From positions 173,268 through 237,267 of the forward strand of contig PLXC01000020.1 in the NCBI GenBank assembly GCA_003151275.1: a stretch of 64,000 nt of DNA, read 5' to 3'. Within the stretch, counting starts at the first letter, position 1. Every line of letters starts with the position of its first letter. Below the pieces are notes generated by a model that was not told where the DNA came from, made no database searches, and saw only the letters and a program-made list of their open reading frames with translations. A program made the position numbers and the translations under genes. Below are positions 1 to 64,000 of this stretch, one piece after another. Source of the DNA: Candidatus Melainabacteria bacterium (GTDB lineage: Bacteria > Cyanobacteriota > Vampirovibrionia > Obscuribacterales > Obscuribacteraceae).

Positions 1-360
1 TTCGACGTTGTAATTTTTGATCTAGCCGATAGTCTTTCCATTTCCAGCAAGATTTTTGCCCGATTGCAACGCAGCTTAGAACGATCACGAACAGCATTGA
101 TTCTTTTAAAAGATGAAGACAATACCAGCACGACAATTTCTTCATGGGGATGCCAGTCCCGCTTTACCTTCGGATGGTCATCATCAAATGTCCATTGTGA
201 AGTTGGTTTGTCTGGGGTGGTGTCAATTATTCCGGCAATAAAAACAGACCTTTGGAAAGAGGGAATGACAAAAAGTATAGAGGTGAATATCCAATCGCAT
301 GTCTCGAATTGCTTGTTTACGCATCCCCAAATTCCAGATCGCCGTACATCAAAAACGTGA
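1..360 (+). CDS. imuA: ImuA-like RecA-fold protein, C-terminal part
   Basis: This open frame runs in from the left edge, so only the last 119 codons are seen. It opens with a Walker B-like strand (VVIFDLADSLS) followed by a helix and a second strand (RTALILLKDED), the layout of the C-terminal half of the RecA/SulA-like core in ImuA. ImuA works with ImuB and DnaE2 in SOS-induced, error-prone translesion synthesis. The identification rests mainly on the neighbour: imuB starts inside its 3' end (62-bp overlap), the usual imuA-imuB arrangement. The remaining tail is poorly conserved and gives no further motif. The promoter and any LexA operator lie outside the window. Confidence 0.65.
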   Translation, partial: FDVVIFDLADSLSISSKIFARLQRSLERSRTALILLKDEDNTSTTISSWGCQSRFTFGWSSSNVHCEVGLSGVVSIIPAIKTDLWKEGMTKSIEVNIQSHVSNCLFTHPQIPDRRTSKT

Positions 361-1906
361 GCCTGAACTTAAGAAGAAGGCGTTTGTTTTATTGGCTGAT
401 GGACAAAAACCGACCAACAAAGTAAATCTGAGTCGTGCCCGCATTTTTATGTGTTCTGATTCTGCCAGTAAAAAATATATTGTCGCTGGAATGAAGTGGA
501 CGGAAGCAAGAGCCACATGCGCAAATTTAACATGGCGTCAATGCGATCTTAAATCATATCGAGAAGCGCAGGCAGTTATAGTAAATGAATTGATCGTCTG
601 CTCGCCTCGAGTTTCAGCGCGAGAACCAGGCATTTTTATTTTGGATGCAGATGGTTTGCAACGCCTCGGTGGTGAAGGAAAACTTTGTCGCGATCTATTG
701 AGGTTGGTTAGTAAATTAGGTTACACAAATGGCCAAATTGGTATAGCAGATTCCGCATTTGCGGCGATGGTGGCAAGTCGCTCGAAGAATCGCTGGCATA
801 TCATTCCACCTGGAAAAGATCTTGATTTTTTGAAGCCACTTTCAATTGCACATCTTGCTTTAGATTTGGATTTACAAGAAATGTTTGTGGATCTCGGTAT
901 TAAATCAATGGGACATCTGGCGCAAATTCCTGCTGACAATGTTGCTGAACGATTTGGACAAGATGCAGTCACAGCGCAACAACTAGTGTTAGGACTGGAT
1001 AAGGCTCAACCAAGTGTGCCCGTTCGCGAAAAAGAGTTTAACGCGTATGTTGAAATTGATGGACCAATTGAATCTTTGAATCAAACTATATTTCTATTTA
1101 AAGCAATGCTCGATCATTTACAAAGGCAATTGCAGAATGAGGGATACTGTGCAGAGGAATTATTGCTTCAATTCTTTAACGACGATGAGCTCTTTTATGA
1201 TCGTCCAGTAAAACTTGTGCGTCCATCCAATAACGCTAAATTTTTACTGGAAGTTTTGAGATTGACGATCGAAGCGCATCCACTCAAGCGAGAATTTACG
1301 TCGATCAAATTACATATCATGCGTTTTTGTAAAGAGTCATTTCAGCAAACCCAAGTTGAAGTTGACCACGATGCAGTAGGAAATAATAGCGATCAACAAA
1401 CCAATCTTTTGCAAAAGTTTTTGACTAGATTGGGAGAAAATTCTTTGGTTCGTCCAGTTGCAAATGATCAACATGCACCTGAAGTTTCAGGTGTTTGGGT
1501 GCCTGTTTTTTCGCCTAATCAAGCTTCAGGTCGAACAGAGTTGAATCTTGATAATTCTGCAGCTAAAAATTCAGTGGCAGTTGACATTGATTATGTTAAG
1601 GACAAAACCGGGCTACGTGGATTGACCTCCGGGCTTGTTTTAAAGCAGTTACCAAATGCGGTGCCTGTATTTGTCGAATTTAACAGCGGCGCACCACAAG
1701 CAATTGCATATCAAGGTCGATGGCATCACATTCTCAAAATAACATCAGCAGAATGTTTGTCAGGCTTATGGTGGGATGAACCATTTCGTAAGTCATATCA
1801 TGTTGCTTTAATAGAGCCTAAATATGATCCTGGATCATGCATGCTTGTTTTGCTAGTACATGATCATCTTCAGAAGTTATGGTCTATTGAAGGCATCTTT
1901 GATTAA
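299..1906 (+). CDS. imuB: ImuB, Y-family polymerase-like protein (catalytically dead type)
   Basis: 535 aa. The N-terminus MSRIACLRIPKFQIAV matches the first beta strand of ImuB proteins, which supports the start even though it overlaps imuA by 62 bp. Around residues 100-125 (REPGIFILDADGLQRLGGE) it aligns with the Y-family palm strand that normally carries the catalytic Asp-Glu pair; that pair is absent here, as is usual in ImuB, which acts as an adaptor between the beta clamp and DnaE2 and not as a polymerase. An HhH-like segment follows (LGIKSMGHLAQIPADNVAERFG). The C-terminal third is variable. The expected third partner, dnaE2, is not adjacent but about 6.7 kb downstream on the same strand. 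Confidence 0.88.
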   Translation: MSRIACLRIPKFQIAVHQKREPELKKKAFVLLADGQKPTNKVNLSRARIFMCSDSASKKYIVAGMKWTEARATCANLTWRQCDLKSYREAQAVIVNELIVCSPRVSAREPGIFILDADGLQRLGGEGKLCRDLLRLVSKLGYTNGQIGIADSAFAAMVASRSKNRWHIIPPGKDLDFLKPLSIAHLALDLDLQEMFVDLGIKSMGHLAQIPADNVAERFGQDAVTAQQLVLGLDKAQPSVPVREKEFNAYVEIDGPIESLNQTIFLFKAMLDHLQRQLQNEGYCAEELLLQFFNDDELFYDRPVKLVRPSNNAKFLLEVLRLTIEAHPLKREFTSIKLHIMRFCKESFQQTQVEVDHDAVGNNSDQQTNLLQKFLTRLGENSLVRPVANDQHAPEVSGVWVPVFSPNQASGRTELNLDNSAAKNSVAVDIDYVKDKTGLRGLTSGLVLKQLPNAVPVFVEFNSGAPQAIAYQGRWHHILKITSAECLSGLWWDEPFRKSYHVALIEPKYDPGSCMLVLLVHDHLQKLWSIEGIFD

Positions 1907-2048
1907 ATAGCAACTGTGCAAGTGATCTTCTGCACCTTCTCCTAAGCATCCAGATTAGCTCCCGACACAGCTATGTTCCTGCCCCCGGTTGCTCGGAGGG
2001 GTACAGTCAGGACAGGTCATGTCCCCTAAACCCAATGCCTTAACCCAA

Positions 2049-2076
2049 TGCCGGCAAGGGTGCCGGCGCTCCCAGG
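2049..2076 (-). repeat. GC-rich dispersed hairpin repeat, copy 1
   Basis: On the minus strand this 28-nt stretch reads CCTGGGAGCGCCGGCA followed by CCCTTGCCGGCA. It matches 58371-58398 at 26 of 28 positions, and a variant lies at 19086-19117. The inner GCCGGCA / TGCCGGC arms fold into a hairpin. It sits in the 231-bp gap after imuB; the rest of that gap shows only a short GGACA-GGTCA-TGTCC inverted repeat near 2012 and no coding signal. It is a REP-like intergenic element by appearance. Confidence 0.7.
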
Positions 2077-2137
2077 CTAAACCCTCAATCCCCAAGAGCT
2101 TGTACGTATTTACCCCATTTGAAGCGACGCAGCTCTG

Positions 2138-4888
2138 ATGAATAATACGCTGACTAGAATTTGGAGTTTGAAATTGGGCGGCAATTTAGAAGCACTGAGC
2201 GTCGAACCAAAGAAACCTGTTGAATCATCTGGCTGGCTGATGGACAACATAGCTCACCCATTCGTCAACGCTGCCGTTATCGACCCTATCAATGCTGTTG
2301 CTTCCGTTAGCGAAGCCGTTTCCGGTAAACATTTACCCCGAGTAGACCTACTTGCAGTGCCGGAGAGCCATGGAACTGGCGCATGGCTGGCGCAAACACT
2401 ATCTGGTGGTGTCGGCGCTATCGCTCCTTACGTCGTAGCCGGGAAAATGACTGGTGGGGCATTAGAGGGTGGCGGACGTTTTCTTGAGAGTAACAATATA
2501 ATTCAGGCCGGTGGCTTGTCTGCAAAGATGCTGGCCAGCGAGCGCACTGCCATGATTGTTGGCGCTGGTTTGTACGGCGGCGCTCGAGATCCTATGGGAC
2601 ACGAAACACGGCTCGGAAACTCGGTCGGCAGCATGATCGGCTTCGGTGCATTTGAATATGGAAATTCGCTCACGAAGGGATTATCTCTCTCTCGAAGCAT
2701 TCCAATCCGCGCTCTTATCGGTGTTGTTGGCGGGTCGGGTCAGATGGCTACGTCGAATCTAATTTCCGAAGGCAATATTGGATCGACCGATAATCTTATG
2801 AGAGCCGGCGCGTCCGGTGCAGCATTAAACTTGTTCTTGCCCGCCGCCCAACATCAACTAGGTAAAGCTATTGATGCTACCAATGTTCGGTTAGGCAGAC
2901 CAATTCCAGTCGATCACTTTGTGGCTCGGGAAAATTGGACTGACAACAACCAATTGCAATCACTGGTAAACCGCAGTCCGCTCACTCGTGTTCAAAGAGC
3001 TGGTGAACAGGGCATCAACCAAGACACCAACGTAGTTCAACTCGGTCCTAAAGATGGTCCCGAGAAACTGGGCCACGAAGTTAGCCACCGCATCAGCGCA
3101 AAGCAAGCTGAGCCGGCTTACAGAGAAGCCGCCGACCTTCTGAAAACAGATCCAGAAGCAGCAAAACAGAAGTTTATCGATATTCGAACCGCCCAAGAAA
3201 AAGCAGCAATGGAAGCGGAAACTCGCGTCAAAGCGGCAATGGATGCTAAGTCTCCTTACGCTGACACAAATCCAGACACGATTCAACAACTGCGCGCCAA
3301 CAAGGATCTGACTTACGGCGATTTGTTCAAGCAAGAAGCGTCGCAATTTGAAAGTACTGGCGGGAAATTCAGACCTTCAAGAGACTTTGCCGGCTCGACC
3401 TCGGATTATCGCGGTATCAATCCTGAGAACGGCCTGCACTTATTTGTTTATGATAAACCGACTAGTTCTCCATATGGAGAAGTTGCCGCCTACGAAACAA
3501 ATGACGACCTGTCATTTCAACGTTGGACCAAAATGGACGCAAAAGTTGATGACGCCGGAAAGACTTGGGGCTCCGTAGAATTATTTTCCAAACCAACACC
3601 AACTCCATTCGGAACCGCCACGATGGTGGAGTCATTCCCCGATCATTCAACTGCCTACCACATCGTTGAAGGCGACGGAGTTGCTAACAACACTGTTGTT
3701 CGTGCGTACACTAAAGGTTTGCAGACTGAGTACGGCACAATCACATCCACCGTTACACACCCTGATGGTCGTGTTGACTTCGGTAAATTAGATGGTACAT
3801 CCGCCACTTCTTATGCCACACCAGTAGAGCAATGGTATGGAAAAGTAAAAGCGGAAGATACCAAATCTGATGGCACCACCTTTTATCACCTGACTGATGG
3901 TGGCACCATTGAATATTACGCAAACCCGCTGAAAGTTCAGATGGCCTTGGGAGACGGTTCTGTTCGAGATGTCCAAGTTGAGACAGCCTGGCGCAGTAAT
4001 GGTAAGGCATCACGTTCGATGATCGACCGCATCCTGGAACGCGGCACAGAACCCGCTGCAGGCGAACCTGTCGCCAATTCCGCTCCTAACAAATCTGAAT
4101 ACCTTTTGACTAATGAAACGTCGATGGAACAAACTTTTCATCCAGACAGGATTGAAATAACTGAAAGACCGCTAAATGGTCAAACTTCAACATTCTCTTC
4201 TCAGTTTATAGTCGAAAGTTTTGATGCGCCGATTCAAACACCTGAAGGACCGGTAAACAAAATGGTGCGCAGCTTCGACAGCACCGTTTATCATATTGCC
4301 GACGTTTACGGCACACGGGTTCAGGTTTATGACTCGACTCACGTGAGACCAACAGATTATGGTGACGCCAATCGGGTTGTCTATTCTAGAGATAATTTCG
4401 AAGAGTACACCAAACTAAATGGAAATAAGGTGCTAACGAATCCAAAGGGCATCACAACTGACTATGGTGTGGCTCGAGCAATAGAAACGGCACCAGATAA
4501 AACTGAATATTATCATCGTCCCGACGGCACGATTGTCGAGAAGTATCCTTATGACTTGACTACTAACATCGGCGGCATTACTGCCATCGAACAAAAGCCA
4601 CAAGGATTAATCCTGTACCGTCCAGAAGGCTCACCGGAGTTTCACTCTCTCGAGCTTGATTTCGCCAACAAGCGCATGACCTTCGCCGATGCTGACGGCA
4701 ACTTAATCGCAAATGGATACAAAACGCTGACAGACTTCATTCTTATGCGCAAGTTTAATCCTACTCAATATCCTGACGGCAAGCTGATGCCTCAAGGTAA
4801 AGTTCGCAGCATCGAGACTGACGTGAACGGAGTCAGCACCTATCAACTGACAGACGGAACGTCTGTAACCGATGCCGCAAAACTATAG
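2138..4888 (+). CDS. Large protein with HExxH motif and degenerate beta-repeats
   Basis: 916 aa, family not recognised. Residues about 60-250 are Gly/Ala-rich and hydrophobic, with several possible membrane-inserting helices but no N-terminal signal peptide. Residues 308-325 contain PEKLGHEVSHRIS, an HExxH zincin-type motif (His313, Glu314, His317) resembling the helix of DUF4157/eCIS-core metalloproteases; a possible third ligand Glu lies near residue 400. Residues about 435-880 are degenerate repeats of roughly 45-50 residues with recurring YGxxxxxE, PDG and YHxxDG elements, like YD/RHS-type sheets. It lies between imuB and dnaE2 but shows no repair domain. The ATG has no strong ribosome site. 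A cell-surface or toxin-like role is possible but unproven. Confidence 0.75.
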   Translation: MNNTLTRIWSLKLGGNLEALSVEPKKPVESSGWLMDNIAHPFVNAAVIDPINAVASVSEAVSGKHLPRVDLLAVPESHGTGAWLAQTLSGGVGAIAPYVVAGKMTGGALEGGGRFLESNNIIQAGGLSAKMLASERTAMIVGAGLYGGARDPMGHETRLGNSVGSMIGFGAFEYGNSLTKGLSLSRSIPIRALIGVVGGSGQMATSNLISEGNIGSTDNLMRAGASGAALNLFLPAAQHQLGKAIDATNVRLGRPIPVDHFVARENWTDNNQLQSLVNRSPLTRVQRAGEQGINQDTNVVQLGPKDGPEKLGHEVSHRISAKQAEPAYREAADLLKTDPEAAKQKFIDIRTAQEKAAMEAETRVKAAMDAKSPYADTNPDTIQQLRANKDLTYGDLFKQEASQFESTGGKFRPSRDFAGSTSDYRGINPENGLHLFVYDKPTSSPYGEVAAYETNDDLSFQRWTKMDAKVDDAGKTWGSVELFSKPTPTPFGTATMVESFPDHSTAYHIVEGDGVANNTVVRAYTKGLQTEYGTITSTVTHPDGRVDFGKLDGTSATSYATPVEQWYGKVKAEDTKSDGTTFYHLTDGGTIEYYANPLKVQMALGDGSVRDVQVETAWRSNGKASRSMIDRILERGTEPAAGEPVANSAPNKSEYLLTNETSMEQTFHPDRIEITERPLNGQTSTFSSQFIVESFDAPIQTPEGPVNKMVRSFDSTVYHIADVYGTRVQVYDSTHVRPTDYGDANRVVYSRDNFEEYTKLNGNKVLTNPKGITTDYGVARAIETAPDKTEYYHRPDGTIVEKYPYDLTTNIGGITAIEQKPQGLILYRPEGSPEFHSLELDFANKRMTFADADGNLIANGYKTLTDFILMRKFNPTQYPDGKLMPQGKVRSIETDVNGVSTYQLTDGTSVTDAAKL

Positions 4889-4895
4889 GTTGGGT

Positions 4896-4917
4896 TCTAA
4901 ACCGATATCGGTTTAGA
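4896..4917. repeat. Perfect 22-bp palindrome (CCGATATCGG family), copy A
   Basis: A perfect 22-bp inverted repeat with core CTAAACCGATATCGGTTTAG starts 8 bp after the stop codon of the preceding gene. No T-tract follows, so it is a poor Rho-independent terminator. The same core recurs at 52903-53060 (array) and 63259-63272, always between genes. It may be a protein-binding site or a mobile palindrome. Confidence 0.85.
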
Positions 4918-5032
4918 GTTAAAACCTGATCTTACTCATCAATTTTTTCTAAAGCCGGGCACATTATCGGGTCGACTCACGTCGCATCCACTTTGCGCCC
5001 TATAGTCCCTGTTAATACAGTGAGGAGAAACA

Positions 5033-5422
5033 ATGACCACAGTTATAAACAATGATGGAACTGTTCCGCCAGTTCGAAAGGTATTTCTTGCCGGCGGTGG
5101 AAACGCTGGTCGCGTCTTTGAAGCTGCTTATGATCATCTCTATGTAATCGAAGTAGCCCCTAAATTAAACGGTGGCGCACTCCCTGAAGGCAGCTTTAGC
5201 GTTAACAATGCAGTTATACGCCCTTTAAGATATAACGCAACTGGCAAATTTGAAGCTGTAGGAGAGGAAAATCTAGAAATTTATGAATTCGTCGGTTTCG
5301 AAAGAATGTTGATCATCGAACGAGACGTAATGAATAATTTGGACACGCTGAATCGGCTAGATGCGGTTGTCACAGGAGCGACAGTGGTAAAAGACGAACC
5401 TGTGGTAGTGGTTCGACAGTAG
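5033..5422 (+). CDS. Conserved-looking hypothetical protein
   Basis: 129 aa, not recognised. The start is well supported by GAGGAG six bases before the ATG, and a TATAGT hexamer at 5001-5006 could be its -10 box, although no good -35 box sits at the right spacing. The sequence is soluble, with alternating short beta strands (KVFLAGGG, LYVIEVAP, RMLIIERD, EPVVVVRQ) and no signal peptide, cysteines or membrane segments. The GGGNAGRVFEAAYDH stretch is only superficially like a nucleotide-binding loop. It ends in a convergent arrangement with the protease gene at 5563-8220, separated by a strong hairpin. Confidence 0.7.
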   Translation: MTTVINNDGTVPPVRKVFLAGGGNAGRVFEAAYDHLYVIEVAPKLNGGALPEGSFSVNNAVIRPLRYNATGKFEAVGEENLEIYEFVGFERMLIIERDVMNNLDTLNRLDAVVTGATVVKDEPVVVVRQ

Positions 5423-5473
5423 AGACCTAACTACCTCACACTGGTACATCAGATCACAGGGCAGTTTGGCTGT

Positions 5474-5506
5474 AAGCACTTCGGAGGAAGCCCCTCTGAA
5501 GTGCTT
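5474..5506. terminator. Hairpin between convergent genes
   Basis: Two 14-nt arms (5474-5487 and 5493-5506, AAGCACTTCGGAGG against CCTCTGAAGTGCTT, one G-T wobble) flank a 5-nt loop. It lies between the ends of the convergent genes at 5422 and 5563, the position expected for a bidirectional terminator. No long T-tract follows on either strand. Confidence 0.7.
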
Positions 5507-5562
5507 GTGCCTTGTGAAGCAGAAAATGTGGATTCCTACCTGCCACGTCTTAGCGTGATCGA

Positions 5563-8220
5563 CTAGGTGGTTGCTTGGTAGAGATCGTGTATCGAGACCC
5601 ATTTGTCATAGGTTAACTTCCAGCTGTTATCCAGGTGCGCCATGCCCGTGCGGGCGTCGTAACTATCAATACAAACCACATGCCCACCTGGTTTTCGTGT
5701 AGGTTCAGCGGTGCCGAGCAGCGGATCTCCGTCGGTTACTCCGATGATAATCGGTAACCGACGATCTTTAGTCGCCTGCTCCAGCTGCTCTCTTAATTCT
5801 TGCTCGTCGCCGAAACTTACTAATCCGTCTGCACCGCCTACGTTTCTATTGAGGAATGTAGTCTTCTGCACTCCAGTTATTCGCTCGGCTTCTTTGCCGA
5901 TGTCGCTGAATCTGATTCCTTCAAATGGCATAAATTTGCCATCTTGTGCTACAAGCGGTTTTCCGTTTGCATCCGTCCAATAGTTGATTTCTGGTTCATC
6001 TTTTGTGGGAGGCAAACAGGAGAAGTATTTGGGCGTCGTCTCTCTTTGTCCGACATCGTTGATCAAAGTCCCTTGAATCAACTGCGAAGCGAAACTGCGC
6101 GATCCATCGTTGGGCGGATTATATACGGACTCCGCTTCCGGCACCAGATTCTGCGGCGGAATCAAAATGAGTTTGCCATCGCGGGCGGTGTACGAACCAG
6201 TAAGCGCAACATCTGCCACCATGTTGGCCATGACTGCAGGATGAGTGAACCATGTTCTGATCTCAATGTCCGTCACATTGCACGTGAGATTGTTGCCTTG
6301 AGCAACGTGATCTGGACGAGCTGCTGAAGCCATAATTTGTTGAGCAAGTTGCTCGCGCAACTGCTGGGACACTTGTCCGTCAGTTGCTTCGAGTAGGCTT
6401 TGCGTGGAGGCGAGGGTTCGTGCAACCTCATCGGCGCTCATACCGCTTTGATGAGCACGCTCAAGGAAAATATTCATGTTATCAATGAATGCTTCGCGCT
6501 GAGGTCTGCTATCTGAACCGACAGCATCAGGAATCAACCTAGCTGCGTCATTTTGCAAGTCAGCCATAAATAGGTTTTCGTTTGCGCGAGTTGAATCGTC
6601 TGTATTTAGGTGTTGAGTGATGTCATCGGTAAGTTTCTTGCCGTACATGGCTTGATACTGACGCTCGACAGCACAACGGTCTGTCTGACTCAAGCTTTGG
6701 ATGATGTCATTGACTTTGTTACCATTTGCAAAAGCGAAACGAAACGCCGTATGATTTTCCTCATCGTAGATGTCTTTTGCCGCCTGCGTAATTTGATCGT
6801 AGGTCGCAGATGTCGCGGTTTGGTTCCCATCCGTGCCATTGATAACGACATGGTTGCCCCTATCCAGATAACCGTAGGAACCATCCACATCAATCTGCAG
6901 ATCATGTATACCTGTGTCATGCCCGTGGCCGTCAAGCCAACTTCCGTCGGTTCCTCGGTGCATGACTAGGCCATCAGGACTGGTAATCTTCTTTAGATCA
7001 CCTTTCTGGTAGCCGTTCGCGAAGTATTCGAATTGAGTCCTCTGACCGTTTTCGTATTTAATTTCAGAAATTTTTCCATCTAAGCCTTCTGTTATCGAAG
7101 AGTGATTTGGCTTCTCCACTGACATGGAACGATTTGGGGAGTAACTTGTAGTTAACCCCTCTTTGTTTGTTTCAGAGATTATCCCCTCAGCCGATACATT
7201 GATCTTGCTCAGCCCACTGTCAGTGCCGTCGGCGACGAGCCATTTGTTTCCTTTTAGCCTCCAAGAATTGCCGTCTGAATCAGAAACCTTACTTAGACGA
7301 TTTTGTCCTGCGCTATCCTGAGTAAAATCAAAATAGATACTCTTTCCGGTGCCATATTTAACTTCCGTTATTTGACCGTTGCAGTCACTTTTGACTGTCG
7401 ACTTCTCTTTTAAGTCGATCAGGGTGCAGCTCCCGTCTGGGTGGACTGTTTTGTTTCTGCCGTCCAGAGCTGTGTAACTTAAGGTGCCGTCGGTGGAAAC
7501 TGCAGGATTTACGTAATCCGGTTTTGGCTTTGCTCTAAACATCCGAAAGATGCTATGGTCGGTATCACGAGCGGTGCCATCATTTGCCGTTTCATAAGCC
7601 CATTCCCCGGACTTTGCATCTAATTTCGCCACCTTTCCATCAACATCAGTGATTTTATTCAGAGTTCCCTCGCTGTCATAACCAAACTTTCGAATTTGCC
7701 CGTTCGGATAGCTGATTTCTTTGACCCGGTTTTCATGATCTTTGCTGATTCCAACCTTACTGAAAGCTGTCTTTTCTGCGGTCTGTTCTAAAACTTTGCC
7801 GAAATTTATTGAACCGTCTGATCCAATGTTTCCTTTTGGCAATTCTCTAGCTAGCAGTTGTGCACCATGAACCAAGGCAGGCTCAGCGTCATTGTTCGTG
7901 CCGTCGGCGCGAGATTTATATACGGTGCCGTAGCGATCATAGTCGTCTATTTCATTTGTTCTGTCGAAGTTTTTGTTGAATTTATATACCGTACCGTAGC
8001 GATCGTAATCGTCAACGTTGTTGGTTCTGTCAGCGTTCTTGTTGAATTTATATACCGTGCCGTAGCGATCGTAATCGTCAACGTTACTTGCGTCATGGTT
8101 TTTGTGTGTATTGGAGGAGAGTGCTTTTGCAGTATCGTGCGCGTGCTCACTTAGGACCGCTCTGCTTTGAGCGCTGCTTTTTGAATCAGCGGATCCAAAA
8201 TTATTGAATGTTTCAGTCAT
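5563..8220 (-). CDS. Multidomain papain-like cysteine protease with YD-like repeats
   Basis: 885 aa from the chosen ATG, which has AGGAG nine bases upstream; the longer frame starting at 8259 has no ribosome site. In order: three near-identical 22-aa repeats built on DDYDRYGTVYKFNKN (about 47-111); YD/RHS-like repeats (about 160-460, e.g. YPNGQIRKFGYDSEG); an annexin-like segment (about 488-557, with RQYQAMYGKKLTDDI); and a C-terminal papain-fold domain with Gln641, Cys647 (NNLTCNVTD), His847 (GGHVVCIDSYD) and Asn865 (LDNSWK), a complete Gln/Cys/His/Asn set. No signal peptide is present, so export, if any, needs another route. It is transcribed away from dnaE2 and lies inside the split imu cassette. 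The family is not recognised as a whole. Confidence 0.78.
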   Translation of the reverse strand: MTETFNNFGSADSKSSAQSRAVLSEHAHDTAKALSSNTHKNHDASNVDDYDRYGTVYKFNKNADRTNNVDDYDRYGTVYKFNKNFDRTNEIDDYDRYGTVYKSRADGTNNDAEPALVHGAQLLARELPKGNIGSDGSINFGKVLEQTAEKTAFSKVGISKDHENRVKEISYPNGQIRKFGYDSEGTLNKITDVDGKVAKLDAKSGEWAYETANDGTARDTDHSIFRMFRAKPKPDYVNPAVSTDGTLSYTALDGRNKTVHPDGSCTLIDLKEKSTVKSDCNGQITEVKYGTGKSIYFDFTQDSAGQNRLSKVSDSDGNSWRLKGNKWLVADGTDSGLSKINVSAEGIISETNKEGLTTSYSPNRSMSVEKPNHSSITEGLDGKISEIKYENGQRTQFEYFANGYQKGDLKKITSPDGLVMHRGTDGSWLDGHGHDTGIHDLQIDVDGSYGYLDRGNHVVINGTDGNQTATSATYDQITQAAKDIYDEENHTAFRFAFANGNKVNDIIQSLSQTDRCAVERQYQAMYGKKLTDDITQHLNTDDSTRANENLFMADLQNDAARLIPDAVGSDSRPQREAFIDNMNIFLERAHQSGMSADEVARTLASTQSLLEATDGQVSQQLREQLAQQIMASAARPDHVAQGNNLTCNVTDIEIRTWFTHPAVMANMVADVALTGSYTARDGKLILIPPQNLVPEAESVYNPPNDGSRSFASQLIQGTLINDVGQRETTPKYFSCLPPTKDEPEINYWTDANGKPLVAQDGKFMPFEGIRFSDIGKEAERITGVQKTTFLNRNVGGADGLVSFGDEQELREQLEQATKDRRLPIIIGVTDGDPLLGTAEPTRKPGGHVVCIDSYDARTGMAHLDNSWKLTYDKWVSIHDLYQATT
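7888..8082 (-). repeat. Three 66-bp in-frame tandem repeats
   Basis: Within the protease gene a 66-bp unit is repeated three times, encoding 22 residues each (core DDYDRYGTVYKFNKN). The first two units are nearly identical in DNA and protein; the third diverges after VYK. The period is a multiple of three, so copy-number change would not shift the frame. Confidence 0.9.
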
Positions 8221-8413
8221 ATAGAATCGTGCTCCTGTAGCGGATGCGAGTAGTTGCATTCCGAAGTGTGAGATATGAAAGGAGGCAAAAACAGCTAAGA
8301 TACTTTGAGTTTGTCCTGCGATGTGGTGCGCAGTTGGTGCACTTACATAGAGGAATAGAACTCAGCGAATCTAAGCGAAATGGATTGGGAGGGGTAATGC
8401 GGTAATTCCGATT

Positions 8414-8433
8414 GTTCGATGGGGGGATCGAAC
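8414..8433. promoter_or_regulatory. Inverted repeat in the protease/dnaE2 divergent region
   Basis: GTTCGAT and ATCGAAC flank six guanines. It lies in the 363-402 bp gap between the divergent protease gene and dnaE2, a place where an operator is plausible. It does not match the Gram-positive LexA box in orientation (that is CGAAC-N4-GTTCG). The rest of the gap shows only the dnaE2 promoter. Confidence 0.35.
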
Positions 8434-8539
8434 TTCCATACCATAGCGAGATAATAGTTGGCACTTCTTGCAGAATAGTGATTTTTTAAATGAACGAATT
8501 TTGTTGTAATGATTTGCCAAACTTCGATAAGGATGATTA

Positions 8540-8568
8540 TTGCCACACATCTCTATGTATGGTATACT
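8540..8568 (+). promoter_or_regulatory. Sigma-70-type promoter of dnaE2
   Basis: TTGCCA (8540-8545), a 17-bp spacer and TATACT (8563-8568) make a near-consensus promoter, giving a start near 8575 and about 48 nt of leader to the ATG. Inside the spacer ACAT-CTCT-ATGT (8547-8558) is a small inverted repeat in a classic repressor position; whether it is a LexA site cannot be told from one copy. Confidence 0.65.
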
Positions 8569-8622
8569 AATTACACAGCAGCTTGAGCCGCTTCAACGAC
8601 TTCTGCGGATATTTATCCAAGG

Positions 8623-11600
8623 ATGCTTAGTGCCCTGTGTACCAACAACGGCATACTTCTGGTGCGCCATCATAAGAGCAGACTCGTGCGCAATTTGTAC
8701 GCTGAGCTACATTGTCACTCGGCTTTTTCCTTTCTGGATGGTTCTTCTGTTCCAGAAGAACTTGCTTATCGTGCCAAAGAAATTGGACTTAGTGCTTTAG
8801 CACTTACAGATCATGACGATCTTGGTGGAGTGGTTCGATTTGCTAGTGCCGCAAAAGAACTAGAACTTGAAGGAATTATCGGCGCCGAACTTACCTTAGA
8901 AGACGATTCGCATCTCATTCTTTTGGCAGAAAACCTTCAAGGGTATAAGAACCTTTGCCACATGATTACTTATGCTCGCTCTAATTGTTTGCGCGGCAGT
9001 CCTCGTGTTAGTTATGCAAAATTGTACGAGCGTTCCGCTGGACTAGTGGCATTATCGGGCTGTCCACACGGTCGCATTCCATCTTGTCTGGCAGTTGATG
9101 ATTTTGCACAAGCCAGGAATTCTGCACTTGAATTGAAAGAAGTTTTTGGGGATAGACTTTATCTTGAACTGTGGAATCATCATTTGCACCAGGAGTCAGT
9201 CATTGGTGCCCACTTGCTGGAATTATCTCACGAATTGGAGATACCTTGGGTAGTGACAAATAATGTGCATTATTCGCGCCCCGAGAAGCGAATTATTCAC
9301 GATGTTCTGACTTGTTTGCGGCATGATTTGACTCTTGCTAACGCAGGGCGGCGATTACGTCCAAATGCCAGTTGGTATATGAAGTCGCCTGACGAAATGG
9401 CACATCTTTGGCGTAATTATCCACAAGGAATAAAGAACACTTTATTAGTCGCAGAACGCTGTCAATTTCGCCTGGGGTTACTCAAACCTCCGTTGCCAAA
9501 TTTTGCTATACCGAAAGAATTTGTTGAGGAAGTTTCGACACACAATGGGTTGTTAGAAAAATTAGTTTGGGAAGGCGCTGCTGAAAGATACGCCAACCTC
9601 ACTGAGAAGCATATTAATCAACTCAATCACGAGTTGAACATGATTATGGGATTAGGTTTGGCACCATATTTTCTGATTATGTGGGACATCGTTAGGTATG
9701 CTCGTAGTAATGGAATTGCTGTACAAGGTCGAGGATCCGCGGCGAATTCTGCTGTCTGCTATTGCTTGTTTATTACCGCGGTTGATCCAATCGGCATGGA
9801 CCTTTTGTTCGAACGATTTCTTTCTGAAGGACGAAATGAACCACCTGATATTGACCTCGATATAGCTCATCAAGAACGCGAGAGAGTTCTGCAATATGTT
9901 TACGAAAAGTATGGTCGCAACCACGCAGCTATGGTATGCGAAGTGATTACTTATAGAGGTCGATCCGCCGTGCGCGACGCAGCTCGTGTGCTAGGTTTTT
10001 CCCAAGAACAGGCGGATAAGTTAGCGGCTGAATCGCATTTTTATGAAGCGTTACAAGCGGCTCAGCAACTTGCAGCTGGTGGTGCTGAGGCAGCAGGATT
10101 AGATCTGCATGATCCACGTGTTCAGTTACTTATAAAAGTTGTTGCCGGTCTGCATCAGTTACCCCGACATAGATCTATTCACGTTGGTGGATTTGTTTTG
10201 TCGTCAGAGCCAATAGGAGATGTGGTGCCAGTTGAGCCAGCGGCTATGGAAGGGCGAACTGTTATTCAATGGGATAAAGATGATCTGGATATGGCTGGAC
10301 TAATCAAAATCGATCTATTGGGACTAGGCATGCTAATGATGATCCAGGAAGGATTGAAGCTTGTCAAACAGCATCGCAATATTGATATTGATCTTGGTCA
10401 ATTAAATATGAGTGATCCCAAAATTTATGACATGCTCAGAGCCGCAGAAACAATCGGGTTGTTTCAAGTTGAGTCACGAGCTCAGATGAGCATTTTGCCG
10501 AAACTCAATCCGACCTGTTTCTATGACATTATAGTTTCAATAGCATTAGTTAGACCCGGTCCAATTCAAGGAAACATCATCCATCCTTATCTGCGCAGAC
10601 GGAGAGGGGAAGAACCCGTAGTATATTTGCATCCTTCTCTTGAACCTATATTGAAACGCACTCTCGGTGTTCCACTTTTTCAAGAGCAAGGAATGAAATT
10701 GGCCGTTGTTTCGGCGGGTTTCACTCCATCGCAAGCAGATAATTTACGACGTGTAATGAGTCATAAACGATCGCAAGAAAAGATGGATGCACTATGTGTG
10801 CAGCTTGCGGCGGGTATGCGCGTTAATGGCTTCACAGAGGAAGCTATTAAAACTATTACGCACCAATTGAGAGCGTTTGCAAATTATGGTTTTCCTGAAA
10901 GTCATGCTGCTTCGTTTTCATTGCTTGTCTATGCCTCTGCATTTTTGAAGCTTTATTATGGACCGGAATTTTATTGCGCAATTTTAAATGCCCAACCAAT
11001 GGGTTTCTACAGTCCGGCAACGTTGATTCGAGATGCGATGCGCAGAAATATTGAAGTGCGTCCACCTGATTTGGCGGTGAGCGTTTGGGATTGCACGTTA
11101 GAACGAAATGAAAATAATAGTCTTTCTTTGCGAATTGGTTTGCGATTCGTACAAGGGCTAGGTGAGAAATCCAAAATTGCACTTCAACGTGCTTGGGCAA
11201 ATGGTGGCAAATTTAGATCTTTGGATGATGTGATCAGGCGCAGTGGACTAACACCTGCAGAGCTTAAAATACTGGCTCGTGCAGGCGCTTTTGAAACCCT
11301 TTATCCTGGCAGACGAAAAGCGCTCTGGGAAACTTTGGCTAAACTGAACAAGAAGCGCGAAACTCCTTTACTTGATCTTTTATTACCACAGTCACGAGTT
11401 GATCCAATTCAGGAAATGTCGCAACTGCAAGAAATTGTCGCTGACTACAAAATGATGGGTCTTTCGACTGGCGAACATCCAATGTATTTCTATCGTGAAT
11501 GGGCGACAAATCGCGGTATCAGATCTTGTGGTCAACTGAAAACCGAGCCATATGAATCCAGATTGACAGTGGCTGGAAGCGTAATTTGCCGGCAGCGCCC

Positions 11601-11838
11601 TGAGACTGCGAAGGGATTTGTTTTCCTAACACTTGAAGATGAAACAGGGATGGCAAATATCATAGTTAAACCGCGGGTGTTTGACGAATACCGGCGAACT
11701 CTATTAGGGTCCACTTATCTTGCCATAACCGGAAAACTACAATCTGAGCAAGGTGTGATTAACGTATTAGCCGAGCACATTGAGCAATTGCCGCTACTGC
11801 CAGGCAACCCACATATTCCCGCACGCGACTTCCATTAA
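8623..11838 (+). CDS. dnaE2: Error-prone DNA polymerase DnaE2
   Basis: 1071 aa, a C-family polymerase alpha subunit of the DnaE2 (ImuC) type that performs translesion synthesis with ImuA/ImuB. The PHP domain starts at residue 26 (YAELHCHSAFSFLDG, later LTDHDDLGG). The catalytic palm is visible as GRGSAANSAVCYCL and PPDIDLDIAHQERERVLQYV, then the helix-hairpin-helix (SGLTPAELKILARAGAF) and a C-terminal OB fold (VAGSVICRQRPETAKG). The homology begins 25 residues after the ATG at 8623, which has no good ribosome site; GTG at 8686, preceded by AAGAG, is an alternative start. It has its own promoter and is separated from imuB by two plus-strand genes and one minus-strand gene. Confidence 0.93.
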   Translation: MLSALCTNNGILLVRHHKSRLVRNLYAELHCHSAFSFLDGSSVPEELAYRAKEIGLSALALTDHDDLGGVVRFASAAKELELEGIIGAELTLEDDSHLILLAENLQGYKNLCHMITYARSNCLRGSPRVSYAKLYERSAGLVALSGCPHGRIPSCLAVDDFAQARNSALELKEVFGDRLYLELWNHHLHQESVIGAHLLELSHELEIPWVVTNNVHYSRPEKRIIHDVLTCLRHDLTLANAGRRLRPNASWYMKSPDEMAHLWRNYPQGIKNTLLVAERCQFRLGLLKPPLPNFAIPKEFVEEVSTHNGLLEKLVWEGAAERYANLTEKHINQLNHELNMIMGLGLAPYFLIMWDIVRYARSNGIAVQGRGSAANSAVCYCLFITAVDPIGMDLLFERFLSEGRNEPPDIDLDIAHQERERVLQYVYEKYGRNHAAMVCEVITYRGRSAVRDAARVLGFSQEQADKLAAESHFYEALQAAQQLAAGGAEAAGLDLHDPRVQLLIKVVAGLHQLPRHRSIHVGGFVLSSEPIGDVVPVEPAAMEGRTVIQWDKDDLDMAGLIKIDLLGLGMLMMIQEGLKLVKQHRNIDIDLGQLNMSDPKIYDMLRAAETIGLFQVESRAQMSILPKLNPTCFYDIIVSIALVRPGPIQGNIIHPYLRRRRGEEPVVYLHPSLEPILKRTLGVPLFQEQGMKLAVVSAGFTPSQADNLRRVMSHKRSQEKMDALCVQLAAGMRVNGFTEEAIKTITHQLRAFANYGFPESHAASFSLLVYASAFLKLYYGPEFYCAILNAQPMGFYSPATLIRDAMRRNIEVRPPDLAVSVWDCTLERNENNSLSLRIGLRFVQGLGEKSKIALQRAWANGGKFRSLDDVIRRSGLTPAELKILARAGAFETLYPGRRKALWETLAKLNKKRETPLLDLLLPQSRVDPIQEMSQLQEIVADYKMMGLSTGEHPMYFYREWATNRGIRSCGQLKTEPYESRLTVAGSVICRQRPETAKGFVFLTLEDETGMANIIVKPRVFDEYRRTLLGSTYLAITGKLQSEQGVINVLAEHIEQLPLLPGNPHIPARDFH

Positions 11839-11913
11839 CCTCCTTGCCTGGTTCGAATTCCCGCCTTTGTGCCGGATGCTGAAGTCCGGAGCATCTTTTA
11901 TTTATGGTGACAA

Positions 11914-14900
11914 CTAACTGAACAAATTAGCATCACGGGCGGAGGCGACGAGCCAGTTGATACAACCGGGAGTGCACAATCCTCCAGCCACTCCTAGTGC
12001 TCCCAACAACACTCGCCTGATGGCACCATCCGCACGGGTCCCCAAGCGCATGAAGCCCATAATCATCGTTGCCCCTCCCCAGGCAACGCCGAGGATCTCC
12101 ATGCCGTTGGCAATGATGTTCAACAATGCCTCTAAATTGGCCAGGTTGTTAACCCTCACTGTTCCAGCGGTATTCACTCCGGTGATGAACGTGGCGTCCC
12201 CACCTTGCGGTCCGACTGATCCGTTGCTTGCGCCCTGAAGTACTGGAGCTTCCGATTGAGCAGAATCTGTCTCAGCAGTGTTATGGGCGATGGTGTGCTC
12301 AGCCGCTTGATCGATAACAATCGAGCTTACTGGTGTCAACACTCCGTACGCCAGAGCCAGGCGAGCGGCGGCACCATACTTGTGTTCACCGAGCAGTTGC
12401 ATACATTGGTTGTAGGCATTCAACTGCAGCATTGCCTTTCCTTCAACTTCGGTTAGCTCACGCACTTTCACAGGCTTGGCATTAGCAGAGTTCATTGCCA
12501 CAACATAGTCAATGTTGTCTGGTTGCCATTTATCGAAGAAGCAAGCGACGTCAGTATCCAAGTTAGACTTGTGGGATACCTGCATAAATTGACCGATGTC
12601 GCTGTGATTCTTGAAGAATTCAGCAGTATCAATTTCACCGTTTGCAATCGGCAATTCATAAAGAGCTGGATGTGCAGCGTATGGAGTTGTAATGTAAACC
12701 TCACCACTAGAGATAGGTTGTGGACCGTGGATCCATAGCACAGCACCACCTTTGGCAGAGCCGGCTTCTTCAGCAGCGTCGATCACGCTGCGCAGGTTGT
12801 TTTGACCGGCATTGAAATTCTTTTCCTCTAGAAGCTTCAGCCCTTGCTCAAGCGAGACTTTACGTGAGAGTTCTGGTTTGTCTTGTGATGCAATCATCAT
12901 TTCAACGTGGTCGACAGGAATTGATTTCTTAGTCAGAGCTTGCCTTAACTTGCTCACGTGCGGTTTCATTGCCTCCGAACCATCGATTACGATCAGCAGA
13001 TGCTTAGGAGCAGTGTTTTTGACCCGCGTAACAGTCTGAACAACGAACTGCGGTTTGACCATCTTGATACCTGGCTTCAAACCATGTGAATCACGATGAT
13101 GATTGAGGTTGGTGGCAAGCTGATCCAACTGTTGTTGAAGACCTTGACGCCCATCCACAATTACCGTTAATTGCTGAGGCAATGGTGCGTATTGACCATG
13201 CGCCGCACGTCGCTGCTCGGCAAGACGACGCTCATCTTGCAGCTTTAGCTTGACTGCGGTTCTGTCAAGCACTACCAGCGGCTCAGGCGCCGGACGCTCT
13301 ACCGTGACCATCACCTCCGCTGATTCAAGTCGCTTACCATCAAGCATACCCACCAGGCGTTGGACGCCGTTAGAGGATCGTTTTCTCAACTCTGCAAAGT
13401 CGCTGGATATTGTCAGTGGCGAATAGAGTTGAACGACATTCTCATTTTCGACCGAGTAGTTGGTAGCAATCAACTTCGGTAAAAGTAGAGAAGCGGTCTC
13501 ACGTCCCTCTTTAGATTTGACGCTCTCAGGCTTGAGCGGCACAATCATTTTTATGTCCATCTTCAGTTGGGCCCCCGCAGGAACTGCCGAGCAGCGCAGA
13601 AGTGCTCTGCCATGACCGAGATCGGTGACAGCGGCAGACGAGCTAGCGGAACTCCAGCTCGTATCTTGCTGATTTTTTCCTGCTGTAAAGTTACCGTGAA
13701 TTTGTTGACCATTCACCCACTCAGTCATCCCAGTTACCACCGCTCCTGGTGGCACGCTGATTTCAGTGCGCGCTTGATCAGTGCTATTGGATTCGTTGCC
13801 GAAAACAAACGTCCAGTCGACCGCAGTGGTAAGGGTAGCCGGCTGCACCGCCGCACTCATCTCGGAGCGCACCAGTCCAAGCCCACTTATTTTGTCGCCC
13901 ACTGCATGCCTCGTTACGTAATCGTCGGGCATGACAGCGATGTCGTTATGCTCGTCTTTGAACGAAAACGGCTTACCCGTCAGCCTGAAATATAACTCCT
14001 GGTGCGGAGTGTCTTTAATTGGAAAAAACAATCCGCACAAACCGGCTGCGCGTGAATCGGTACACTCCATGCGCAATGTTCTTTCGGAAAAAATCGGTCT
14101 CAGCCGTTCCAGGCCTTCAACGCGCTCTTGCTTGTTGGTAGAAACAGCAAGGCGTTCGGCAATTCGCACATTCCAGTTTCTGGCTTCTGAACCAACAAGG
14201 GTCAATGAGGTGAGCATCGCTCCTGCTGCCGTATAAGCAAGAATCAGCTGGCGCGATTTGGCGAAATCACGGGTCTTCTGGAAACTGTAGACAATGTAGC
14301 CTGTAGAAATTGCTGCTGCCAGCGCCATGACTGCAAGCCAGGTAAAACCTGCGTCGAAGTCGGTGCCGATTTCTGTCTGGAGCATTGTCTGACTGCTGTA
14401 AAAGAGAGCGGCCATGGAAACTCCACATACAGACAAAGAAGTGACCATGGCCGAACCAAGAGCAATGCCACGTTTCAGCGATAGGCGCACGTCATCATTA
14501 CGCAAAGCAGACCACATAACGAAATTGGTAAACGGAATAAGAGCGATCAACAGCAGCTCGACGACTGTCTCCACTGGATGATCGAGCAGAACGAGTGTCA
14601 GCCTTTTGGGCACAGACGCGCAACCACAAGCGAATATGAATGCCGGGATAATCACTCCGAACATCATTACGGCAACGCCATCCATGCCCTGCCAGACTTT
14701 ATATCTTTTCTGTTTGGGTTCCTGCTGAATAGGATCACCCCAATTATCGACGCTCTCATCATCGCTCGCGTCTTCGCTGTTATCCTGCTCATCTGGACGG
14801 AGGAAGGACATTAGGGGTGACCGCAACTTTCGCTGTTTCTTCCTGGGGTGAAAACTCACCCGAGTTTGTGAAGGTATTACAGCCGAGGGCAGTTCGCATG

Positions 14901-15342
14901 CTGGCGCATCTTCTTCAGGAATTATCGGCGACTCTGTTTCGGATATCAGATCATCGGCCTCTTCTTCAGTTGGAGGCGATTCTGTTTTAGAATTTGGATC
15001 ATCGAAAACCGCAGGTAGTTTTTCTTGTGCTGCAGGAGTCTCTTCTTCTTTCTGCGATTTGAAGAGTGGCGTATTCATCGTCTTTCCCAAACTTTCAAGA
15101 AAAGCGCGGCCAGGATGGAGATTAAGAGCATCCAATTGCGATCGAACCGGACTCTCTTCTAGCAAGCGGTCAGCGACCTGCTCAGGACTGTGTCCGCTCT
15201 GGCTTTGCAGTGACGACGCCACAGCCTTCAATAAATCCGCCAGAGGGTACAAAATATGACTGCTGTCACCGCAACCGGTGCACGAATGCGGAGGTGGAAG
15301 CTGAGCCGTATTGCCATTCTTTGGATCATGATCAGAAGACAT
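11914..15342 (-). CDS. Polytopic membrane protein with VIT and VWA domains
   Basis: 1142 aa; ATG preceded by GAGG. The first 215 residues are acidic, low-complexity and cytoplasmic-looking, with a CTGCG cluster at 21-25. About five membrane helices follow (219-390). A VIT domain lies at about 505-600 (VFGNES, then ISVPPGAVVTGMTEWVNGQQIHG). A VWA-like domain starts near 780 with LLIVIDGSEAM, where the MIDAS DxSxS is DGSEA, so metal binding is doubtful. A Gly-rich linker and two more hydrophobic segments (about 1060-1135) end the protein. The build resembles the integral-membrane VIT-VWA proteins found near exosortase systems, but no sorting gene is nearby. Function unknown; a stress- or surface-related scaffold is the general guess. 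Confidence 0.8.
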   Translation of the reverse strand: MSSDHDPKNGNTAQLPPPHSCTGCGDSSHILYPLADLLKAVASSLQSQSGHSPEQVADRLLEESPVRSQLDALNLHPGRAFLESLGKTMNTPLFKSQKEEETPAAQEKLPAVFDDPNSKTESPPTEEEADDLISETESPIIPEEDAPACELPSAVIPSQTRVSFHPRKKQRKLRSPLMSFLRPDEQDNSEDASDDESVDNWGDPIQQEPKQKRYKVWQGMDGVAVMMFGVIIPAFIFACGCASVPKRLTLVLLDHPVETVVELLLIALIPFTNFVMWSALRNDDVRLSLKRGIALGSAMVTSLSVCGVSMAALFYSSQTMLQTEIGTDFDAGFTWLAVMALAAAISTGYIVYSFQKTRDFAKSRQLILAYTAAGAMLTSLTLVGSEARNWNVRIAERLAVSTNKQERVEGLERLRPIFSERTLRMECTDSRAAGLCGLFFPIKDTPHQELYFRLTGKPFSFKDEHNDIAVMPDDYVTRHAVGDKISGLGLVRSEMSAAVQPATLTTAVDWTFVFGNESNSTDQARTEISVPPGAVVTGMTEWVNGQQIHGNFTAGKNQQDTSWSSASSSAAVTDLGHGRALLRCSAVPAGAQLKMDIKMIVPLKPESVKSKEGRETASLLLPKLIATNYSVENENVVQLYSPLTISSDFAELRKRSSNGVQRLVGMLDGKRLESAEVMVTVERPAPEPLVVLDRTAVKLKLQDERRLAEQRRAAHGQYAPLPQQLTVIVDGRQGLQQQLDQLATNLNHHRDSHGLKPGIKMVKPQFVVQTVTRVKNTAPKHLLIVIDGSEAMKPHVSKLRQALTKKSIPVDHVEMMIASQDKPELSRKVSLEQGLKLLEEKNFNAGQNNLRSVIDAAEEAGSAKGGAVLWIHGPQPISSGEVYITTPYAAHPALYELPIANGEIDTAEFFKNHSDIGQFMQVSHKSNLDTDVACFFDKWQPDNIDYVVAMNSANAKPVKVRELTEVEGKAMLQLNAYNQCMQLLGEHKYGAAARLALAYGVLTPVSSIVIDQAAEHTIAHNTAETDSAQSEAPVLQGASNGSVGPQGGDATFITGVNTAGTVRVNNLANLEALLNIIANGMEILGVAWGGATMIMGFMRLGTRADGAIRRVLLGALGVAGGLCTPGCINWLVASARDANLFS

Positions 15343-15691
15343 AGTAATAAATCCTCGCTGTAAGATAAACCCAGCACACTGGGGTGCTCAGTTAAAATCA
15401 GCTGCCACCAATAACGATGGCAACGCCGAATTTTCGATTGTAGTAAGTGTGGAAATGCCTGAAAAATTAGGCTCGTTCAATATACGGCCAATGTCATGAA
15501 CAATCTATAGGGTTTTTCCTGGCATGCACCCAATGTTTCTGCCATGATTGGATTTTGTCACCGTGCTTTGAACGCAAATGCGCGTTAACTATCTACTTCA
15601 CAAATTCTGCATAGGGACGATGCATTCTAAGCAAGCAGATATGTATATTTCGATGTCTGACAGAAAAGCGTCCGACCTGGAAGACAAATAG
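15343..15691. other. Divergent intergenic region, 349 bp
   Basis: This spacer separates the divergent VIT-VWA gene and the lipase-thioredoxin gene, so it should hold both promoters. I see no convincing -35/-10 pair, no hairpin and no coding frame; only a weak TGCAT/ATGCA inverted repeat near 15608-15624. Confidence 0.5.
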
Positions 15692-17359
15692 TTGCAAAGA
15701 AATGGTAATCAACATGAGTTTCGTGCATTGTTAAAACCTTTGAGCATTGGTTTAATGTGCGCCGTGGTGTGGTGTTCCGAGGCGTTTTTTTCGCCCTCCG
15801 TCATGGCGAAAGAACTTGACACGGCAGTCAACAGTGATAAGCACTTACATAAAAAAACAGAGGCTTCCACGACTGTAAAGTGTGCGGCGCCGTGTATCGT
15901 CTGGGTGAATCCGCTGGTGAAGCCACGTATGGCACTCTTATGTATACACGGATTGGGTTTATACAGCGGCTCGTATCAAGCCTTTGGTAACCATATGGCC
16001 AGGCTTGGAATTATTACCTACGCAATAGACGTGCGCGGATTTGGATCGTGGAAAAAGTCAGATGGGCATACAAATATAGACCTCAAGGCTTGCTTAAACG
16101 ATGTCAAAAGCGCTCTGGAAGCAATACGCCGAGCAAATCCTGGCTTGCCAGTATTCTTGCTCGGAGAATCTATGGGTGGAGCGATTGCCCTCCGGACCGC
16201 ATCCTTATACCCAGACTTGATTGAGGGACTGATCTCGTCTGTTCCAGCCGGAGAGCGTTTTCAACAAAAGAAAACTGACTTAAAGATTGCACTGGAGTAT
16301 CTTAAAGGAAAAAATAAGCAGTTTGACGTTGGCACAAAAATTGTTGCACAGGCGACTCAAAACGAAAAGTTGAGACAAGATTGGGCATCTAATCCGCTCG
16401 ACCGCATGAATCTTTCACCAAATGAATTGATTCAGTTCCAGAGTTTCATGAATGATAATCATATCGCCGCCAAAAATGTCATCGATGATCCTGTCTTGTT
16501 TGTTCAAGGCACTCAAGATAGGCTTGTTAAGCCAGAAGGAACGTGGGAGCTTTTTAACGAGTTAACTACACCTGACAGATATTTTTTCGCGGTACCAAGC
16601 GAGCATCTGATCTTTGAAGAAGGTCAAGACAAAAGTGCGGATCTTGTTCGCCTTTCGGCAATGGTATCAAACTGGATGCGAATGGTAGCTGCCGAGAATG
16701 GCACTATCGCTCAAAACAAGAAAAATAATTCAGTTTCCGAGCAGGTGATTGAGCTACCGATGGACGGGCGCGTCAGTGATGCAATCTCTAAGCTGGTACG
16801 GGGTCAAAACGATCAGGCCTTACCTTTGTTGGAAGCTGCAGTAAAAGACAACCCAGGCAGTACGGATGCGAAGTTTTGGCTAGGAGTTGCATATGCAAGA
16901 CTACGTAGGCCAAAAGATGCTCGAGCCGTATTAACAGAGGCGTCAGCACTTGCAACCACCAGCGGTATCACAAATCAGGACAGCGCTGCCCCAAACGCAA
17001 GTGGAAATAATCTCGCGCAAACGCAAATCCGAACTGCGACTATAGTCAACGTTGACCCAGCCGTCAAAGCACTAACGAATGGCAAACCGCTTGTCCTCGC
17101 GTTCTCAGCACCATGGTGCGAACAATGCCAAACCCTGGATGGATTCTTTGCACAAGCACATAATATGCTTGGTGAAAACGTTAAGCTATTAAAAATCGAC
17201 GTTGATGACTCCAGTAACGATGCTCTCTTAAAATTGTTCAAGGTGGGGCCGATACCAACCGTGGTGTATCTCGATAGGAACGGAATTGTCACCTCAACAA
17301 TGATCGGTCAGACCGGTTACATAAATTTCGTTAAGGGAATCAGTGCAATCTATCACTGA
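15692..17359 (+). CDS. Exported lipase-like hydrolase fused to TPR and thioredoxin domains
   Basis: 555 aa starting at TTG right after an in-frame stop, with GGAAG eight bases before. A Sec signal peptide is likely (hydrophobic 17-38, ending VMA-KE). Residues 80-330 form an alpha/beta hydrolase of the monoacylglycerol lipase/S33 type: oxyanion HGLG (86-89), nucleophile Ser160 in GESMGG, Asp276 in QGTQDRLV and His305 in SEHLIF. Residues 360-425 are TPR-like (LGVAYARLRRPKDARAVL). Residues 455-555 are a thioredoxin fold with WCEQC (Cys476, Cys479) and cis-Pro522 (GPIPTVV). Such a three-part fusion is unusual; a periplasmic enzyme coupled to thiol redox is inferred. Confidence 0.85.
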   Translation: MQRNGNQHEFRALLKPLSIGLMCAVVWCSEAFFSPSVMAKELDTAVNSDKHLHKKTEASTTVKCAAPCIVWVNPLVKPRMALLCIHGLGLYSGSYQAFGNHMARLGIITYAIDVRGFGSWKKSDGHTNIDLKACLNDVKSALEAIRRANPGLPVFLLGESMGGAIALRTASLYPDLIEGLISSVPAGERFQQKKTDLKIALEYLKGKNKQFDVGTKIVAQATQNEKLRQDWASNPLDRMNLSPNELIQFQSFMNDNHIAAKNVIDDPVLFVQGTQDRLVKPEGTWELFNELTTPDRYFFAVPSEHLIFEEGQDKSADLVRLSAMVSNWMRMVAAENGTIAQNKKNNSVSEQVIELPMDGRVSDAISKLVRGQNDQALPLLEAAVKDNPGSTDAKFWLGVAYARLRRPKDARAVLTEASALATTSGITNQDSAAPNASGNNLAQTQIRTATIVNVDPAVKALTNGKPLVLAFSAPWCEQCQTLDGFFAQAHNMLGENVKLLKIDVDDSSNDALLKLFKVGPIPTVVYLDRNGIVTSTMIGQTGYINFVKGISAIYH

Positions 17360-17390
17360 TAGTTATTTTGCATCACGACCATAAATGTAT

Positions 17391-17906
17391 TTACCAATCA
17401 GCTTTGACGAATTTCCAGCGGAACTTCGAAGATTCATCCTTGGGCCCAAAGTGTACTTCCGGATGCATTGGTGGCGATGAAACAACAAACATTGCGTCTC
17501 CATTGCGATCTACACTTCTCACAACTATTCCGTCTGCTTCTGGCTGAAAAATGTATACCGAAGGGTCGCCTAAGATGGCTGTGGCGTCAGAAATTGGATG
17601 AGGCTGCAAGTTTAATGCTGTTGACTCACCAGCTAGCTTGATGTTGTATCTATTTGTTGGTAGATGCGTTTTCGGGTCGACCTTCCTATTCAACGTCCAC
17701 TTTTGCACCCCGCCCTTGTTAAAGTCGTAGAGAAGCACATTCTGCCCTGCTGATGGCATGGCAGGTTGGACTGCTTGCTCGTTAAGAGCGCTAACGATGA
17801 AGTAGGTCCCACTTTCAGGCAAAGGATCGCTGACCTCAGCCATAGCAGGAGCGAAGGCAATCAGCTGCATTGACACGACGGCCGAAATTAATGCCCAGAA
17901 TTTCAT
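17391..17906 (-). CDS. Secreted protein with ricin-type beta-trefoil-like domain
   Basis: 171 aa from an ATG preceded by GGAGG six bases upstream; the longer frame from 17936 lacks a site. The N-terminus is a clear Sec signal peptide (MKFWALISAVVSMQLIAFAP, cleavage after AMA). The mature part starts with GTYFIVSALNEQAVQ and contains QNVLLYDFNKGGVQKW, the pattern of a RICIN/beta-trefoil repeat, which often binds carbohydrate. The later repeats are weak. It converges with the lipase-thioredoxin gene 31 bp away. Carbohydrate binding is inferred, and only one clear QxW motif is seen. Confidence 0.7.
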   Translation of the reverse strand: MKFWALISAVVSMQLIAFAPAMAEVSDPLPESGTYFIVSALNEQAVQPAMPSAGQNVLLYDFNKGGVQKWTLNRKVDPKTHLPTNRYNIKLAGESTALNLQPHPISDATAILGDPSVYIFQPEADGIVVRSVDRNGDAMFVVSSPPMHPEVHFGPKDESSKFRWKFVKADW

Positions 17907-18199
17907 AATCTTCCTCCAACTTTGTTCTCGCTCCAATTATAGGCAACTAAGAAGCTTTAGTAACGTCCCTGCGAAATTGGAAGTGGCTTTTCGTGCAAGA
18001 AAACATTATTCTTGGACTTAAGGATATGTATGTGATGAAATTTGAAATTTTTGGTGTGCAGTGCGAATAGCACAGTTCCCAATGTCTGAGCACTGTCAAG
18101 CAGAGACGCATGAGACAGTCGAATGCAAGTAACGCTAGTTGAGGCGGATCGAAAGTGATCCTTCAAACCGAAAGTTCAATTGAATGTGTTCCGCATGGC

Positions 18200-18838
18200 T
18201 CACTTATCGCCATTGATGCCCGGCCAGCCGGCAAGTACGTGCTGATCTTGAGTCGCCTTGGCTTGTAAATCGTGAGGTAAATTGTACAGGTCGACTGCGT
18301 TTATACCAACCACTGCGGCCACCGCGACTGTGCAAAATCCGCTTAGTGCAGCCAGTGGTGGAATTTCTAGCGAGGCTGCCGTCACCGCTCCCAGACCGGC
18401 TGTGGCTAATGCCAAGCTGGCAGTCAAACCGCCATTAATCAGTTCCCTTTTAGTTAATTCCCCCTGTACATCGCCTTTTGCGAGATCGATGTCCAGTCCG
18501 ATTTCCCTTGCTGATAACCCATTGATTTGCGGATCATTGCTATCAATTCTTGAAACGTTCGGCAATTGACGGAGCTGGTCATAGTGCGCGGCAGCTATAG
18601 CGGCGGCAGCTCTGCCTCTGGAGTCGCCACCTTGTGAAGCATAAACGATCAAGTCATTGCGGCTGACGTCGTCGGGATGTTGCGGATTGACCTTAGGCAT
18701 AATTGATTGCAAGGTCGTCAAAAAATCTACGGGGTTGGCAAATGCTTGCTGTGAAAGATTGTGCTCGCGTGAGTCCACATTCCCATGCGCGACATTGTCT
18801 CCACGTTGAGTCTGAGCTGCGATTTCTGTTGTTGACAT
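18200..18838 (-). CDS. Small protein with hydrophobic Gly/Ala core (cluster member 1)
   Basis: 212 aa, unrecognised; AAGGAG eight bases before the ATG. The first 125 residues are polar, with no signal peptide. A long hydrophobic stretch follows (about 137-187, GGLTASLALATAGLGAVT ... CTVAVAAVVGINAVDL), likely two membrane-inserting helices, then a short polar tail with DLYNLPHDLQAKATQDQ. It is one of three minus-strand genes in 3.1 kb with this soluble head and Ala/Gly helix design (also 19658-20242 and 20495-21337). The 263-bp upstream of the ricin-like gene, between 17937 and 18199, holds no convincing gene. Function unknown. Confidence 0.65.
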   Translation of the reverse strand: MSTTEIAAQTQRGDNVAHGNVDSREHNLSQQAFANPVDFLTTLQSIMPKVNPQHPDDVSRNDLIVYASQGGDSRGRAAAAIAAAHYDQLRQLPNVSRIDSNDPQINGLSAREIGLDIDLAKGDVQGELTKRELINGGLTASLALATAGLGAVTAASLEIPPLAALSGFCTVAVAAVVGINAVDLYNLPHDLQAKATQDQHVLAGWPGINGDK

Positions 18839-18894
18839 TTTGTTTTCTCCTTGTTTGCATTTACCGAACTACATGTTTCAACATTTAGTAGTGA

Positions 18895-19074
18895 ATGAGA
18901 GTGGGTGCGGTTAATATAGTGTCCGTGTCGGATCGGAAAAGAGTCCTTGAACAATGGCAAAGATCGTTTCGCAGCGCTCTAAAACGATTGAGACAAAAAC
19001 TAGACGACTCAGATGACCAGAAGCCTCTTATCGAAACCATTCACGGCGCAGGGTACCGGTTCAATTCACAATAG
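18895..19074 (+). pseudogene. Truncated OmpR-type response regulator, C-terminal tail
   Basis: A 59-codon frame, ATG to TAG. Its last 28 residues, LKRLRQKLDDSDDQKPLIET then IHGAGYRF, are the recognition helix and beta-hairpin wing of an OmpR/PhoB winged-helix domain (consensus LRxKL...LIxTVxGxGYRF). The receiver domain and the first half of the DNA-binding domain are missing upstream, and an in-frame TGA sits just before the ATG. It is best read as a gene remnant. The surrounding 339-bp gap also holds a dispersed hairpin repeat. Confidence 0.75.
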
Positions 19075-19085
19075 CGCGCAGAGAA

Positions 19086-19117
19086 GCCGGCATTGCCGGC
19101 GTTTCCAGGCGCTCCCC
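19086..19117 (-). repeat. GC-rich dispersed hairpin repeat, variant copy
   Basis: Read on the minus strand it starts GGGGAGCGCCTGG and ends CGCCGGCAATGCCGGC, the same GGGAGCGCC head and GCCGGC inverted repeat as 2049-2076 and 58371-58398 but with an extra CTGGAAA between. It directly follows the response-regulator remnant. Confidence 0.55.
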
Positions 19118-19177
19118 ATAAGGATCTTCGCTCGTCGCGTGAGACGCGTGTGGTCGACTCAGGTTCTCCCTCAATAT

Positions 19178-19381
19178 TTATCGATGCGGATTGTTATGAC
19201 CAGTTATCTCAACAGCATGCAGCACTTGCGTCGCAGCTTCATTTTGCCTGTGCTTCATAGCCGCCGTCCAAGTGCTGTTGTTGTGTTCCGTAGAAGCGGT
19301 GAATGGTTTGGGAGCTCCTGCTTCTGGATTAGTCTCTTTTTGACGTTCAAAAAGATGAGCTAATTGTTGGAAAAAATCCAT
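19178..19381 (-). CDS. Possible small protein
   Basis: 67 aa, starting MDFFQQLAHLFERQKE, a possible amphipathic helix, followed by a polar Thr/Asn/His-rich tail. GAGG lies ten bases before the ATG, a slightly long spacing. It faces the same way as its neighbours and fills an otherwise empty stretch. No family is recognised, so it may be a chance frame. Nothing else is visible in the 276 bp up to the next gene. Confidence 0.4.
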   Translation of the reverse strand: MDFFQQLAHLFERQKETNPEAGAPKPFTASTEHNNSTWTAAMKHRQNEAATQVLHAVEITGHNNPHR

Positions 19382-19657
19382 GGTAATTGAACCTCTTTAT
19401 TGGAAAGCCATTGGGTGGGAATGCAAGTAGTTTACGCAGGCCTTGTGTCAGCGAAATTTCTTGAATGTGTCACGCATGTGTCAGGGATGCAAAATCCAAA
19501 GATGGGCATGTTCAACGCTGATGTCACGTTACTGTTATTCTAAGTCACGCTTTTCATAAGGCTGCCCCGACACGCAGTGTCGTAGTTAAGGTAACTTTGA
19601 TTTGTGGTGTTGCAATAATTTTTACTGATACAATCGGGAAATTAAATCGTAGGAAAA

Positions 19658-20242
19658 CTAACTCGAAGTTAATGCGACAACAGACTTTTGGTTGCGTGTG
19701 TTCTTTGCAAGATCGCGCATTGATTCTAAGAACGCAGGACTAGGTCCGCCGATTGGCCATGACGTTGGCGGTTCCCAATAGTCTAGCTCCGGAGTTATTT
19801 TCCAGGCGATGCCACCGCCCGCGATGCCGCCAATACCCATGGCTGCATAATCTACTAGCCCGGATCCGACATTGTGAGCAATCACTTTTTTGTTTGCCTC
19901 TAAATGATCTGGATTTTTCCAGACATCGTAGGCCGGTACTCCCACTTTAACGCTCCAGTCTGCAGCAGCCAGTACTATTCCAGCTTTTGCCGCTAAGTGG
20001 ATACTAGCTTTGACGAGCGGCTCAACGGCTGCACCAAGCAACGCCGGATTCTTCGTTAGTGCTGCCAACCCCGCACCAAAGCCAACGGCCGTTGCTGTTT
20101 CGAAAACGATCGTGCCTTTACTGTCGGCAAGATGATCTTTTACCGAATTCCATAAGTTATCTTTGAGACTGCCAAACAATTCCGCTTCGCGGTCTAACGT
20201 GGACTTCCCAGTATTGATGCCTGATTCGGGTCCGTGCGCCAT
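19658..20242 (-). CDS. Small protein with hydrophobic Gly/Ala core (cluster member 2)
   Basis: 194 aa from an ATG preceded by TTGAGG six bases upstream; the longer frame from 20266 lacks a site. A polar head (MAHGPESGINTGKSTLDREA) leads to hydrophobic segments: TATAVGFGAGLAALTKNPAL, then IHLAAKAGIVLAAADWS, then YAAMGIGGIAGGGIAW. The glycine-zipper spacing suggests membrane insertion. No signal peptide. The segment KVGVPAYDVWKNPDHLEANK resembles in layout the tail of cluster member 1 (NAVDLYNLPHDLQAKATQ), and VFDLVNPNSVHNRERN of member 3, hinting at distant paralogy. Function unknown. Confidence 0.65.
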   Translation of the reverse strand: MAHGPESGINTGKSTLDREAELFGSLKDNLWNSVKDHLADSKGTIVFETATAVGFGAGLAALTKNPALLGAAVEPLVKASIHLAAKAGIVLAAADWSVKVGVPAYDVWKNPDHLEANKKVIAHNVGSGLVDYAAMGIGGIAGGGIAWKITPELDYWEPPTSWPIGGPSPAFLESMRDLAKNTRNQKSVVALTSS

Positions 20243-20329
20243 GGAGGTCCTCAATGGAGGGTACACTTCTGATCGTCAATGTACTGCTCCAATGTTTCCG
20301 TTGTGTTACCAAGGACTGGTATGCCTTCA

Positions 20330-20349
20330 GCCCCGCTGTGACGGGGCTG
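20330..20349. terminator. Short GC-rich hairpin
   Basis: AGCCCCG and CGGGGCT flank a 6-nt loop, and on the plus strand the hairpin is followed by GTTTAAAATT. It lies between two minus-strand genes, about 145 bp after the stop of 20495-21337, so it could insulate them, although the T-rich side is on the other strand. Confidence 0.5.
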
Positions 20350-20494
20350 TTTAAAATTGTAGAATCGTCGAGCCTTAACACTTTGGTCCATCACAAGGTG
20401 CTCGTACAGACTACTACGAGGTCTGTTAATGATGATGTCCAGAGATGAACGAAGGCACCATGTGCTTCAAACTATTCCGTCGGAGGTTGCTCTG

Positions 20495-21337
20495 TTATGT
20501 TGACCCAAATCTATCCTTGAAGTAGATACCAGATTGGGATCTAATGTCATGATTTTCCGTTCCTTGAACTGCTGGCGAAGGATTACTTTCTATCACTTCG
20601 TCGTTTTTCTTGCTTGCTGTTCTATAGGCAGCAGTCTCCCGTGGCTTCACCTGTGGTGTTTCACCTGACGCTTCTAACGCTTTCTCAAAAGATGCAAGTG
20701 AAGTAGTTCTCAACGTGCCGGGTACTGCCTTGAAGTTGACGAATTCTTCATATGTGGGAGTGTTGCTGTGAGAAAAAGCGTTCCAAGTTGGGACACCTTT
20801 CGACTGCGCTGCATTGGTTGCGAAATCCAGCTGAGGCCCTTGTAGTCTCTCGATTACGCCAGGAACATGAAAGCCAAATCTAATAGCGCCGCCTGCAAAC
20901 AGACCTTCTACGACTTGAAGTGAATCGACACCAGTCTTCTTTTGCAGTTCTTCAACTGCCAAATAAAGAGTGTCCCAGTCGGTTGACTGACTGGCGGTAT
21001 ATAGAGCGCGTTGGTAGGCTCCATTCCTCTCCCGATTGTGAACGCTGTTTGGATTAACGAGATCAAAAACGTATTTGCCCGTAAAAATTGCACCGGTTGC
21101 CAAAGCCGCGCTTGATATTAGAGGAAGCTCGGCTACCGCTAAGGCTGTTAGACTCGCAGCTGCAAGTGATATTTCAGCTGTGTCACAAATGGTCTGGGCT
21201 GGATGTTTCGCAGCCTCCGCTATGGCACCACCTATGGTACCGGCTGTTAGGACGTATGCTTCGCGGCTTAACCTCTCAGTAAGAATGACGCCTTGGTTGA
21301 ACGTGTTTTGATTTATAGAATCTTGTGTGTCTCGCAT
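20495..21337 (-). CDS. Protein with hydrophobic Gly/Ala core (cluster member 3)
   Basis: 280 aa; AGGAG seven bases before the ATG. A short polar head is followed by hydrophobic helices at about 30-45 (VLTAGTIGGAIAEAA) and 55-95 (AEISLAAASLTALAVAELPL, then ISSAALATGAIFTGKYVF). A soluble C-terminal half follows with no recognised domain, containing YLAVEELQKKTGVDSLQVVEGL, and a disordered Lys/Ser-rich end. No signal peptide. It shares the 'head, hydrophobic core, VFDLVNPN-type linker' design with its two downstream neighbours. The trio may be proteins that insert into membranes, but this is inference only. Confidence 0.65.
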   Translation of the reverse strand: MRDTQDSINQNTFNQGVILTERLSREAYVLTAGTIGGAIAEAAKHPAQTICDTAEISLAAASLTALAVAELPLISSAALATGAIFTGKYVFDLVNPNSVHNRERNGAYQRALYTASQSTDWDTLYLAVEELQKKTGVDSLQVVEGLFAGGAIRFGFHVPGVIERLQGPQLDFATNAAQSKGVPTWNAFSHSNTPTYEEFVNFKAVPGTLRTTSLASFEKALEASGETPQVKPRETAAYRTASKKNDEVIESNPSPAVQGTENHDIRSQSGIYFKDRFGST

Positions 21338-21671
21338 GGTGCAACTCCTATCGGTACGATGACATCATGATTCCTTTGTGGAGTTGATGAACTGTAGAAT
21401 TCCGCAGTTCGATTGCGCATAATACGTAAGTGAACGGAAGACATACCGCTTAGGGTGAACTTTCTGCCATGCTTCACAACTCCCTGAATCGTAATTGGCA
21501 AATGCTGACACGCAATGAAATGGGAATAAAGTTGCTAACTCATTCCAGCAAGCTCAGTCGATGCGACCAATTGAATTCTGTAGATGGCATATTAAGGCAA
21601 CGTCGTCGTACACTTGTGGTAATAGTAACTAGCTGGCGGCTGTCCAAAAAAACAGCGAGCAGCTTTATAAA
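21338..21671. other. Divergent intergenic region, 334 bp
   Basis: Promoters for the divergent cluster-member-3 and methyltransferase genes should lie here. The only structure I see is a GAACTG/CAGTTC inverted repeat near 21390-21411. No coding frame with a credible start is present. Confidence 0.45.
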
Positions 21672-22310
21672 GTGGTGACAAAGTTGACGGAACCGAAGGA
21701 CATACCTACCGTTGAGAAAGTTGAGTTCTGGGAGGGGTTGTACCAGAGGAATATCACTCCCTGGGAGCTGGGGACTTTCAGCCCTCCATTCAAAACTTTT
21801 CTTGATTCACCATATAAAGTTCCACCGGGCAAAATTGCTTCGCTCGGCTGTGGCACAGGTCATGACGCTCTCTTGTTTGCGAACTACGGGTTTGAAGTTA
21901 CTGCATTTGATTTCGCGCCATCGGCTGTGGCAGCAACGAAAGCAAAGTTTGAACAAGCTGGATTGTTCGGCAAGTCCGCTTTTGTTATCCAGCATGATAT
22001 TTTTGATCTACATCAGTTCAACGGTAAATTCGACTATGTACTCGAACATACTTGTTTTTGCGCCATTCATCCAGCGCGTCGCAAAACATATGAGTTTGTA
22101 GTTCGAGACTTACTCAAACCTGATGGAAAGCTAATCGCACTGTGGTGGCTTTTGGATCGAAAGGGCTCCGGACCGCCCTTTTCTGTTTCCAAAAGCGAGA
22201 TATTTGATTTGTTCTCTGTCGACTTTCGCTTCGAAATTGTTCACGAGCCTACAGATTCAGTTCCTGATCGCAAGGAGCAAGAGTTGTTTACAGTTTTGGC
22301 ACGTAACTGA
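21672..22310 (+). CDS. Class I SAM methyltransferase, thiopurine methyltransferase (TPMT) type
   Basis: 212 aa from a GTG (a second GTG follows immediately). The N-terminal WEGLYQRNITPWELG and PPFKTFL are the TPMT-family entry motif. The SAM-binding strand-loop is IASLGCGTGHDALLFA (about 57-72), followed by the acidic strand TAFDFAP. DYVLEHTCFCAIHP, PDGKLIALWW and the terminal EELF-like ending also match the family, which methylates S, Se or halide substrates. The ribosome site is weak. It converges with the ABC exporter operon 20 bp away. Substrate cannot be told; chalcogen or thiol detoxification is the usual role. Confidence 0.85.
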   Translation: MVTKLTEPKDIPTVEKVEFWEGLYQRNITPWELGTFSPPFKTFLDSPYKVPPGKIASLGCGTGHDALLFANYGFEVTAFDFAPSAVAATKAKFEQAGLFGKSAFVIQHDIFDLHQFNGKFDYVLEHTCFCAIHPARRKTYEFVVRDLLKPDGKLIALWWLLDRKGSGPPFSVSKSEIFDLFSVDFRFEIVHEPTDSVPDRKEQELFTVLARN

Positions 22311-22330
22311 TACGAAAAGATTTTGAACGT

Positions 22331-23479
22331 CTAGCTCAAGGATTTTCTGAATCGTTTGACGCTGAGAAAAATGAGCATGAACCCGAACACCATCAGCGGT
22401 AGCACCCATTGCCATAAATCTTGAAGCCCAGCGCCGCGCAAAATTATTCCTCTTTGAATTTGCAGGAAATAAGTAAGCGGAATTAATAGCCCCAGCCAAT
22501 TCAACAAGGCGGGCATCGACTCTCGCGGAAATATAAATCCCGACAATAATACCGAAGGAATTAGAACGAATGAAGCAAGATGCATTGCCTGCTCCTGACT
22601 GGTGGCAGTGCTCGAGATCAGGATGCCGATCGATAAAGAAACAAATACGAAGATCAGTATGCAAGCTTCCAGCAGGAAGATATTGCCATTTATCGGCACT
22701 TTGAAAATTAAATACATTGCCGCCAACATTAGGTTGGTTCCGATAAAGCCGATTACACCATTCGGCACCAGTTTGCCAAGCATCAAACCGAGTGGTTTAA
22801 CCGGTGTCAACATCAGCTGCTCAAGGGTTCCACTGACTCGTTCTCGTACGATGGAATTCACGGTCAAAAACAATGTGATCGTTTGCGCCATAAATCCAAT
22901 CAACCCCGGCAATATGAAATTTGTTGTCTTAGCATCCGGATTGAAAAGCATTCTCGATCGGATGTCGATTGGTGCTTTAGCTTGTTTTTGTTTCAAGACG
23001 GTGCTCATAATTTGCAGAGACCTGCTCTGACCGACGGCAATTGCCGTTTGCGCCAGGGCATTTGCGATCGTAGAATCTGAGCCATCGATGAGAACTTGAA
23101 TTTGTGCTTGTGTGCCCTCTTGCAATTTGTCTGAGAAATTTGGTGGAATAATAATTGCCGCGCGAGCGTTACCGGAGATGATTTCGTTGACTGCGGCGTC
23201 GCGTGAATAGACGTGCTTCGTGATTTTGAAAAAATCAGTGGCAATCATTTCATCCATCAGTATCGAGGATTGCGGGCGCAGATCTTGGTCGAATATTACA
23301 GTCGGTACTTTGCGCACTTCAAAGCTTACTCCAAATCCATAAATAGTCATTTGGACAATTGGGATGATCAAAATGATGGCTACTGTAAATTTATCGTTCA
23401 GGATTTCAATCCACTCTTTGGTCATCACAGCATGAAAGCCCCAGAACATATCGCGGATTTTTTCGCTGAAACTTGCCAC
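22331..23479 (-). CDS. ABC-2 type exporter permease (YbhS/YhhJ-like)
   Basis: 382 aa from a GTG 11 nt after the ATPase stop. One N-terminal helix (FTVAIILIIPIVQMTIYGFG) is followed by a large extracytoplasmic domain (about 50-175) and five C-terminal helices including GFMAQTITLFLTVNSIVRER, the ABC-2 layout. RERVSGTLEQLMLTPV is the typical ABC-2 cytoplasmic loop. It is the last gene of an MFP-ATPase-permease operon; only one permease is encoded, so it probably acts as a homodimer. An outer-membrane TolC-like partner is not in the window. Substrate (drug, lipid or dye) is unknown. Confidence 0.88.
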   Translation of the reverse strand: MASFSEKIRDMFWGFHAVMTKEWIEILNDKFTVAIILIIPIVQMTIYGFGVSFEVRKVPTVIFDQDLRPQSSILMDEMIATDFFKITKHVYSRDAAVNEIISGNARAAIIIPPNFSDKLQEGTQAQIQVLIDGSDSTIANALAQTAIAVGQSRSLQIMSTVLKQKQAKAPIDIRSRMLFNPDAKTTNFILPGLIGFMAQTITLFLTVNSIVRERVSGTLEQLMLTPVKPLGLMLGKLVPNGVIGFIGTNLMLAAMYLIFKVPINGNIFLLEACILIFVFVSLSIGILISSTATSQEQAMHLASFVLIPSVLLSGFIFPRESMPALLNWLGLLIPLTYFLQIQRGIILRGAGLQDLWQWVLPLMVFGFMLIFLSVKRFRKSLS

Positions 23480-23490
23480 AACTTGCCTCG

Positions 23491-24453
23491 CTACTTTTGT
23501 GATGCCTTTAAGACTTTAGCCTCTTCATGCTCAGTCAACGTTACGAAGACATCTTCCAACGATGGTTTAATCGATCGAATCTCGGTGACACCAAATTTGT
23601 TAGTGGTCAATTCGTTGCGCAGCCATTCGATATCTATAGAGACGGGCACGACGATGTGCAGAGCTCGTCCGAATATGGTCACATCGGTAACATACTTTTG
23701 ATTCCGCAAAAATTGAAAGGTAGGCATGACAAGATCGCAGTTGACTTCAAGGTGTTTTGTATTCGGGTCGTTCACCACAGGTAGTGATCCTAACTCGTCG
23801 ACTTTACCAAGGGCGATCAAATTGCTTTGAAAAATATAGCCAACCGTGCTGCAACGTTCCGCTTCATCCATGTAATGCGTGGTCACGAAAAAGGTAATTC
23901 CCGTTGTCGCGAGCGTGAAAAGAAGATCCCACAATGCACGCCTGGCGACGGGATCGATTCCGGCAGTTGGTTCATCCAGAAACACTATTGGCGGCTCGTG
24001 AACAATGGCGCATGCAAGTGCTAACCGCTGTTTCCAGCCACCGGAAAGACTGGACGCTTTTTTCGATTCCTGTCCGCCTAGTCCCGTGATTTGTAAAACA
24101 TCAGCTTTCCTTTTTAGAGACTTTTCGGAACCCAACCCATAAAGTTCGGCGTAGAAGTCTATATTTTGTTCGACTGTGAGATTTTTATACAGGCTAAACT
24201 GCTGCGACATATAACCTATGCTCCGGCGCACTTGTTCCGCTTCTTTGTGAATGTCAAAACCATTGACCGATGCCGTGCCGGAAGTCGGCCGCAGTAATCC
24301 GCAAAGCATTTTAATCGTGGTTGTTTTCCCCGATCCGTTGGGACCAAGAAAGCCAAAAATTTCTCCGCGTTCGACTGTGAACGAGAGTTGATTGACGACA
24401 GTTTGTTGTCCGTACTGTTTCGTCAGACGGTCAAGGATGATTGCCGCTGGCAT
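23491..24453 (-). CDS. ABC exporter ATPase (YbhF/CcmA-like)
   Basis: 320 aa. Walker A is GPNGSGKTT (about 38-46), the Q-loop is YMSQQFSLYKNL, the signature is LSGGWKQRLALACA, Walker B is IVFLDEPTAGID, and the switch His is in TTHYMDEAERC. The C-terminal extension (about 220-320) is the usual extra domain of drug-exporter ATPases of this type. The start overlaps the end of the membrane-fusion gene by 23 bp, so translation is coupled. It powers the permease encoded directly downstream. Confidence 0.93.
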   Translation of the reverse strand: MPAAIILDRLTKQYGQQTVVNQLSFTVERGEIFGFLGPNGSGKTTTIKMLCGLLRPTSGTASVNGFDIHKEAEQVRRSIGYMSQQFSLYKNLTVEQNIDFYAELYGLGSEKSLKRKADVLQITGLGGQESKKASSLSGGWKQRLALACAIVHEPPIVFLDEPTAGIDPVARRALWDLLFTLATTGITFFVTTHYMDEAERCSTVGYIFQSNLIALGKVDELGSLPVVNDPNTKHLEVNCDLVMPTFQFLRNQKYVTDVTIFGRALHIVVPVSIDIEWLRNELTTNKFGVTEIRSIKPSLEDVFVTLTEHEEAKVLKASQK

Positions 24454-25801
24454 TTTCTTTTCTCGCTACTCGTTCGAAAGGTTGTTCGACAGGTGGTAAG
24501 CTGATCTCCGCGTTCATGCCACCACGCAATAAATGCTCTTTATTTTCAATAGTAATTTTCAGTCCAAAGACTTGGGCGGAACGTTCCTCAGCTGTTTGGA
24601 CATTGCGTGGAGTAAACTCGGCAACGCTCGGAATTTGCACCACTTTTCCGTGGAATGTGCGAGTTGGAAAAGCGTCCGCTTTTAGTTCTACTTCTTGACC
24701 AACATGCACCCGTCCTAACTCTCTTTCTGGTATGTACACTCTTGTCCAAATCTCATCCAGTTTTGTCAGTGTGGCAACTGACTGTTGTGATGTAAACACT
24801 GCTCCGGGGTGCAAATCCATAACCGATACTTCAGCATTCACCGGTGCAATCACTTGGCGCTCTTTCAATTGCGCGTCCAATTCTGCCAGTACTCCCTGGC
24901 TTTGTTTCAGCTGTGCTTGAGCCTGAGCGATTTGCTCTTTTCGAGTTCCTTGCTCTAGCAAATTCAACGATTCCTTGGCCGAAAAATATTGTTGGCGGGC
25001 AGACTCTATCTCTTCCGTTCGCGGTCCTGTGCGCATCATGCGTTCATTTGATTTTGCGGTTTCGAGACGTTGATGTGCGCTTCGGATCTCCTCTTCTCTT
25101 GGACCTGCTGTCATTTTTGTGTACGCTTGTTCGGCGGCTTTGTATGCTTCTTCTGCGGCGTCATGTTTGCTCTTCAATTCGATTGCATCTCTTGTTGAAA
25201 CTGCTCCTTGTTTGGACAACGCGAGATAGCGCTCGGCATCTTGTTTTTGAAATTCGACTTGAACCTTCGCTTGATCCATCACCGCTTTGGCCTGGCTAAC
25301 TTCTTCGCTGCGATAACCACGCTTGAGTAAATCGAAATTTGCTTGGGCTTCGCCGCGGGTTGATCCAGCTTTCGAGATGTCTTCGACTCTGTATCCGTTC
25401 TTGAGCATCTGCCAGTTTGCATAGGCTTGACCAGCTATGGCTCGAGCTTTTTCGATTTCCGAACGCCGTGGTCCATTCGTCAGTTCATCTAACTGAGCCT
25501 GACTTCTATCGATTGATGCTTGCAGCTGCACGTGTTTTGCTTCCAGTTCCGGGGCTTCGAATTCGACCAGAACATCGCCTTTTTTGACTTCCTGCCCCTC
25601 ACTTGCCAGAACTTTGGAAATCCGCCCGCCAATTTTCGAGGAGATGGGAATTTCTTTCGCTTGGATGGTGCCAGTGACGATAATCGGTCGGTGGTTAATG
25701 TCGAAAAATGTGTTGTGAATGAACCATGCCAAAACCGGAAGTGCAACAACTGTGAGCACTATGCCTGGGCGGTTTGAAGTTATGCTTTTGGGGATTCCCA
25801 T
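24431..25801 (-). CDS. Membrane fusion protein, HlyD/EmrA/YbhG family
   Basis: 456 aa from the ATG at 25801 (the frame also has a TTG one codon earlier). A signal anchor (VLTVVALPVLAWFIHNTFF) precedes the biotinyl-lipoyl half (VTGTIQAKEIPISSKIGGRI). A long coiled-coil hairpin (about 75-300) carries six copies of a GxRxxEIxxA pattern: NGPRRSEIEKA, NGYRVEDISKA, RGYRSEEVSQA, AGPREEEIRSA, TGPRTEEIESA, QGTRKEQIAQA. The second lipoyl half and beta-barrel follow (VIAPVNAEVSVMDLHPGAVF). It should bridge the inner-membrane transporter to an outer-membrane channel. First gene of the operon. Confidence 0.9.
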   Translation of the reverse strand: MGIPKSITSNRPGIVLTVVALPVLAWFIHNTFFDINHRPIIVTGTIQAKEIPISSKIGGRISKVLASEGQEVKKGDVLVEFEAPELEAKHVQLQASIDRSQAQLDELTNGPRRSEIEKARAIAGQAYANWQMLKNGYRVEDISKAGSTRGEAQANFDLLKRGYRSEEVSQAKAVMDQAKVQVEFQKQDAERYLALSKQGAVSTRDAIELKSKHDAAEEAYKAAEQAYTKMTAGPREEEIRSAHQRLETAKSNERMMRTGPRTEEIESARQQYFSAKESLNLLEQGTRKEQIAQAQAQLKQSQGVLAELDAQLKERQVIAPVNAEVSVMDLHPGAVFTSQQSVATLTKLDEIWTRVYIPERELGRVHVGQEVELKADAFPTRTFHGKVVQIPSVAEFTPRNVQTAEERSAQVFGLKITIENKEHLLRGGMNAEISLPPVEQPFERVARKENASGNHP

Positions 25802-26243
25802 CAATTGCCGTCTTGTTCATTCGAGGACGTATTCGCAGCTGGGCTGGTGCACTATGGCCCGACTCCGCGACTGTATTCCGTAGAGTGCTTTTTTATATTG
25901 TGCACTTTAACGCAGCAAAATATTAGCAGGAGCAGAATATGATCCCTTTTTTTCAGGTTTAATTTCCTGATTTTCAATCAAACAGATCCACCCAGCTCCG
26001 ACCCTATTAGCGTTTCGGGTAAATGAACTTTTTGGCCCTTTTTAGCGTTTATATAAGTGTGATGACGGAATTGCCGGTGGGCTTGTCTGGGGAGTTAGGT
26101 TTATCGGCAAAAACTTGCGTACACTTCAACCGAGCCGATAGCTACCATTCGCCTGGTCTATCCGCGCTCGGCTTGGTTGGAGACCTGTTGAGGCTCATGC
26201 CTCAACAGGGTACGCATTTGTGTGGACGCTCACGCTTTGCTGG
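25802..26243. other. Intergenic region upstream of the exporter operon
   Basis: 442 bp between the exporter operon start and the end of the TPR gene (both minus). Apart from the hairpin at 26184-26209 I see no recognisable gene; the 81-codon plus-strand frame here has no ribosome site or family resemblance. The exporter promoter must lie here, but no clear consensus was found. Confidence 0.5.
26184..26209 (-). terminator. Hairpin after the TPR gene
   Basis: CCTGTTGAGGC and GCCTCAACAGG form an 11-bp perfect stem with a 4-nt loop, 35 bp after the stop of the minus-strand TPR gene. It lacks a T-tract, but position and strength suggest a terminator or mRNA-stabilising hairpin. Confidence 0.65.
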
Positions 26244-27050
26244 TTACACCGTCTGTGGTGATGAGTAGATCGTCAGTGTCTCGATCCTGTATTTGCTGGT
26301 TCTTTCCCAAGAATCTGAGCTGCTGTATTGGTTGACGCCAAGGCGGGTGCGCAGATTCTTATAGTTTTCGAGCAGGGCAATGATGATCGGATCATCGCAA
26401 AAAAGCAGCGCTGTTCGAATTCGAATCGCTGGCTTATAGTACTTTTCCGCGAGATTATACTTGCCACTGGCGTGATACAACATAGCCAAGTTGTTAAATG
26501 CCATGCCAATATCAGCAGGATTGGCGACAGCAAGGTTTTGATAGATAGATAAAACTTCTAAACAAATTGGCTCTGCCCGCATGTATTGGCGCTGACTATA
26601 GTAAATTCCGGCGAGGCTGTTCAGGCAATTTGCGACAAGTCTGTGTTTTCTCGTGCCGACCATTTTTTCGGTCACTGCTAACGCCCGTTTGCAATGCAGC
26701 TCTGCCTGGTCAAACTTTCCGACATGCTGATAAAAATTGCTGATTCCATCCAGTGCGATCGCCAGTTTTTCGTCACTACCCTGGAAGACGATGGCTTCCT
26801 TGAGAGCTGCGAGCCAAAATTCTTCAGCGTGCACGTAATCGCCTTCGTAAGCAGCTGCCTCAGCATTTTCTCGGTATATTTGCCAATCATCTGTGGGATC
26901 GAATTTCAATTTCAAAGTCTCTTCTACGTTGTGCTTTCTCATTAGCCTGATTGGCATGGAATCATAAAACCTAGATTGCCGTGCTAGCTCATCAGGAGCG
27001 AAATGACTTGTAAATGATGGAGTAAGTACGTTCATGGATAAATCGGCCAT
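26244..27050 (-). CDS. TPR (kinesin light chain-like) protein
   Basis: 268 aa; AAGGA eight bases before the ATG. Four to five TPR units are visible between about 60 and 240: EAAAYEGDYVHAEEFWLAAL, ISNFYQHVGKFDQAELHCKR, LAGIYYSQRQYMRAEPICLE, LAMLYHASGKYNLAEKYYKP. The 42-residue spacing is that of TPR_12/kinesin-light-chain repeats. No signal peptide. It is divergent from the MFS gene. TPR proteins bind other proteins, but the partner cannot be inferred. Confidence 0.82.
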   Translation of the reverse strand: MADLSMNVLTPSFTSHFAPDELARQSRFYDSMPIRLMRKHNVEETLKLKFDPTDDWQIYRENAEAAAYEGDYVHAEEFWLAALKEAIVFQGSDEKLAIALDGISNFYQHVGKFDQAELHCKRALAVTEKMVGTRKHRLVANCLNSLAGIYYSQRQYMRAEPICLEVLSIYQNLAVANPADIGMAFNNLAMLYHASGKYNLAEKYYKPAIRIRTALLFCDDPIIIALLENYKNLRTRLGVNQYSSSDSWERTSKYRIETLTIYSSPQTV

Positions 27051-27204
27051 TGGCTAATCCTTCCGGTTGGTATGGTGGGGCGCACGGTCAATGTAGCGAC
27101 CATGTGTGGCAAAAATGTGAAACAGTCGTTAACATTCCTGGCGCCCCACGCGAACAAACAGCTGCAGCGACCGTCATCAATATATGGTGGAGGAAACGCT
27201 TGCT

Positions 27205-28524
27205 ATGTCCAATCAAATAACTGCGAGTACTCAACAACGCAGCACTAACCCGTTCCGTGTCTTCAAGAATCGGGAATACTCGCTTTACTTTGGCGGGCAA
27301 CTGATTTCGCAGGTCGGTACATGGATGCAGCAAATAGCCCTCAGTTGGTTGACATACAAACTGACCGGGTCGGCTTTGCTGCTCGCCGTAGTCGGTGTCT
27401 CAAGCCAGTTGCCATCTTTGCTGATCATGCCGTTTGCAGGCGTCCTTGCAGACCGATTCAATCGTCATCGTATTATCGTGCTTACCCAGTTCTGTGCGAT
27501 GGTCCAAGCGGGATCGCTGGCTTATCTGACCTTGACGCACCAACTACAAATCTGGCATTTAATTGGGCTCGGCATTTTAATGGGAATTATCAACGCTTTC
27601 GACATGCCGGTTCGCTCAGCCTTTGTTATGGACATGGTTAAGCGAAAGGAAGACATGCCCGCTGCAATCGCAATGAATTCGAGTCTGATGAATGTTTCGC
27701 GTCTGCTTGGTCCCGCTATTGCCGGATTTGTGGTGGCAGCGGTAGGGGAAGGTATGTGCTTCTTGATCAATTCTCTCAGCTACATTGCCGTGATAACGGC
27801 GCTCATGTTTATCCACGGAAATTTTGAGCCTAAAGCGAGAAATGCCACCCAGAGCGTTTTGAAAGAGTTGAAAGAAGGACTGGCTTACACAGCCAAGACC
27901 GCGCCGATTCGTGCGCCAATTTTGTTGCTCGCCATGTTTGGATTTGGTGGCATGGCTTACGCGATGTTGCTACCAGTCTTCGTAAAATCCATTGGCGGCA
28001 ACGCCAACACTCTCGGATATCTCAGCTCTGCGTCCGCCCTTGGCTCAATAGTCGGCACGGCAATATTAGCGACTCGCAAAAGCGTTCTTGGTTTGGGACG
28101 ATGGGCGCTCATAAGTTCATTCGTTTATGCTGTTTTCTTGTTCGCTTTCGGATTTGCTAATAACCTATGGTTGGCTTTACCGATCATGGCTGTTCTAGGT
28201 GCGGCGATGATGCTGCAAATGGGCTGCTGCAATACCATTTTGCAGGCAGTTGTTGAAGACGATAAACGTGGCCGAGTCATGAGTCTCTTCACTATGGCAT
28301 TTATGGGCACCGTGCCGCTGGGCAGTCTGGTTGCTGGTGCCATCGCCAGCCACTTCGGATTCCAAACAATGATTTTCGTCTGTGCTACTTACTGTCTAGT
28401 GGTGGCAGCTGTTTTTGCAAAGCAAATGCCAAGGCTCAGGCGCGAAACAAAGCCGATCTATCTTGAGCGAGGACTTCTCGAATCTGAAGAAGAAGTGGAC
28501 CTTGTCACCGAGCCCGCCGCTTGA
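27205..28524 (+). CDS. MFS exporter, EntS-like
   Basis: 439 aa from the ATG at 27205, which has GGAGGAA nine bases upstream; the in-frame ATG at 27184 lies before that site. Twelve hydrophobic segments are visible. FRVFKNREYSLYFGGQLISQ and TWMQQIALSWLTYKLTGSA mark helix 1, and LADRFNRHRIIVLTQ is the A-like loop of the MFS_3 (enterobactin exporter EntS) family. The second half repeats it (ATRKSVLGLGRWALISS; GRVMSLFTMAFMGTVPLGSL). It probably exports a small molecule by proton antiport. No siderophore or drug gene is adjacent to name a substrate. Confidence 0.87.
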   Translation: MSNQITASTQQRSTNPFRVFKNREYSLYFGGQLISQVGTWMQQIALSWLTYKLTGSALLLAVVGVSSQLPSLLIMPFAGVLADRFNRHRIIVLTQFCAMVQAGSLAYLTLTHQLQIWHLIGLGILMGIINAFDMPVRSAFVMDMVKRKEDMPAAIAMNSSLMNVSRLLGPAIAGFVVAAVGEGMCFLINSLSYIAVITALMFIHGNFEPKARNATQSVLKELKEGLAYTAKTAPIRAPILLLAMFGFGGMAYAMLLPVFVKSIGGNANTLGYLSSASALGSIVGTAILATRKSVLGLGRWALISSFVYAVFLFAFGFANNLWLALPIMAVLGAAMMLQMGCCNTILQAVVEDDKRGRVMSLFTMAFMGTVPLGSLVAGAIASHFGFQTMIFVCATYCLVVAAVFAKQMPRLRRETKPIYLERGLLESEEEVDLVTEPAA

Positions 28525-28579
28525 CCCTACGGGGATACAGCAGTCGTGTAGTCTGCGCACGCAAGGTCATCATGATTGT

Positions 28580-31543
28580 TCAACTGTGAATCGGAAGACT
28601 AAGCCAAAATGTACTTCCATGTCCAAGTTCGCTGACGACACTGACTGTGCCACCATGGGACTCAGCAATCAATTTGCAGATCGCTAGGCCAAGACCGAAC
28701 CCGCGCGCTTTATCGCTGGCCTTGGTTTGATAGAATCTCTCGAACAGCTGTTCTTGACTCTTCGCGTCCATGCCTGGCCCCTGATCTCGAACCCCGATTT
28801 TGAATGTATCGCCGTCGTGCTCAGTCACCACACTGATTTGGGTGTGAGGTGGAGAAAATTTGATGGCATTGGATAAATAATTGAGCAGGACTTGCAACAC
28901 TCTCGATCTATCCGCGGCGAGTTCGAAACCTTCACTCTCGTTCAACATCTGGATTTGACGATACTTGGCGATGCTAGCCAGTGCTGCAAGTGCTTCGTCG
29001 ACCGCCTCTCTGACTTCAAAAGGTTCAACGCGAATAGTGAGTTTGTTCTCTTCGGCACTTTCGAGAGTGAGCAAATCATCTACCAACTGCAGGATGCGCT
29101 CTATGTTTCCTTTGATAGCAAGAATATGTCGTGGTGCAGTGTCCGGCATTTTATCTAGTAAAAGCGGTTCAACTTGACTTAGAGAATCTCTCGCGGATGT
29201 AAGCGGTGAGCGCATATCGTCAACAAGAAGTTCGACGATCGCTTGCCTTTGTCTGGCCGCCTCGATTACCTCCTCGGCTCCTCTGTGCAGAATTTTATCC
29301 AGGTATACCAGTTCGTCGCCGCCGCTCAATTCTTCCAACAGCGGTTCTCGTCGCGGTAACTTCTTTGCATTTGCCACCAAAATGTTTAGACGTTTCGTAA
29401 TATGGATGTTGAATGCGAGCACCAATATCAGTGCCAGAATGAAGTTTGTAGCCAGCCATGCTAAGACAATTCTTTGTAAGGACTGTTTCGATTGAGTCTG
29501 TTCGGCACGCAGTCTTTCCAATTCGGCTTTTTCCTTAGCGAAGAGATCGTCATAGGTCGCTGCCACATATGACATTGCTTTGGAATAGTCGATGAACACT
29601 TGAAAGATAGAAGCAGAGCCCATCAATCCAAGATGTGGTCGTTCGGTAATTTGCAGCTGCAAATTCATTGGTTTGATCATCGCAAATTCAAATAGATCGA
29701 CCAACCTGGCCTCAGCGGGATAGCCGCTAGTTTGTTCCTTGAGTCTGGCCTGCACACTGCGAGCAACGTCGCCCTGCGCTTTGGCTTGTTCTTTCCATTT
29801 TGGATTTCCTGAAAGGGCATAACTAGCCGCATTTACAGTCACATCAAAAGTTGCGTTCAATCCTGCGTTTACATTGAGCAGTGTGTCGGTTAAACGTTGG
29901 ATCGTCGTTGCTTGCGCTTCTCCAATTTGCAATTCGTGATTGAGCCAGCCGATCCAGAGCGCTTCAAGACACAAAGGAATAATCACGAGAGCGATTCCCT
30001 TGTGAATAATGCGCGCGCCAAACCATCCTTTCGGTTTATATTGATTGAAGGATTTTGGACTATATTTAGTACCACTAATTACAGGCACAGTCGCTTCAGG
30101 AATTGCAGCACTAGGCATTCTCACCCAGAGCGAATTGAAGCCATCGTTTTGCTCAAAACCTACCGCCCCACCATGAGACTGCGCAATCAGCTGGCAAGTA
30201 ACAAGGCTGAGACCAGCGGCTGTACTTTTGTTGCCGTGCTTTGGGAATTTTCTGAAAAGATCAGTGCGTACGGAACGATCGAGTGGCGGACCAGGTACTT
30301 TGACTAAGACTCTGACACCATCTTCGGTGGTTTCTGCGAACACGGATATTTCCGGCTCACTTCCTGGAAATGCTTTCACACTGGCGAAGTAATTTATCAA
30401 TAGCTGTTCGAACTTTTCTTTGTCTGCGCGAATCAATCGATCAGGGCAAGTATTCTTTATGGAAAACTCAGTCAGATCGCCGACTTCCCTATAAGTGAGA
30501 ATTGCCTCGTCAACTGCCTCTTTGATGTTGAATTCGCTGACACTGAAATCGACTTTCCCTGCTTCAAATCTTTCAATTGTCAAAAGCTCGTTGACCAGCC
30601 TGAGCACTTGATTGACGTACTGGCTTACTGACTCAAGTATATGCGCCGCGGCGGTTGGCAATTTTGCCGACTGTGGATGATTGAGAACTTCAGTCGATAC
30701 CTGAGCAGCCATGAGCGGTGAGCGCATATCGTGCGCCACCATTTCCATTATCGATCTACGATGATCGTCGGACTGGCATAACTGCTCGTTTGCTGCATGC
30801 ATTACCGTATCCAGATAGGCAAGTTCGTCGCTGCCGGAGACAACTTTAGTCAGCTTTTCGCGCAAAGGTAACCTGCGAGCGTTGTCTATCAGTAATTGAA
30901 GACGACCAGTGATGTTGCTGTTGAACAAGTACAGAAGCAATGCAGCCAGGGCAAAATTGCTGGACAGCCCCGCATATACAAGAAACTTGACCCGGTTTCG
31001 CGCAGATTGTTCACGTGCCCTTGTGGCGGCCAGTCCGTTCATTTCTGCTTGCATCAATGTGCCAATTTTTTCGCCGTCGCTTATACCCAACCGAAGTAGC
31101 GGTCCGAGGTCTCTGCAAGCACCTAAGTTATCAAGCATGGTCGAACCCGGCTGTGCAGATGGCAGAGCAATTAGGGACTTCCACTCGGTCTCAGACATGC
31201 GTTCAAGTTCGCTTATGGTCTCGAGTCTCGCTGGATCGTTTGCAGACAGCTCTCGAAGCTGTTCATAGTGCTTGTGTAGTGCGTTGTGTTTCCTATTGGC
31301 GTATATTGCCCATGCTATTTTGGGATCGAACATGCGGCTCATCAATTCCAAGATAACGACGTGTCTGTCTTCACTTGCGCCGGCAAGATGCATGGCAAAG
31401 TCTCTTTGTTTTGTCTCTTCAACAGCCAAATACTCTGTAGACAGCCATAACTGACTGAGCAAAAGAAGCCACAGTGTCTCGAGGATTAGAGGTATTAGAA
31501 CGAGCGCCAGACCCTTATGCAAGATGCGCGGTTGGAGACTCAC
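28580..31543 (-). CDS. Tandem double histidine kinase with complementary lesions
   Basis: 987 aa from GTG, nine bases after the upstream TPR stop. It is two kinases end to end (about 1-480 and 505-987), each with a helix, extracytoplasmic region, second helix, HAMP-like linker, HisKA and HATPase. Half one keeps the phospho-acceptor (VAHDMRSPL, His271), but its ATPase is degenerate: N-box Asn replaced by Ser388, and G1 DxGxG replaced by VPGPP (Val416). Half two has an intact ATPase (NYLSNAIKFS with Asn892, DQGPGM with Asp920, GFGLGLAICK), but its acceptor is Asp775 (LVDDMRSPL). Together they make one complete kinase, implying that half two phosphorylates His271 in cis or across a dimer. No intact response regulator lies next to it. 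Confidence 0.93.
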   Translation of the reverse strand: MSLQPRILHKGLALVLIPLILETLWLLLLSQLWLSTEYLAVEETKQRDFAMHLAGASEDRHVVILELMSRMFDPKIAWAIYANRKHNALHKHYEQLRELSANDPARLETISELERMSETEWKSLIALPSAQPGSTMLDNLGACRDLGPLLRLGISDGEKIGTLMQAEMNGLAATRAREQSARNRVKFLVYAGLSSNFALAALLLYLFNSNITGRLQLLIDNARRLPLREKLTKVVSGSDELAYLDTVMHAANEQLCQSDDHRRSIMEMVAHDMRSPLMAAQVSTEVLNHPQSAKLPTAAAHILESVSQYVNQVLRLVNELLTIERFEAGKVDFSVSEFNIKEAVDEAILTYREVGDLTEFSIKNTCPDRLIRADKEKFEQLLINYFASVKAFPGSEPEISVFAETTEDGVRVLVKVPGPPLDRSVRTDLFRKFPKHGNKSTAAGLSLVTCQLIAQSHGGAVGFEQNDGFNSLWVRMPSAAIPEATVPVISGTKYSPKSFNQYKPKGWFGARIIHKGIALVIIPLCLEALWIGWLNHELQIGEAQATTIQRLTDTLLNVNAGLNATFDVTVNAASYALSGNPKWKEQAKAQGDVARSVQARLKEQTSGYPAEARLVDLFEFAMIKPMNLQLQITERPHLGLMGSASIFQVFIDYSKAMSYVAATYDDLFAKEKAELERLRAEQTQSKQSLQRIVLAWLATNFILALILVLAFNIHITKRLNILVANAKKLPRREPLLEELSGGDELVYLDKILHRGAEEVIEAARQRQAIVELLVDDMRSPLTSARDSLSQVEPLLLDKMPDTAPRHILAIKGNIERILQLVDDLLTLESAEENKLTIRVEPFEVREAVDEALAALASIAKYRQIQMLNESEGFELAADRSRVLQVLLNYLSNAIKFSPPHTQISVVTEHDGDTFKIGVRDQGPGMDAKSQEQLFERFYQTKASDKARGFGLGLAICKLIAESHGGTVSVVSELGHGSTFWLSLPIHS

Positions 31544-31552
31544 GATAGCGGC

Positions 31553-32395
31553 CTACTTCTTGTCCTTCGTTAGGAACGGACTTTCGTTGTACAGTTCTTG
31601 TTCAACCTTCCGGACGGCAGCCTTATCTTCTAGTGCACGTTTGGTGTCTTTGAGAGTTTCATAGCAGCTCGCCCGCTCACCAAGAAGCTCTACGAGCATT
31701 TTAAAAGCCGGATAGATTTCGCGGCTCTCTTTGTCTATACGCTGTATCTTTTCCCGCTGAGTCTTCACAAGAAAATCGAAATCAATGAGCGCCTGTCGCG
31801 GTTGTTTTAAAGCCATTAGGGCCCGGGCGCGATGCTCGCGGCCGTTAAACTCATCACCGCTCTTTAGGATTTCGGATGACATTTGAAGTGCCATCTCGTT
31901 ATCACCACTCAGACGCGCGCAATCGGATATTTCAGTCAATAGGGTCTTTACTCCGAGTTGTCGGGCGATTTTTAAAGTCTTGATCGCGTCCTTATATTTC
32001 CCTTGTTTTTGGTAAAGTTTGCCCAATTCTGTAGCTGCATTACTAGCTGAATACTTATTTTTTGAATTTATCAACTTCTGGTAATCGGCGATGCATTCGT
32101 CGAAGCGATGTTCATTGCGATATTCCTCTGCACGTTCCAGGCGCACAGCATCATCATTTGGATGCGTACTCAGATATTTGGAATAGCAGTTAATCGCTTC
32201 TTCGTCATCAAACATTTGTTTGTTGTGTCGAGCACGTTTCAGTAAGTCTTCGCCCGATTCAATTTTCGCTGGTGCTGAGCCGGTCGGTTTGTGACTCTGG
32301 TCAGAATTGTTAGAACAATACCCAGGCAGAGCCCACTGCATCAAAAGAGCGCTCAAAAGAACGAGTAGAATGCCGTTGCTTTTAGTAGTTTTCAC
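31553..32395 (-). CDS. Exported TPR protein
   Basis: 280 aa from a GTG. A Sec signal peptide is clear (SNGILLVLLSALLMQWALPG, ending GYCSN; the Cys may make it a lipoprotein, but the lipobox LPGYC is weak). TPR units follow: ARHNKQMFDDEEAINCYSKY, AEEYRNEHRFDECIADYQKL, LGKLYQKQGKYKDAIKTLKI and a C-terminal pair around REHRARALMALKQPRQALID. It is translated just ahead of the double kinase (nine-base gap), so it probably works with that sensor, perhaps presenting a periplasmic ligand. That link is inference from gene order. Confidence 0.83.
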   Translation of the reverse strand: MKTTKSNGILLVLLSALLMQWALPGYCSNNSDQSHKPTGSAPAKIESGEDLLKRARHNKQMFDDEEAINCYSKYLSTHPNDDAVRLERAEEYRNEHRFDECIADYQKLINSKNKYSASNAATELGKLYQKQGKYKDAIKTLKIARQLGVKTLLTEISDCARLSGDNEMALQMSSEILKSGDEFNGREHRARALMALKQPRQALIDFDFLVKTQREKIQRIDKESREIYPAFKMLVELLGERASCYETLKDTKRALEDKAAVRKVEQELYNESPFLTKDKK

Positions 32396-32769
32396 TTTTA
32401 ATGGTGTCCAATCCAGATCGTTCTATCGTGTCGAGATCAAATATATGCCCATTACAACACGAGATGAGCTCTCTTCGGATCAGCTATCCTGGAATGAACA
32501 GTCCCTGGTAATCAGAATTCAGGGGATAAGAGTGCACCTTCACGGGGATGAGACTTCCTGAAAGCAGCACTCCCGCACCTCCAGGTACTTCTACGCTGTT
32601 CTCGATTACTTTTAACGTGTCCGCCGCCAGCCTGCTAAAAGAGTGACCTTTGAGAATTTAAGATGATGCCTAAGGAAAGAGTCGTAATCACTATGTTGCC
32701 AGAGGCTGCTTGATTATCCATCTCGATTTGCTGAGCACGTTGGTACCGCTTCAAGAGTCCATCAATTTG
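32396..32769. other. Degraded region between TPR gene and response-regulator remnant
   Basis: No intact gene. On the minus strand an open stretch of about 57 codons without a start (about 32483-32657) reads SVEVPGGAGVLLSGSLIPVK near its middle and looks protein-like, but I recognise no family. The frameshifted continuation of the response-regulator remnant occupies the right end. I take this as decayed sequence. Confidence 0.45.
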
Positions 32770-32907
32770 TCAGGTAATCTTTCTTGAGTGCCAGAATTGA
32801 TTCGCCACTGAATATGGTGCTTCAACTGTATGTTTTTCTAGTAGCAAACAATCGCAGACCGCAGCGGACAGCTTCTTATCATCTTCGACAACGAGAATTT
32901 TGGCCAT
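32770..32907 (-). pseudogene. Response regulator receiver, frameshifted remnant
   Basis: 45 codons beginning MAKILVVEDDKKLSAAVCDC, the first beta strand, acidic pair and helix of a receiver domain, then LLLEKHTVEAPYS. After that the frame goes wrong; shifting one frame restores GESILALKKDYLTN, the expected helix 2 (YSGEEALxxLKKDY), before a stop. So at least one frameshift plus later decay has destroyed the gene; the phospho-Asp strand is not found. It lies upstream of, and in line with, the TPR gene and double kinase, where a cognate regulator would be expected. Confidence 0.8.
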
Positions 32908-33043
32908 CGATCCGTCTGCATTAGATCCGATTCTATTTTAATTAGCCTACGACAAAAACACAGTCATGCTGCCTCCTTCGTTAAGGATGGCAGCATGACA
33001 GTAATTTTTAGATTTAGAACGCACGAAGCGAGCTAATCAATCA

Positions 33044-33241
33044 CTAAACGGTTTTGATGAACTCGTCGAGATGCTTTTCAGCTTCTTCTTTTGAATGACC
33101 ATAGTGAGTCTGCAGTTTGCCTACCAACTCATCTTTTTTTCCGCCGATTTGTGTTAAATCATCGTCGGTAAGTTTGCCCCACTTAGCCTTTACTTTTCCC
33201 GAGAACTGTTTCCAATCGCCTTTTACTTCATCCCAGTTCAT
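33044..33241 (-). CDS. CsbD-family stress protein
   Basis: 65 aa from an ATG preceded by AGGGGAG six bases upstream (an 83-codon longer frame lacks a site). MNWDEVKGDWKQFSGKVKAK opens the protein as in CsbD/YjbJ proteins, small hydrophilic helical proteins made under general stress. Length matches the family. It follows the ECF sigma factor gene on the same strand after 76 bp, so the sigma factor may control it. Molecular function of the family is not established. Confidence 0.93.
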   Translation of the reverse strand: MNWDEVKGDWKQFSGKVKAKWGKLTDDDLTQIGGKKDELVGKLQTHYGHSKEEAEKHLDEFIKTV

Positions 33242-33317
33242 ACTGATCTCCCCTTTATTGCGGATCCATTTAATGTAGACACGAACATGTGCCATTATAA
33301 CTCAGCTAGATTGCCAG

Positions 33318-33965
33318 TTAACTAACGCATCGAAGATGTGAAATTCGTTTAGAAACTTTGGTGCGCGCTCGCGCGATGCGTGACTTTACAGTGCCCAGTT
33401 CGGCACCTGTAATGGCAGCGATATCCTCGTAAGCCAGGCCTTGAATTTCGCGCAGAATAATCACGTTTTTAAATTGCTTTGGAAGCGCATCGATGGCAGC
33501 GTTTACTTGATTTACTATTTCTTTTCTTTCAAGCAATTCATCAGGTTGTGACCTGGTGTCAGCTATTTGACGTGGGCTGCTGTCTTGGTCGTCATTTTTA
33601 AGTGGCTCGTCTAATGAGACGACTGCAAAGTGTGGACGGCGTCTAAGTTCATCGTAAAAAAGGTTTGTTATTACTTGATGCAGCCAACCTTTAAAAGCTT
33701 TCGGGTTTTTGAGTTGGCTGATTGAGCGCCAGACTTTGATGAAAACGTCCTGAGTCAGATCATCGTGACTGCTGGTCCAGTCCGGAGCTAGCTTGTTAAT
33801 ATCCGCACGAACGAACCGTTGGAAGCGCCGAAACAGTTCTGGGAATGCGGTCTCGTCTTGGTTCTGACAAGCGAGAACGACTTGAAAATCTTCCATCACA
33901 GCGTAGTCGTTTTCTTTCACGACTCTTAGTCTGGAGCTGGACTCTATATCTAGTTGGACGGACAT
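33318..33965 (-). CDS. ECF-type RNA polymerase sigma factor
   Basis: 215 aa from an ATG with GGAGGAG five bases upstream (the longer frame from 34007 is unsupported). Region 2 is clear: FPELFRRFQRFVRADINKLA, DDLTQDVFIKVWRSI and PKAFKGWLHQVITNLFYDEL. Region 4 is VNAAIDALPKQFKNVIILRE, GLAYEDIAAITG, GTVKSRIARARTKV. No membrane anti-sigma factor is adjacent, so control may be by another route. It lies ahead of csbD and divergent from an FHA gene. Confidence 0.93.
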   Translation of the reverse strand: MSVQLDIESSSRLRVVKENDYAVMEDFQVVLACQNQDETAFPELFRRFQRFVRADINKLAPDWTSSHDDLTQDVFIKVWRSISQLKNPKAFKGWLHQVITNLFYDELRRRPHFAVVSLDEPLKNDDQDSSPRQIADTRSQPDELLERKEIVNQVNAAIDALPKQFKNVIILREIQGLAYEDIAAITGAELGTVKSRIARARTKVSKRISHLRCVS

Positions 33966-34308
33966 GTTTCTCCTCCAAGTCAGTTGCCTGACTCGGTTCA
34001 ATTGCACAGTACCTAACTATCATGACCTGATTCGCAGGTTTTTGCTAGTGGTGTTATCCTTACACGCTGTCTCCGGTGCTAAGACTGATTCTGCGACGTT
34101 CCGCGCGCTTGGCTGGGAGGGTGTGTATATGGTAAACCTTAGATGATTGTGAAGTATAAACGTCTACATGAAGGGTGCGCTGCCCTGCACATTAATTAGT
34201 GGGCTATTTCGAATTTGAACCGTGTAGAGGAAAAAGGACACAACTTCGTCACATTTTTTTCCTAGACTCTTTAAATCGAGTCCGCCCCCTTCGCGGAGAT
34301 TGTTCAAA
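33966..34308. other. Divergent intergenic region, 343 bp
   Basis: Between the sigma-factor gene and the FHA gene. It must hold both promoters, including any autoregulatory ECF site, but I find no convincing pair of boxes. GGAGA at 34295-34299 is the ribosome site of the FHA gene. No gene is seen. Confidence 0.5.
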
Positions 34309-34848
34309 ATGTTACTAAACCACCCCTTCAATGATGGAATCAATAGCGCTACTCTCGTCGGTGTCGACGATCGGCGCGCTTTCGACCTAAATGGTTCAGA
34401 CACGTTTATAGGTAGATCGAAAGAGAACGATATTTCCTTAATCGCAGACCTCAGTCTGTCCCGCCGGCACGCCGCAATTACCAAAGTCGATGGTGTTTAC
34501 TATCTACGTGATTTGCGCAGCTCCAATGGCACTTTACTAAACGGAAAAACGGTCGATGGAATGGTTGCCCTTCAACCTGATGACGAGATTTTTCTTGGCA
34601 GAAGCAGGTTTCTTTTTTGCCCAAGTTCAGCCAAGCTTGAATCGACTGAATCGTATGTTTCCAACGAACGTACAGTTTTCTTAGGTAAGGTAAAACCTAC
34701 CTTTGTAACCAGAACTAGCAATCTCATGCTTAGATTAAAACGATTGCTGTTCGCGGCGCAGCCATGCAGTTTGACAGCGCTCACACCTTCCATTCAACGG
34801 CTTAGAGCAAGTCACCATGATGAACTGCTTAGAGGCATTCAGCGTTAG
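34309..34848 (+). CDS. FHA-domain protein
   Basis: 179 aa from the ATG at 34309 (GGAGA nine bases upstream; a TTG three codons earlier is too close to that site). An FHA domain covers about 15-110: FIGRSKENDISL (conserved GR), LSLSRRHAAI (SxxH) and LRDLRSSNGTLLNG (SxNGT), the phosphothreonine-binding residues. The remainder is basic, with an unremarkable tail. FHA proteins read Ser/Thr phosphorylation; no Ser/Thr kinase is in the window. Confidence 0.88.
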   Translation: MLLNHPFNDGINSATLVGVDDRRAFDLNGSDTFIGRSKENDISLIADLSLSRRHAAITKVDGVYYLRDLRSSNGTLLNGKTVDGMVALQPDDEIFLGRSRFLFCPSSAKLESTESYVSNERTVFLGKVKPTFVTRTSNLMLRLKRLLFAAQPCSLTALTPSIQRLRASHHDELLRGIQR

Positions 34849-34933
34849 CATTAAGTACTCACAAGTCGGTTCATCCAACTTGGCTTGAAATAGTCCATAA
34901 CGATGGCACTGCTACATCGCTACAAACTCTCAA

Positions 34934-34982
34934 TTTACTAGGATCTCGTATCTCTGCCAACTTCCTTTTACTAGGATCTCGT
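34934..34982. repeat. 16-bp direct repeat, 33-bp period
   Basis: TTTACTAGGATCTCGT occurs at 34934-34949 and again at 34967-34982, the second touching the stop codon of the minus-strand CAP gene. It may mark a small duplication. The shared GGATC core also occurs in the 63298-63327 repeat. Confidence 0.85.
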
Positions 34983-35959
34983 CATGGACTTTCGTGACTG
35001 AACTCTTCCACCGCATAGAGCCTACCATTAGCCGCGCGAATCATTCCAACACCCACTGTTGAATGCTTTGGATCGAGGATATTGCTTCGGTGATTTGCCT
35101 GGTTCGGGGGCTCATTCATCATAATACTATCCATTATTTGAAGTTGGCGGAAGCCGCTCTCCGATCCACCTTGATAGGCAATATTTTCAAAGACACCATG
35201 GCTGATACCATGACTCTTAGCCCGAGCTTGAGGATCGTTTCCATCTGGATCCACATGACCCCAAAATCCTCTGGCGGCCAAATCACTGGCGTATGCTCTG
35301 GCCATCGCAGTTAGCGCCGCGTTAGATTGAATCGGTGCGCTGCCATTTACAGTGCGGTCGTGATTGATCAACTCAATCATAAAACTCTCGTATGCCGGCA
35401 TAGACTCGGCAACCGCACTTCTTTTGCCGCTCATGGCAGACGTTTGGGTAGATGAGCCTAGATGAGCAAGGGCGGAAGCGGCAAACTTGGGCAAGTTTAC
35501 TTCGGTGTTATAGAGTTGCAAGCCACTCTCGGAGGGATGGACAAAGACGATCCGCGCTTTGCCGGCTGGGCTTGATTGGAGGATGCGATCAGCATCGCGT
35601 CCAGATTGAACGACTCTGCTGTTCACTGAAAGTAGAACGTCACCTGATTGCATGCCAACATTGGCGGCGAATCCGCTTTCAACATTTTTAAGTAACATGC
35701 CTCGATTTGAACCGCCGACCGAAACCACATACGCTGATACTCCCGATGCACCTAAGCAATTCGAGGTTTCCTCACGCTGCGAGAGTTCATAAATTTGCTT
35801 TGCCGGAACACGAGGGGTCGGCGCTTTTTTCTTGACGGCGATCAGCAGTCCATGAGTAGATTTACCTTCGGCGAGAAGGCAAAAGAGCGGTACTGAAAAT
35901 AGAAAAATTGCTACCAAAATGGCGGTCTTGTTTCGGCATTCGGTATTCAATAAAAACAC
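34982..35959 (-). CDS. Exported PDZ plus CAP (SCP/YkwD) domain protein
   Basis: 325 aa. Signal anchor or signal peptide at about 12-32 (TAILVAIFLFSVPLFCLLAEG). PDZ domain at about 85-155 (GMLLKNVESGFAANVGMQSG, DVLLSVNSRVV). CAP domain at about 190-325: IELINHDRTVNG, LTAMARAYASDLAARGFWGH, VDPDG, FENIAYQ, HRSNILDPKHSTVGVGM, with the conserved His and Glu residues of the CAP cavity. Bacterial CAP proteins are extracytoplasmic with little-known activity; the PDZ part probably binds peptide C-termini. The PDZ-CAP order is seen in other bacteria but is uncommon. Confidence 0.87.
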   Translation of the reverse strand: MFLLNTECRNKTAILVAIFLFSVPLFCLLAEGKSTHGLLIAVKKKAPTPRVPAKQIYELSQREETSNCLGASGVSAYVVSVGGSNRGMLLKNVESGFAANVGMQSGDVLLSVNSRVVQSGRDADRILQSSPAGKARIVFVHPSESGLQLYNTEVNLPKFAASALAHLGSSTQTSAMSGKRSAVAESMPAYESFMIELINHDRTVNGSAPIQSNAALTAMARAYASDLAARGFWGHVDPDGNDPQARAKSHGISHGVFENIAYQGGSESGFRQLQIMDSIMMNEPPNQANHRSNILDPKHSTVGVGMIRAANGRLYAVEEFSHESP

Positions 35960-36112
35960 ATGGACCTCGATATTTATTGCATTCGCTTCGCGTTATGTGC
36001 AGCCCAGACGCCTGCGCTCCATCCTATTTTGTCCATCGTATTGTTTGACGTCCTCCCCTCGTAAACGACGGGCTTGACGGAGCATTCGGTAAACATTCCA
36101 GTGCCTAAACTT

Positions 36113-36136
36113 CCTAGAATGCCTTATTCTTCTAGG
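36113..36136 (-). terminator. Weak hairpin at the end of the small membrane protein gene
   Basis: CCTAGAA and TTCTAGG (7-bp stem, 10-nt loop) overlap the stop codon of the minus-strand gene at 36132. No T-tract follows, so terminator function is uncertain. Confidence 0.35.
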
Positions 36137-36362
36137 GCGTGACTTCTGCGTCGTGTCCGTTATCTTCTGTCCATGCCACGTCGATTGGTTCGTCCTTCAG
36201 GTGTTTTCGATCGCCTATGATTTTCAAAAGAATAGGTGTGATCACGGCTGCATAGGCCACTGCGGCGGCAATGATTCCGAGGCTCAATGTCAGGCCTCGA
36301 ATGACTCGGCCGGCAGTATTTGATACCCCTATAGTTTGATTTGTCCTTTGAATAACTGGCAT
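36132..36362 (-). CDS. Small single-pass membrane protein
   Basis: 76 aa from an ATG with AAGGAG six bases upstream; that ribosome site lies inside the 3' end of the amine oxidase gene, whose stop is 2 nt before the ATG, so the two are translationally coupled. One membrane helix is present (LTLSLGIIAAAVAYAAVITP), followed by a charged acidic tail. No family recognised. Coupling suggests it helps or anchors the Tat-exported oxidase, which is inference. Confidence 0.75.
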   Translation of the reverse strand: MPVIQRTNQTIGVSNTAGRVIRGLTLSLGIIAAAVAYAAVITPILLKIIGDRKHLKDEPIDVAWTEDNGHDAEVTP

Positions 36363-36364
36363 TT

Positions 36365-37921
36365 TTAGCTCCTTACTGATTTGCCGAGAGCGCGATTTGC
36401 GGCAAGACGTGCTGCGGCAATCGCGCTCTCCGCGCATGGTATACCTTGAGTACTGCAATGTGCAAGAGTGTAGCCACTATTAGTGGTGCGGTTGAATTTG
36501 GAGATCTTGGCAAAGAAACCAGGGCTGTTCACTGCCATGGCATGACCCCATCTTGTCAAAACAACTGTGTCGATCTCCTTCTCGATTGGACCAATGAGTT
36601 TGACTAGTTGTGTGACTATTGAATTCGCTAGAGAGTTCCGATCCCCTTGTAGAAGCACTGGTCGACCTTCAGATGAAGGCGCATATGGCTGATACACCGT
36701 TAGTACGGAACCCATTCCCTGGTGATAATTGTGCTGCTCAATGTATGGCGTTTCAGCCACAGTGATATCTGCGAATGTGTATGGGGGCGTTACCCAATTG
36801 TCATATGCACCGTGAAATTTCTTCTTTGGCATCAGAATGTTTGCCACCAAATACGAACCATATTTAAACGACAATAGATTGGCCATCACTTGATCGGGGA
36901 TGTTCCGTAGTATTCGTGCTGCCACCATTGGTGGAGCGGTTACGATGACGTGCCGACAAGAAACTTTGTGCATTTTCTCGTCAGCGCCCAGGTAGGTGAC
37001 GAAGGACTTCCCATCCGTGCCGACTTCTATTGAGCTGACAAAGCCTCGCTGGCAACGCGGTCCTTTAACTTTATTTGCGATCGCCTTAGCCATGGCGGGG
37101 TTTCCACCAGGAAAAACGTAGGTTGGTTGCACCAAATCTTCTAGGATAGAAACCGCTGACAGGGCGGACAAATTATTGATCCCACCGCAGAGCGCCGATT
37201 TTAGATAAGCGTCAACAAGGGCTACGAAGGCTGGGCTATGATTTTTCAAGTATCCTTGGAAGGGCGTGGCGTCAAGCTTTAGCAAGCTCTGATTGGTTAG
37301 CGGCACCGGAATTCCTGTGTGCAGTTCCTTCCAGATTGGTTTGCAGTTCTCGAGCAGTCCCTTAAATTCAGAATAGATTTTTTCTCTACCTTCCAATCCT
37401 GCCAGCCAAGAATTTTCCCAACGCCAAGCATCTTTTGTTGGCTGAAGTTTCGCTGGTGTTAGTTTGAGGTCGGCGATCAGCTCTCCCATCAGCCCATCTA
37501 CTGTACTTATGTAAGCGGCGCCATAGGAATAACCGATGCCATGGTAATCACTTCCTCTTGATTGACCGCCCAACGATTCGTATTGTTCGAGCAACAAGAA
37601 ATTATGATCACGCAGAAAGTATGCGCTAGCAAGTCCGGCCATGCCACCACCAACGATGACGAACTCGACCTCCTTCTCTACATGCTTAGGAGCGAGGGGG
37701 AGCTGATGATCCCTCATTTTATGCCCGATCGTAAAGTCATCACCGGTCCAAGGTGCGATTTTATAACCAGACCTCGCCTGCAGCACGGGAGAGTTGTCTT
37801 TGGCCTGGATGGGCTCGAATTGATTAGCGAGCAGGTATGCAAGATACAACCCGCTTCCTGTTGTCAATTGGCGAGACAGGTCTCTTAAAAATTGTCGACG
37901 AGAAAAACTTTCGCTAGACAT
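36365..37921 (-). CDS. Tat-exported FAD-dependent amine oxidase
   Basis: 518 aa. The N-terminus has a twin-arginine signal (SRRQFLRDL, then a mild hydrophobic stretch GSGLYLAYLLANQF). The FAD Rossmann motif is FVIVGGGMAGLASAYFLRDH (about 87-106), followed by EQYESLGGQSRG. The C-terminal FAD region includes VLTRWGHAMAVNSPG and SGYTLAHCSTQGIPCAESAI. These fit the flavin amine oxidase/protoporphyrinogen oxidase superfamily; substrate is unknown. A TATAAT on the minus strand at 37978-37983 could be its -10 box. It is coupled to a small membrane protein downstream. Confidence 0.88.
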   Translation of the reverse strand: MSSESFSRRQFLRDLSRQLTTGSGLYLAYLLANQFEPIQAKDNSPVLQARSGYKIAPWTGDDFTIGHKMRDHQLPLAPKHVEKEVEFVIVGGGMAGLASAYFLRDHNFLLLEQYESLGGQSRGSDYHGIGYSYGAAYISTVDGLMGELIADLKLTPAKLQPTKDAWRWENSWLAGLEGREKIYSEFKGLLENCKPIWKELHTGIPVPLTNQSLLKLDATPFQGYLKNHSPAFVALVDAYLKSALCGGINNLSALSAVSILEDLVQPTYVFPGGNPAMAKAIANKVKGPRCQRGFVSSIEVGTDGKSFVTYLGADEKMHKVSCRHVIVTAPPMVAARILRNIPDQVMANLLSFKYGSYLVANILMPKKKFHGAYDNWVTPPYTFADITVAETPYIEQHNYHQGMGSVLTVYQPYAPSSEGRPVLLQGDRNSLANSIVTQLVKLIGPIEKEIDTVVLTRWGHAMAVNSPGFFAKISKFNRTTNSGYTLAHCSTQGIPCAESAIAAARLAANRALGKSVRS

Positions 37922-38015
37922 CAGTTGCTTGATAAAGGCTTAAGGACAGACCCCGCGCGGTTCGCATCTTCTTGGCCATTATAGCCTTGTCGATTATGAA
38001 CCGCATACAACCATC

Positions 38016-38044
38016 TTGACACGGGCCTGGCCGTAGAATAAACA
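38016..38044 (+). promoter_or_regulatory. Candidate promoter of the carboxylase gene
   Basis: TTGACA (38016-38021), a 17-bp spacer and TAAACA (38039-38044), about 40 bp before the ATG. The -35 is consensus, the -10 weaker. Confidence 0.5.
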
Positions 38045-38083
38045 CCTATATCTGGTTTATGTCTGTCACGGGTAGGAATAGGG

Positions 38084-39649
38084 ATGGAAGTTAAATTGAA
38101 GGAAACTGAAAACAAGTTATCGGACAAAACCACTCAGCTTGAAGAGCGAATTGCTCAGATACGCAAGGGCGGTGCACCGAAGTATCATCAGAAGCTGAAA
38201 GAAGATAAAAAGCTATTCGTGCGAGACCGGCTTCGTTTGCTTCTCGACTCTGGATTTGAAATCGAAGATGCCGTATTCGCAAATTGTGGAGAGGCGGACC
38301 TGCCAGCCGACGGCGTGGTCACAGGTGTAGGCCAAATAGAAGGCAAGACGGTTTGCTTTATGGGCAATGATTCGACAGTCAAAGCTGGATCGTGGGGTTG
38401 GCGCACTGTCGAGAAAATAATCAGGATTCAGGAGACCGCCCAGAAGCTTCGTGTTCCGATGATTTATCTCGTCGATTCAGCAGGAGCGAGAATCACCGAT
38501 CAAATCGAGATGTTCCCTGGCCGACGTGGCGCTGGAAAAATCTTCTACAACCAGGTGCAAATGTCTGGTTACGTGCCGCAGATCTGTTTATTATTTGGAC
38601 CATCTGCGGCAGGCGGCGCTTATATTCCAGCATTTTGCGACATCGTCGTGATGAACGATGGCAACGCTTCCATGTATCTAGGTTCGCCGCGGATGGCCGA
38701 GATGGTCATCGGTGAAAAGGTGACCCTTGAAGAGATGGGCGGCGCAAAAATGCACTGTTCTGTCAGTGGATGTGGTGATGTGCTTGCCAAATCCGAAGAA
38801 GAAGCAATTCAACTGTGCAAAGACTATTTGCGCTTTATGCCATCCAACTGTGAGCAGGCGGCACCGCTTCTGCCACCACAGGATGCTGGCGGCATCGAAA
38901 AATCAATCGAACAAATCATTCCAGAGAAGGAAAACGTTCCCTTCGACATGGCTCAAGTGATCGACAAGCTTGTTGACGCGGGTTCCTTCTTCGAGATGAA
39001 GAAGCTTTTTGCAGGCGAATTGATTACCGGTTTTGCTCGCCTGGGCGGACGTCCAGTCGGTATTCTTGCCAATCAGCCGAAAGTGAAAGGTGGAGTGTTA
39101 TTTGTAGATTCTGCCGATAAGGGCGCACGCTTCATGATGCTTTGCGATGCATTCAACATTCCTCTGCTCTTCCTTGCCGACGTGCCTGGATTCATGATTG
39201 GCACCAAAGTGGAGCGCGACGGTATTATTCGTGCCGGAGCAAAAATGATTTCGGCAATGTCATCGGCGGATGTGCCGAAGATTTCAGTTGTAGTGCGAAA
39301 AGCTTACGGTGCTGGTTTGTATGCGATGTGCGGACCGGCCTTCGAGCCTGATGCATGTCTGGCTTTGCCGACGGCGTGGATTGCTGTGATGGGACCTGAG
39401 GCAGCTGTTAATGCTGTCTACTACAACAAGATCATGGAACTTCCTGAAGCTGACCGAAGCGCATACATCGAACAGAAGCGCAATGAATATCGCGAGGACG
39501 TCAACATTTACAAACTGGCCGCGGAGATGGTGGTGGACGGTATGGTGGCACCGCATAATTTGCGCAATGAATTGATCAATCGTTTTAATGCATACGCAAC
39601 TAAGAAAGTTACAGGGTTCAAGAAGAAACATGGTGTATTGCCCGTTTAG
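38084..39649 (+). CDS. Acyl-CoA carboxylase, carboxyltransferase (beta) subunit
   Basis: 521 aa, the full length for a propionyl-CoA/methylcrotonyl-CoA carboxylase beta subunit. The two crotonase-like halves are visible: an acyl-CoA site (YLVDSAGARI, LLFGPSAAGGAYIPAFCDI) and a carboxybiotin site (LFLADVPGFMIGTKVERDGI, VVVRKAYGAGLYAMCGPAF). SD-like AGGAATAGGG precedes the ATG. No biotin carboxylase/carrier gene is adjacent, so the alpha subunit must be elsewhere. The GGAYIPAF sequence resembles methylcrotonyl-CoA carboxylases; propionyl-CoA remains possible. Confidence 0.9.
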   Translation: MEVKLKETENKLSDKTTQLEERIAQIRKGGAPKYHQKLKEDKKLFVRDRLRLLLDSGFEIEDAVFANCGEADLPADGVVTGVGQIEGKTVCFMGNDSTVKAGSWGWRTVEKIIRIQETAQKLRVPMIYLVDSAGARITDQIEMFPGRRGAGKIFYNQVQMSGYVPQICLLFGPSAAGGAYIPAFCDIVVMNDGNASMYLGSPRMAEMVIGEKVTLEEMGGAKMHCSVSGCGDVLAKSEEEAIQLCKDYLRFMPSNCEQAAPLLPPQDAGGIEKSIEQIIPEKENVPFDMAQVIDKLVDAGSFFEMKKLFAGELITGFARLGGRPVGILANQPKVKGGVLFVDSADKGARFMMLCDAFNIPLLFLADVPGFMIGTKVERDGIIRAGAKMISAMSSADVPKISVVVRKAYGAGLYAMCGPAFEPDACLALPTAWIAVMGPEAAVNAVYYNKIMELPEADRSAYIEQKRNEYREDVNIYKLAAEMVVDGMVAPHNLRNELINRFNAYATKKVTGFKKKHGVLPV

Positions 39650-39705
39650 TTTTATTCCCTATTTTCTGCAAATACCATTCAGTCTTATATGTGGAGGAAA
39701 AGAAA

Positions 39706-40413
39706 ATGGATACGGTTTCTGAAAAATTGAGTGTCACCGCCGCCGATGGCGGCAAATTTAACTGTTTCGTCGAAAAGCCAGGCAAACCAGCTACAGCTGC
39801 TGTGATCATCATCCAAGAAATATTTGGAGTGACCAATTGGCTGAAAAGCGCCGCTGAGTGGTATGCCTCGAACGGCTATTTGGCAGTGGTGCCTGATTTG
39901 TTTTGGCGTCTTGAGCCGGGATTGAATTTGAACGATCGCAATGAAAAGGATCTGCAAAAGGCATATAAGTATTACGGTGAATTCAATAAAGACAAAGGCA
40001 TTGACGATCTGAAATCAGTTCTCAAAACAGTGCGTGGCATGAAGGTCGGCGATGGAAAGGTGGGTTGCAGCGGTTATTGCCTTGGTGGTTTGATGACTTA
40101 CCTAATGGCGGCACGTTCAGATGTGGACGCTTCAGTTGCATATTATGGCGGTGGCATCGACGAATATTTGGGCGAAGCTCATAACATCAAAAAACCGATC
40201 ATGATGCAGTTTGCCGAAGACGATAAGCACATCACCAAAGAGAAGCAGGATAAGATTAAAAACCAGCTGGGTGGCAATCCGCTCGTCACAATTCATACTT
40301 ATCCGCATACAGACCACGCCTTTTGTCGGGTTGGTGGCGAGAACTACAACATGCAGTCCGCCGAACTGGCGAACAAACGCACATTGGACTTCTTTAAGTC
40401 CCATCTCCACTAA
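39706..40413 (+). CDS. Dienelactone hydrolase family protein
   Basis: 235 aa from the ATG at 39706 (GGAGG eight bases upstream; a second in-frame ATG 15 bases earlier precedes that site). Alpha/beta hydrolase with the family's nucleophile cysteine in GYCLGG, Asp in FAEDDKHI and His in DHAFCR; IIIQEIFGVTNW and YLAVVPDLFWR are also typical. It hydrolyses cyclic esters or related compounds in aromatic breakdown, though many members have unknown substrates. It lies 56 bp after the carboxylase and may be cotranscribed. Confidence 0.92.
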   Translation: MDTVSEKLSVTAADGGKFNCFVEKPGKPATAAVIIIQEIFGVTNWLKSAAEWYASNGYLAVVPDLFWRLEPGLNLNDRNEKDLQKAYKYYGEFNKDKGIDDLKSVLKTVRGMKVGDGKVGCSGYCLGGLMTYLMAARSDVDASVAYYGGGIDEYLGEAHNIKKPIMMQFAEDDKHITKEKQDKIKNQLGGNPLVTIHTYPHTDHAFCRVGGENYNMQSAELANKRTLDFFKSHLH

Positions 40414-40783
40414 AGAGCTTATGGTCAGCCAGGCTGGCGGAAGGATCAAGATTTCTTGCCGCTAAAACGGCGCAAATACTTTCGTTCTTGGTCGAGGCAC
40501 ATAGTTTTGCAACCCTCGATTTAATATGTTAAGCAAAAAACGCGGCTTTCCCGAAGTCTCTAAAGCCATAACCTGCAACGGTTTTAGGGACTCAAAAAGT
40601 CTCGGAAGGCTGATGTAATATTGCTTTACTTGAAATGGGATCAAGAAAAAAGAGGAGGGGTACCCCTTTCTAATGTTTGTGTTGGCACCTTTTACGTTTG
40701 GTCCACGTCACCTCCGTGAGAAACAAGCGGCAGGTATTGGGGCGAACCTTAAATAGCCCGCCCGCCATAATGGAGGTATTAAG
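40414..40783. other. Structured intergenic region
   Basis: 370 bp, no gene seen. At 40556-40591 GTCTCTAAAGCC and GGTTTTAGGGAC can pair over 12 positions (two G-U) around a 12-nt loop. A 12-bp palindrome AGGGGTACCCCT lies near 40657, and a TTGCCG/CGGCGCAA hairpin near 40456. A GGAGG at the right end is the ribosome site of the next gene. A leader or small RNA is conceivable, but no known class is recognised. Confidence 0.45.
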
Positions 40784-41059
40784 ATGTGGTCTGATGAACA
40801 AGTCCAAGACGCCGTGGCGGTACTTTGGAACGCCTCGGAACTTGGCCCAATTCAAAAAGTTAAGAGCACCGACGATAAGGACAAAAAAGAAGACTACATT
40901 GTCGCTGGTACAGTCACCTACACGGATCCAATCTATTTAAAGGCTTTCGACAACCTATTGAAGGAAGGCAAGCTGGCAAAAGAAGACGCAGAGCAAACAG
41001 ATCGCACGTCATACAGCCGTTGCGAAAAAGCTTGCAGTTCTAAATCGAAGAAACACTAA
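40784..41059 (+). CDS. Small Lys/Asp-rich hypothetical protein
   Basis: 91 aa with GGAGG seven bases before the ATG, so the start is good. MWSDEQVQDAVAVLWNASEL is followed by a highly charged linker (STDDKDKKEDY) and a C-terminal basic CEKACSSKSKKH end with two Cys. Soluble, no signal. Not recognised. It converges with the msbA-like gene after 11 bp. Confidence 0.65.
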   Translation: MWSDEQVQDAVAVLWNASELGPIQKVKSTDDKDKKEDYIVAGTVTYTDPIYLKAFDNLLKEGKLAKEDAEQTDRTSYSRCEKACSSKSKKH

Positions 41060-41070
41060 AATCGAATTCG

Positions 41071-42843
41071 CTATTCCGTGGCCAACGCTGGTCTTTCAAA
41101 CTGTGCCTTAATCAAGCGGGCATAGTGCGCATCTGTGTCCATGAGGACTTGGTGCGTTCCCATCTCGACAATTTGTCCGCCCTCGAGAACGAGAATTTGA
41201 TCGGCGTGGCGAACAGTTGAAAGGCGATGGGCGATGACAAATACCGTTCTGCCTTTCATCAAATTATTCAGAGCTTTCTGTACCATTGCCTCTGATTCGT
41301 TGTCGAGCGAACTTGTGGCTTCATCGAGGATGAGGACAGGCGCATTTTTCAAAAAAGCGCGGGCGATCGCCAGGCGTTGTTGCTGGCCGCCCGAGAGCCT
41401 GACACCACGTTCACCGATCTGAGTCTTATATCCGTCACGTAACTCCAGGATGAAATCGTGGCAATACGCCGCTTTCGAAGCATTCTCCAACTCTTCAGGT
41501 GTAGCGTCGAGTTTGCCGAGCCGGATATTTTCTTCGACCGTTGTATTGAATAGAAAATTGTCTTGTGTGACGAGAGCAATTTGTGCCCGTAGCGAATAAA
41601 GGGAGATGTCCTTAATTGGGACACCGTCAAGCGATATCAGTCCTGAGGTGACGTCAAAAAAGCGAGGCACCAAATTCGCCATCGTTGACTTGCCAGACCC
41701 GGAGAGTCCAACAAGTGCCACCATTCTTCCCGGTGGAATGTCCAAATTTATATCCTTGAGCACCATTGTTGAATGGCCTGGATACTGGAAGTAAACGTTT
41801 TCGAATTTGATGCGGTGCAGTCCTTCCTTGAGCTCAATTGGTTTAACAGCGTCAGTCAGATTTGACTCTTGGTCGAGCACTTCGAAGACGCGCTGAGCCG
41901 CTGCAAGAGCTGGTTGCAGAATGCCGTTAATCCGACCAATGTTTTTGATTGGTGAATACAACAAGAGCAACGCTATAACGAACGATGTCAGTTGGCCCAG
42001 TTCCATGTGTTTGTGCAGAACCTGGTAACCAGCCACCCACATGACACAGGCGATACCGACTGCTGCAATCATCGCCAGAATCGGTGACAGCAAGGCTTCC
42101 GAACGAACAGCTTTTATAGTGTTATTTTGAAAACTTTGATTTGTAGCTAGAAAACGCGCACTCTGAAACTGCTCCAAATTATAAGATTGGACAATCTTGG
42201 CGCCTTGAATAGATTCGGAAAGCACTGAAACCAAGTCGCCAATGGCTTCTTGCCCGCCGCGTGAGCTTTTGCGGATTTTCTTTCCGAAAATCGAAACTGG
42301 TATCACGATTAGTGAAAGAATTCCCAGAGCAATGATACTGAGCATCCAACTCTGGAGAATGAGCACAGTTGCCAGCGAAATCACAGTAATGGTTCTGCTG
42401 ATCATCGATTGGAATGTTTGCGAAATGGCATTTTCAATCAAACCAATGTCATTGGTCATTCGACCGATCATCACTCCTGATGACTGACTTTGGAAGAACA
42501 GCAACGGCTGTTTTTCTAAGTGACAGAAAAGTTCGTTGCGTAAATCTCGAATGGCGGAAGCTCCAACCAGGCGAATCGTGTAGGTTTCGATGAATCGAAA
42601 GATTCCCTGACAGGCAACGACTGCCAAAACTACAAGTGGCACTAAGTAGATCAGATGTCTTTCTGTGCCAATGAAAATGCGCTGGATGCCTTGTCCAGCT
42701 AACCAGGCGATGATGCCATCCATGCTTCCTGAGGGAATTGCTGCGGCCATGCCAAGGAAAAACGGTACGCTGTACGGCTTTATGTATTGCAATAAGCGAA
42801 GGTATATACGGGCTTGTTGTGGCTCTTCAATTAAGTTTTTCAA
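41071..42843 (-). CDS. msbA: MsbA-like lipid/multidrug ABC exporter
   Basis: 590 aa half-transporter: six helices (about 15-310) then the ATPase with Walker A GLSGSGKST, Q-loop ALVTQDNFLFNTT, signature LSGGQQQRLAIARA, Walker B VLILDEATSSLD and H-loop IAHRLSTVRHAD. It is encoded directly after lpxB in a secG-ubiE-lpxB operon, which makes flipping of lipid A core across the inner membrane the likely job; sequence alone cannot separate MsbA from related multidrug exporters. Confidence 0.82.
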   Translation of the reverse strand: MKNLIEEPQQARIYLRLLQYIKPYSVPFFLGMAAAIPSGSMDGIIAWLAGQGIQRIFIGTERHLIYLVPLVVLAVVACQGIFRFIETYTIRLVGASAIRDLRNELFCHLEKQPLLFFQSQSSGVMIGRMTNDIGLIENAISQTFQSMISRTITVISLATVLILQSWMLSIIALGILSLIVIPVSIFGKKIRKSSRGGQEAIGDLVSVLSESIQGAKIVQSYNLEQFQSARFLATNQSFQNNTIKAVRSEALLSPILAMIAAVGIACVMWVAGYQVLHKHMELGQLTSFVIALLLLYSPIKNIGRINGILQPALAAAQRVFEVLDQESNLTDAVKPIELKEGLHRIKFENVYFQYPGHSTMVLKDINLDIPPGRMVALVGLSGSGKSTMANLVPRFFDVTSGLISLDGVPIKDISLYSLRAQIALVTQDNFLFNTTVEENIRLGKLDATPEELENASKAAYCHDFILELRDGYKTQIGERGVRLSGGQQQRLAIARAFLKNAPVLILDEATSSLDNESEAMVQKALNNLMKGRTVFVIAHRLSTVRHADQILVLEGGQIVEMGTHQVLMDTDAHYARLIKAQFERPALATE

Positions 42844-42866
42844 AGTTTCCTGACCCGTATCGACTC

Positions 42867-44057
42867 TTAAATGACTGCCAAAATTTCATCTACAAGATTG
42901 ACTGCATAATCGCCTTGTCCCAACTGGTCGCGCAATGTGAGCAGTCGCCTGGATATGTCGGCTCTTAAACCTGGGACGTCCAGCAAATCATTGGTGTATT
43001 TTACGAGTTGTTGGGCTCGGCAATCTAGTTGAAGTAGTTCAGGGACGACCTCTCTCCCGGCAAGAATGTTCGGCATGCCAATGAAATTTATCCTCTTCAA
43101 GAGGCAGTAGACCAGGTATTCGCCCCAAGTGACCCGGTAAAAGATCAACATTGGTTTTCCAAAAAGTGTAACTTCTAACGTTGTTGTGCCTGATTTTGCC
43201 CAGACGATGTCGGAAGCCGATATCAAATTGATATTATCCTCAGAACCAATCACGAAGAGCTTGTTGCCCAGCAACTTGTCTAGTCTGGCCTTTTGGATCT
43301 GCTCTTTTGCCTTCTTACCCAGTTCTTCGTTAGCGGCTGAAATCGCGAACTGAATACCATCTCGCTCGCTAGTCATGGTTCTGATGGCCTCTAATATGAT
43401 CGGCATGAAGTTGTTTACTTCCCGCCGTCTGCTTCCTACAAACAGCGCAATGATCGGCTTTTGAGGGTCCATTTTGTAGAGCGCACAGAAGTCTTGTTTA
43501 GATGGCATGTCCGCGGCGGCGGGAATATTTTTCAGCAATGGGTGCCCTACAAACCGCACAGGCACATTACTTTTCCTGTAAATCGCCACTTCAAAGGGAA
43601 ATATGACCAGCATTTTAGTCACTGTTTGCGCGATCGTTTTGATTCGCCAGGGGCGTGAACCCCAGACTTGAGGCGAAGTGAAATAGAGAATGGGCAGCTG
43701 CGGAAACTTGGCGCGAATATCCGTAGCTAGTTTTAAGTTAAATGTGCCCATATCCACAAGCAGGATGACATCAGGTTTTCGTTCAACGATCTTGTCAATC
43801 AATTCCTTTTTTAGATTTACGAAAAAGGAGAACTGGTTAAAAATTTCGGCGATACCGGCAACTGTGAAATCCTCGCAATTATGCAAGATCTCGACTCCCT
43901 GAGCTGCCATCCCCGATCCACCACAGCCCCAGATTTGCAAATCTGGCGCGCATTTTTTGAGTTCCGGAATCATGCGGGCCACGTTGCGATCAGCCGATGG
44001 ATCACCGACCATAACGAAAAGCGATTTAGGTTTCGCTTCTGGCCCCGACGAAACCAT
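42867..44057 (-). CDS. lpxB: Lipid-A-disaccharide synthase
   Basis: 396 aa, family-size GT19 enzyme joining UDP-2,3-diacylglucosamine and lipid X to form the lipid A disaccharide. Seen: WGCGGSGMAAQG, DFTVAGIAEIF, DVILLVDMGTFNLKLA, YFTSPQVWGSRPWRIKTI, VRFVGHPL, LFVGSRRREVNNFMPI and WAKSGTTTLEVTLFGKPMLI. The N-terminal motif is GDPSAD where the family usually has GEPSGD. The start overlaps the ubiE stop by 1 bp. The gene shows that the organism makes lipid A and so has an LPS outer membrane. Confidence 0.9.
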   Translation of the reverse strand: MVSSGPEAKPKSLFVMVGDPSADRNVARMIPELKKCAPDLQIWGCGGSGMAAQGVEILHNCEDFTVAGIAEIFNQFSFFVNLKKELIDKIVERKPDVILLVDMGTFNLKLATDIRAKFPQLPILYFTSPQVWGSRPWRIKTIAQTVTKMLVIFPFEVAIYRKSNVPVRFVGHPLLKNIPAAADMPSKQDFCALYKMDPQKPIIALFVGSRRREVNNFMPIILEAIRTMTSERDGIQFAISAANEELGKKAKEQIQKARLDKLLGNKLFVIGSEDNINLISASDIVWAKSGTTTLEVTLFGKPMLIFYRVTWGEYLVYCLLKRINFIGMPNILAGREVVPELLQLDCRAQQLVKYTNDLLDVPGLRADISRRLLTLRDQLGQGDYAVNLVDEILAVI

Positions 44058-44806
44058 CAGACCGAAGCACCTGTCTTAGCGACAGTGCCTGTGTGCAAAG
44101 CCACGCTCCCGAGGGCGAGGCTGATATGTTTGACGTTTTTCAAACCAGCGTTTTCGAATATCCGGCTGATGCCTTGCGGGTCTGGGTAGGTACTGTTTGA
44201 TTCTGGAAGATAGGTGTAAGCCTGTTTGTCAGACTGTAACGCTTGCCCGATCAACGGCACGATTTGCCTGAAGTAAAAAGCAAATAGTTGGCTAAATAAC
44301 GGCACTTGCGATTTGCCAAGATCGAGATTGATAACGGCTCCGCCCGGCTTTACGACACGCGCCATTTCATTTACGCCTTTTTGATAGTCAGTTAGATTTC
44401 TCAAGCCGAAGCTGATGATGGCACCGTCGAAAGTCCCATTTTCGAAAGGCAATTTGAGGGCATCTCCCTGTTCAAACCGGATTTCTGACCGCTGTCGTTT
44501 GGCACTGTTGGCGGCTCTTTGTTCAGCCATGCGAAGCATATTGGGAGAAAAGTCTAAGCCGACAACTTGTCCATCTTTGCTTAGTCGGTTGGCAATTTGC
44601 AAAGTCAAATCGCCTGTTCCACAACAAACATCAAGGTAGACGCCAGCTGGTTTGAGTTTTAGCTCTGAAACCGCGCGCCGTTTCCAGAAGTGATGCATTC
44701 CCAAGCTTATGGCGTCGTTAGTCAGGTCGTAACGCTGGGCGATGCGATTGAACTGACGAAGTACGTACTCCGCTTTCTCTTCGGCAGTTGGAAGTGAAAA
44801 GGACAT
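44057..44806 (-). CDS. ubiE: Ubiquinone/menaquinone biosynthesis C-methyltransferase
   Basis: 249 aa. YDLTNDAISLGMHHFWKRRA, CCGTGDLTLQIA (SAM loop), GLDFSPNMLRMAEQRA, GDALKLPFENGTFDGAIISF, GLRNLTDYQKGVNEMARVVK and PGG are the UbiE/MenG signatures. It methylates the quinone ring during menaquinone (or ubiquinone/plastoquinone-like) synthesis. It lies 5 bp after secG and overlaps lpxB by 1 bp, so the three are one operon. Quinone type cannot be read from this gene. Confidence 0.92.
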   Translation of the reverse strand: MSFSLPTAEEKAEYVLRQFNRIAQRYDLTNDAISLGMHHFWKRRAVSELKLKPAGVYLDVCCGTGDLTLQIANRLSKDGQVVGLDFSPNMLRMAEQRAANSAKRQRSEIRFEQGDALKLPFENGTFDGAIISFGLRNLTDYQKGVNEMARVVKPGGAVINLDLGKSQVPLFSQLFAFYFRQIVPLIGQALQSDKQAYTYLPESNSTYPDPQGISRIFENAGLKNVKHISLALGSVALHTGTVAKTGASV

Positions 44807-44811
44807 GAAGC

Positions 44812-45054
44812 CTATTTAACGAGCCCGAATCCAAGGATTAGACAGACGGTCATAAATGAGAGGACGATTCCCCATGTCAACCTGTCCAGTCCGGCTTCAG
44901 CGCCTCGTTTGCCGCTAAACATGGTCGCGCCGCTGCCAATTCCGCCCATACCTTCGCCTTTCGGTTGGTGCAAAAGTATCAAGCCGACCATCGCTAAGCC
45001 CAGTAAGGCTTCGCAGATTAGCAAAATGACGTAAGGTAAGCTCATCGAACCCAT
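44812..45054 (-). CDS. secG: Preprotein translocase subunit SecG
   Basis: 80 aa; AGAGGG six bases before the ATG. Two membrane helices (about 8-28 and 58-78) with the conserved LIL-LHQPKGEGMGGIGSG loop typical of SecG, which aids SecYE/SecA-driven export. First gene of the secG-ubiE-lpxB-msbA operon. Confidence 0.92.
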   Translation of the reverse strand: MGSMSLPYVILLICEALLGLAMVGLILLHQPKGEGMGGIGSGATMFSGKRGAEAGLDRLTWGIVLSFMTVCLILGFGLVK

Positions 45055-45369
45055 GTGAAACCCTCTATAACGGCTCTGCCACGAATCGGCGGCACTGACT
45101 GATCCGGATTATAGCGTATTGGCGCTGCGAATTAGCGAGCCTTCAACAAGAGTAAATAATGTTTGACAGAATCCCTGGTGGTATCGGATGCAGTATCATT
45201 TATCTGAGTAGTAATTGTTGAACAACGATACAATCCAACAAGTTGATCGTCCAAATCGAGGCTTGTTTCCACGGGCTTTTCCATGGTAATTATTACTTAT
45301 GAACATTGGCAGGATCCTGCGGTTTGTTGAGGCGGGAAATCGAGCGTTACTGGCGAAAGGGAGCGACTG
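45055..45369. other. Divergent intergenic region, 315 bp
   Basis: Between secG and the hybrid kinase. A TTGACA at 45164-45169 lacks a -10 at a normal distance; TTGTTGAACAA near 45218 is an 11-bp palindrome followed by TACAAT. These are possible control elements only. No gene is seen. Confidence 0.4.
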
Positions 45370-47220
45370 ATGAAGTTCCTCGTCATTGGACTCAAGTCTG
45401 ACGAACGGACAACAATAAAGAACGCGCTCAGTGGCATCTCTGGGCTCGATCCTGAACTGCAATTGTCAGGTCATTCAGTCGAAGGCCTTTTTAAAATTCG
45501 CAGCTTTCAGCCGGACATTGTTTTGCTGGACGAGCATATGTTGGACGCCGCTATGCTCATGCAGCTGCGCCAATCAAAACATGATGCGTTGATATACGTA
45601 ATAGTCAATGCTCAGACTGATCTCCGCGCTTGCGAGTTAATTCGCAAAGGCGCAACTGATTTAATTTCGCGCGACCAACTCAGCAGTGAGTCTTTTGTAT
45701 CGTTGCTCACCAGGGCTGTCGAGAGGGTCAGAAGCAGCGGTCAATTTAATAGCAATGAGTTAAATAAGGCAAACGCCAGGCTTTCCAATATTGCCAACAC
45801 GTTGTCAAACCTTTCCTGGGTCTCAGATGAATTCGGCGAGCGAATTCTGTTCAACGATAAATGGCTAAAGTTCACAGGCCGTTCACTGGAACAGGAGACT
45901 GGCAAAAAGTGGGCTGAATCGGTTCACCCTTTGGATTTGCGGAAATTTTGGGCGGTCTACACGAAAGCTTGCCGCGATCACACGCCGTATCACAGTGAGT
46001 ACAGACTTAAAAAGGCGGACGGACAGTTCCGCTTTATGTGGGAGTCGGGTACGCCTCAGTTTAGCCCGAGCGGCGCTTTTATCGGACTGATTGGATCATG
46101 CGCTGACATCAGCGAAACAAGATTCACTCAGCAATCTTTGCCATCGTTGCCAGCTCTTCGCGAAACAGTGCAATTATTCACCACTCTAGACAACGCTCCA
46201 ATTGGTGTTTGGAAACTCGATTCCAATTTGGTGATTACAAAGGCCAATCCTGCTGTTGCAACTTTGTTCAGTGTTGCACCAGAGCGGCTTGTAGGATTGT
46301 CATTTCCAGCGGTAGTTTCGTCGATGCCGGAAGACGCTTTCATTCGCGTTTTAGAAAATGGCGAACGAATTAAGTTAGAAAATCATCCAGTCACATTAGC
46401 GCTTGACGAGCAGCGTAGAAAAGTATTTCTGGATCTTGCCGCATGGCCGCTAAAAGACAAATCGAACAATGTGGTTGGCGTTTGTATTAGCACCACTGAA
46501 GTAACGCAACGGTTGCTGCAAGAGCAACAGCGTGATGATTTTGTGGCCACTTTGGTGCACGATTTGAAGACTCCACTGATTGGTGCAGATCAAGCTCTGG
46601 CGGCAATGATCAGAGGATCTTTGGGACCTGTTGATGCCGGTCAGGCAGAATTGCTCTCCATGCTGAAACGAAGTAATCAGCATCTGTTGACCATGGTGCA
46701 AAATCTGATCGAAGCTTATCGCTACGACGCAGGCGAAGCACGTATGTCAGTTGAAGAATTCAGTCTCTACGAACTGATTGATGTTTCTTTGGAAGAGCTA
46801 AATGCATGGGCTCAACACAAAGAAATAACTATGCGTTCAAGTTTTCCGCAGGGAACCGGTCGAATAGTCGGTGATCGTCTGTCAATCAGGCGGGTGCTTC
46901 TCAATCTGCTCGATAATTCTCTCAAATTCACTCCCAAGGACGGTTTAATAGAAGTGTCTGCAGACGAGGATGATGACGACATCATTTTTAGAGTCAGCGA
47001 CACAGGAGTTGGTATTCCGACATCTGAGTTAGGACACTTGTTCCTTCGTTACTGGCAAGGCGACAGCGCAAAACAGCACACTCCAGGTACAGGGTTAGGG
47101 TTATTTCTTTGCCGCCAAATAGTGACCGCGCATGGTGGCACAATTTCGGTGGCCAGTAAAATTGGTGAAGGCACTACATTTAGTGTCGTGTTGCCTAAGC
47201 AGCCTCCTGCGCAACAATAG
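45370..47220 (+). CDS. Receiver-PAS-PAS histidine kinase with degenerate receiver
   Basis: 616 aa, soluble. An N-terminal receiver-like domain (1-125) keeps Asp54 (VLLDEHM) but lacks the acidic pair (GLKSDER), has Asn at the Thr/Ser position (IVNAQT) and Arg for the Lys (LISRDQ), so normal phosphorylation is doubtful. Two PAS domains follow (about 135-250 with PAC; 270-385). HisKA has the acceptor in FVATLVHDLKTPLIGADQAL. HATPase is intact: LNLLDNSLKF, DTGVGI, GTGLGLFLCRQIV. No adjacent response regulator. It probably senses a cytoplasmic signal. Confidence 0.9.
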   Translation: MKFLVIGLKSDERTTIKNALSGISGLDPELQLSGHSVEGLFKIRSFQPDIVLLDEHMLDAAMLMQLRQSKHDALIYVIVNAQTDLRACELIRKGATDLISRDQLSSESFVSLLTRAVERVRSSGQFNSNELNKANARLSNIANTLSNLSWVSDEFGERILFNDKWLKFTGRSLEQETGKKWAESVHPLDLRKFWAVYTKACRDHTPYHSEYRLKKADGQFRFMWESGTPQFSPSGAFIGLIGSCADISETRFTQQSLPSLPALRETVQLFTTLDNAPIGVWKLDSNLVITKANPAVATLFSVAPERLVGLSFPAVVSSMPEDAFIRVLENGERIKLENHPVTLALDEQRRKVFLDLAAWPLKDKSNNVVGVCISTTEVTQRLLQEQQRDDFVATLVHDLKTPLIGADQALAAMIRGSLGPVDAGQAELLSMLKRSNQHLLTMVQNLIEAYRYDAGEARMSVEEFSLYELIDVSLEELNAWAQHKEITMRSSFPQGTGRIVGDRLSIRRVLLNLLDNSLKFTPKDGLIEVSADEDDDDIIFRVSDTGVGIPTSELGHLFLRYWQGDSAKQHTPGTGLGLFLCRQIVTAHGGTISVASKIGEGTTFSVVLPKQPPAQQ

Positions 47221-47319
47221 TTCCGGGAACAGATAGCTTAGATTCACGTCAGCATCACTAAAAGATTCATAAAAACAAGGCACTCCCTTATATTATGTTT
47301 GAAGAGTTTGGAGTATGCG

Positions 47320-47850
47320 ATGAACAAGTTTGCCGTCCTAAGTTTGGTGCTGATGTGGTTGTCCTTCAATCCCGTGTTGGCGTCAACTGCCACCCAGGCT
47401 AGAGCAGCGCAGTTCAGCGGAGCCAGTGACGAATTTCAAGCAGACATTCCCGAGCACAGGGCTAGTTGGAAGATATACATGGAGAGAGCTCTTGGATATA
47501 TTAAGAACGGAGATTTTGTCGAGGCACAAAAAATGGTTGACTTGGCCCGTAAAGAAGCAAATGCCACAGGTCAGCTCGACCCAAGTCTAGCCGAGACGGA
47601 GAAAATGGCAGGCGATATATTTCTTGCTCAAAACAATTTGGATAGTGCTGAAAGGTCATATCGACGTTCTGTCTACTTGTTTGAGCGAGCTACTTCTCCT
47701 GATAAAAGCGAGTTCGCAGCCGCGCTGAGCTCATACGCCTCATTTTTGAAAAATTCAAACCGGATCAGAGAAGCTAGTAAGTTCGAGGCGCGCGCAAATT
47801 TGCTGCGCGGAAATGATCAGTCCACAGCTGAAAGCAACCGCTCTTTGTAG
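47320..47850 (+). CDS. Exported TPR-like protein
   Basis: 176 aa from the ATG at 47320, which has GGAG seven bases upstream; an upstream TTG is not supported. A signal peptide is clear (MNKFAVLSLVLMWLSFNPVL, cleaved near ASTA). Two to three TPR-like units follow (ALGYIKNGDFVEAQKMVDLA; AGDIFLAQNNLDSAERSYRR; ALSSYASFLKNSNRIREASK). It resembles many small exported TPR proteins in this organism type. Function unknown. Confidence 0.78.
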   Translation: MNKFAVLSLVLMWLSFNPVLASTATQARAAQFSGASDEFQADIPEHRASWKIYMERALGYIKNGDFVEAQKMVDLARKEANATGQLDPSLAETEKMAGDIFLAQNNLDSAERSYRRSVYLFERATSPDKSEFAAALSSYASFLKNSNRIREASKFEARANLLRGNDQSTAESNRSL

Positions 47851-47927
47851 GCAATCCGTTAATTCGCCACCATGCGCGGTGCTATTGCCGTTAAAGTTCA
47901 TTTTGCTCAACGATATTCTGATCAACC

Positions 47928-47978
47928 TTTAGGTTGTGAAATGATCTGGTTTTACAATCTATAGGTTGTGAATTGATC
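47928..47978. repeat. 19-bp direct repeat upstream of the DUF1269 gene
   Basis: TTTAGGTTGTGAAATGATC (47928-47946) and TATAGGTTGTGAATTGATC (47960-47978) match at 17 of 19 positions, with a 32-bp period (about three helix turns). They lie about 90 bp upstream of the DUF1269 start, a good place for a dimeric regulator. Confidence 0.7.
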
Positions 47979-48067
47979 CGACTACAATTTCGCGATCATG
48001 AACCAAAATTCAATGTGCTGTAGAATGAGCCCAGCATCCAAAACTGAATATTTTTGAGGAGGTCGAC

Positions 48068-48583
48068 GTGAGCGACTTAGTTGTAATTGCATATGATGAT
48101 ATACACAAAGCTGAAGAAGTCAGAATCACACTGGCGAAGCTTCAGCATGAATACTTGATTGATCTGGAAGACGCTGTTGTCGTAACCAAAGACGCCAATG
48201 GTAAGGTCAAGCTCCACCAGGCTGTTGACTTAACAGCAGTCGGCGCTTTGCAAGGTGGCATGTTAGGGGCCTTGCTTGGTTTGGTTCTCTTGAATCCATT
48301 GTTCGGTATGGTCTTGGGTGGCGCTGCAGGGGCTCTATCAGGCAAAATGACCGACCTCGGCATCGACGACGATTTCATCAAGGAATTGGCTGCCACATTG
48401 CAGCCTAATACTTCGGCCTTGTTCATCTTGGTCAAGAAAGTGACGATCGACAAAGTACTGCCAAGATTGGAAGGAACCGGCGGCAAGATCCTCCGAACTT
48501 CATTGGCTACTTTGGACGAAGCTAAGCTGCAAGCTGCGCTCGATAGTCACCGCAACGAAGTTGCTGGAACACCGACGGTCTAA
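48068..48583 (+). CDS. DUF1269 membrane protein
   Basis: 171 aa from GTG with GAGGAGG upstream. The sequence MSDLVVIAYDDIHKAEEVRI, then LEDAVVVTKDANGKVKL, two hydrophobic glycine-rich helices (ALQGGMLGALLGLVLLNPLF, GMVLGGAAGALSGK) and LGIDDDFIKELAATLQPNTS match DUF1269. The family is widespread and stress-linked with unknown molecular function. A good terminator follows. Confidence 0.93.
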   Translation: MSDLVVIAYDDIHKAEEVRITLAKLQHEYLIDLEDAVVVTKDANGKVKLHQAVDLTAVGALQGGMLGALLGLVLLNPLFGMVLGGAAGALSGKMTDLGIDDDFIKELAATLQPNTSALFILVKKVTIDKVLPRLEGTGGKILRTSLATLDEAKLQAALDSHRNEVAGTPTV

Positions 48584-48628
48584 GATCCGCAATCATTTTT
48601 GCCCCTATAAGGCAAGTTATGAAAGAAC

Positions 48629-48664
48629 AGCACCTTGCCGCGTGACGGCTGGGTGCTTGTTTTT
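48629..48664 (+). terminator. Rho-independent terminator of the DUF1269 gene
   Basis: AGCACCTTGCCG and CGGCTGGGTGCT form a 12-position stem (one mismatch, one G-T) around CGTGA, followed by TGTTTTT. It lies about 45 bp after the stop codon. Confidence 0.85.
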
Positions 48665-48896
48665 AGTCGCATCGTAAAGAGCGTTTAGCACTATGCAAAA
48701 TGTCTTGAATTTAAAGGCAATCTTTTGATGCAGAATTCTAAGACAGATGAGGCACTAAAGTGTTGTGAGGAACTGGCTAAGCTTAAAAATGCAGACCAAC
48801 ATTAAACTCCTTTGTTTTATCGAAACTCTGTAAATGACTCGCTATTCGCATCAACTGCCTGCGAACTCAGTAGAGATTCGTGCTAGTCCTATAACT

Positions 48897-50015
48897 TTAT
48901 TCTTCGATGTTGATTTCAGAGAAACAACGTTCCAGTTCGCTGAGTTGGATATTTATTTCGCCTTGGATAAATCCTGAGCGGTCCTTTACGGCCGATTTAC
49001 TGGCATCGCATATGGTGACCATGCGGGTGCTCTCGTTGTAGTCTATAAGGGCGTAAGCGTGTGCGCTTTTAAGCGTAAGTCCCCTGGCTTGGCGTTCCGC
49101 AACTCTTCTATGTGAAACGTATCCCGATGTCTCTGCACATTCGCCTTCACCGATGTGGAGAGTAATAGTTTTATAGTTTTTTAGCGCTTGCAAAATCGCC
49201 TGACGATTTCGCATGTCAGTTGCAGAAGTGCTCAGTGGATTATTGCGCTGCAGCAAAATCGACTTTGATTTACTACCGGTCAAAAGTTCAAAGGCATCTC
49301 TGACCACGCCCCAGCGCTCGTGGGTGATGCGCATAATCTGCCGGTGAATACCGTAGGCTTTTTCAAGCAGCGTGACGAATTGACTTCCGTCCGTGCTGCA
49401 GGAGCCAACCATTCTTTCCTGTAGTGTAGTTTCTTTTACTTTGATTGGATGATTTGGATCGCCTGGGAACGTGACAGTGTAAGAATTGTCTGCGTTACGC
49501 TCGATCATCGCTCGAATTCGCTTGTCACCGCTGGGGGTGGCAGCCAGCGCTGCCAACGCCGCAGCAAAGTTAACGTCTGCTATTGCACCTTGAACAATCA
49601 TTGTTGGATCGACGCGATTTTGGGGATAGACACTGGCTTGGAGATCCTCTTTCTTAGCCAATTGATCGAGTGTTCTTTGTGCTCTGTCCCGATATCTGGG
49701 CTCACTCAACCTATCGAAATCATTCAGCTCAAGCGACATCTCGGTTGTTCCTAGATTTCCCCGGTAGTGATAGAGAAATGCGGACGCTAGTGCATCTTCG
49801 CGCTTCAGTTCGGGTTTAGCGATCATGCGCAGAACGTCGGTGCGTCCGATGTGCCCATCACCGTCGAAATCCAATGAACAAAAATTGCGCTTGATATAAG
49901 CCGAAACGCCCGCTATGGATCGCAGTTCTTGAGACTGGGACTGGATTGTTTGATTTTGAAATACTAAGCCGTATGAGTTTGTCGTACCAATTGTGGATGT
50001 TGCACTGGAAGCCAT
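48897..50015 (-). CDS. EF-hand plus calpain-like pseudoprotease
   Basis: 372 aa, no signal peptide. An EF-hand loop occupies 49-60 (DFDGDGHIGRTD), with Asp at positions 1, 3, 5 and 12. From about 136 the sequence follows the calpain (C2) core: MIVQGAIADVNFAAALAALA where calpains have QG.xGDCWFLAAL, then YTVTFPGDP, SQFVTLLEKAYG (calpain LLEKAYA), and SAHAYALIDY (His319). The catalytic Cys is Val148 and the Asn position appears to be Asp337, so proteolysis by the usual mechanism is not expected. It may bind peptides or calcium instead. The region up to 48896 shows no other gene. Confidence 0.8.
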   Translation of the reverse strand: MASSATSTIGTTNSYGLVFQNQTIQSQSQELRSIAGVSAYIKRNFCSLDFDGDGHIGRTDVLRMIAKPELKREDALASAFLYHYRGNLGTTEMSLELNDFDRLSEPRYRDRAQRTLDQLAKKEDLQASVYPQNRVDPTMIVQGAIADVNFAAALAALAATPSGDKRIRAMIERNADNSYTVTFPGDPNHPIKVKETTLQERMVGSCSTDGSQFVTLLEKAYGIHRQIMRITHERWGVVRDAFELLTGSKSKSILLQRNNPLSTSATDMRNRQAILQALKNYKTITLHIGEGECAETSGYVSHRRVAERQARGLTLKSAHAYALIDYNESTRMVTICDASKSAVKDRSGFIQGEINIQLSELERCFSEINIEE

Positions 50016-50096
50016 TGTTCATCTGCCGTTCTAGATCAAAGAGTAATTGCCCAACTGTTAATTAGACGTTGGAGTTTATTTATTTAGGAGGAATTT

Positions 50097-51812
50097 TTAT
50101 AATACTGAGAGGGCGCGAATAATATCTGCGCGAGTGATGATGCCGACAAGATGCTCACCGTGAGTGACTGGCAAGCGATTGATGCTCTTGGCATCCATGA
50201 GAGAGATCGCTTTAATTAGTAGATCTTCTGACTCGACCGAAATAGGTTCTGGTGTCATAAGTTCTTGGACTGTTTGATGCGACCGTTCAAGCAGATCATT
50301 TTTTGTCAGCACACCAACCAGGCGTCCCGAATTTAAGACCGGAAAACCTTTGTGTTTCGAAGACCGCGTGATCTCTACAGCTTGATCTCGAGACATGGTG
50401 GCAGCAAGCGTTTCTACTTGTGGCTGCATACATTCTCCAATCGTTAAAAGATCCAGAGGACCTGATGAGGAATTTTCTGGCAAATGAATACCATCTAGCT
50501 CCAACAGCCGATCGTATACCGAACCGGCAAACAAGCTTTCACCGATAAAGTAGGCCGTGATCGAGCTAATCATCAGAGGCAGTAGCAAATTAAAATCGGC
50601 GGTTATTTCAAAAACGATGACCGCGGCAGTAACCGGTACGCGGGCAACCGCAGCAAAAAAAGCTCCCATGCCCGCCAGTGCCAAAGTCAGTGGGGCGTGA
50701 GTGGCAAGAGGCAGTACGAGCGTTTCGCCGAAGCCAACTACATAGCCAATCGCCGCACCGATTGTCAAAGCAGGCGCAAACAGTCCGCCAGGTGCGCCAG
50801 ATCCATAGGCGAGTAGAGTTAAGCCGAAATTGGCAGCAAACACAACCAGGGCAAATTGCAGTCCCCGACCTTCAAGCAATAGTTGTCGCACGCCCGCGAA
50901 ATCGCGGAAAGTTTCCGGCAAAAGGGCGATCACCAGACCACACCCAAATCCTGCGAGCGCCACTCGGACCGCGAAGTTGTTCCCGAAAATCTTTCGATTC
51001 AATTTGGTGCCGGCCAAGATACCTTTGTTGAAGACAACTCCGATCAATCCCGCGACGATACCAAGTAACAAGCAGAACGGAATATCCTGTCCCGTGAAAA
51101 TCGCTTTAGGAAAAGCGGAATTGATTGGTAGATCGAGGCTGTGATTGCCCATCCACCTTGACACTATGCCTGCGAAGAAGCAGGCCAGCAATGCAATCGT
51201 TACTGTTGCACCAGAAATTTCCCTGAGTAATTCTTCCAGAACAAATATGAGACCAGCAAGCGGTGCGTTGAAAGCAGCTGCCAGCCCGGCACCCGCACCC
51301 GCCGCGATTAGCTGACGTCTGTTACGAAAAGACCTCATCCCCAGTCTGTCCAGTATGGCTGCGGCAGCGGCGCCCACTTGAACAGTCGGACCTTCTCTTC
51401 CTAACGGTAACCCTATGCCCAGCGCCACTATGCCTGATAACAACTTGGTTATGGCCACTCTGAAGTCTAGCTTCATTGGTATCTTATTCAGTGCTGCTTT
51501 AACTTGCGGAATGCCACTGCCCGTGATTTCTGGTGCAATATACTGAATAGCCAATCCACAGGCGCCACCGCCTAAAAGCCCCATAGTCGGAAATACTATT
51601 ATTGCCGGCAGAATCGTCGTCAGGTACGTGCGAAATGCATTTACAACGCTCACCCCTTCGACAAATATATAAGCAGCCAACGCTGCCACTGAGCCGATTA
51701 TCGAAGCTTCGAACAGTGCGACCAACTTTTTGTTGCGCGCACGCCTAACCAGCTTGGCATGATACCAGTGCAGCAGCCGGTTCAAATGGTCGGGTTTTTG
51801 AGCAGTGGTCAT
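50097..51812 (-). CDS. ClC chloride channel/antiporter with CBS domains
   Basis: 571 aa. Conserved ClC motifs: GSGIPQVKAAL, GREGPTVQVGAA (the gating Glu is present, as in channels and H+/Cl- exchangers), AGLAAAFNAPLAGLIFVLEE, and SGAPGGLFAPALTIGAAIGY. A CBS pair (about 440-570) closes the protein, ending ADIIRALS. Its start overlaps the ruvX stop by 4 bp (ATGA). Whether it is a channel or an exchanger is not decided by these residues. Confidence 0.93.
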   Translation of the reverse strand: MTTAQKPDHLNRLLHWYHAKLVRRARNKKLVALFEASIIGSVAALAAYIFVEGVSVVNAFRTYLTTILPAIIVFPTMGLLGGGACGLAIQYIAPEITGSGIPQVKAALNKIPMKLDFRVAITKLLSGIVALGIGLPLGREGPTVQVGAAAAAILDRLGMRSFRNRRQLIAAGAGAGLAAAFNAPLAGLIFVLEELLREISGATVTIALLACFFAGIVSRWMGNHSLDLPINSAFPKAIFTGQDIPFCLLLGIVAGLIGVVFNKGILAGTKLNRKIFGNNFAVRVALAGFGCGLVIALLPETFRDFAGVRQLLLEGRGLQFALVVFAANFGLTLLAYGSGAPGGLFAPALTIGAAIGYVVGFGETLVLPLATHAPLTLALAGMGAFFAAVARVPVTAAVIVFEITADFNLLLPLMISSITAYFIGESLFAGSVYDRLLELDGIHLPENSSSGPLDLLTIGECMQPQVETLAATMSRDQAVEITRSSKHKGFPVLNSGRLVGVLTKNDLLERSHQTVQELMTPEPISVESEDLLIKAISLMDAKSINRLPVTHGEHLVGIITRADIIRALSVL

Positions 51813-52246
51813 GCCGATGATGGCGGTTCATTGTGATCGAGATACTTTTGCAAAATGATTGCCGCGGCTTGCATATCTACAAGCGCTTTGTTGTGCCCTG
51901 TTTTGACGCCTTGCAGGGTAAGTGTGCGAATCGCCGAGATGGTAGTCAATCGCTCGTCTTCATAAACTATCGGCAGCCCAGTCGCCCTTGCGAGCTTGCG
52001 TCCAAACGACCTCACTTTTTCGGCTTGCTCGCCGACGGAGCCGTCCATATTCTGCGGAAAACCAAGCACAATTTGCACTGCCCCATGCCTCTCAGCGATG
52101 TCTTTCACCGCTTTGACGTCCACTTGCATATTCTTACGATTGATCGTTTCCAATCCAGCTGCCGTTATGCCAAGTGGATCTGAAATCGCTACACCGATTC
52201 TTTTATCACCAATGTCAAGACCGATAAGGCGTGGTTTGTGGCTCAT
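51809..52246 (-). CDS. yqgF: Putative pre-16S rRNA nuclease (YqgF/RuvX)
   Basis: 145 aa from the ATG at 52246 (the longer frame from 52273 has no better site). RNase H-like fold: RLIGLDIGDKRIGVAISDPL, VLGFPQNMDGSVGEQAEKVR, VYEDERLTTISA (Glu/Asp of the site) and DMQAAAIILQKYL. The family trims the 5' end of 16S rRNA and was earlier proposed as a Holliday-junction resolvase. It overlaps the ClC gene by 4 bp; the pairing looks like simple operon packing. Divergent from sixA. Confidence 0.93.
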   Translation of the reverse strand: MSHKPRLIGLDIGDKRIGVAISDPLGITAAGLETINRKNMQVDVKAVKDIAERHGAVQIVLGFPQNMDGSVGEQAEKVRSFGRKLARATGLPIVYEDERLTTISAIRTLTLQGVKTGHNKALVDMQAAAIILQKYLDHNEPPSSA

Positions 52247-52341
52247 ACACTCAATTTTACTACTTCGTTTCAACGTTAGACTTTCATATCATCGAAGTTG
52301 TTATGTGGGATCTCTCCAGTTAAATCACTTAGAATTAGCCT

Positions 52342-52842
52342 ATGAAAGTTTATTTGGTTAGACATGGAATAGCGCAAGAACGCCTCGGCGGCGCCGTCTT
52401 GAACGACTCTCAACGCCCGTTGACGGACGAAGGAAAGACTGAGATGAAGCAAGTCGCGCACGCCTTGAAAAGGCTTAATGTCAAGCCCGACCTTGTTGTG
52501 GCGAGCCCGCTTGTCAGAGCAAAGCAGACTGCGGAGATCATTAGGGAAGTGCTTGGACCTAGTGATGAACTTAAAATTACGGATTCACTAGCACCAGGTG
52601 GAAGTGCCAGTGGGGTTTACAAGTTCCTACGCCAATTTCACCAAATGGAAGAAGTTTTCCTCGTCGGGCACGAGCCTGACATCGGTCAGCTGGCAGCAAA
52701 TTTGCTTTGGGCCGGCTCAGAGTTGAATATCCCTTTTAAGAAGGGAGCTGTTTGCCGAGTTGATGTTTTCGACCTGCCGCCTACCAGTCCTGGCATGCTC
52801 AAATGGTTCATCACTCCTAAGATTGCGAATTTAATTAAGTAA
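52342..52842 (+). CDS. sixA: Phosphohistidine phosphatase SixA-like
   Basis: 166 aa histidine-phosphatase-superfamily protein. The catalytic RHG motif is VRHGIAQE at the N-terminus, with Arg/Glu and His in VASPLVRAKQTAE and FLVGHEPDIGQLAANL. Length and the early LTDEGKTEMKQVAHAL match SixA, which removes phosphate from histidine on phosphotransfer domains of hybrid kinases. This window has several His kinases, but none with an obvious HPt domain. Its ATG is 95 bp from the divergent ruvX start. Confidence 0.88.
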   Translation: MKVYLVRHGIAQERLGGAVLNDSQRPLTDEGKTEMKQVAHALKRLNVKPDLVVASPLVRAKQTAEIIREVLGPSDELKITDSLAPGGSASGVYKFLRQFHQMEEVFLVGHEPDIGQLAANLLWAGSELNIPFKKGAVCRVDVFDLPPTSPGMLKWFITPKIANLIK

Positions 52843-52902
52843 TCGGCGCAGGCGAACGAGCCTGGTGAAGCGCACAGGCTTTATCGGATGTCGACCTGGA
52901 AA

Positions 52903-53060
52903 TCTAAACCGATATCGGTTAAGTTCAGAGCCAAAATCTAAACCGATAGTATTGGTTCATGGTCAAAATCCAAACTGAAATCGGGCTCAGTTCTGGGTCT
53001 AACTCTAAACCGACATCGGTTTAAGTTTAGGAATCGAAGTCTAAACCGATATCGGTTTAG
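52903..53060. repeat. Array of five palindromes, about 35-bp period
   Basis: Units start near 52903, 52937, 52969, 53004 and 53040, each built on TCTAAACCGATATCGGTTTA. The first and fifth are nearly perfect (53041-53060 is a perfect 20-bp palindrome), the fourth has one change in the centre (GACATC), and the second and third are degraded. The units fill the 291-bp gap between convergent sixA and the DUF3465 lipoprotein gene; nothing else is seen there. Confidence 0.85.
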
Positions 53061-53133
53061 GTTCTACTTCATAGGAACGCTGTTAGGTTAAACCAGCGCT
53101 TGGTTTGCAAATTCGAGCGACAGGACGCTCATT

Positions 53134-53640
53134 TTACTGATATTGCAGACCGTTGCATTGAATCCAGCCACTTTGGTGGTGGCGGCTGGTGCTGTGGTGT
53201 GTGTAATGGACGAGACCGCCCTTCTTGTTCCAAACAAATTCACCATGAATCGTTACCAGGTCGCCCTCGTGAATTGGTATATGAGGGGCGAGCTTGGTGT
53301 TATGTGCCACCAAAACTGTTGTGCCGTTTGAAATGCCAAGCAAGAATTTTTGGTGCGGATTTCCTTGCGTGTCATCGGGTAACAGTCTCTCCACCGGCGC
53401 AGAGAGAGTCACCTCTACTTTCGATCGGTGCTGATCTTGATCCTCGATGATCTGCGTGTCACTTACTGGCCAAACACCGCCTGCATCCGTTGGCGGACCA
53501 GCGACCGACTGTGGCTCTTGAATGCGCTCCCTGACGCTGTTGCAACCAGATGTGGCAACTAGAAAGCTTGCCAGCATACAGAAAAGAAGAGTGGGTGCTT
53601 TCCGCGAAAGCGCGTTTGGTGGCGACAATTTTATTCTCAT
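53134..53640 (-). CDS. DUF3465 lipoprotein
   Basis: 168 aa with a lipoprotein signal (LLFCMLASFLVATSGC, Cys at about 33). The C-terminal half is DUF3465: LLVAHN-type VLVAHNTKLAPHIPIHEGD, IHGEFVWNKKGGLVHYTHHS and HQSGWIQCNGLQYQ. The fold recalls OB-type periplasmic proteins; function is not established. It converges with sixA across the palindrome array. Between 53641 and 53846 no gene is seen. Confidence 0.87.
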   Translation of the reverse strand: MRIKLSPPNALSRKAPTLLFCMLASFLVATSGCNSVRERIQEPQSVAGPPTDAGGVWPVSDTQIIEDQDQHRSKVEVTLSAPVERLLPDDTQGNPHQKFLLGISNGTTVLVAHNTKLAPHIPIHEGDLVTIHGEFVWNKKGGLVHYTHHSTSRHHQSGWIQCNGLQYQ

Positions 53641-53846
53641 CAGGCAAACTCTTTATGTTTGGAGACCAGCGAGGGAACTTCTAGCTAGAACATACCTTCG
53701 ATAACGCTACTTGAATAAGCATTGCATAGCAAATAACAATCGAGTAGCTAGCACGATGTACGAAGGCACACTGGCATTACCGTGGTATATAGTGAACGAG
53801 GCGCTCATGGGCCGCTGGCAGCACAATCGGGAGAAATTTCGAGTAG

Positions 53847-54935
53847 ATGTTATCTTCAATCTACCTAACAGGAGATAATTTGGAGGGACAAGATGTCCTG
53901 AGTCAGGCGTCCTTGCCTGATTGGCGAACGGTCGCTCTTTCCAAATTTCAACGTCATGGGTTAAAGGTGGTCAACCCTCTCGAGCTCGCTTGGTCTATCG
54001 GCGAGCGCATGAATCCGATGGAGATGCCGGACGTTGTAGATCCCCGCGTACGCCGTGCGCTAGATTTAATCGACCAGTGTGACGCCCTGCTCGCCAATTT
54101 AACCAAATCAAGTTACAGCACGGCGATGGAAATGTTTTACGCCTATCGGCGGGGCAAAATGGTCACTGTGATCGGGCAGTCACCGTTTCACCCATGGGTG
54201 TTATCGCATTCACAGGCTCGTTTCGGTGATGTTGATACCGCCGTGAATTACCTAATTGATGAGCATCCGAAAAGTCCGCCAATCAATTGGACCTTACAAA
54301 ACGAAGCATTCTTGTCCGAAAGATATGAACAGCTTCCGCCGCCAGGTGAGCCTGACTACAAGTTTTTGGGTGGGGAAAATCCAGTCCTCGTGATGGCTCC
54401 GCACGCCACTGCTTATTGGCGAGAAGGCGAATTTCAGGAAGGTGATTCTTATACAGGCAGCATGGCCGCAGTGCTGAATCGGATGAGCGGTTGCCACAGT
54501 CTTATGACAAATTATTGCTGTGTCGCAGATCCTTGCTACTATCTCGAAACTCCTTTGCGTCGCGCCTTTGCAGACATCGTAAAGGCGGGACAGATAGGTC
54601 TGGTCGTCCTGTTGCTTGGGGCATCATGGCACGAAGCTCCTGGTTTGCAGGTTTCTGCTTACGGTCCAGCGCAAGATGTTTGCGACGATTATGCAAATCG
54701 CCTCAAGGTTAAATTGTCGGCGATCGAGTCGGTGTTCACTGAGGCGCAAGACTGGCAATATCTTCCGCTAGTACGATTTGCGGCAGAAGAACTGTCTGTG
54801 CCGACAATGGTTGTGAGAATGCACAAGCGTTATCGCATGCCGCGATTGCAGGGTGAACTCTTTTCAGCAGTTGTCGGCGCATTAAATGAATTCCTGAGCG
54901 AAACAGGCTTGGAACTGGCGAGGAGCCGAAGCTAA
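53847..54935 (+). CDS. Deoxyribosyltransferase-like/N-formylglutamate amidohydrolase-like fusion
   Basis: 362 aa. Residues 1-135 match nucleoside 2-deoxyribosyltransferase-like proteins: IYLTGDN, VNPLELAW, LDLIDQCDALLANLTKSS, YSTAMEMFYAYRRGK. Residues about 165-360 resemble the N-formylglutamate amidohydrolase (FGase) superfamily: NPVLVMAPHATAYWREGEF, GDSYTGSMAAVLN and LRRAFADIVKAGQI. The metal-site strand usually DLHG is LLLGASWH here, so the second activity is uncertain. A ribosome site is only weakly visible. cutA begins directly after its stop codon. Role unknown; nucleotide salvage or sanitation is a guess. Confidence 0.78.
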   Translation: MLSSIYLTGDNLEGQDVLSQASLPDWRTVALSKFQRHGLKVVNPLELAWSIGERMNPMEMPDVVDPRVRRALDLIDQCDALLANLTKSSYSTAMEMFYAYRRGKMVTVIGQSPFHPWVLSHSQARFGDVDTAVNYLIDEHPKSPPINWTLQNEAFLSERYEQLPPPGEPDYKFLGGENPVLVMAPHATAYWREGEFQEGDSYTGSMAAVLNRMSGCHSLMTNYCCVADPCYYLETPLRRAFADIVKAGQIGLVVLLLGASWHEAPGLQVSAYGPAQDVCDDYANRLKVKLSAIESVFTEAQDWQYLPLVRFAAEELSVPTMVVRMHKRYRMPRLQGELFSAVVGALNEFLSETGLELARSRS

Positions 54936-55262
54936 ATGGCTGGAGAAATTATTGTTCTCGTCACTTGCCAGCCAGTTGATGCGAACAAGCTTGCCTCCGA
55001 TTTAGTATCTGAAAAGCTTGCTGCCTGTGTCAACGTGCTCCAAAATGTTGTCTCAACTTATCGTTGGGAAAACCAAGTTACTAGCGATACAGAAAGCATG
55101 TTGATTATCAAATCTCACCGCGATCTCTTTTCGCGCCTCTCAGCGCGCATCAAAGAGCTCCACACATACGATGTGCCGGAGATTGTCAGCCTTTCGATCG
55201 AGGCTGGCTATCCCCCTTATCTCAATTGGCTCAACGCCCAACTAGATGGAGCAATTAATTGA
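54936..55262 (+). CDS. cutA: Divalent-cation tolerance protein CutA
   Basis: 108 aa, full family length. IIVLVTCQPVDANKLASDLV, EKLAACVNVLQNVVSTYRWE, ESMLIIKSHRDLFSRLSARI, HTYDVPEIVSLSIEAGYPPY are the CutA1 pattern; the trimer is ferredoxin-like. The ATG follows the previous stop codon directly (TAAATG), so translation is coupled. The link to metal tolerance is old and weak; CutA1 is highly conserved but its job is unclear. Confidence 0.94.
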   Translation: MAGEIIVLVTCQPVDANKLASDLVSEKLAACVNVLQNVVSTYRWENQVTSDTESMLIIKSHRDLFSRLSARIKELHTYDVPEIVSLSIEAGYPPYLNWLNAQLDGAIN

Positions 55263-55298
55263 TCGGCCGTTTCGTTGTTGACAGAAAGGAACTGTAGT

Positions 55299-57131
55299 TT
55301 GGCTGAAGATACCATTGTTCAAGTTTTTTGGAATTGGGTTGCCTCAACGCCCGATAAACGGGCAATTATGCACAAGGTCGATGGCGCCTATCGCCCTGTT
55401 ATCTGGCGAGAGCACGGTCGGATGGTCGAGCTGGTCGCAGGCGGTTTGGCCAAACTGATGCAACCCGGTGAGCATGTTGCAATCATGTCGCAGAGCCGAC
55501 CGGCGTGGACTTGGGCAGATGTTGCGGTGTTAACTTGTGGTGGCGTGACGATACCGATTTATCCCACGTTGGCATCGCCTGAGGTGCAATATTTAGTCAG
55601 ACACAGTGATGCCGTCGGTGTCTTTGTCGAGAATGAGCGTCAAGCACGCAAAATTTCGGATGCCAAAGATTTATCGTCTAAACTCAGATTCATCATTGTT
55701 ATTGACGGGCCAATTACTGCTCCTGAATCCCGCGTCCGTTGCCTGACTTGGGACGACATTCTCAAAGACGGTGAGGTCAATTTGCTCGCCGATCCGAATC
55801 AACTGCCGGAACGGATAAAAGCTGTGACACCAAATTCAATGGCATCTATCGTTTACACTTCGGGCACAACCGGTGTGCCAAAAGGTGTGATTTTATCGCA
55901 CAGAAATATTCATTCGGTGTGTGCCGCAATGAGCGAATTGTTCGTTTTTGAGCCCGACGATCTTTCACTTTCATTTCTGCCTTTGTCGCATGTGTATGAA
56001 AGGGTGGGTGGTCAATTCCTGGCTATCTATCAAGGTTTGACCATGGCCTACGCCGAGTCGATGGAAAACGTGCCGAAAAATCTGATCGAGGTTAAGCCGA
56101 CCATTCTAAATGGTGTGCCTCGATTTTACGAAAAAGCTTATCAGCGCATTCAAACCGAAATTCGCAACATGCCTACGGCAACCCAGTATTTGATTCGCTG
56201 GGCGTTAGCGCTTGGGAAACGGGCTGGAAAGTACCAACAGAAGGCTCCGAACGATGATCTGGTCAAGCAAATTTATCGTCAGGAATTACGAGTCGCCGAT
56301 CGTCTGGTCTTCTCCAAAATCCGTAAAAGATTTGGTGGTCGGCTACGCATAATGGTATCAGGGGCGGCACCACTTTCTGATGATGTGCAAGCGTTTTTCA
56401 ACACGATCGGTCTGCCTATTGTAGAGGGCTATGGACTGACTGAAACATCGGCACCGCTCTGTTGCAACACACCTGAAAACAAAAAAGTCGGTACCGTCGG
56501 CAAACTACTGCCTGGTGTGGAAGTGAAGATTGCCGCCGATGGTGAAATCTTGGCTCGTGGTGCCAGCATTTTCTCCGGCTATTATAAGAATGAAGATGCC
56601 ACTCACGAAGCCCTTCATGAGGGGTGGTTCAGTACCGGCGACATCGGCGAATTTGACTCTGAAGGTTACTTGCGCATCACCGATCGCAAGAAGGATATCA
56701 TCATCACATCTGGTGGCAAACATGTGGCGCCGCAATTCATCGAAAACATGTTCAAAGGCGAGGGATTGATTAGCAATATTCTCGTGCATGGCGATAGGCG
56801 AAAATACATCACCGCCTTAATCACATTGAACAAAGACGGATTGGCCAGTTTCGGCAAAGCTCATCAACTTCCTTTCAAAGACCCGACCGAGCTTACTCAT
56901 CATCCGAAAGTACGGGAAGAAGTGGAACGGCTGGTCGCTACCAAGAACGACGAGCTGGCACAGTTTGAAAGAATCAAAAAATTTGTCATCCTGGACGACG
57001 ACTTTACTGCCGAATCAGACGAGTTGACCCCAACTTTCAAGCTGAAGCGCAAAAAAATCACCGAAAAATACCACAAGATCCTAAACGAACTGTACGACGT
57101 GAGCGATCTTGAAGTGGCTGCAAATGAGTAA
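55299..57131 (+). CDS. Long-chain acyl-CoA synthetase (FadD15-type AMP-forming ligase)
   Basis: 610 aa from a TTG with AAGGA eight bases upstream; the earlier in-frame TTG at 55275 precedes that site. Adenylation motifs: YTSGTTGVPKGVILSHRNIH (P-loop), FLPLSHVYERVGGQ, GYGLTETSAPLCCNTP, GWFSTGDIGEFDSEGYLRIT, DRKKDIIITSGGKHVAPQFI. Size and the DLSLSFLPLSHVYER and KFVILDDDFTAESDELTPT signatures match the long-chain/very-long-chain ligases. It activates fatty acids for lipid synthesis or oxidation. It may be cotranscribed with cutA (36 bp gap). Confidence 0.93.
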   Translation: MAEDTIVQVFWNWVASTPDKRAIMHKVDGAYRPVIWREHGRMVELVAGGLAKLMQPGEHVAIMSQSRPAWTWADVAVLTCGGVTIPIYPTLASPEVQYLVRHSDAVGVFVENERQARKISDAKDLSSKLRFIIVIDGPITAPESRVRCLTWDDILKDGEVNLLADPNQLPERIKAVTPNSMASIVYTSGTTGVPKGVILSHRNIHSVCAAMSELFVFEPDDLSLSFLPLSHVYERVGGQFLAIYQGLTMAYAESMENVPKNLIEVKPTILNGVPRFYEKAYQRIQTEIRNMPTATQYLIRWALALGKRAGKYQQKAPNDDLVKQIYRQELRVADRLVFSKIRKRFGGRLRIMVSGAAPLSDDVQAFFNTIGLPIVEGYGLTETSAPLCCNTPENKKVGTVGKLLPGVEVKIAADGEILARGASIFSGYYKNEDATHEALHEGWFSTGDIGEFDSEGYLRITDRKKDIIITSGGKHVAPQFIENMFKGEGLISNILVHGDRRKYITALITLNKDGLASFGKAHQLPFKDPTELTHHPKVREEVERLVATKNDELAQFERIKKFVILDDDFTAESDELTPTFKLKRKKITEKYHKILNELYDVSDLEVAANE

Positions 57132-57321
57132 TTTCGATTTAAATGAGGAAAAGCCTCGCTCTGACCATAAAAAATGCTTTACTTTCCCTTGGCAACGTAT
57201 ACAATAATGCCACGGGTTTTTCCAACCCATTTCAGCTCAGTTCTCCCATTTACTAAACTAGGTCCAAATCCGCAGTCCAAGGCTTTTCCGGTTTTGCACC
57301 TGCCAAGAGGGTTAAACAGCT

Positions 57322-58344
57322 ATGTTTGAATCGTTTGGACGAGGGTTCAGGATGATCTACGCCAGCATCAAGATGGGCTGGCAAGATAAACGCCTGTTAC
57401 TTCCTTCCGTTCTCACCGTTTTTACCAACTTCTTTTTCGCCATCGTGCTCATGATCGAGGCGAAGCAAAAGTTGGGCGGAGCCGGAGCCGGCGTTGCCAC
57501 TCAACTTGCTGCCGCTCCGCACGAGCTCCTGAATCACGCTAAACATGGTGACATGCTTGCCATGACTGGCTTGAATGGAACGATGGACCAGAGCGGCTTT
57601 AACGCAATGAGCAGCCTGGGCGGCGTAATGGGCTCCGAAACGACATTGTTAGTCACATGCATCGTCTCGATCTGGTGGTTAACCAATAGATTCCTAGAAG
57701 GGGTGACTACGGCGCTGGTCTACAGCCATCTGACAGAAGGACCAGGCTCAGGCAGATTCTCTAACGCATGCCAGGCAGTGCTTACAAGTCTTCCGGCGAT
57801 CGTCATGCTCGGTGCAGTCACTCTGGTCGCTAAGAAGTTAGCTGGGTGGATGCGCGACAAAAGAGGTTCGGGAATCTTCGGCTTCGGAATGAATTTCCTG
57901 GCTGGAATTGTGGAAGTATTTTGGACGCTCGCTGGGCATTTGATTTTGCCTGCCATAGTAATAGAAGGGACTTCTTTCTGGGGAGCACTAAAACGAGCTG
58001 ACAAGATCGCGCAGGGCAACTTGCTTACCATTGGTGTAGGCGAAGTTGGTGTTGATTTGATTTGCAGAGCAGTCTCCGGTTTGGTTTATCTGGTTGGCAT
58101 GGCCGGCTTTGGCGGTGCCTGGTATTTAAACACACAAGGTATGGCTGCGATTAGCGGTCCCGTAATCATCGTAGCCGGCTTAGCTTGGGCATCATTGGTC
58201 GTATTGGTTACTGCAATGTCTCTGTACATTCGTGCTTCGTTTTACACCTGCTTATATGTATGGGCAATCGAAGCAGAATCTGTTGAAGAAACAGAGCGCG
58301 TTCATGTAGCTGCACCAGCACCTTTAGCGGCTGCACTGGCGTAA
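57322..58344 (+). CDS. DUF6159-like polytopic membrane protein
   Basis: 340 aa with five to six membrane helices. The N-terminus SFGRGFRMIYASIKMGWQDK, then RLLLPSVL, and the later LAGHLILPAIVIEGTSFWGA, LKRADKI are the DUF6159 features. No enzymatic motif. The C-terminal tail ends in AAPAPLAAALA. The 190-bp space after the acyl-CoA ligase has a possible TATACA -10 near 57202 but no firm -35 box. Function unknown; a role in membrane or envelope upkeep is only guessed. Confidence 0.8.
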   Translation: MFESFGRGFRMIYASIKMGWQDKRLLLPSVLTVFTNFFFAIVLMIEAKQKLGGAGAGVATQLAAAPHELLNHAKHGDMLAMTGLNGTMDQSGFNAMSSLGGVMGSETTLLVTCIVSIWWLTNRFLEGVTTALVYSHLTEGPGSGRFSNACQAVLTSLPAIVMLGAVTLVAKKLAGWMRDKRGSGIFGFGMNFLAGIVEVFWTLAGHLILPAIVIEGTSFWGALKRADKIAQGNLLTIGVGEVGVDLICRAVSGLVYLVGMAGFGGAWYLNTQGMAAISGPVIIVAGLAWASLVVLVTAMSLYIRASFYTCLYVWAIEAESVEETERVHVAAPAPLAAALA

Positions 58345-58370
58345 CACGTAGCTCGTAGATTGCCTCGAAC

Positions 58371-58398
58371 CCTGGGAGCGCCGGCATCTTTGCCGGCA
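58371..58398 (+). repeat. GC-rich dispersed hairpin repeat, copy 2
   Basis: CCTGGGAGCGCCGGCA followed by TCTTTGCCGGCA; 26 of 28 positions match 2049-2076 in reverse orientation. GCCGGCA and TGCCGGC pair into a hairpin. It sits in the short gap between the convergent DUF6159-like and clostripain-like genes and could also aid termination. Confidence 0.75.
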
Positions 58399-58458
58399 CC
58401 GATTGCTTTCGACTGCTACTAAATTGCGCTTGCAGCTAATTTGATTGATTGGACCGTG

Positions 58459-60288
58459 CTAATCCGTGTGTAGGAGTTCTGTATGCCACGTGGTCATTAA
58501 GTTCCGCCAGCTATCGCTTTCTGGTTGGGCTTCCTGCTCGAAGTTTTTTCGATAACGTTCTTCTTCGTAGCCTTTAAAAACTCCTATCAGTGAATTCACA
58601 ACTTCTGGATGCTCCGCGTACAATCTCGTCGCTACTTTAATGACTGAATTTGCAGCCTTAACGACGTCATCGATTCGACCTGCGGGGACATTGTCTAGAT
58701 TTTGAACAGCTTCTTCAAGTTCTCTTAGTGGCTGCTTTTGCTCTTGCGGAACCATTTCATGTATCTCTTCCATTGATTTTTTGATCGCCCCTCTAAGCAA
58801 ATCTTCGCGGCGTTCTTCGGGAACTTTTGTCGGTTGGATTTCCGTTATCCGCTTCAACGGCTCGAATTGCACAGCTGGTGTTTTAGAATCGAATGTGCCA
58901 GTTGTTGGTAGCCACATGCTGACCCCGCCCATACGGTCATAGCCGGAGCTCTTATCGCCGTGGTATGCGATCAACATTTGTTCTCTAGCGCAAGACAACT
59001 CGTCAGTCGCCGATTTGAGCTTGCTATCAGGGTCTTTCAAACTTCCGTTGGCGATGGAATCTCGAACTCCATCCAGAAACTGCTTAAGGTCGCGGCGCTG
59101 AAATTCAGCCAATTGATGATTGGTATTTTCAGAATGCAAACCATATTGCGGAGTGGTGCCGGCAAGTTTTTCGATAATTTTGCGGTTCGCTGGATCTCGA
59201 ACGGAATCAGCTAAAGCTTGTTCAAATCGGTCTTCTTTATTTTTGAATTTCTGCAATCCGTCGCCTAAATCATACGCTCCTAAGGTCGCTGTGGACAGAC
59301 TTTCAGTTTTTGGCTTACCAGCAGTGTTGGGAGCATGCTCATTGCTGTTGTTTGCTTCGTCTACGAAATCGCGCGCAAGCTGTTTCCCGTCAATCTTTGA
59401 ATCGTGCAATAAATGATCGAGCGATCCAGGCAAATTCTGTCCGCCGCCGTTATAGGAGTTTGGTCGTTCAGTTTCGCTTGATGCCACAAGGTTGTGGGCA
59501 ATCTTGCTTGCCTCAGAAATAGCTCCGGATTCCGCCATAAGGCACGCGTTCCAATCTAAGAGATCAAGTTTCTCGTGGACTGAACCGCTCAATCCGTCTT
59601 TGACAGACTGATTAAATTCCTTGAGGCTTAAAGCACCAGCATCGCCAACAATTCCTTTATTTCCGAGGCCATGCGACATATTTATCAAGGCAATCTTTTC
59701 CGATGGGAACTGTTTGTTGGCGAGTTGCAGTATCTCTTTGAGATCATTGCCCAATGACTTGTTCTGATCACCATTGCCAGGTAAAGACTCAATTTTGCCA
59801 TCGTGCAGAACGAATCGTTCGATTGTCTGTGCATCTGGATGATTAGCATCGGAGCTGGGCTTTATGCTCTGTACGACGATATTCACGGATCTACCATTGG
59901 TTGACTCAGCCATTTTTTTCAGTCGCTCTGCTTCAGGTCTTGCGCCGGCATCGCCCAGATTCGCAGCTAAATTAATTACAACAGTCCAATCCTTTTTCGG
60001 CGCTGCCTCATTGGGCGCGGCCGCAGGTTGCGTGCCGTCCTTAATTTGTGGAAGAGTATCGCCGTCTTTTTTCGCTTCGGCTTCAGCCCGTTGGGCTTTT
60101 GAAGTGCGGACACAGGTCTCACTAAATATGTTTGTTACTTCCAAATGCCCTTGTTGTGGTGCTAAATCATTACGTTTCAGTGGATGGTGCAGGTCGTTTC
60201 CCCCAGATTGCAAGTTCTCATTTGCATAGGTCAAATTTTGCTCTGCGGCGAGCGCAGGTTTTGGCTGTATTTCAAAAGTTTTTGTCAT
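58459..60288 (-). CDS. Clostripain-family (C11) cysteine peptidase
   Basis: 609 aa, no signal peptide. The N-terminal 100 residues are polar. From 101 WTVVINLAANLGDAG the caspase-like fold appears: catalytic His206 in ALINMSHGLGNKG and catalytic Cys249 in LDLLDWNACLMAESGAISEA, then NLVASSETERP, all in family order. A helical domain with SARPDL-type gaps follows (about 320-440), then YDRMGGVSMWLPT, also C11-like, and a helical C-terminus. Clostripain is calcium-dependent and cleaves after Arg; whether this one is autoprocessed cannot be told. The TGA/ATG region upstream to the ABC importer holds no other gene. Confidence 0.88.
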   Translation of the reverse strand: MTKTFEIQPKPALAAEQNLTYANENLQSGGNDLHHPLKRNDLAPQQGHLEVTNIFSETCVRTSKAQRAEAEAKKDGDTLPQIKDGTQPAAAPNEAAPKKDWTVVINLAANLGDAGARPEAERLKKMAESTNGRSVNIVVQSIKPSSDANHPDAQTIERFVLHDGKIESLPGNGDQNKSLGNDLKEILQLANKQFPSEKIALINMSHGLGNKGIVGDAGALSLKEFNQSVKDGLSGSVHEKLDLLDWNACLMAESGAISEASKIAHNLVASSETERPNSYNGGGQNLPGSLDHLLHDSKIDGKQLARDFVDEANNSNEHAPNTAGKPKTESLSTATLGAYDLGDGLQKFKNKEDRFEQALADSVRDPANRKIIEKLAGTTPQYGLHSENTNHQLAEFQRRDLKQFLDGVRDSIANGSLKDPDSKLKSATDELSCAREQMLIAYHGDKSSGYDRMGGVSMWLPTTGTFDSKTPAVQFEPLKRITEIQPTKVPEERREDLLRGAIKKSMEEIHEMVPQEQKQPLRELEEAVQNLDNVPAGRIDDVVKAANSVIKVATRLYAEHPEVVNSLIGVFKGYEEERYRKNFEQEAQPESDSWRNLMTTWHTELLHTD

Positions 60289-60461
60289 AGTGCTCTCACA
60301 CGTTTCGATCTACGAGACAGGCGCATGGTAAGTCCACAGATCAGGCTAACTGTATGTCCGTGAAAATTCCATGTGAGCCGGAAATCGCCGGACGATTGTC
60401 CCGAGAAGGATCGAGAACTTCTCTTCGTGCTTCACAATTAATCATCGGTTCCCGAGTTTAA

Positions 60462-61571
60462 CTATTTGGATTGCTCCACAACAGCTTTCTCGGCAAACGA
60501 ATTGTCGATCAATTTCCTATCGTCGGGCATCTTCTTAAGGTCGCCTATCTCGATCCGAATTTGCAGCAGCTTTTGCCAGGCCGTTTTATCCACTGTTAAG
60601 TGCTCAGGAAAAACCTTCGCTTTCATGGCCCGAGTCAGGGCCTGCTTTAGTATTGGACGGGGAATATTTGGAAAACGTTTTGCTGCAATGTCTGCAGTTC
60701 CATCGAGGTCTGTGTGCACGTAGTGCAAAGCTTTCTCATAAGCGTTGACAAACTTCTGCACCATTTCTGGTTTCTCTTGCACTGTCTTTTCGGATGCGGT
60801 GATACCAGTAAAGGCAATCGGACCCCAAACCTCTGGGTAAGAAAAAACAACGCTGGCGCCTTCCTTCTCCATTAAGGAAACGTTTGGCTCAAGCATTTGG
60901 GCGATATCAGCTTGTCCGTTTTTCAAAGCAGCGGCTTCTGTTCCATAGACCATCTGCAGTATTTTAGTGTCCTTGCCGAGGATCAGATGTGCCCGCTGAT
61001 CGAGTTGTTTTTGGATTACGTATGAGGTGTTTGGTTCAGGAAAGGTGGCCACAGTTAGATTGCGAAATCCTGCCGGGTCTGAAAACGGTTTGATAGTTTT
61101 CTTTAAGGACACCCCCCACAAGGCAGCCCGATCGACGACCATTCCGAGAATTTTTCCATTCCAACCTTTCTCACTCGAAATCGCTACAAAGGCTGGATCC
61201 CCTTGCGCGAAGTCTGCTTTTCCGCTCGTTAAAGCGGCGAATGCTTGAGCGTCACCGCCGCCAGTTTGAATATCCACATCGAGACCCTCTTCCTTGAAAA
61301 AACCTCCATCCTTGGCGACGTAAAGGCAGATGTAGAGAAGGTTTTCAAACGCCTGATTGATAACAACCTTTTCCGCTGCAGTTTGATTTGCCGGAGTTTT
61401 ATCGGTTGTCTGCGATGCTTGATGCTGTTGCGATGAACAACCGGTAAGTCCGATCAGCATCGAGATGCCCAGCAATCCAGAGGCCCTCTGGGGCGATCGC
61501 GTAGATATGGATTTGATGTGTGGCGCTTGGAGCGATCTGAAAATGCTTTGCGAATACGGCGAAAGAAACAT
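60462..61571 (-). CDS. ABC importer substrate-binding lipoprotein (SsuA/TauA/NMT1 type)
   Basis: 369 aa; AGGGGA five bases before the ATG. The N-terminus is long and basic before a lipobox (MLIGLTGC, Cys45), so it is a lipoprotein with an unusually long n-region. Mature part: VVINQAFENLLYICLYVAKD, GGFFKEEGLDVDIQTGGGD, AFAALTSGKADFAQGDPAFV, typical of NMT1/THI5-like binders of sulfonates, nitrate or thiamine precursors. Last gene of a three-gene operon. Ligand not deducible. Confidence 0.9.
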   Translation of the reverse strand: MFLSPYSQSIFRSLQAPHIKSISTRSPQRASGLLGISMLIGLTGCSSQQHQASQTTDKTPANQTAAEKVVINQAFENLLYICLYVAKDGGFFKEEGLDVDIQTGGGDAQAFAALTSGKADFAQGDPAFVAISSEKGWNGKILGMVVDRAALWGVSLKKTIKPFSDPAGFRNLTVATFPEPNTSYVIQKQLDQRAHLILGKDTKILQMVYGTEAAALKNGQADIAQMLEPNVSLMEKEGASVVFSYPEVWGPIAFTGITASEKTVQEKPEMVQKFVNAYEKALHYVHTDLDGTADIAAKRFPNIPRPILKQALTRAMKAKVFPEHLTVDKTAWQKLLQIRIEIGDLKKMPDDRKLIDNSFAEKAVVEQSK

Positions 61572-61580
61572 ATTTTCCCC

Positions 61581-62345
61581 TTAGAAATATTTGGCTACTA
61601 CGTGCAAAAGAGGCTTTTCGATCTGCGCTATGACAGTGTTTAAGACTAGCGCGATCAAAATCAACATTGTGATTCCGCAGAGTACAAGCGAAATGTCAAA
61701 TAGTCCACTCGCAACTAGAATCAGGTGTCCAAGCCCTTCGTTGGAGGATATGAACTCTCCGATGATCGCTCCTAAAAGTGCAAACCCGACGTTCAACTTA
61801 AACGCAGAAATTACCCAAACGAGGGCTGAGGGCGCGATTAGCTTTCTAAAGGTTTGATGTTTAGTAGCTCCGAGCGCTTGCATTAATCGCAAATATTGAG
61901 ACTGCACTTCATTGGCTCCAGTGTATGACTGCGATAACGCGATGAAGACTGTCGAGAATGCGGCAATCATTATTTTGGAAAGAATACCAGTTCCAAACCA
62001 AATAATTACCAGTGGCGCTAGAGCGAAAATAGGCGCTGAACCGAGCGCAATCACGTAAGGGCGAGCAATCAGAAAAGCCGTTCTGGAATACCAGAGCGCT
62101 AGTCCTGCCGCCGTTCCGACGATGTTACCAATTAGAAAACCGCTGACCGCTTCAAGCAGCGTCACTGAGGTGTCGGTGATCAGTCGCCCATTCGAAATGT
62201 TTGTCCACATGTATGATGCGACTTTGGTTGGAGAGCCGAAAAAGAAAATCAGCTTGTCATTCAACCGGACTGCTGTTTCCCAGAAGGCAAGAAACACCAC
62301 AAGTGGTATCAATTGGAGCAGTCGTAATCGTAATGTTTCAGACAT
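61581..62345 (-). CDS. ABC importer permease (SsuC/TauC type)
   Basis: 254 aa from the ATG at 62345, overlapping the ATPase stop by 8 bp; a GTG nine bases further up is also possible. About six helices, with the EAA loop seen as SQYLRLMQALGATKHQTFRK, LIAPSALVWVISAFK. Typical of the sulfonate/taurine/nitrate importer family. Its binding protein is encoded 9 bp downstream. Confidence 0.92.
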   Translation of the reverse strand: MSETLRLRLLQLIPLVVFLAFWETAVRLNDKLIFFFGSPTKVASYMWTNISNGRLITDTSVTLLEAVSGFLIGNIVGTAAGLALWYSRTAFLIARPYVIALGSAPIFALAPLVIIWFGTGILSKIMIAAFSTVFIALSQSYTGANEVQSQYLRLMQALGATKHQTFRKLIAPSALVWVISAFKLNVGFALLGAIIGEFISSNEGLGHLILVASGLFDISLVLCGITMLILIALVLNTVIAQIEKPLLHVVAKYF

Positions 62346-63123
62346 CAGCTGCACTACCGTCGTTCGACGTCACGTTTTCGAGAAGTTTCAGTTCGTCCCA
62401 AATCTGTACGAAGTATTCGCGAAAACGTTCTGACCTGCGAGCTTCGATAGGATCATGACCTTCCATATCCAAATTGACCTTAATGTCTCGTCTAAGCGAA
62501 GTCGGCTTTCCCGGCGCTAAAACAATGATTCGATCCGACAAAGCGATGGCATCTTCAATATCATGAGTGACAAGTAAAACCGTGGCGGAATGCTGCTTCT
62601 GGTACCGCAATACACACTGCTGGGAGCGCAACTTAGTGTCGAAATCGAGGCTTGAGAACGGCTCATCGAGGAGCATGATCTGCGGTTCCGTTAGCAGCGT
62701 GCGCACGATAGCAACACGTTGTTTCATGCCGCCGGAAGCTGCGTTTGGATAGATACTTTCACTTCCTGCAAGACCAAACGAAACGAAATAGGCGCTGCAT
62801 TGATCACGGTAGCTATTCCGTCGCTTAATTTCTGCGCCAAGAAATGCGTTCTCCTCCAAAGTGCGCCACGACAGTAGCAGCGGGTCTTGCATCATGTAGC
62901 CAATTGGATTCTGTGAAATCTTTACTGTCCCAGCATCCGGTGCCTCCAACCCAGCGAGAAGGTTCAGTAATGTGGACTTGCCGCAGCCAGATGGTCCAAC
63001 GATTGAAGTAAACGTACCTGGCGCGCAGACGAATGAAAGCTCAGAGAATATCGACTCAATTGCCCGCTTCCCGGCAAAGGACTTACTGATTGCAGAAACA
63101 GTTATGGCTTCAGACATCGACAC
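62338..63123 (-). CDS. ABC importer ATPase (SsuB/TauB type)
   Basis: 261 aa. Walker A GPSGCGKST (about 43-51), Q-loop YMMQDPLLLSWRT, signature ASGGMKQRVAIVR (Ala-Ser where LSGG is usual; common in this subfamily), Walker B IMLLDEPFSSLD, H-loop LVTHDIEDAI. First gene of the operon, with the permease and binding lipoprotein following. Likely imports a sulfonate, nitrate-like or thiamine-like solute. Confidence 0.93.
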   Translation of the reverse strand: MSMSEAITVSAISKSFAGKRAIESIFSELSFVCAPGTFTSIVGPSGCGKSTLLNLLAGLEAPDAGTVKISQNPIGYMMQDPLLLSWRTLEENAFLGAEIKRRNSYRDQCSAYFVSFGLAGSESIYPNAASGGMKQRVAIVRTLLTEPQIMLLDEPFSSLDFDTKLRSQQCVLRYQKQHSATVLLVTHDIEDAIALSDRIIVLAPGKPTSLRRDIKVNLDMEGHDPIEARRSERFREYFVQIWDELKLLENVTSNDGSAADV

Positions 63124-63258
63124 CGGTTTGGGAATTGCTCAGTCGCTTGATTGCAATAGAGTGTAGCAACCTCCCAAGGTGGTGGGATTAGTAAAGAACT
63201 GCAAGAGTCCATCCCTGTATGGCGTTTGAGACACTAATTAAATGCCGTCTCGAATTTG

Positions 63259-63272
63259 AACCGATATCGGTT
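63259..63272. repeat. CCGATATCGG palindrome, copy C
   Basis: AACCGATATCGGTT, a perfect 14-bp palindrome continuing as TTTAGA on the right, in the 236-bp gap before the importer operon. It shares the core of 4896-4917 and the array at 52903-53060. Confidence 0.75.
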
Positions 63273-63297
63273 TAGATTTCATACGATCCTCTTTTCT

Positions 63298-63327
63298 AGG
63301 ATCCGGAGCTAGCAGGATCCGGAGCTA
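63298..63327. repeat. 14-bp direct repeat, 16-bp period
   Basis: AGGATCCGGAGCTA occurs at 63298-63311 and 63314-63327. It lies just after the stop of the minus-strand exported protein at 63360 and includes palindromic GGATCC and GAGCT parts. No gene is seen in the gap. Confidence 0.85.
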
Positions 63328-63359
63328 TATTTGCTGCTAACAAGAATGAGTTGTTGCCT

Positions 63360-63875
63360 TTAAAAACCTGATTCCTCGGTGGTGACAGAAGCAGTATCAC
63401 TCGTGGTGGCAGCCTTGAGAGCAGGTGTGGTTTGGGAGTAAATGTTGTTAGGAGCCTGCTGACTAGCGCTGCTAGCACCAGAAAAGCTCCACTCATTGCC
63501 AACAAATTCATCAGCTCCAACCGCACTAGGCAGATAGCTGCCATGTCCAGTCGTCAAACCAGCAGCTCGCTGTCCGACAATACCACTGCCAATGCGGTGT
63601 TGGGCGGTGTATCCCATGTATGGTGGTGGACCACCATTCTGCTCGCCGCGACCCTGACTTTCGTCGCCATAGATTTGTTCGGCGGCTGCTCCCGCTTGTC
63701 TGACAAAGCTGTCGGTGGTACAGGGCGCAAGACCGTTGCGGACCTGTCTGCTTTGCGCTTGAGCCGAATTTGCATGCGACAGTACCAACCCTGCAAGCAG
63801 GATTGCCACAAGGCAACTTTGGATAAACCGATCTGAACATTTCGAGTTCAATAAACTACGAATTTGTCTAAACAT
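63360..63875 (-). CDS. Small exported protein of unknown function
   Basis: 171 aa. A Sec signal peptide is clear (CLVAILLAGLVLSHANSAQA, cleavage after AQA at about 40). The mature part is Gly/Ser/Gln/Thr-rich and probably unstructured (IYGDESQGRGEQNGGPPPYM; GSGIVGQRAAGLTTGHGSYL), with no recognised domain. A GGGA element precedes the ATG. From 63876 to the window end I see no further gene. Surface or matrix role is only a guess. Confidence 0.72.
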   Translation of the reverse strand: MFRQIRSLLNSKCSDRFIQSCLVAILLAGLVLSHANSAQAQSRQVRNGLAPCTTDSFVRQAGAAAEQIYGDESQGRGEQNGGPPPYMGYTAQHRIGSGIVGQRAAGLTTGHGSYLPSAVGADEFVGNEWSFSGASSASQQAPNNIYSQTTPALKAATTSDTASVTTEESGF

Positions 63876-64000
63876 TTTCTCGTCCCTTGCACGATGGTGC
63901 GCTGACAGAAAGCAGATGCGAATCCAAATTCAACTAAGAAATTGGTGGCGTATTTTAGTAAGACGGTCTTTGAGTTAAGGCGGGCTGTGAATAAGGCGAT

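Follow-up and report, generated by a model that had tools for sequence, protein, structure and literature searches.

The window, by which we mean the whole 64,000-nucleotide stretch of the Candidatus Melainabacteria contig PLXC01000020.1 analysed here, carries on its minus strand a gene for a membrane-bound histidine kinase with two kinase units in one chain (Table 1). Hydropathy placed two membrane segments in each half, at about residues 7-35 and 187-207 and at 508-535 and 688-717. The halves share 30% identity over 485 aligned positions (E 1e-63), and Pfam recognised HisKA (PF00512, 5.3e-12) and HATPase_c (PF02518, 5.7e-35) in two stretches each. Among the five Pfam families listed with E up to 1 there was neither a receiver domain (Response_reg) nor a CheA-type domain (Hpt-type P1, P3-P5) in the chain, and no NCBIfam family reached its cut-off among the 25 best matches for each of three proteins. 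Neither unit combines an acceptor His with intact N, G1 and G2 boxes, the His lying in half 1 and the intact ATPase in half 2; the chain as a whole has both (H271, and CA2 with zero lesions at six motif positions). The preliminary description of the gene had omitted its orientation, and also that the H-box of this family normally reads DMRSPL.

Table 1. Features of the two-unit kinase gene and its neighbour, in window coordinates.
Feature	Position	Strand	Details and basis
Two-unit histidine kinase gene	28580..31543	minus	987 aa; GTG start at 31543, stop 28580-28582
Half 1 (residues 1-480)	30104..31543	minus	TM1 - sensor - TM2 - HAMP-like - DHp1 - CA1
DHp1 (residues 249-335)	30539..30799	minus	acceptor His retained; profile match
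His271, acceptor	30731..30733	minus	half-to-half alignment and profile
CA1 (residues 361-478), degenerate ATPase	30110..30463	minus	lesions in N-box, G1 and G2; 50.5 bits vs 156.8 for CA2
Ser388, replacing N-box Asn	30380..30382	minus	alignment and profile
Val416, replacing G1 Asp	30296..30298	minus	alignment and profile
Half 2 (residues 497-987)	28583..30055	minus	TM3 - sensor - TM4 - HAMP-like - DHp2 - CA2
DHp2 (residues 753-840)	29024..29287	minus	acceptor His gone; profile match
Asp775, at acceptor position	29219..29221	minus	alignment and profile
CA2 (residues 863-986), intact ATPase	28586..28957	minus	6/6 motif positions retained
Asn892, N box	28868..28870	minus	alignment and profile
Asp920, G1 box	28784..28786	minus	alignment and profile
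G2 box GFGLGL (residues 948-953)	28685..28702	minus	profile
TPR-repeat gene	31553..32395	minus	ends 9 bases ahead of kinase start; order shared with L001

The closest homologue among the matches listed, L001, lies on contig PLZS01000060.1 of a metagenome-assembled genome also named Candidatus Melainabacteria, and the two loci are collinear around the kinase gene. Both show a TPR gene, the kinase, an MFS transporter, a second TPR gene and then genes that by eye resemble those for HlyD and ABC proteins, and the first of these is a possible operon partner of the kinase. A scan of six neighbours in the window detected no response regulator. In L003-L009, a set of close mutual relatives without CA1, a pattern match located a gene with a receiver-type start, divergent beside the kinase, at all seven loci, and Pfam confirmed receiver and OmpR-type DNA-binding domains in the neighbour at L006, where the kinase frame spans 5602-8304 and the regulator frame 4928-5725. 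From their gene content, at least these kinases seem to belong to a functional two-component system.

Condition of the two halves

To score the DHp and CA domains we used profiles built from 31 seed rows, of which 30 were single kinases belonging to this family and one was half 2 of the window protein. Six ATP-site positions were scored in each CA domain, at what we take to be the N, G1 and G2 boxes, and by a rule of our own a domain was called lesioned when at least one of the six was lost. The half-to-half alignment and the profiles returned H271, S388, V416, D775, N892 and D920 exactly as the preliminary description had assigned them. Its account of half 1, in which the ATPase was said to have lost the N-box Asn (now Ser388) and the G1 Asp (now Val416), is correct for both residues and incomplete in extent, CA1 having lost four of the six positions: the N-box Asn, the G1 Asp, the second G1 Gly and the final Gly of GxGLG (AAGLSL). 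The ATPase of half 2 proved as intact as described (Asn892, Asp920, GFGLGL), with no lesion in CA2 when aligned to the CA profile. CA1 scored 50.5 bits and CA2 156.8 bits, a score flattered by half 2 being one of the profile seeds; in P0003, a homologue outside the seeds, the corresponding scores were 50.2 and 153.5 bits. The same profiles gave 74.4 bits for DHp1 and 82.1 bits for DHp2, the latter flattered in the same way, and DHp2 is a normal DHp domain except for the absent His.

Comparison of the window gene with L001 yielded a dN/dS of 0.11 overall, with 0.148 in CA1, 0.125 in CA2, 0.177 in DHp1 and 0.071 in DHp2; across all domains the values lie between 0.06 and 0.18. The values for CA1 and DHp2 indicate that neither degenerate part drifts freely. 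A pseudogene or a sequencing error was rejected on the basis of the single open frame, the four motif lesions in CA1, the presence of the pattern in three homologues and the overall dN/dS. We also rejected the idea that Asp775 provides a new acceptor chemistry: eleven different residues replace the lost His across the family, so there is no shared new acceptor, although Asp is the commonest in half 2. The H-box Pro is retained in 78 of 80 His-less DHp domains.

The pattern of the window protein, an acceptor in half 1 and an ATPase in half 2, recurs in the three closest homologues among the matches listed (L001, 95% identity; P0002, 68%; P0003, 57%), in line with the conservation that the preliminary description had suggested looking for. 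That description had also held that homologues with a complete half 1, or with an acceptor His in half 2, would count against its reading. The outcome is mixed: the closest three have neither, but half 1 is complete in P0004-P0012 and half 2 keeps its His in P0014, L052 and P0021, all of them more distant paralogues with 30-33% identity to the window protein. Both halves are complete in P0004-P0012; P0014 and L052 have lost only the first ATPase and keep both His. In P0015-P0025 and L003-L009, half 1 bears the His and has no detectable ATPase domain, and half 2 has R, E, Q, L, D or N in place of the His (P0021 retains it). The paralogues with a complete half 1 or a His in half 2 look like earlier stages of the same process. 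A mirrored pattern, in which half 1 lacks the His and keeps an intact ATPase while half 2 has the His and a lesioned ATPase, occurs in six genes that share a contig in the L001 genome (C66, loci L050 and L051), with the frame at L050:3059-5986 as one example, and in one gene on a second contig (L053).

Losses across the two-unit kinases

To place these patterns in a wider context we carried out a census of two-unit kinases, defining a unit as a TM2-HAMP profile match followed by DHp and CA. The protein searches were seeded with one window-type protein, one mirrored protein and one alignment, and the best 120 of 376, 1230 and 488 matches were taken, hence the shares that follow are not unbiased. 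The 515 sequences analysed contained 182 two-unit proteins, and 166 were left after dereplication at 90%, which dropped 16. Among these best-ranked matches from the Obscuribacterales/Melainabacteria group, 78 of the 166 kinases have two complete halves. In another 76, a substitution has removed one His, and a lesion or the loss of a domain has removed one ATPase. The two losses affect opposite halves in every one of these 76 proteins, with 33 following the order of the window protein and 43 the mirrored order. The 33 window-type proteins comprise 13 with a degenerate CA1 and 20 without a detectable one, which means undetected by our profile (P0227, at 989 aa, is long enough for a decayed CA1). 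Forty of the mirrored proteins carry at least two ATPase lesions and three carry one (P0142, P0121 and P0123). Among the remaining rows, only the first ATPase is lesioned or absent in four, only the second is lesioned in three and only the first His is lost in two; both His are lost in P0182 alone among the 166. Loss within the same half was seen solely as two truncated second halves, in L002, which stops after the second sensor, and in P0190, labelled "partial" by its source.

With P0190 omitted (165 rows), loss of the first His is paired with loss of the second ATPase in 44 of 46 rows, and loss of the second His with loss of the first ATPase in 34 of 35. Dereplication at 70% left 63 opposite-half losses and one same-half loss, a truncation, and at 50% the counts were 33 and zero; when at least two lesions were required at 70%, 60 of 138 proteins showed opposite-half and one showed same-half loss. 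A census of three genomes, made on listed matches with long frames and not on every gene, included 20 two-unit kinases, with 15 opposite-half losses (the one at L051 2687-5923 resting on a single lesion), two ATPase-only losses, two complete proteins and one truncated. As a control we considered 36 two-module kinases that do not have the TM2-HAMP two-unit architecture: both His are present in 36/36 and 33/36 have no ATPase lesion, although these proteins were selected for two recognisable ATPases and are uninformative on lost domains. In one member, P0258, the second ATPase carries two lesions. Outside the control, the locus proteins L056 and L107 have Thr at the first acceptor position.

We then asked how often these states had arisen, using a quick tree of 321 aligned columns from which the His column was excluded and in which many forks are open and long branches meet, so that it can give the number of origins only approximately. 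Parsimony required 11 changes among the complete, window-type and mirrored states, six for window-type against the rest and seven for mirrored. Several origins fall in starred clades that also contain complete relatives; for example, mirrored P0172 groups with P0166, mirrored P0130 with P0145 and P0158, and window-type P0235 with P0191, P0199 and P0202. When independent pairs were compared, loss of the first His and of the second ATPase went the same way in 6.0 of 8 and the opposite way in 0 (median p 0.031), and loss of the second His and of the first ATPase in 5.7 of 9 and 0 (median p 0.031). The same-half controls gave 0.3 vs 1.3 and 1.0 vs 0.8, with no association. As judged from this tree, opposite-half loss arose in several lineages and in both orders.

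The two halves resemble single-unit kinases more than they resemble each other. Over the TM2-HAMP-DHp region they share 36% identity, whereas their best identities with single-unit kinases reach 47% and 41%, and they fall in separate small clades, each with its own orthologues, the deeper forks being unresolved. The preliminary description had taken the near-identical DMRSPL around both acceptor positions as a sign of duplication; this argument is weak, DMRSPL being found also in single kinases, to which both halves are closer. A recent in-place duplication was rejected on the separate clades of the two halves and on this greater closeness to single kinases. The tandem may have begun as an ancient duplication or as a fusion of paralogues. 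One relative, P0225, has sister halves.

A probable single-chain kinase dimer and its alternatives

We modelled the window protein with AlphaFold2 from an alignment of two-unit proteins (73 including itself), at a pLDDT of 85.5 and a pTM of 0.65. The model was aligned to PDB structures in 50 rows: 24 of these begin in half 1, for the most part in the DHp1 region, and extend into CA2, 11 lie inside half 2 and 15 cover approximately CA2. The top row by Z is DivL, within half 2. HK853 accounts for 13 of the 24 composite rows, eight at 2.5-2.8 A over 222-229 residues (e.g. 6rgy_B, 257..986) and five at 3.1-6.6 A; the row at rank 27, at 21.7 A, is meaningless. Read from the ends of the aligned ranges alone, the model is suggestive of a helix bundle common to both halves, with CA2 packed on its DHp1 side. 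As a control we modelled the complete tandem P0008 in the same manner (pLDDT 84.2, pTM 0.64); it gave a composite range in one of 50 rows; the other 49 fell within half 1 or CA1, with HK853 at 5.2-8.3 A, which speaks neither for nor against a trans geometry in complete tandems.

We consider it probable that the window protein is a kinase dimer in a single chain, in which the ATPase of half 2 phosphorylates His271 of half 1. With two membrane helices per half and both ends presumably cytosolic, such units could follow one another head to tail in one chain. The pairing of DHp1 with DHp2 would then correspond to that between protomers in an ordinary kinase dimer, and CA2 would phosphorylate His271 in trans between units but inside one chain, CA1 and DHp2 persisting as structural or regulatory parts. 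Fused dimers of this type would have started with two complete units; in most cases an ATPase would have failed first, and the His of the other unit, deprived of its only donor, would have been lost afterwards. The outcome would be a sensor in which two input domains feed one acceptor and one ATPase. This division of labour, with the half 2 ATPase serving the half 1 His, had already been proposed in the preliminary description, and the comparison supports it, with 76/76 opposite-half losses in several lineages and both orders.

Which losses are tolerated should depend on the mode of phosphorylation. If it is in trans, the partner His has no donor once one ATPase fails and is free to go, which leads to opposite-half loss in either order; if it is in cis, loss of one ATPase makes the His of its own unit useless and leads to a dead half. 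Only the trans-type outcome was seen, and the ancestral mode may thus have been trans, with the caveat that dead halves may vanish fast, L002 perhaps being a case. This caveat does not touch the 76 double-loss proteins, in which, if they act as kinases unaided, one half would have to phosphorylate the other. The excess of ATPase-only losses (seven, three of them with a single lesion) over His-only losses (two) hints that the ATPase tends to go first.

The demand of the sequence pattern for phosphorylation across halves cannot separate one chain from two, and the tandem might dimerise (DHp1-DHp1' and DHp2-DHp2', or head to tail) so that CA2 serves His271 of the other chain. Ordinary histidine kinases are homodimers (PMC3904827), in keeping with such an arrangement. 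However, the topology permits pairing inside one chain, and composite DHp1-CA2 alignments make up 24/50 rows of the single-chain model, in which only one chain was modelled and a between-chain arrangement could not appear. Taking these points together, we regard phosphorylation between chains as unlikely. Alternatively, a separate kinase could phosphorylate His271, half 2 being a regulatory ATPase or phosphatase module. Other donors would be at hand, given 162 stretches matching the window protein in the genome of its closest relative (several may share one gene), and interacting sensor kinases are known, as described for GacS and its partner (PMC5992135). Nevertheless, a separate donor would leave the 76/76 opposite-half losses, and the presence of one His and one ATPase per chain, unexplained, which makes it very improbable in our estimation. 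Least credible of all, to the point of being nearly discounted, is the plain decay of a redundant second copy with uncoupled halves. It has on its side that L002 lost most of one half and that P0182 lost both His, but random decay predicts same-half losses to be as frequent as opposite-half ones, and apart from the two truncations none was seen against 76; the dN/dS of CA1 and DHp2 likewise speaks against it.

The larger result is the rule of opposite-half loss, in both orders and across a large kinase family, which appears best explained by single-chain dimers that have kept a single acceptor and a single ATPase. On balance, we are inclined, if only slightly, to go further and propose that the Obscuribacterales repeatedly turned fused kinase dimers into obligate machines with one acceptor and one ATPase, in both polarities and through trans autophosphorylation. 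These would form a single-chain heterodimeric class in which two inputs act on a single active site, and protection against mispairing in kinase-rich genomes may have favoured it. If this is true, the Obscuribacterales hold a natural, replicated complementation experiment. The mode, cis or trans, is usually settled protein by protein with paired mutants, and natural paired lesions would make it readable from sequence; they also offer ready-made proteins, evolved many times, in which it can be tested. Natural obligate heterodimers with two different sensor domains over one acceptor and one ATPase would be useful for studying the asymmetry of kinases and how genomes rich in related kinases avoid cross-talk.

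Relation to known kinases

An intermolecular complementation experiment has reportedly been done with EnvZ. Complementation assays of this type distribute the same two kinds of lesion over two protomers, whereas those of the window protein are natural, fixed and on one chain. With MtrB, the paired mutants H305Q and N419D served as the cis/trans test, and the protein came out as cis (PMC5956149). Ordinary HisKA enzymes are described as dimers whose His may be labelled either in cis or in trans, in trans for CpxA and in cis for VicK depending on the handedness of the bundle, and kinase dimers can be asymmetric (PMC3904827). Each half of the window protein shares domains, fold and motif boxes with the HisKA sensor kinases (HK853, CpxA, DivL, EnvZ class), but the protein differs from them in having two units per chain, neither of which has both the His and an intact ATPase. 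Among the open-licence matches listed, no paper could be recognised by its title or the start of its abstract as dealing with complementary losses in tandem kinases or with Obscuribacterales kinases, which is weak evidence of absence.

Two modules per protein are found likewise in two-transmitter hybrid kinases and in fungal dual hybrid histidine kinases. No receiver was found in the window protein among the Pfam families listed, and the available parts of the two sources do not mention complementary loss for them (PMC3018481, PMC5285503). According to the first of these, 96.2% of two-transmitter kinases have receiver domains, and two transmitters occur in only two of 15,704 non-hybrid kinases (PMC3018481). 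A functional likeness is offered by CheA3 and CheA4 of Rhodobacter sphaeroides, described as having the acceptor on one unit and the ATPase on the other and as active only together; the same source counts 1,556 of 42,417 HisKA proteins without an ATPase domain (PMC3591291). As far as that source describes them, CheA3 and CheA4 are two separate CheA-type proteins, whereas the window protein is one HisKA-type membrane chain with 78/166 complete relatives. By its motifs, the window kinase would resemble a split kinase in its working, yet it does not count as one, since a single open reading frame encodes it. Mammalian adenylyl cyclases and CFTR-like ABC transporters are also fused dimers with one working and one degenerate site; they are different enzymes from the window kinase, and the likeness implies no homology.

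Unusual losses among two-unit relatives

Among relatives of the two-unit kinase (two sensor-TM-HAMP-like-DHp-CA halves in one chain) we observed several unusual patterns of loss. The truncated kinase of loci L002 and L054 has a complete half 1, and its half 2 stops past the sensor and HAMP-like part, without a DHp2 or CA2. In protein P0182 neither acceptor His is kept, CA1 is undetectable and CA2 is degenerate; the protein may serve purely as a receptor, or its gene may be dead. Proteins P0214 and P0229 carry Gln in place of His 1 and both their ATPases are apparently intact; the order of loss appears reversed in them. One two-module kinase of other architecture, present in two genomes (loci L056 and L107), carries Thr in place of the first acceptor His (ANVSTELRTPL); neither of its ATPases is damaged.

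Kinase genes, their relatives and a neighbor
Feature	Positions	Remarks
TPR-repeat gene	window 31553-32395	9 bases upstream of kinase start; same gene order in L001
Truncated two-unit kinase	L002 5959-8331 = L054 1254-3626	one gene
Mirrored two-unit kinases (six)	L050 3059-18427; L051 2687-8927	all on contig C66 of G001
Mirrored two-unit kinase (seventh)	L053 1665-4601	contig other than C66
Two-module kinases lacking the two-unit family's sensor unit	L056 896-4417; L107 8653-12141	two genomes

Neighboring genes and the kinase set of the closest relative

A divergent gene with a receiver-type start adjoins the kinase start in all seven related loci L003-L009, as judged by pattern match, with domains confirmed for L006 only. 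In the window, the TPR-repeat gene and the kinase may be co-transcribed. Contig C66, with its six mirrored kinases, also carries a receiver-domain gene (L050 2-475). Within the 7.8 million bases of G001, the genome of the closest relative L001, 162 stretches match a single kinase query (several may fall in one gene), and its predicted kinase set is very large.
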